From: Candidatus Hodarchaeota archaeon
GTDB lineage: Archaea; Asgardarchaeota; Heimdallarchaeia; Hodarchaeales; Hodarchaeaceae
Assembly (NCBI GenBank): GCA_016840305.1
Contig: JAEOSP010000692.1
Location: forward strand, 1-14,767
Length of the DNA stretch: 14,767 bases
Reading direction: 5' to 3'
Part shown: positions 1 through 14,767 of the stretch, piece by piece
How the letters are laid out: each line of letters opens with the position of its first letter
How positions within the stretch are numbered: the first letter of the stretch is position 1
Notes under the pieces: model-generated
Seen by the model: the letters and a program-made list of their open reading frames with translations, nothing else
What the model was told of the DNA's origin: nothing
The model's database searches: none
Position numbers and translations under genes: made by a program

Positions 1-2
1 AG

Positions 3-671
3 GGTGAATTCATCGCCATAATCGGAAATAATGGTGCAGGGAAGTCTACTTTGGTAAGACATATTATTGGTTTAGTCAAACCGAAAGGTGGGGATTTAAT
101 AGTTGAGGGTACTAATACAAAGAAGCTTACTGCAGCGAAATTAGCCCGCAAGGTGGCCTTTCTATTTCAAAATCCTGATTATCAAATTTTCAATGCTACC
201 GTTCTCAAAGAAGTAGCTTATGGAGCAAGAAATGTAGGAATGAATAAAAAAGAAGCAGAAGAGAAAGCTAAGAAATCGATTTCTGCGGTAAAATTAGCTG
301 ATTATCAAAACCAAGATCCTCTTAAATTATCAATGGGACAAAAACAGAGAGTAGCGGTCGCTAGTGCCCTAACTATGAGCCCTGAAGTCTATGTACTGGA
401 TGAACCAACAACTGGCCAGGACCCTACTTCATTAAAAGGTATTATGGATTTAATGAGGATTGAATATAAGAGTTCAAACGCTACTCTAATTCTAGTAACA
501 CATAATATGAATTTAGTGGATAGTGCTGCTAATCGCACTATTGTTCTTAGCCAAGGGAAAATTATTTCGGATGATGAGACTGATAGTATCTTTAGAGATG
601 AGATGATCATGAAAAGAGCGAATATTGAACCACCCACGAGGATAAAAATGTTAAACATATTGGAAAATTAA
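3..671 (+). CDS. ECF/CbiO-type ABC transporter ATP-binding protein, 5' end missing
   Basis: This is the nucleotide-binding subunit of an ABC importer, most like the EcfA/CbiO ATPases that power energy-coupling-factor uptake of vitamins or metal ions. It acts on the cytoplasmic face of the membrane. The frame is open from base 3, and Walker A (GNNGAGKST) lies at bases 24-50, so the first in-frame TTG (51) sits after the P-loop and is not the start. Further along are the Q-loop (FLFQNPDYQIF, close to the EcfA consensus), the signature LSMGQKQR (Gly of LSGGQ replaced by Met), Walker B VYVLDEPTTGQD and the H-loop VTHNM. The C-terminus is complete at TAA. The missing part should be only the first ~35 residues, unless this is the second half of a fused double ATPase. 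Its membrane partners and substrate subunit would lie to the left, so the substrate is unknown. Confidence 0.92.
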   Translation, partial: GEFIAIIGNNGAGKSTLVRHIIGLVKPKGGDLIVEGTNTKKLTAAKLARKVAFLFQNPDYQIFNATVLKEVAYGARNVGMNKKEAEEKAKKSISAVKLADYQNQDPLKLSMGQKQRVAVASALTMSPEVYVLDEPTTGQDPTSLKGIMDLMRIEYKSSNATLILVTHNMNLVDSAANRTIVLSQGKIISDDETDSIFRDEMIMKRANIEPPTRIKMLNILEN

Positions 672-709
672 GAATCACAGAAGAAATGTCAACCTAGCTA
701 CTTGGAATA

Positions 710-1150
710 TCATTTATTATTAATTTGTGAATGGTACCAACCGAATCGTATTATCAAAAGTAATTCACCACCTAAACAGGCAATATTTATTGGAATGAGT
801 AGTATATCATATTGATATAGGCTGTGTTGTAGATAAAAGCTAGTATCTATCAAACCCAAGAATATTAATGCACCATCAGCGGCTATTCCGAAATAAGAAG
901 CAAAAAGTTGATGCTTCCACGCGCCATAAGCAGAAAGGAGTAATAAAATAACTATCCATGAGTCAGGAAGGAGGAATGAAAATTCAAAAGCTATATAAAT
1001 CTCATATAAGGGATTCGTGGGTTCAATTCACTTTAAAATGTCAGAATACCAACCATTCCAATATCCAATGATTGTTAAAGCGCCGATAACTTCTAGAATT
1101 GCTAATATTCTATCGTTTTTTCCATAAATTTTCTTAGTTGTCATATTCAT
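710..1150 (-). pseudogene. Small four-helix membrane protein gene interrupted by one in-frame TGA
   Basis: Read on the minus strand from ATG 1150 (or the second ATG at 1144, better spaced from a GAAGGT motif), one frame runs 146 codons to a TGA at 710-712. It is broken only by a TGA at 1028-1030 (codon 41). The frame is unchanged on both sides of the stop, and hydrophobic stretches continue in it. I see about four candidate membrane segments, near codons 14-33, 59-78, 82-102 and 115-137. Before the stop comes ...WYSDILK and after it IEPTNPLYEIY. A GGA to TGA change (Gly to stop) would explain the break. I do not recognise the family. It lies 85 bp downstream of the M42 peptidase on the same strand and has an AT-rich candidate TATA (TTTATACC near 1203-1210) of its own. 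It is either a recent pseudogene, a sequencing or assembly error, or a recoded stop. TGA ends other genes here, so general TGA reassignment is unlikely. Confidence 0.7.
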
Positions 1151-1235
1151 ACCTTCAATTGTAAATACAGACCTAATCAAACGATTTTAAATGCTTCAAA
1201 ATTTTATGGTATAAACAGTACTTCCCTTTAAAATA

Positions 1236-2300
1236 CTATCTTATTCCCTTAAATGTGGTAGTAAAGGACCACAAGATTTTGCAAAGTTTTTCGAATACAG
1301 AGAGATAAGCAATTTCATAACCATGACTATTCAAACGAATATGCCCCACACAGGCAGTATGAGGACTAACACCGATATTTCCTACTGCTCCAGCATCACT
1401 ACCGCTCACTGTATATACTAACTGCTGAAGTTCTATTCCAGCTTCTAATGCTGATTGTGATAGTGCACTTATCAGTTCCTTGCTATAAAAGAAAGTTCTA
1501 TCACGAACTCTGATACCAGGTAGGTCTAATAGCATAGGTGAGTCTGCAGCGAAAGGACAACCATCAACAGCTATAAAATACGTTGGTTTAAGTGATTGTG
1601 CTAAATATTTCGCTCCAAAACAACCAATTTCTTCAGTTGTTGTGAATGCTATTATTAAATTCAGAAATGGTCTAAATTCATTCTTTTTTATTGCCTCCAG
1701 CAGTCGAAGTAAGGTCACTATACCCATTTTATCATCAAATGTCCATGAAGCTATCATCGGCTTGGATTCTTCTCCCATAATGATAGGTCCTCTTTCAGAA
1801 TCCAAAATAGTAATCAGAGTTCCTGGTTTGATACCATAGTTCTCTAGCGTTTTTGGGTTCAATCCTGTTATTACTTTCACGTTTTTCCAATCAGTTACTC
1901 CTTTACTATTTCCAGTCGCATGTCCAGAACCTAAGGCAATAATACCTGTAATATGTTTGTTTTCACCGTAGATTGTAACTGGTCGTTCACCATACTTCCA
2001 TGGTATTGATCCGCCTACTCTTTCAATATTTAATGATCCATCAGAGTTAATTTTAGTTACCATTAATCCAATTTCGTCGATATGTGCTGCTAAACAACAT
2101 GTTTCCTGTTTGTCTTCACCTTCAATTTCTATATAAACATTCCCTGTTTGATCTTTAATGGGTTTATATCCTAGATTTGTACATTTTTCAATAATAAAAT
2201 CAGCGATCGATTTTTCCATTCCTGAAGGTGAAGGAATTGCTAATAATTCGCTAAATTGATCAATTATTTCTTTATAAGTGTCATTCCCAAATTCGTTCAA
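1236..2300 (-). CDS. M42 family metallo-aminopeptidase (TET/FrvX-like)
   Basis: This is a cytoplasmic di-metal aminopeptidase of the M42 family, whose members usually assemble into tetrahedral dodecamers and trim peptides released by larger proteases. At 354 residues it has the usual length. Visible ligands and catalytic residues are H73 and D75 (AAHIDEIG), the bridging D189 (TFDDKMG), the catalytic base E223 and ligand E224 (TTEEIG), D246 (VDGCP) and H326 (NSHGYE). Residues ~77-175 would hold the inserted beta-domain. The start is TTG; no ATG or GTG lies in frame nearby. A GTGGTG motif at 2309-2314 sits 8 nt ahead of it. The N-terminal IPSPSG motif falls at residues 22-27, as expected for the family. 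It appears monocistronic, possibly followed by the broken membrane-protein gene. Peptide specificity cannot be told; some M42 members act as cellulase-like proteins in name only. Confidence 0.93.
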   Translation of the reverse strand: MNEFGNDTYKEIIDQFSELLAIPSPSGMEKSIADFIIEKCTNLGYKPIKDQTGNVYIEIEGEDKQETCCLAAHIDEIGLMVTKINSDGSLNIERVGGSIPWKYGERPVTIYGENKHITGIIALGSGHATGNSKGVTDWKNVKVITGLNPKTLENYGIKPGTLITILDSERGPIIMGEESKPMIASWTFDDKMGIVTLLRLLEAIKKNEFRPFLNLIIAFTTTEEIGCFGAKYLAQSLKPTYFIAVDGCPFAADSPMLLDLPGIRVRDRTFFYSKELISALSQSALEAGIELQQLVYTVSGSDAGAVGNIGVSPHTACVGHIRLNSHGYEIAYLSVFEKLCKILWSFTTTFKGIR

Positions 2301-2332
2301 TTGTATTACACCACTTCTTGCTGTTAAGGTAT

Positions 2333-2350
2333 TTAATGAATATTCATTAA
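2333..2350. promoter_or_regulatory. 18-bp perfect palindrome upstream of the M42 gene
   Basis: TTAATGAATATTCATTAA is a perfect 18-bp inverted repeat whose edge is 32 nt ahead of the M42 TTG start. It could be an operator for a dimeric repressor or part of the AT-rich promoter. The minus strand across it also reads ATG-AAT-ATT-CAT-TAA, 10 nt behind CAGGAG, so a four-codon leader peptide is an alternative reading. AT-rich palindromes arise by chance fairly often in such DNA. Confidence 0.35.
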
Positions 2351-2392
2351 TATTGCTCCTGTTAGTAATAAGTAGAGAATTCTCAAATTTAA

Positions 2393-2500
2393 TCTTCCCT
2401 TGTAAATAAAGATTGTAATATCCTCTACTAAACCATTTAAATCGATTTTATGGTCAATAAGCAGTAATACATGAGGATTACGCACATCATCGTATATAGA
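2393..2500 (-). pseudogene. Decayed copy of the 3' end of the neighbouring SF2 helicase gene
   Basis: Minus-strand translation gives 36 codons, SIYDDVRNPHVLLL... ending ...VEDITIFIYKGR. This aligns with the last 38 residues of the helicase encoded at 4696-6891 (SIEDVIEPHV... to ...VDDITIFINEGR). My hand alignment has 26 identities in 35 aligned pairs, with one inserted and three deleted residues. The DNA is visibly similar too (for example GTAATATC and TGGTCAATA are shared). Upstream of the match the frame meets TAA (2501-2503), and the original stop is lost because GGAAGG-TAA has become GGAAGA-TTAA. No helicase core motifs remain. It is a remnant of a duplicated or truncated helicase gene and does not code for a working protein. 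Confidence 0.75.
2393..2500. repeat. Left copy of a ~100-bp direct repeat flanking the PadR operon
   Basis: The segment 2393-2500 and the helicase 3' end at 4699-4812 are diverged direct repeats in the same orientation. They enclose the PadR regulator and membrane-protein genes. Weak similarity may continue past the helicase stop (GAATTC.. and AAATT just before the CTTCCCT block in both copies). This layout fits either a tandem duplication followed by loss, or insertion of the PadR segment at the helicase 3' end with remaking of the gene tail. Confidence 0.55.
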
Positions 2501-2553
2501 TTACGATAAATTATATTTGGAATAGTTTACTATGATTTTGAATACCCATAAGT

Positions 2554-2608
2554 ACTAGTTTTTAAACACCACTAGCCTCACTAGTTCCTAACCGCTAGCC
2601 ACACTAGT
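2554..2608. promoter_or_regulatory. Cluster of five CTAG-centred boxes ahead of the PadR gene; likely operator
   Basis: ACTAG or GCTAG occurs at 2554, 2571, 2580, 2594 and 2603. The last four form two pairs with the same 9-nt internal offset, and the pairs repeat with a 23-bp period (2571-2593, then 2594-2616). Four boxes are palindromic hexamers (ACTAGT three times, GCTAGC once). The block lies ~30-85 nt upstream of the PadR start and downstream of AT-rich stretches (TATATAGA 2494-2500, AATTATATTT 2509-2518) that could hold the TATA box. PadR proteins usually repress their own operon, so autoregulation here is a reasonable inference. Confidence 0.45.
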
Positions 2609-2639
2609 AAAGAAAAAGGATTACTCCAGTGTTAATACA

Positions 2640-3062
2640 ATGAATCCTGAAGAAAATGATCACATTACCTGGGAAAAAGGTATTTCTAATGAAGCACGAA
2701 GCAAAACACAATTTCTCAGTGACTATCGGAGCGATCTCAGACGCGTTATACTGAAATTGATGATTTTGTGTTTGATTCGACTTGAAACTCAACATGCTCA
2801 TGGATATGGCCTTATTCGATTACTTAAAGAAGCTAAAGTAAATGTACAAGCTGGTACGGTATATGCACTATTAAAACGGATGGAAAAAGACGAATTAATT
2901 GTTCCCATTTTAGGAGAATATAAAATATACACTATTACTAATTATGGTGATCATATGATAGATGAGATGATGTCTGCTTACAAAGAATATAATGATTTGG
3001 GGAATAAAACTATTTTAAATTGGTATGCTAGAATAAAAACTCAAAGAAAGAAAAAAGAGTGA
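2640..3062 (+). CDS. PadR family transcriptional regulator
   Basis: This is a 140-residue winged-helix DNA-binding protein of the PadR family, which usually acts as a dimeric repressor of neighbouring genes. Residues 33-60 (RRVILKLMILCLIRL... HGYGLI) match the start of the PadR fold, including the family's HGYxL signature. Residues 71-87 (AGTVYALLKRMEKDELI) are the recognition helix and its lead-in, matching the common PGTLYxxLxRLExxGLI pattern. A short wing (EYKIYTITNYG) follows, then a C-terminal helix for dimerisation. The first ~30 residues are an extra hydrophilic tail, and no strong ribosome site precedes the ATG; an internal ATG at 2760 would cut into the domain. The stop is 6 nt before the next gene, so the two are co-transcribed. 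PadR paired with a HAAS-domain membrane protein is a known arrangement and is what follows here. Confidence 0.9.
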   Translation: MNPEENDHITWEKGISNEARSKTQFLSDYRSDLRRVILKLMILCLIRLETQHAHGYGLIRLLKEAKVNVQAGTVYALLKRMEKDELIVPILGEYKIYTITNYGDHMIDEMMSAYKEYNDLGNKTILNWYARIKTQRKKKE

Positions 3063-3068
3063 TGATGG

Positions 3069-4595
3069 ATGAAAAAAATGGATAATGATGCAAATCAGCT
3101 CACTAGAACACATATTGATGATGTTGAACAACTCCTGCGAACAAATTCCAGTCTCCATGCTAATGAAGTAGATAGTTTACTTTCAGAGATTAATGATTTT
3201 TTACATCTAAGAAGTCGGGAATTAAGTGAAGGGGACATTGTGAGCTATAAAGATGTTCAAAGAGCAATTGATGAGTGTGGTTCCCCTTCAGAAATTGTTA
3301 AACAATACTTAGAGATAAATGATAATGAAATTATGAAACCCTTTAAACCTATAAACGAGAAATCATCCTCTTTCTTTTCTAAGAAACGAATAAGGAAAAT
3401 TTTTCCACAAAGACTGACCAAATCACAGAAATTTATTAAACCACAGGGGACAATTCCACTGAAATCGCTTTCATCAGATTTTAATCCAGCAGAGAAAATT
3501 GATAATGTACGATATCTAACTCATTCGTTCTATAAGAAAAATGAATACAAGAAGAAGATCGAAAAGTGGATTTTCCTGAGTTGTATTTCAATAATTGGGG
3601 TCTTATGGGTTCTATTCCTAGCCTTTTATTGGTTACTCAGTTTTAGAAATGTGGAGACAAAATTTATGAAGTCTTGGGAGGAAAACGAGAACTTTTCAAC
3701 AATCTTTCCTTACCAACCTGATTTTCGTACTCTTTTTACCCAGAATCAAACATATCAGACAAATCTTCGTAGAATTAATCGAATAAAAGTTCTACTGATG
3801 CTGATCCTCATAATACCCTTTTGGGGCTATGTATTTCTTTTTTTTGCAGTAGGAGTGATGTCGTTTTTCACAATAGGAATGGCACCTCTATTAGCTTATT
3901 ATTATCTAAGAGGACCTAAACGACATATCAATATCCTAATTGAGAGAGAATATCAATTAAAATCAGAAAAATCCAATAAATTCAATTATTTAGCGTTTTA
4001 TAACAAAACAGGGTATTTATCCTTTGATTTTGACATAACAACAAAAATTATGAGGGAGCTCAACCTCAGTAAGGAGGAAACAATTCTAGGAATATTTCAA
4101 TCAGGTGTAAGAATTATCCAATCCTCTTTCGTGATAATTACAACTCAAAATATCATAGATTATTCCCCCTCCTTTATCTCTGGATATGGAGATCGAATTC
4201 ATTATCTTCCGAAAAACCAAGTTACTAGTTATCATTTCAGGAAAAAACGAAGAAAAATGACTTTAATAATTGAATCTGTAGAAAGTGGTTCTTTTATTAT
4301 CGGAGGCCTTGATAGGAAAGTCCTTGAACCAATACATAATATAATGAATCTACTTGAAATAAGACTTAGAAAACCTGACATTATTCGATTAGTTCAGAAA
4401 AAAAGGAAGCACATTGTTTCACCAGGTGTAGAGTCTTTTATTTGCCAAGTATGTGAAACTCAGATACCAAGTACGATACCCAACTTAAAATGTGATAGGT
4501 GTAGTCGGTATGTATGTGTTGATTGTTTTTATCAGATGACTCGTAAAGGAATAACTCACTGTCCTAAATGTGAAGGGAGTCTCGTTTCGCAATAA
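3069..4595 (+). CDS. PadR-linked membrane protein: HAAS-like N-terminus, TM segments, PH-like domain, FYVE/RING-spaced zinc finger
   Basis: This 508-residue protein is probably the membrane-bound partner of the PadR regulator. Residues ~12-82 resemble the HAAS (DUF1700-type) domain: helical, with ..AIDECGSPSEIVKQYLE at 66-82 in place of the usual LGxPxxIA ending. Residues 167-191 are a clear TM helix and 240-280 a longer hydrophobic stretch (one helix or a hairpin), with a ~47-residue polar loop between. Residues ~333-433 look like a bacterial PH (YokE-type) beta-barrel, with the pattern LSKEETIL..GVRIIQSSFVIITTQNIIDYS..ESGSFIIGGLD. The tail has eight cysteines at 459, 462, 475, 478, 483, 486, 498 and 501, spaced C-x2-C-x12-C-x2-C-x4-C-x2-C-x11-C-x2-C. 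That is the cross-brace spacing of FYVE/RING fingers, but without the FYVE basic RRHHCR motif. Function is unknown; a membrane-associated sensor or scaffold is plausible. The domain calls rest on pattern reading only. Confidence 0.8.
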   Translation: MKKMDNDANQLTRTHIDDVEQLLRTNSSLHANEVDSLLSEINDFLHLRSRELSEGDIVSYKDVQRAIDECGSPSEIVKQYLEINDNEIMKPFKPINEKSSSFFSKKRIRKIFPQRLTKSQKFIKPQGTIPLKSLSSDFNPAEKIDNVRYLTHSFYKKNEYKKKIEKWIFLSCISIIGVLWVLFLAFYWLLSFRNVETKFMKSWEENENFSTIFPYQPDFRTLFTQNQTYQTNLRRINRIKVLLMLILIIPFWGYVFLFFAVGVMSFFTIGMAPLLAYYYLRGPKRHINILIEREYQLKSEKSNKFNYLAFYNKTGYLSFDFDITTKIMRELNLSKEETILGIFQSGVRIIQSSFVIITTQNIIDYSPSFISGYGDRIHYLPKNQVTSYHFRKKRRKMTLIIESVESGSFIIGGLDRKVLEPIHNIMNLLEIRLRKPDIIRLVQKKRKHIVSPGVESFICQVCETQIPSTIPNLKCDRCSRYVCVDCFYQMTRKGITHCPKCEGSLVSQ

Positions 4596-4695
4596 TATGC
4601 TAATTCAGAGGTATCAAGTATATTTAGCCACTATCATCTACAACATACTAAATTGAAACAGGAAAACCCATTAGAAATACCAAATTCGTTTGAAA
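4596..4695. other. Short convergent gap between the membrane protein and helicase genes
   Basis: One hundred bases between two converging genes. I see no gene, no convincing hairpin and no long T-run on either strand, so any transcription stop here must rely on weak AT-rich signals. Confidence 0.5.
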
Positions 4696-6891
4696 TTACC
4701 TTCCCTCATTAATAAATATTGTAATATCATCTACAAGGTTATTTAACGCAATTTTTTGGTCAATAGTAAGTAATAAATCTTGTACATGAGGTTCTATCAC
4801 ATCTTCAATGCTACGGGCTTCAGCTACCTCATATTCATATTTAAGTTCCATGGGGTCAATAACAAGTTCAAAAAATTTCGCAACTTTTCCAGGTCGTGTA
4901 GCTCGTCCAACACGTTGAATTTGCTCACGTCTATTCCTAGTACCAGACACAATAATTATCGTATCTGCAGGAGCATCGAAACCTTCATTTAGCATCTTAA
5001 CTAGAATCAATGTATTAATTCTATTTTCACGAAAATCATCAAGAAGTACTTGTAATTCTTTATCATTTAATACAGTTTCTCCTGTTAATAACGTGCTCTC
5101 GATCTTCCTATCCTTAAGGAATTTATGAATTACCTTAGCGTGATTTATACGACTCGTAAAGATTAACGTTTGCGATATTAAAGGTGATTGAAGTAATTTC
5201 CATATTGCGAATAATTTATACCTGGCTTCACGCGATACCTTACCATAAGAGGACTTCCCTTTAAGATTAATGAGCTTTTTCTCATCGCCTGTTAACGGAA
5301 TATGAATTCGCCTGGAGTAAATAGGAGCAATGTACCCCTCACGTGCTAATAATCCATAATTAACCTTATGGATAATTGGACCCATCGTAGCAACTACTAA
5401 GGACGAATGTACACTTTTCTCAATGGTAGCACTTAGAGCAAGACGTCTAGGAATCTCAAGATCAACAGCAATGAATCTAAACGTGCTAGCTTGGATATGG
5501 TGCGATTCATCCCCGATTAATAGCCCAAATTTCTCAGTAAAAAAGCCTATAGTGTCTTCGACTAAAATTTTATCACGAGATACTTTATCCAGTAGATTTT
5601 GTTCCAAAGCATGGAAATCTTGCAGATATTGTGCTAACAACTGAAATGTAGAGATGACGATTGGGTATTCTCGAAAAGCCTTTTTCTGACCTGTAAAAAT
5701 GCCAATTTGATCAATTGGTAATGTAGTAAACGTATGAATTTGGTCAATCCATTGATCTACCAGCGCTAAATTCGGCACTAATATCAGTGTTCTTTGTTGG
5801 ATGACTCGAATGATGTCAATGCCAATGATTGTCTTACCAGCTCCTGTTGGTAGTTGAATTGTTCCGAAAGCTTGGTTTTCGATCCATCTATCAACTCCTT
5901 TTTGTTGATAGGGACGTAATTGATATTCTTTTTTCATTTCAGTTTTGAAAATTACCTTTTTTGGTTCATAGCTACTATACTCAATTTTGAATAGAGTTGT
6001 TCCGTCTTTGTTTTTCATGCTCTTGTCAATCATTTGCCAGAAATAATTAGCTCTGAAAGCAGCCCAGTAAGTTACTTCGATCTTACGATCACCAGTTTGT
6101 GTAATACATGGTATGTAATCAGCATTAGGGTCATCTTCAGATCTTATTGCCATATATCGTACAAAAAGGTTGAAAAGTGAATGAAACCATGTATTGAATT
6201 CTTTATTCCATGTTACATGTAATTTACTTTCAACTGTTTCTATTTGGATTAAAAATTCTTCATGACCAGTTTTAGTTTTTTCCTGAAGATTTTCCTCAAC
6301 CCCTTGTGCAAAGTGTACTTCTACACCCGATTTTTTTAGATATTCTAAATCCTCTCCTATTAATTGTGGAAATTTCAAGACGAATTTCGTTGGCCTATGT
6401 GTCCTCGTATGTTTCCAATACTCTTCATGCTCTCGCCAATTTCGTGACCAAATCCTAAATTGTTCCTCTACCCATGTCATATAGAAAAACTTGCGATCGT
6501 ACTCTTCCTGTTCTTCTTTGTCAAGGTATTCGAAAAATTCTTCCACATTGAGATCCCGTGATCTTTCACTCTTGTAATGAGATCGACGGACTGGAATCCA
6601 TGCATTGATTTTTGTGAACGGAAACCATGGAAAATCTACAAGGAAACTTAGATCCTCTTGTATTTCAATAACATACTTATGATCTGGTTGTGTATTCAAA
6701 AAACGATCCCAACCCTCATCTGTTATTGATGCACCCTTCAGTCTTGGACTTGTTTTTCCCCTCAGTCCAAGATTTGGCGAGGAACAAAGATGTGTTCTTA
6801 TATTATGTCTGCAAAGAGGAGCTGAACACTTACTACATCGATAGATTTTGGCCCCTTTTTCAGTACACTCTTTACATATTTCAAGTGATAT
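4696..6891 (-). CDS. SF2 DNA helicase (XPB/Rad25-like) with N-terminal AN1-like zinc finger; probable ATA start
   Basis: This is an ATP-driven superfamily 2 helicase or translocase, nearest in motif style to XPB/Rad25 and restriction-type helicases. Numbered from the TTG at 6699, it has the Q-region RPYQQ (262-266), Walker A PTGAGKT (284-290), Ia TLILVPN, motif II GDESHH (396-401), motif III LSAT (422-425), IV TLIFTSR, V NEGFDAP (571-577) and VI QRVGRATRPG (595-604). That TTG gives 667 residues, but the frame stays open upstream to TAG 6904-6906. It encodes a finger with C6, C9, C19, C22, C27, H29, H34 and C36 (numbered from 6891), which looks AN1-like. No ATG, GTG or TTG exists there. GGAAGG at 6899-6904 lies 7 nt ahead of ATA 6889-6891, giving MSLEICKEC and 731 residues. 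The ~265 residues between finger and core are unassigned. DNA repair or defence are possible roles; neither is shown. Confidence 0.88.
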   Translation of the reverse strand: MSLEICKECTEKGAKIYRCSKCSAPLCRHNIRTHLCSSPNLGLRGKTSPRLKGASITDEGWDRFLNTQPDHKYVIEIQEDLSFLVDFPWFPFTKINAWIPVRRSHYKSERSRDLNVEEFFEYLDKEEQEEYDRKFFYMTWVEEQFRIWSRNWREHEEYWKHTRTHRPTKFVLKFPQLIGEDLEYLKKSGVEVHFAQGVEENLQEKTKTGHEEFLIQIETVESKLHVTWNKEFNTWFHSLFNLFVRYMAIRSEDDPNADYIPCITQTGDRKIEVTYWAAFRANYFWQMIDKSMKNKDGTTLFKIEYSSYEPKKVIFKTEMKKEYQLRPYQQKGVDRWIENQAFGTIQLPTGAGKTIIGIDIIRVIQQRTLILVPNLALVDQWIDQIHTFTTLPIDQIGIFTGQKKAFREYPIVISTFQLLAQYLQDFHALEQNLLDKVSRDKILVEDTIGFFTEKFGLLIGDESHHIQASTFRFIAVDLEIPRRLALSATIEKSVHSSLVVATMGPIIHKVNYGLLAREGYIAPIYSRRIHIPLTGDEKKLINLKGKSSYGKVSREARYKLFAIWKLLQSPLISQTLIFTSRINHAKVIHKFLKDRKIESTLLTGETVLNDKELQVLLDDFRENRINTLILVKMLNEGFDAPADTIIIVSGTRNRREQIQRVGRATRPGKVAKFFELVIDPMELKYEYEVAEARSIEDVIEPHVQDLLLTIDQKIALNNLVDDITIFINEGR

Positions 6892-6898
6892 TTTGAGC

Positions 6899-6904
6899 CC
6901 TTCC
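6899..6904 (-). promoter_or_regulatory. Ribosome binding site GGAAGG supporting the ATA start of the helicase
   Basis: On the minus strand GGAAGG is followed by a 7-nt spacer (GCTCAAA) and then ATA at 6891. The motif overlaps the in-frame TAG that closes the frame upstream, so translation of the zinc finger must begin at or just after this point. No similar motif stands at proper spacing ahead of TTG 6699. Confidence 0.55.
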
Positions 6905-7111
6905 TAGGCTGTGTAGAGATTTTTTGGTGATTCTATAGAAAAACGTCAGAACAGGTTTATTCAAGAAATAAGCTGTCCTACTATAAAAAATTTTTAATTC
7001 AAATGTGTTTTTCTGATAACTAAGAAAATCCCTCTGATCCCATTTCCCTTGGCGTAAAATTAAATATCTTTCGCTACTATTCGCTTTCTACCCAGTTTCA
7101 ATAAATTAAAT
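6905..7111 (-). promoter_or_regulatory. Intergenic promoter region of the helicase gene
   Basis: This gap lies between two minus-strand genes. A TATA-like run (minus strand TTTTTTATAG, 6981-6990, preceded by ATTAAAAA) would place a transcription start near 6955 and leave a leader of about 65 nt before the ATA start. The rest is AT-rich without recognisable genes. A 27-codon open stretch starting at a TTG near 6950 in another frame is probably chance. Confidence 0.4.
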
Positions 7112-8488
7112 TTATGCAATTCCCAGAGGAGTGAGTAACTTTCCAGTTCCTCGACGTTCCAAAATCACTCCTTGATCATAAACAATATTTCCTCTTACAA
7201 GTGTCTTTTCCACTTTACCTCTTAATTCTCTCCCATGAAAAATAGAAATTTTTGGATTTGCAAAAAGATTTTCATTTTTTAGTTGGTATTTTTTTTTCAA
7301 ATCAATAATTATAAGATCTGCATCTGTATTCAAAGCAATAGTGCCTTTACGGGGAAACAATCCAAATCTTTTAGCAGGATTAGTAGACATTAACTCAACA
7401 AGTTTCTTAAATGGCAAACGACCATTATTACATGCATCAAGCATTAATGGAAAGCTGGTCTCAATTCCTGTGGTTCCTGATCCAACTTCGAAATAGCTAT
7501 TGTTGTCTCCTAGTTGTTTTTCTTCATCACTATATGGTGAATGATCACTAGCTATCATATCAATAGTGCCATTATTCAGAGCATTCCATGCTTCAACAAC
7601 ATGTTCTTTTCCGCGTAATGGAGGATCCACTTTAGCCCAAGGACCAATGGTTTCTCCATCTTTATCTGTTAAAAATAGATGATGGGGAGTTATCTCACAA
7701 GTTACATCAATTGATTTTTTCGCACTCTGAATCATGGAAAATGCGTTTTTTGAACTCATATGCACAAGATGTAATTTTACATTAGTTTCTTTTGCAAAGA
7801 GGATTGCTCGTTGACATGCTTCATCCTCAGAAATAGGAGGTCTTGATTCTGTGTGCGCTTGATAGTCTACTCTCCCTAATGAAGATAATCTATCAATTTC
7901 TGCAGTAATTATATCATCATTTTCTGCATGGACACAGCTTACAAGCTTTGTTTTGGCAATTTCTGAAAATATTTTTAATAATCCATAATCATTTTGTGCT
8001 GCAAGATCTTGAAGCTCTGCTTCTTCTTCTGAAGGATTAATCATAAAGGTTTTGAAAGCAACTACTCCCCTCTTAGCTAATTCACTAATCGAATCAATAC
8101 TTGAGTAACCTGCCGCGCCGATTAATCCGTAATCTACAATACTCTTTTTGTGGATTGCTTTAGATTGCATTTCAAATACATCTAGCACTGAATGCCCTTC
8201 GATTCCTAGAGGCATTTCAAGAATTGTAGTTACACCACCAGATGCAGCAGCTTGGGTGCCAGTACCAAAATCTTCTCTGTATGAAAAGATTAAGTCCAAA
8301 ATATGTGTGTGGACATCAATACATCCAGGTAAAACGATTTTATCTGTGACATCAAGAATTTTATCTGCAATAGGAAGATGTTCTTCTTTTCCAATAGCGA
8401 GGACCTTTCCATCTTCGATACTAAGACCAGATTCAATTAATGTATTCCCAATGAAAATTTTTCCATTTACAAGGTTCATATCGGCCAT
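7112..8488 (-). CDS. Cyclic amidohydrolase, allantoinase/hydantoinase/dihydroorotase superfamily
   Basis: This 458-residue metal-dependent amidohydrolase opens cyclic amide or ureide rings and is presumably cytoplasmic. Metal-site residues are all visible: H60 and H62 (DVHTH), K146 in AFKTFM (the lysine carbamylated in this family), H187 (CVHAEN), H243 (LVHMSS) and D315 (IASDHSPY). ITPHHLFLT (266-274), VDPPLRGKEH and GTTGIETSFPLML resemble allantoinase (AllB) and dihydroorotase more than D-hydantoinase. The C-terminal small beta-domain (TDADLIIIDL.., VRGNIVYDQG) is complete. The start is ATG 8488 with GGGGT about 8 nt upstream; a second ATG three codons on is possible. There is no pyrimidine biosynthesis gene nearby, and the adjacent M20D amidohydrolase and PLP decarboxylase suggest breakdown or salvage. 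Allantoin, hydantoins or dihydropyrimidines are all possible substrates. Confidence 0.9.
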   Translation of the reverse strand: MADMNLVNGKIFIGNTLIESGLSIEDGKVLAIGKEEHLPIADKILDVTDKIVLPGCIDVHTHILDLIFSYREDFGTGTQAAASGGVTTILEMPLGIEGHSVLDVFEMQSKAIHKKSIVDYGLIGAAGYSSIDSISELAKRGVVAFKTFMINPSEEEAELQDLAAQNDYGLLKIFSEIAKTKLVSCVHAENDDIITAEIDRLSSLGRVDYQAHTESRPPISEDEACQRAILFAKETNVKLHLVHMSSKNAFSMIQSAKKSIDVTCEITPHHLFLTDKDGETIGPWAKVDPPLRGKEHVVEAWNALNNGTIDMIASDHSPYSDEEKQLGDNNSYFEVGSGTTGIETSFPLMLDACNNGRLPFKKLVELMSTNPAKRFGLFPRKGTIALNTDADLIIIDLKKKYQLKNENLFANPKISIFHGRELRGKVEKTLVRGNIVYDQGVILERRGTGKLLTPLGIA

Positions 8489-8615
8489 AGAATTGACCCC
8501 ATTATGATGAAAATTGCTTTTCCTAATTCGCGTTTCATAGTATTTTTTTGTATTCTTGAATTATGAAAACTTTATTTCATTATTATTGAAAGAAGTTGTT
8601 TCAGTGATATGGATT
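8489..8615. promoter_or_regulatory. Divergent promoter region between amidohydrolase and decarboxylase genes
   Basis: The AT-rich core 8532-8552 (CATAGTATTTTTTTGTATTC on the plus strand) reads AAAAAAATACTATG on the minus strand, a TATA-like box about 45-55 nt ahead of the amidohydrolase ATG. It may serve both genes. For the decarboxylase a transcript start near 8560 would favour the ATG at 8616 over the TTG at 8556. Confidence 0.35.
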
Positions 8616-9992
8616 ATGAATGGAAAAAACACTGATCAAATATATTCAGGAGCTTCACCAGATCAAATAAGGAAAGATATTTTACCATTAGTAAACTTTC
8701 AATCAGAAGGAATACCTTTAGAAGCATTAGCTACCATAATTAGTCAGAGTTTAGTTCCTCACTTCGCAAATTATGAACATCCCGCGTTTCATTCCCTATA
8801 CAATTTTTTTCCTGAAAGAGGAGCAATGATGGGGGCAGAAATTGCATTAATGTACAATCAAGGGGTTACAAATTGGGTTGTATCCCCTGGTGCCGTGATG
8901 TTAGAAGAACTCTGTTGCAAAGCACTATGCCGCCTTTTTAAGCTTGATTCTACAGCTGACGCCACTTTTTATTATTGTGGTACTTATTCAAATCAGTCAG
9001 CTCTGTTTCTTGCCCTGCATTGGACTGCTGAAGAACATGGGTTCGACTTCAGTAAAAAAGGATTGCTTGGATTCAAGGATCCAAAACGTCTTGTGGCTTT
9101 AACATCTACCGATGCCCATTTTTCGTTGAAGCATGCATTACGTATTATGGGACTGGGAGATGAAAGTTTAATAACAATTCCTGTAGACTCTAATAGAAAA
9201 ATGGATGCAGCCATCTTAAAAGAGACAATTCAAAATATTAAAGAAGAGAAAGATATCTTTTGCGTTGTAGCAACAGCTGGTACGACTGCAACAGGTGCCA
9301 TAGACCCATTATCAGAAATCGCGGATATCTGTGAAGCAAAGAATATCTGGTTACATGTAGATGCCGCATATGGATTAGCTTACAGCTTAATACCTAGTCG
9401 AAAACAATTTTTTGCAGGAATAGAACGTGCTGATTCGATTACATGGGATCCTCATAAGCAATTCGGAGTACCAATACCAAATTCCCTTCTATTCGTTAGA
9501 AGGGCAGGTGATCTTTACAGAAATGCGATCTTTTCGGATTACTTCAACCGTGCTGATGATCCTGAACCTAATCCTGGATTAAAGTCGCCTCCGACTACTC
9601 GACCCTTCTCAGCCCTTCCAGTAGTAACCACAATCAAGTATCTGGGATTGAATCAGGTGATCAATAGACTACAGTACCATGTCAATGTAATTGAAAATTC
9701 AGTGGAATTATTATCCAAGGAAAAAGATATTGAGATAGTCCATACTCCTGAGCTTGGTATCCTCTGTTTACGGTTAAAACCAGTGGGATTTCCACTTGAT
9801 CAACTGGATCAATTGCATCAATTTATTTTTGATGAAATAAAAGCAGAAGGAAAGAGAGCTGTGTCTCTGACCAAATTAGATGATAAGAAAGTACTACGAA
9901 TAGTAGTCCTAAATCAAAATGTGACTCCAGAATCCATTTTACAGTCAATTGCGGACTTTCGATCGATTATAAACAGATTCAAGTTGAAATGA
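8616..9992 (+). CDS. Group II PLP-dependent amino acid decarboxylase
   Basis: This is a pyridoxal-phosphate enzyme of the group II decarboxylase fold, the family of glutamate, aromatic amino acid, diaminobutyrate and sulfinoalanine decarboxylases. It removes the alpha-carboxyl of an amino acid. Motifs counted from the ATG at 8616 are WVVSPGAVMLEELC, the substrate loop FYYCGTYSNQSAL, STDAHFSLKHA (H167, stacks on PLP), ATAGTTATGAIDP, HVDAAYG (D249, pyridine nitrogen) and SITWDPHKQFGVP with the PLP lysine K281. Length is 458 residues, normal for the family. An upstream in-frame TTG (8556) would add 20 residues, but GTGAT 8 nt before ATG 8616 and the usual family N-terminus favour the ATG. It is divergent from the amidohydrolase and followed by the M20D gene. 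The amino acid used cannot be read from these motifs. Confidence 0.92.
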   Translation: MNGKNTDQIYSGASPDQIRKDILPLVNFQSEGIPLEALATIISQSLVPHFANYEHPAFHSLYNFFPERGAMMGAEIALMYNQGVTNWVVSPGAVMLEELCCKALCRLFKLDSTADATFYYCGTYSNQSALFLALHWTAEEHGFDFSKKGLLGFKDPKRLVALTSTDAHFSLKHALRIMGLGDESLITIPVDSNRKMDAAILKETIQNIKEEKDIFCVVATAGTTATGAIDPLSEIADICEAKNIWLHVDAAYGLAYSLIPSRKQFFAGIERADSITWDPHKQFGVPIPNSLLFVRRAGDLYRNAIFSDYFNRADDPEPNPGLKSPPTTRPFSALPVVTTIKYLGLNQVINRLQYHVNVIENSVELLSKEKDIEIVHTPELGILCLRLKPVGFPLDQLDQLHQFIFDEIKAEGKRAVSLTKLDDKKVLRIVVLNQNVTPESILQSIADFRSIINRFKLK

Positions 9993-10154
9993 GTTTAAAA
10001 ATGAATTTTTCAGGTGCTAAGAATTTTAGCAAAAAAGTTAGAAAAATATATAGCCCTGTATCATAATAATCCTTGAATTATAATGATTTTAATTTTGTTG
10101 GAAACATTATACCATTAGATAGCAAAAAAGACTTCTGATAATAAAAAACAGTTA
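9993..10154 (+). promoter_or_regulatory. Gap with small hairpin and candidate promoter for the M20D gene
   Basis: A small stem (GCTAA 10016-10020 with TTAGC 10026-10030) follows the decarboxylase stop; it is too short to call a terminator with confidence. Two TATA-like boxes follow, AAAAATATATAG (~10042-10053) and ACATTATACC (~10105-10113). Either could start an independent transcript for the M20D gene, although read-through from the decarboxylase is also possible. Confidence 0.3.
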
Positions 10155-10160
10155 GAGGTG
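10155..10160 (+). promoter_or_regulatory. Ribosome binding site GAGGTG that decides the M20D start
   Basis: GAGGTG is a strong match to the archaeal anti-Shine-Dalgarno sequence. It includes the GTG at 10158 that would otherwise be the first possible start, so the real start is more likely the TTG at 10167, with a 6-nt spacer (GAATTA). Confidence 0.65.
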
Positions 10161-10166
10161 GAATTA

Positions 10167-11615
10167 TTGGATTTAAAACTTGAAGAATGGATTGATACTA
10201 ATAAAGAGAAATTCATTGATATTAGTGATAGTATTTGGAGTTTTGCAGAGATTGGATTAATGGAAGAAAAATCATCCGATCTTTTAGCAAAAACTCTGGA
10301 AGATGCAGGTTTTGTAATTGAACGGGGAATAGCAGGTATGCCAACAGCATTTGTGGCGAGCTATGGAAGTAGTAAACCTGTTATAGCAATCCTTGGTGAG
10401 TTTGATGCATTACCTGGATTGAGTCAAACAACTGATCCAGAGAAAACAGTATTGAAAGAGGGAGCGCCTGGTCATGGATGTGGTCATAATCTTCTAGGTG
10501 TTGCAGGATTGGCTGCATGTCTTGCATTAAAAGAATCGTTAAATACTAATGGTTTACAAGGAACTATCCGTTATTATGGGTGTCCCGCAGAAGAGAATGT
10601 TGACGCAAAAGGAGGAATGGTGAAAGCAGGAGCTTTTTCAGATGTTGATATTTCTTTAACATGGCATCCAGGACAAACTAATGGTGTTATAGCCACTAAT
10701 TTCCAAGCTATTTATTCAATGGTATTTAATTTTAAAGGTAAAGCAGCTCATGCAGCTGGAGATCCTTATCATGGTCGTTCAGCTCTTGATGCTGTAGAAT
10801 TAATGAATGTGGGATGTAATTATCTAAGGGAACACATAATCCCAGATGCAAGACTGCATTATATTATTACAAAAGTTGGGAAAGCACCTAATATCGTACC
10901 AGAGGAGGCTGCTGCATGGTATTACGTACGAGCTCCTCAACTAGATCAATTAAGAGAAATATATCCACGGGTAGTTAAGGTTGCAAAAGGAGCTGCTCTC
11001 ATGACAGAAACAGAGTTAGAAATCGATTTTCAGGGAGGATCCGCCAACCTTCTTGCTAATAACACCCTTGAAGATTTACTCTATCAAAAAATGATCGCAC
11101 TGGAACACCCACAATTTGATCAGGAAGATCAAGCATACGCAAAGGAAATTGTCAAATCTCTACCAGAAGGATATTTTGATATTATAATAGCAACATTACC
11201 TCCTGATATGCGAACCGATTTTGAACAGCTCAGAAATGTCAATTTGTGTGAGATAATCTTACCCATTAAAGGCCGAGGAATAACACTTCCAGGTTCTACA
11301 GATGTGGGAGATGTAAGCTGGGTAACACCACTTGCTCAATTTGCAACAGCCTGTGTGACAATAGGAACACCAGGCCATTCTTGGCAATTAGTTGCTCAAT
11401 CAGGTATGAGTATTGGTCATAAAGGGATGATATTTGCAGCAAAAGTTTTAGCTCTCTCTGGATTCGAATTGTTCACAAATCCAGAATTAATCTCAAAGGC
11501 AAAAGAAGAATTTAAAGCGAAAATTGAGAAAACTCCTTACACAAGTCCACTTCCCGATGATTGGAAGCCACCTATCGAGTACCTCAAATCCCTTTATTCA
11601 GGTGAGAATAGTTAA
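10167..11615 (+). CDS. M20D family amidohydrolase, AbgB-like
   Basis: This is a di-metal amidohydrolase of the M20D group (p-aminobenzoyl-glutamate hydrolase subunit B, IAA-amino acid and N-acyl amino acid hydrolases) that cleaves an amide bond between an acyl group and an amino acid. Starting at TTG 10167 it has 482 residues; numbering below counts from GTG 10158. Visible features are GEFDALPG (D83), GHGCGHNLLG with metal ligands C108 and H110, PAEE with the catalytic base E145 and ligand E146, TWHPG with H170, the dimerisation-domain entry FKGKAAHAAGDPYHGRSALDAV, and GMSIGHKGM with the last ligand H421. The tail PLPDDWKPP resembles AbgB proteins. The gene meets the minus-strand toroid gene tail to tail; both stop codons share the TTAA at 11612-11615. 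The natural substrate is unknown; an N-acyl or N-carbamoyl product of the nearby cyclic amidohydrolase is one possibility. Confidence 0.92.
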   Translation: MDLKLEEWIDTNKEKFIDISDSIWSFAEIGLMEEKSSDLLAKTLEDAGFVIERGIAGMPTAFVASYGSSKPVIAILGEFDALPGLSQTTDPEKTVLKEGAPGHGCGHNLLGVAGLAACLALKESLNTNGLQGTIRYYGCPAEENVDAKGGMVKAGAFSDVDISLTWHPGQTNGVIATNFQAIYSMVFNFKGKAAHAAGDPYHGRSALDAVELMNVGCNYLREHIIPDARLHYIITKVGKAPNIVPEEAAAWYYVRAPQLDQLREIYPRVVKVAKGAALMTETELEIDFQGGSANLLANNTLEDLLYQKMIALEHPQFDQEDQAYAKEIVKSLPEGYFDIIIATLPPDMRTDFEQLRNVNLCEIILPIKGRGITLPGSTDVGDVSWVTPLAQFATACVTIGTPGHSWQLVAQSGMSIGHKGMIFAAKVLALSGFELFTNPELISKAKEEFKAKIEKTPYTSPLPDDWKPPIEYLKSLYSGENS

Positions 11616-12577
11616 TTTTTGATTGATCCTTCTCTTAGAATCTTACAAAGATAGCTATAAAATGTAACCCATTTATTGGGTTGTTTTCGTTCGCCAGGAT
11701 TCAAATATCGATTATGAGGACTCGAATCTAAAATGTACTTTTTTTCCTCAGTTCTATGCTTCTCTAAGATTTCCCATGCTCTTTTAACTCTCTTATCAGA
11801 GTCGTAACCCATCTTACAGAGAGGATAAAGCACATTGATTAATCCTGCATAATATGTAAAGGGAAAAAAGATAAGATTTGCATCTTTACGGACTAATTTC
11901 TTTTTATTAGTTGTTTTGAAAAGAACTTCACGTTTTAAGAAGTAGTTAACAAGATCCTTCACAAATGGTTTGTGCCATACTTGTGGAAATTCGCTTAACC
12001 CAAAGAGTGCTTTTACTGATCCTCGGTAGCAAGATTTCACAAGTTGCCCTCTTTTACGTTTTCCTTCATGTAAGTCGCATAAATAGCCATTATCATAACG
12101 AATTTGCGATTCAAGAAGAACGAGACGTTTTAGCAGTCGAGGATCTTCTCCAAAGCCAAGTTTTGCGAATGTTCGAAGGGTCAACCCTAGAAGACAAGAA
12201 AGATAATTCCAAAATTCCTCATCTGAGGCTTGTAAGGAGAGATATCGATCAGCTGCAAGTTCAACCCATGGTTCCTCCCTCGTAAGGCCTAATTCCGCTA
12301 AATACCCCAATACATAGTGGGTTGTGTTGAAAGTTGCATATTCCACCCCTGCACCGATGATCCTCCCATCATGCTTTTTAATTGTCCAATATCCTTCAGG
12401 ATGCATTGCTTTCTTAATTTTTTTAACATTAAAGGCTTGTAAAATTGATTTTTGGGTTTCTATCATCTTTTTGTCTGTTGATGGTCTATTTTGAATTTCT
12501 TTCATGGTTCGATATCGAATTGAGGGATTTTCTCTCTCAAGTAACCAGTGCAATACATTTTCGGGAATTGTTTCCAC
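11612..12577 (-). CDS. Alpha/alpha-toroid (prenyltransferase/squalene-cyclase-like) protein of unknown function
   Basis: This 321-residue, all-helical protein belongs to a family that databases often call prenyltransferase-like. Supporting patterns are WLLERENPSIRYRTM (11-25), HPEGYWTIKK (59-68), the Y-x-T-x-x-x-x-L-x-x-L-x-E-L-G-like segment (80-98), LGFGEDPRLLKRL (140-152, the repeat-type element), a DNGYLCDL motif (162-169) and the closing KWVTFYSYLCKIL (302-314). There is no DDXD-type cyclase acid motif and no Zn-binding prenyltransferase triad, so enzyme activity is not supported; it may be a binding scaffold. The start is GTG 12577, backed by AGGAG (12586-12590) with an 8-nt spacer. It lies 40 bp downstream of the DUF72 gene on the same strand and is probably co-transcribed with it. 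Confidence 0.8.
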   Translation of the reverse strand: METIPENVLHWLLERENPSIRYRTMKEIQNRPSTDKKMIETQKSILQAFNVKKIKKAMHPEGYWTIKKHDGRIIGAGVEYATFNTTHYVLGYLAELGLTREEPWVELAADRYLSLQASDEEFWNYLSCLLGLTLRTFAKLGFGEDPRLLKRLVLLESQIRYDNGYLCDLHEGKRKRGQLVKSCYRGSVKALFGLSEFPQVWHKPFVKDLVNYFLKREVLFKTTNKKKLVRKDANLIFFPFTYYAGLINVLYPLCKMGYDSDKRVKRAWEILEKHRTEEKKYILDSSPHNRYLNPGERKQPNKWVTFYSYLCKILREGSIKN

Positions 12578-12585
12578 TTATAGAG

Positions 12586-12590
12586 CTCCT
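12586..12590 (-). promoter_or_regulatory. Ribosome binding site AGGAG for the toroid gene
   Basis: On the minus strand AGGAG precedes GTG 12577 by 8 nt, in the short gap after the DUF72 stop. It supports the GTG start and translation from a shared transcript. Confidence 0.6.
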
Positions 12591-12617
12591 TTTGATTCTA
12601 AATCGATACCTATAGTA

Positions 12618-13592
12618 CTATTCACTTTCTAAAAGAAATCCACAATTCTCACAGTATTTGTCTAATTTCATAACTGTATCCCCACAGTTAGAACAAAAGC
12701 GAATGAAATCATCAATTTGAACCTCAGGGACATCAAGATATTGATCCAAAGACGATTGTGGCTTTTCTCCTGCTCTCTTTCTTACCCGTGTTAAATCAAT
12801 TTTTTCTGGTTTGGGTAAAGGTTGTTTCAGTAATATCGCTAATTGTCTTGCGTTAGCAGGAGCATGCCCTGCAGGGTGATTATTGAAGTATGTGTATATT
12901 TCTTTGGTATTTTCTTGTAATCTTTCAATTTTATCTTTCCAAACACATAATTCCTTTTGAGAGTATCGATATTGATACCATATTTTTAATCCGTGACCGT
13001 GAAAACGGATATAAGAGAAATCTGCTGTTACAGGAGTTATCGGAGGGAGTAGAGGTTCATCCACAATACAAAAAGCAGCATTATAACGAGATAATAAATC
13101 AGTGGTTTGTTTAAGATGCTTTACCCAGCTTCTCTCACGGAATTCTACTGCTAATTTCAGATCTGAAGGCCAGTGACGCAAAAAAACCGCTAAGGCATTC
13201 CTATTCTTTTGTTCATCAGAGAATTTTGGCGGTAATTGCAGTAACGCAGGTCCTAATTTACGTCGTAGTCCACTTTGCATTGTATCAAGAAACCGTTCAA
13301 GATCATGGGCAAAATCTACAAGCTTCTTTTCATGAGTAATAGTTTTAGGAATTTTAAAAGCAAACGTAAAATTCTCTGGAACATGTTTTTCCCATTTCTG
13401 TACAAAATTAAGTCGAGGAAAGTGGTAAAAACTTGTATTTATCTCAACAGTGGGAAAAACTTCACTATAGTACGCTAGTCGCTGTTGTTCCACCAGTATT
13501 GAGGGATAGAAGGGTATCTTTGTCTTTTCATGTTTTCCTGTCCAATCTGAATAACCGAAACCTGAGGTTCCAATCAGTATTTTCGCTGGCAT
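12618..13592 (-). CDS. DUF72 (YecE-like) TIM-barrel protein with C-terminal zinc ribbon
   Basis: Residues 1-~245 form the DUF72 domain, a TIM barrel of unknown biochemical role widespread in bacteria and archaea. Family hallmarks are present: IGTSGFGYSDWTGK near the start, FPTVEINTSFYHFP (46-59), ALLQLPPKF, LAVEFRERSW, and IRFHGHG, with IYTYFNNHPAGHAPANA near the barrel end. The usual domain ends soon after this; here about 70 more residues follow, closing with a four-cysteine zinc ribbon (CSNCG and CENCG: C300, C303, C314, C317). The ATG at 13592 gives the standard N-terminus, although the ribosome site ahead of it is weak (GAGAAC). A TATA-like TTTTTATGAG around 13652-13661 (minus strand) lies ~60 nt upstream. 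It is first in a two-gene unit with the toroid protein. No function can be assigned. Confidence 0.92.
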   Translation of the reverse strand: MPAKILIGTSGFGYSDWTGKHEKTKIPFYPSILVEQQRLAYYSEVFPTVEINTSFYHFPRLNFVQKWEKHVPENFTFAFKIPKTITHEKKLVDFAHDLERFLDTMQSGLRRKLGPALLQLPPKFSDEQKNRNALAVFLRHWPSDLKLAVEFRERSWVKHLKQTTDLLSRYNAAFCIVDEPLLPPITPVTADFSYIRFHGHGLKIWYQYRYSQKELCVWKDKIERLQENTKEIYTYFNNHPAGHAPANARQLAILLKQPLPKPEKIDLTRVRKRAGEKPQSSLDQYLDVPEVQIDDFIRFCSNCGDTVMKLDKYCENCGFLLESE

Positions 13593-13776
13593 ATGTTAGT
13601 TCTCTTCGAAATCCATAGATAATTACTTCTTAGTTTTTCTCTATTTTTACTCATAAAAAGGTTTAGACAACGGATCATGATCAAACAAATATTCTTGTGA
13701 TTTTTGTCATTTTCAGTCTAGTCTCTCACTGTGTGAGAGTAAAGAGCTAGAGATGAAATGATATAACTAGATACTA
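13593..13776. promoter_or_regulatory. Divergent promoter region between DUF72 and the RadA-like gene
   Basis: This 184-bp gap separates two outward-facing genes. The minus-strand TATA candidate lies near 13652-13661. On the plus strand AAATATTC (~13687-13694) could act as a box, giving a leader of ~55-60 nt. Between it and the ATG lie a perfect hairpin-forming palindrome (13723-13739) and three CTAG tetramers (13718, 13747, 13767). Confidence 0.4.
13723..13739. repeat. Perfect 7-bp inverted repeat CTCTCAC-TGT-GTGAGAG
   Basis: A 17-bp element with 7-bp perfect arms and a 3-nt centre, located 38 nt ahead of the RadA-like ATG. It stands out in AT-rich DNA because the arms are GC-richer. It could be a repressor site or a stem in the 5' leader. 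TCTAG (13717-13721) and CTAGA (13747-13751) lie outside it on either side as a second, wider inverted pair. Confidence 0.5.
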
Positions 13777-14598
13777 ATGCAAACGAGTGAATCCTTAGAC
13801 GAATTGAAATCAAAACCATGGACTTCCGCCTATGAGTTACAACAAATTAAAAGATACAAATTCGGTTTACTTGCTCTGGATGCTCTCAACCCCGCAGGTA
13901 TGCTACCTGGAAATCTATTCTTATTACAAGGACACTTAAACAGAAAATTACTAAGACTTCTGATAACCAATCTCAGTATCGGATTATTAACTTCTAATGA
14001 ACCTGCTGAAGTAGCATTCGTTGATGGAGCAAATGTATTTCCTTATTATGAAATATCAACAGAGGCACGAAAGCGTGGTTATGATCCACTAGTTATTCTG
14101 GATCGTATTCAATTAGCACGAGCTTTCAATTACCATCAAATCACAGAAATCATTACAAACAGGTTACCAGCTTTACTCAGAGCCAAACCAGATCTTAGAA
14201 TAGTTCTCATTCCCCAGATATCGTCCCAATATTTCTCTAAGGAAGCTTTACAGTACCTTGAGTATGCGCACTTATCACCTGGGGAAGGATCTATTTCTGA
14301 ACTTACTCACGCGGTAGGGATGCTTAAAAGTCTTGCATTAGAACATAATCTGGTAGTTATTATGACGGCTGATAGTGCGGATAATTCACAAACGAAGGGA
14401 CTTGGTGGGACATATTTATCTCACTCTGCATCAACAGTTATTCGAATCACATCCTCAGCAAGTTCTACCAAAGAGTACGACATCCACTTCTCACTTCAAA
14501 AGGATCCAGCTCGGCCTGTCATTCAACTAAAACATTCACATCGACAAAAAAAACCTATGAATAATCAAATGTTACTTAACCGTTATTTTAAGCATTGA
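13777..14598 (+). CDS. RadA/Rad51-fold protein with degenerate Walker A and B motifs
   Basis: This 273-residue protein keeps the order of the RecA/RadA ATPase core. FLLQGHLNRKLLRLL (48-62) sits at the P-loop, AEVAFVDGANVFPYYEI (77-93) at the RadA VxYIDTExxFRPxRI region, RGYDPLVILDRIQLARAFNYHQ (100-121) matches the RadA segment before motif B, RIVLIPQISSQYF (141-153) sits at Walker B, LEHNLVVIMTADS matches the next beta strand, and GGTYLSHSASTVIRI (210-224) matches the RadA GGxxLAHSATxRxxL element. The P-loop GxxxxGK[ST] has lost its second Gly and Thr/Ser, and the Walker B Asp is replaced (LIPQIS). ATP hydrolysis is therefore unlikely; a structural paralogue of RadA, comparable in principle to non-catalytic RadB/Rad51 paralogues, is more likely. 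There is no strong ribosome site before the ATG. It is followed after 9 nt by the MGRT protein. Confidence 0.82.
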   Translation: MQTSESLDELKSKPWTSAYELQQIKRYKFGLLALDALNPAGMLPGNLFLLQGHLNRKLLRLLITNLSIGLLTSNEPAEVAFVDGANVFPYYEISTEARKRGYDPLVILDRIQLARAFNYHQITEIITNRLPALLRAKPDLRIVLIPQISSQYFSKEALQYLEYAHLSPGEGSISELTHAVGMLKSLALEHNLVVIMTADSADNSQTKGLGGTYLSHSASTVIRITSSASSTKEYDIHFSLQKDPARPVIQLKHSHRQKKPMNNQMLLNRYFKH

Positions 14599-14607
14599 TG
14601 ATGTATA

Positions 14608-14767
14608 ATGGGACGAACACTTCCTTCTTATCGCATGGTTTTGGAACACGAGAGAGATCTGTGGATCAAACATTATGCTAAGCGGCTCCGTGAACCTCAT
14701 CGAAAAAGCTTTGATTTCCTTTGGGATAAGGCAATGCAACTTGCAGATGCAGCTTCAGCTAATACAC
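14608..14767 (+). CDS. MGRT-family small archaeal protein, 3' end cut off
   Basis: The first 53 residues of a protein start MGRTLPSYRMVLEHERDLW and continue ..KRLREPHRKSFDFLWDKAMQ. Proteins with an N-terminal MGRT-x-P-[ST]-[YF]-R motif are found in many archaea, commonly next to a RecA-fold gene, which is the case here. From memory they are short, charged helical proteins of unknown function. It begins 9 nt after the RadA-like stop, with TGATGATG just ahead of the ATG, so the two are almost certainly one operon. A role with the RadA-like protein in DNA repair or recombination is inference from that pairing alone. Confidence 0.75.
   Translation, partial: MGRTLPSYRMVLEHERDLWIKHYAKRLREPHRKSFDFLWDKAMQLADAASANT

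Follow-up and report, generated by a model that had tools for sequence, protein, structure and literature searches.

On the minus strand of the window, as the whole 14,767 nt stretch of Candidatus Hodarchaeota DNA analysed here is termed, a gene very probably encodes an XPB-type SF2 helicase of 731 residues, with a Cys/His finger formed by the first ~36 and with translation beginning at a near-cognate, isoleucine-type codon: AUA in this genome and AUU in relatives. Comparison of orthologous sequences points to AUA and AUU as the most likely start codons of this finger-helicase in the window's clade. The start codons of archaea are given as AUG, GUG and UUG in the part available to us of a review of archaeal initiation (PMC7531240); if the present reading is correct, this list would gain AUA/AUU, retained across a clade as the start of a long gene under constraint, and a single reporter would then suffice to test the choice of start codon in Asgard archaea.

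The reading frame and its domains

The frame follows a TAG stop codon at 6904-6906 and runs through 68 open codons (6903-6700) before reaching TTG at 6697-6699, the first ordinary start, from which a 667-aa ORF extends. This stretch, which begins GAA GGG CTC AAA ATA TCA CTT GAA ATA TGT, bears the finger and is free of ATG, GTG and TTG; a canonical codon first occurs in the frame at index 68. It encodes eight ordered Cys/His residues with the spacing C-x2-C-x9-C-x2-C-x4-C-x1-H-x4-H-x1-C. An earlier note on this DNA had described the stretch in these terms, and its coordinates, lack of canonical starts and ligand spacing were exact on re-reading. Based on the frame, its translation and homology beginning at the ATA, the proposed full CDS occupies 4696-6891 (minus strand), with the candidate start codon ATA at 6889-6891 and the finger, comprising the ligands C6, C9, C19, C22, C27, H29, H34 and C36 of the proposed protein, at 6784-6876. 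These ligands would be expected to bind zinc.

The body of the protein, assigned to SF2 in the earlier note, can be placed more precisely as an XPB-type helicase with two Pfam domains: the XPB-like ResIII (5419-5925, E = 2.4e-25, residues 327-495 of the 735-aa frame) and Helicase_C (4888-5202, E = 5.2e-13, residues 568-672 of the same frame), both on the minus strand. RAD25/XPB chains lead both the sequence-profile list and the VIA list, the rows of the latter spanning mainly residues 134-731, with the N-terminal part barely tested by fold comparison. The same fold and helicase motifs as in the XPB/Rad25 DNA-repair helicases of SF2 are found over residues ~213-731. By contrast with these proteins, that of the window has an N-terminal finger and scores far below the cut-off of the NCBIfam XPB equivalog (181.2 bits against 610). 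Matches from PADLOC (PbeA and others) fall in the helicase core.

The finger had been called AN1-like, a description that holds for the resemblance in spacing but not for the profile search of the 68 residues, which at E <= 10 yields a single Pfam family, zf-HIT; its 17.2 bits lie below the gathering threshold of 24.7. When 29 members were searched against Pfam at E <= 1, zf-HIT matched 18 (best E 0.02), and zf-AN1 was not among the 25 families shown of the 35 found. Modelled alone, the finger had a mean pLDDT of 65.9, which makes for a poor model in a fold search; with this model there was no PDB match at E <= 0.001, and AN1 chains appeared only at E 4.6 and worse.

The finger in orthologues and database entries

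The extended protein has 143 relatives in the protein database at E <= 0.001, 120 of them listed, and the source names of the best 64 are Hodarchaeales, Hodarchaeota, Heimdallarchaeota and other Asgard groups. The finger is present in 26 of 28 orthologues aligned with the window's protein, the other two beginning inside it, and all eight ligands are invariant in a set of 22 sequences; both sets were hand-picked, mostly by length. Many members of the 28-sequence alignment begin MSLEIC or MSLEVC, with their initial methionine above the window's ATA. Its conservation in orthologues with identities as low as about 41-45% shows that the 68-codon stretch is coding. Codon usage would not have shown this by itself: it scores -4.9 bits, neutral to slightly against coding, and the same stretch ranges from -7.6 to 3.8 bits in the eight other orthologues scored.

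Gene callers frequently omit the domain, as the earlier note had anticipated. A pattern count among the best 64 protein matches, among which are fragments and P0001, the short form from the window itself, found the finger in 29 and no finger in 35, although finger-less called proteins such as P0005-P0007 may also have been cut by contig ends. The nearest called relatives, P0002-P0004, are 85-90% identical to the window's protein. Since 35 of these matches lack the finger as called, the domain architecture of the family is probably often mis-described, a whole domain having been stripped. In the protein table, there thus seem to be homologues that begin near TTG 6699 with no conserved Cys/His residues upstream, the finding that the earlier note had set against its own proposal; the DNA tells otherwise, as in six orthologues the frame holds the finger with no canonical codon before it.

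The 29 finger-bearing matches carry M at the start site in 20 cases, L in five and another residue in four. A printed M can hide a TTG, as it does in P0023, the same protein in genome G052 being read from TTG; in P0054, however, the M is internal and must represent a true ATG. In homologues aligned as the earlier note had recommended, the finger is kept and M stands above the ATA in many proteins; the DNA of relatives shows ATT, CTG and TTG.

The codon at the proposed start site

The DNA of nine orthologues besides that of the window was read (G001, G002, G003, G048, G047, G051, G049, G052 and G044). The codon at the start site is ATT in four, CTG in three and TTG in one, with one sequence too divergent to place. 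ATT is found in G001, G002, G003 and G048, three to seven codons after an in-frame stop, and CTG in G047 and G051, one codon after such a stop; in all seven sequences, these six and that of the window, canonical codons first occur at index 53 to 92, beyond the finger, and are absent from the interval separating the upstream stop in frame from the conserved coding region. That interval does contain a canonical start in the remaining three: G049 has CTG at the site and an in-frame ATG four codons upstream, G052 has TTG at the site itself, and the divergent G044 has an in-frame ATG upstream. On these alignments the putative initiation site is kept, and its codon drifts.

The window's clade in the tree consists of 17 tips, five with DNA and 12 known as called proteins. 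An isoleucine-type codon is at the site in all five of the former, none having the third-base G that would make ATG, and this distribution fits a single ancestral switch to such a start codon in the clade. None of the 12 called proteins includes the finger, two of them (P0013 and P0009) being the same genes as those read in G001 and G048.

It is improbable that translation starts instead at a different non-canonical codon (for the window CTC, AAA or the second ATA, for relatives CTT or ATC), or at an AUG generated by splicing or RNA editing. As only three to seven codons lie between stop and site, both in the window and in the ATT genomes, DNA alone cannot choose among them; against this, it is the first ATA or ATT that aligns with the initial methionine of the MSLEIC orthologues, and the codon preceding the site varies (ATC, ATT, AAA).

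Selection on the finger

Comparison of the four ATT genomes with one another gives pN/pS values of 0.04-0.11 over residues 2-64 and 0.07-0.09 for the rest of the protein; between the window and these genomes they are 0.17-0.21 and 0.19-0.21, respectively. Coding constraint in the four genomes consequently reaches up to the odd start codon, residues 2-64 behaving like the remainder. Synonymous change among them amounts to 49-71% in residues 2-64 and 74-80% elsewhere; despite this the start codon is ATT in 4/4, one of eight among 58 shared isoleucine positions to use a single codon. These comparisons indicate that the finger is translated although the genomes have no canonical in-frame start. 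Because it is under purifying selection where the frame offers no canonical start and is closed by a stop a few codons upstream, a non-canonical start is needed.

The earlier note had left two readings of the ATA: a real gene starting there, or an ATG recently mutated to ATA with the finger being lost in this strain. The first is supported by the ATT of four relatives and by strong purifying selection on a finger that has no canonical start. The second, in which the finger is a decaying relic and the working protein is made from TTG 6699 or another internal codon, can draw on the finger-less proteins called for over half of the best 64 matches, including all 14 that are at least 70% identical with at least 75% query coverage (P0001 among them), on the availability of that TTG and on the neutral codon usage; it was rejected as very unlikely, since the low pN/pS applies in four other genomes that themselves have no canonical start, the eight ligands are kept, isoleucine-type codons are common to the five clade members with DNA, and the internal starts chosen by callers differ between species.

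Sequences surrounding the proposed start codon

The motif GGAAGG (6904-6899) does lie 7 nt ahead of the ATA (6891-6889), as had been reported. As a Shine-Dalgarno (SD) sequence it is weaker than was implied, the best perfect core found by an SD-core scan being only 4 nt long. This core is AGGA, 10 nt before the ATA, in the window; GAGG, 7 nt before the ATT, in the four ATT relatives; and AGGA, 11-12 nt before the CTG, in the CTG genomes. The same scan found no core in G052.

An out-of-frame ATG is situated exactly 13 nt upstream of the site in G001, G002, G003, G047 and G051, and in G001-G003 (L004, L005 and L006, minus strand) it opens a five-codon frame, ATG AGG GCT TAT (CAT/TAT) TAG, whose stop overlaps the ATT as in termination-reinitiation pairs. 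Entry from this ATG, by +1 ribosomal frameshifting into the helicase frame or by termination-reinitiation at the start codon, would accord with that spacing and overlap, but is highly improbable as a general explanation and cannot serve the window's gene, because there, as in G048, no ATG occurs within 60 nt upstream.

There was no positive sign of a regulatory element at the start. Exceptional DNA conservation was rejected: among 99 shared-start pairs of G002 and G003, 18 (the helicase included) equal or exceed the helicase's identity over the upstream 20 nt, and nine do so downstream. A start-site hairpin was likewise not sustained for the window and the ATT genomes, whose folding is ordinary. 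Relative to 111 control start regions, all from G002 and G003, 60 match or surpass the window's in folding, and the number as low or lower is 35 to 68 for the window and ATT genomes, 23 for G052 and 64 for G049; only G047 (12) and G051 (13) are near the low end. Palindromes further upstream were weak by shuffling (z -2.2 to 0.0). ARAGORN found 11 distinct tRNAs and no Met tRNA in 140 stretches of DNA, too few for an unusual initiator tRNA to be judged.

Possible near-cognate starts in other genes

Genome-wide comparisons covered roughly 1.07 Mb from G002 and 0.85 Mb from G003. Of 107 reciprocal frame pairs only two, the helicase and a second pair, continue for over 12 codons beyond the first canonical start in each genome; the second was discarded as antisense to a long open frame. 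When in-frame and out-of-frame codons of 1,122 gene-like frames were compared, enrichment of SD sequences was clear for ATG (187/1570 in frame against 31/1755 out of frame), TTG and GTG. In these frames it was not significant for CTG (17/349 against 45/1220, p 0.20) or ATA (50/1584 against 55/2214, p 0.13), and ATT showed no excess (67/2421 against 86/3202), such that a genome-wide habit of near-cognate initiation was not detectable by this measure.

A scan of 651 frames by coding score found 48 in which 20 or more codons precede the first canonical start, with 30 of these listed. This ab initio approach does not flag the helicase, as its four frames score 0.11-0.14 per codon against a threshold of 0.15. 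Four further candidates were picked from the 48 by eye. These four G002 genes seem, from alignment with their orthologues, to start at CTG or ATT where the latter have ATG or TTG. One, an aldo/keto reductase (L084:3796-4680, plus strand), has CTG, preceded at 6 nt by GGTGA, where all five other orthologues found have ATG. Another encodes a 303-aa protein (L078:15094-16002, plus strand), and its ATT coincides with, or is no more than one codon away from, the ATG of G003, G044 and G047 and the TTG of G051; its G049 orthologue (L185) also has ATT, together with an in-frame TTG five codons up. The ATT follows GGTGA in G002 or GGAGGT in G049 at 6-7 nt, the latter at 7 nt.

The third, named by eye as a PiT-type phosphate transporter (L058:11118-12119, plus strand), has CTG at its candidate start in G002, G001, G003, G048 and G044 and TTG in G047, G049, G051 and G052; of the five CTG genomes, G002 alone lacks a canonical codon a short way upstream. 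An in-frame GTG, embedded in an SD-like stretch just upstream in G003 and G048, could mislead gene callers. The last, also named by eye, is a thioredoxin reductase with a glutaredoxin-like front end (L161:15713-16960, plus strand), in which the CTG of G002 and the ATG of G001 and G048 are at most one codon apart. Each of the four could hide another odd codon or, if confined to G002, an assembly error. Near-cognate starts therefore look rare, but not unique to the helicase, in these archaea.

Discussion

In the reading favoured here, the ribosome would start at AUA in the window and AUU in relatives, where other Asgard orthologues have methionine, with this triplet itself probably being the codon used. 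The most economical account is that, during 30S initiation, Met-tRNAi reads AUA or AUU with a third-base mismatch, the weak SD sequence helping. Retention of a weak start by the clade may keep the amount of helicase low or adjustable; we infer such low or regulated expression as the reason for it by analogy with conserved odd starts in bacteria.

The infC gene of E. coli, for instance, has an AUU start, conserved and non-canonical, that is subject to initiation-factor control. The window's gene resembles it in apparently possessing a weak start other than AUG, GUG or UUG that is kept across relatives and is one base change from AUG. Archaea are not known to have the bacterial IF3. Proteogenomics of Deinococcus deserti is also said to have found non-canonical starts. 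Similarly, the accessible part of a study of Streptomyces describes a conserved GTC start of sigR under IF3 control (PMC5472188). Unlike infC and sigR, the gene described here is archaeal and would use AUA or AUU, and initiation-factor control is known only for the bacterial genes.

In Methanosarcina mazei, Ribo-seq assigned CTG starts to 5% of unannotated small ORFs, according to the portion of that report available (PMC11456600). The D. deserti and M. mazei cases share with the window's gene near-cognate starts overlooked by gene callers; they differ in that the present one concerns a long conserved protein for which an Asgard clade has retained AUA/AUU, and in that its basis is comparative rather than proteomic. 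Among the literature matches listed, in which few subscription journals were represented, titles and abstract openings mentioned no AUA or AUU start of an archaeal protein gene.

A wider proposal can be advanced only tentatively, and we think it rather less probable than its converse: that in Hodarchaeales a limited yet genuine group of long conserved genes starts at AUU, AUA and CUG, the codon at an orthologous site drifting between AUG, UUG, CUG, AUU and AUA, with a stringency of initiation looser than described for archaea, and that in the helicase clade selection maintains AUA/AUU as a means of controlling expression. The Hodarchaeales have been proposed as the archaeal sister group of eukaryotes, a placement that is disputed, as far as the accessible parts of two studies indicate (PMC12077186, PMC12395588).

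Other features of the window

Rfam and tRNA scans of the window gave no matches. At 2640-4595 (plus strand), a PadR-like regulator, recognised by eye, adjoins a 508-aa membrane protein with a Cys-rich, RING- or treble-clef-like C-terminal end. At 12618-13592 (minus strand) there is a gene that we take to be DUF72-like; like its counterpart in L003 (1432-2400, plus strand), it is no more than several kilobases away from the helicase, the distances differing between the two.
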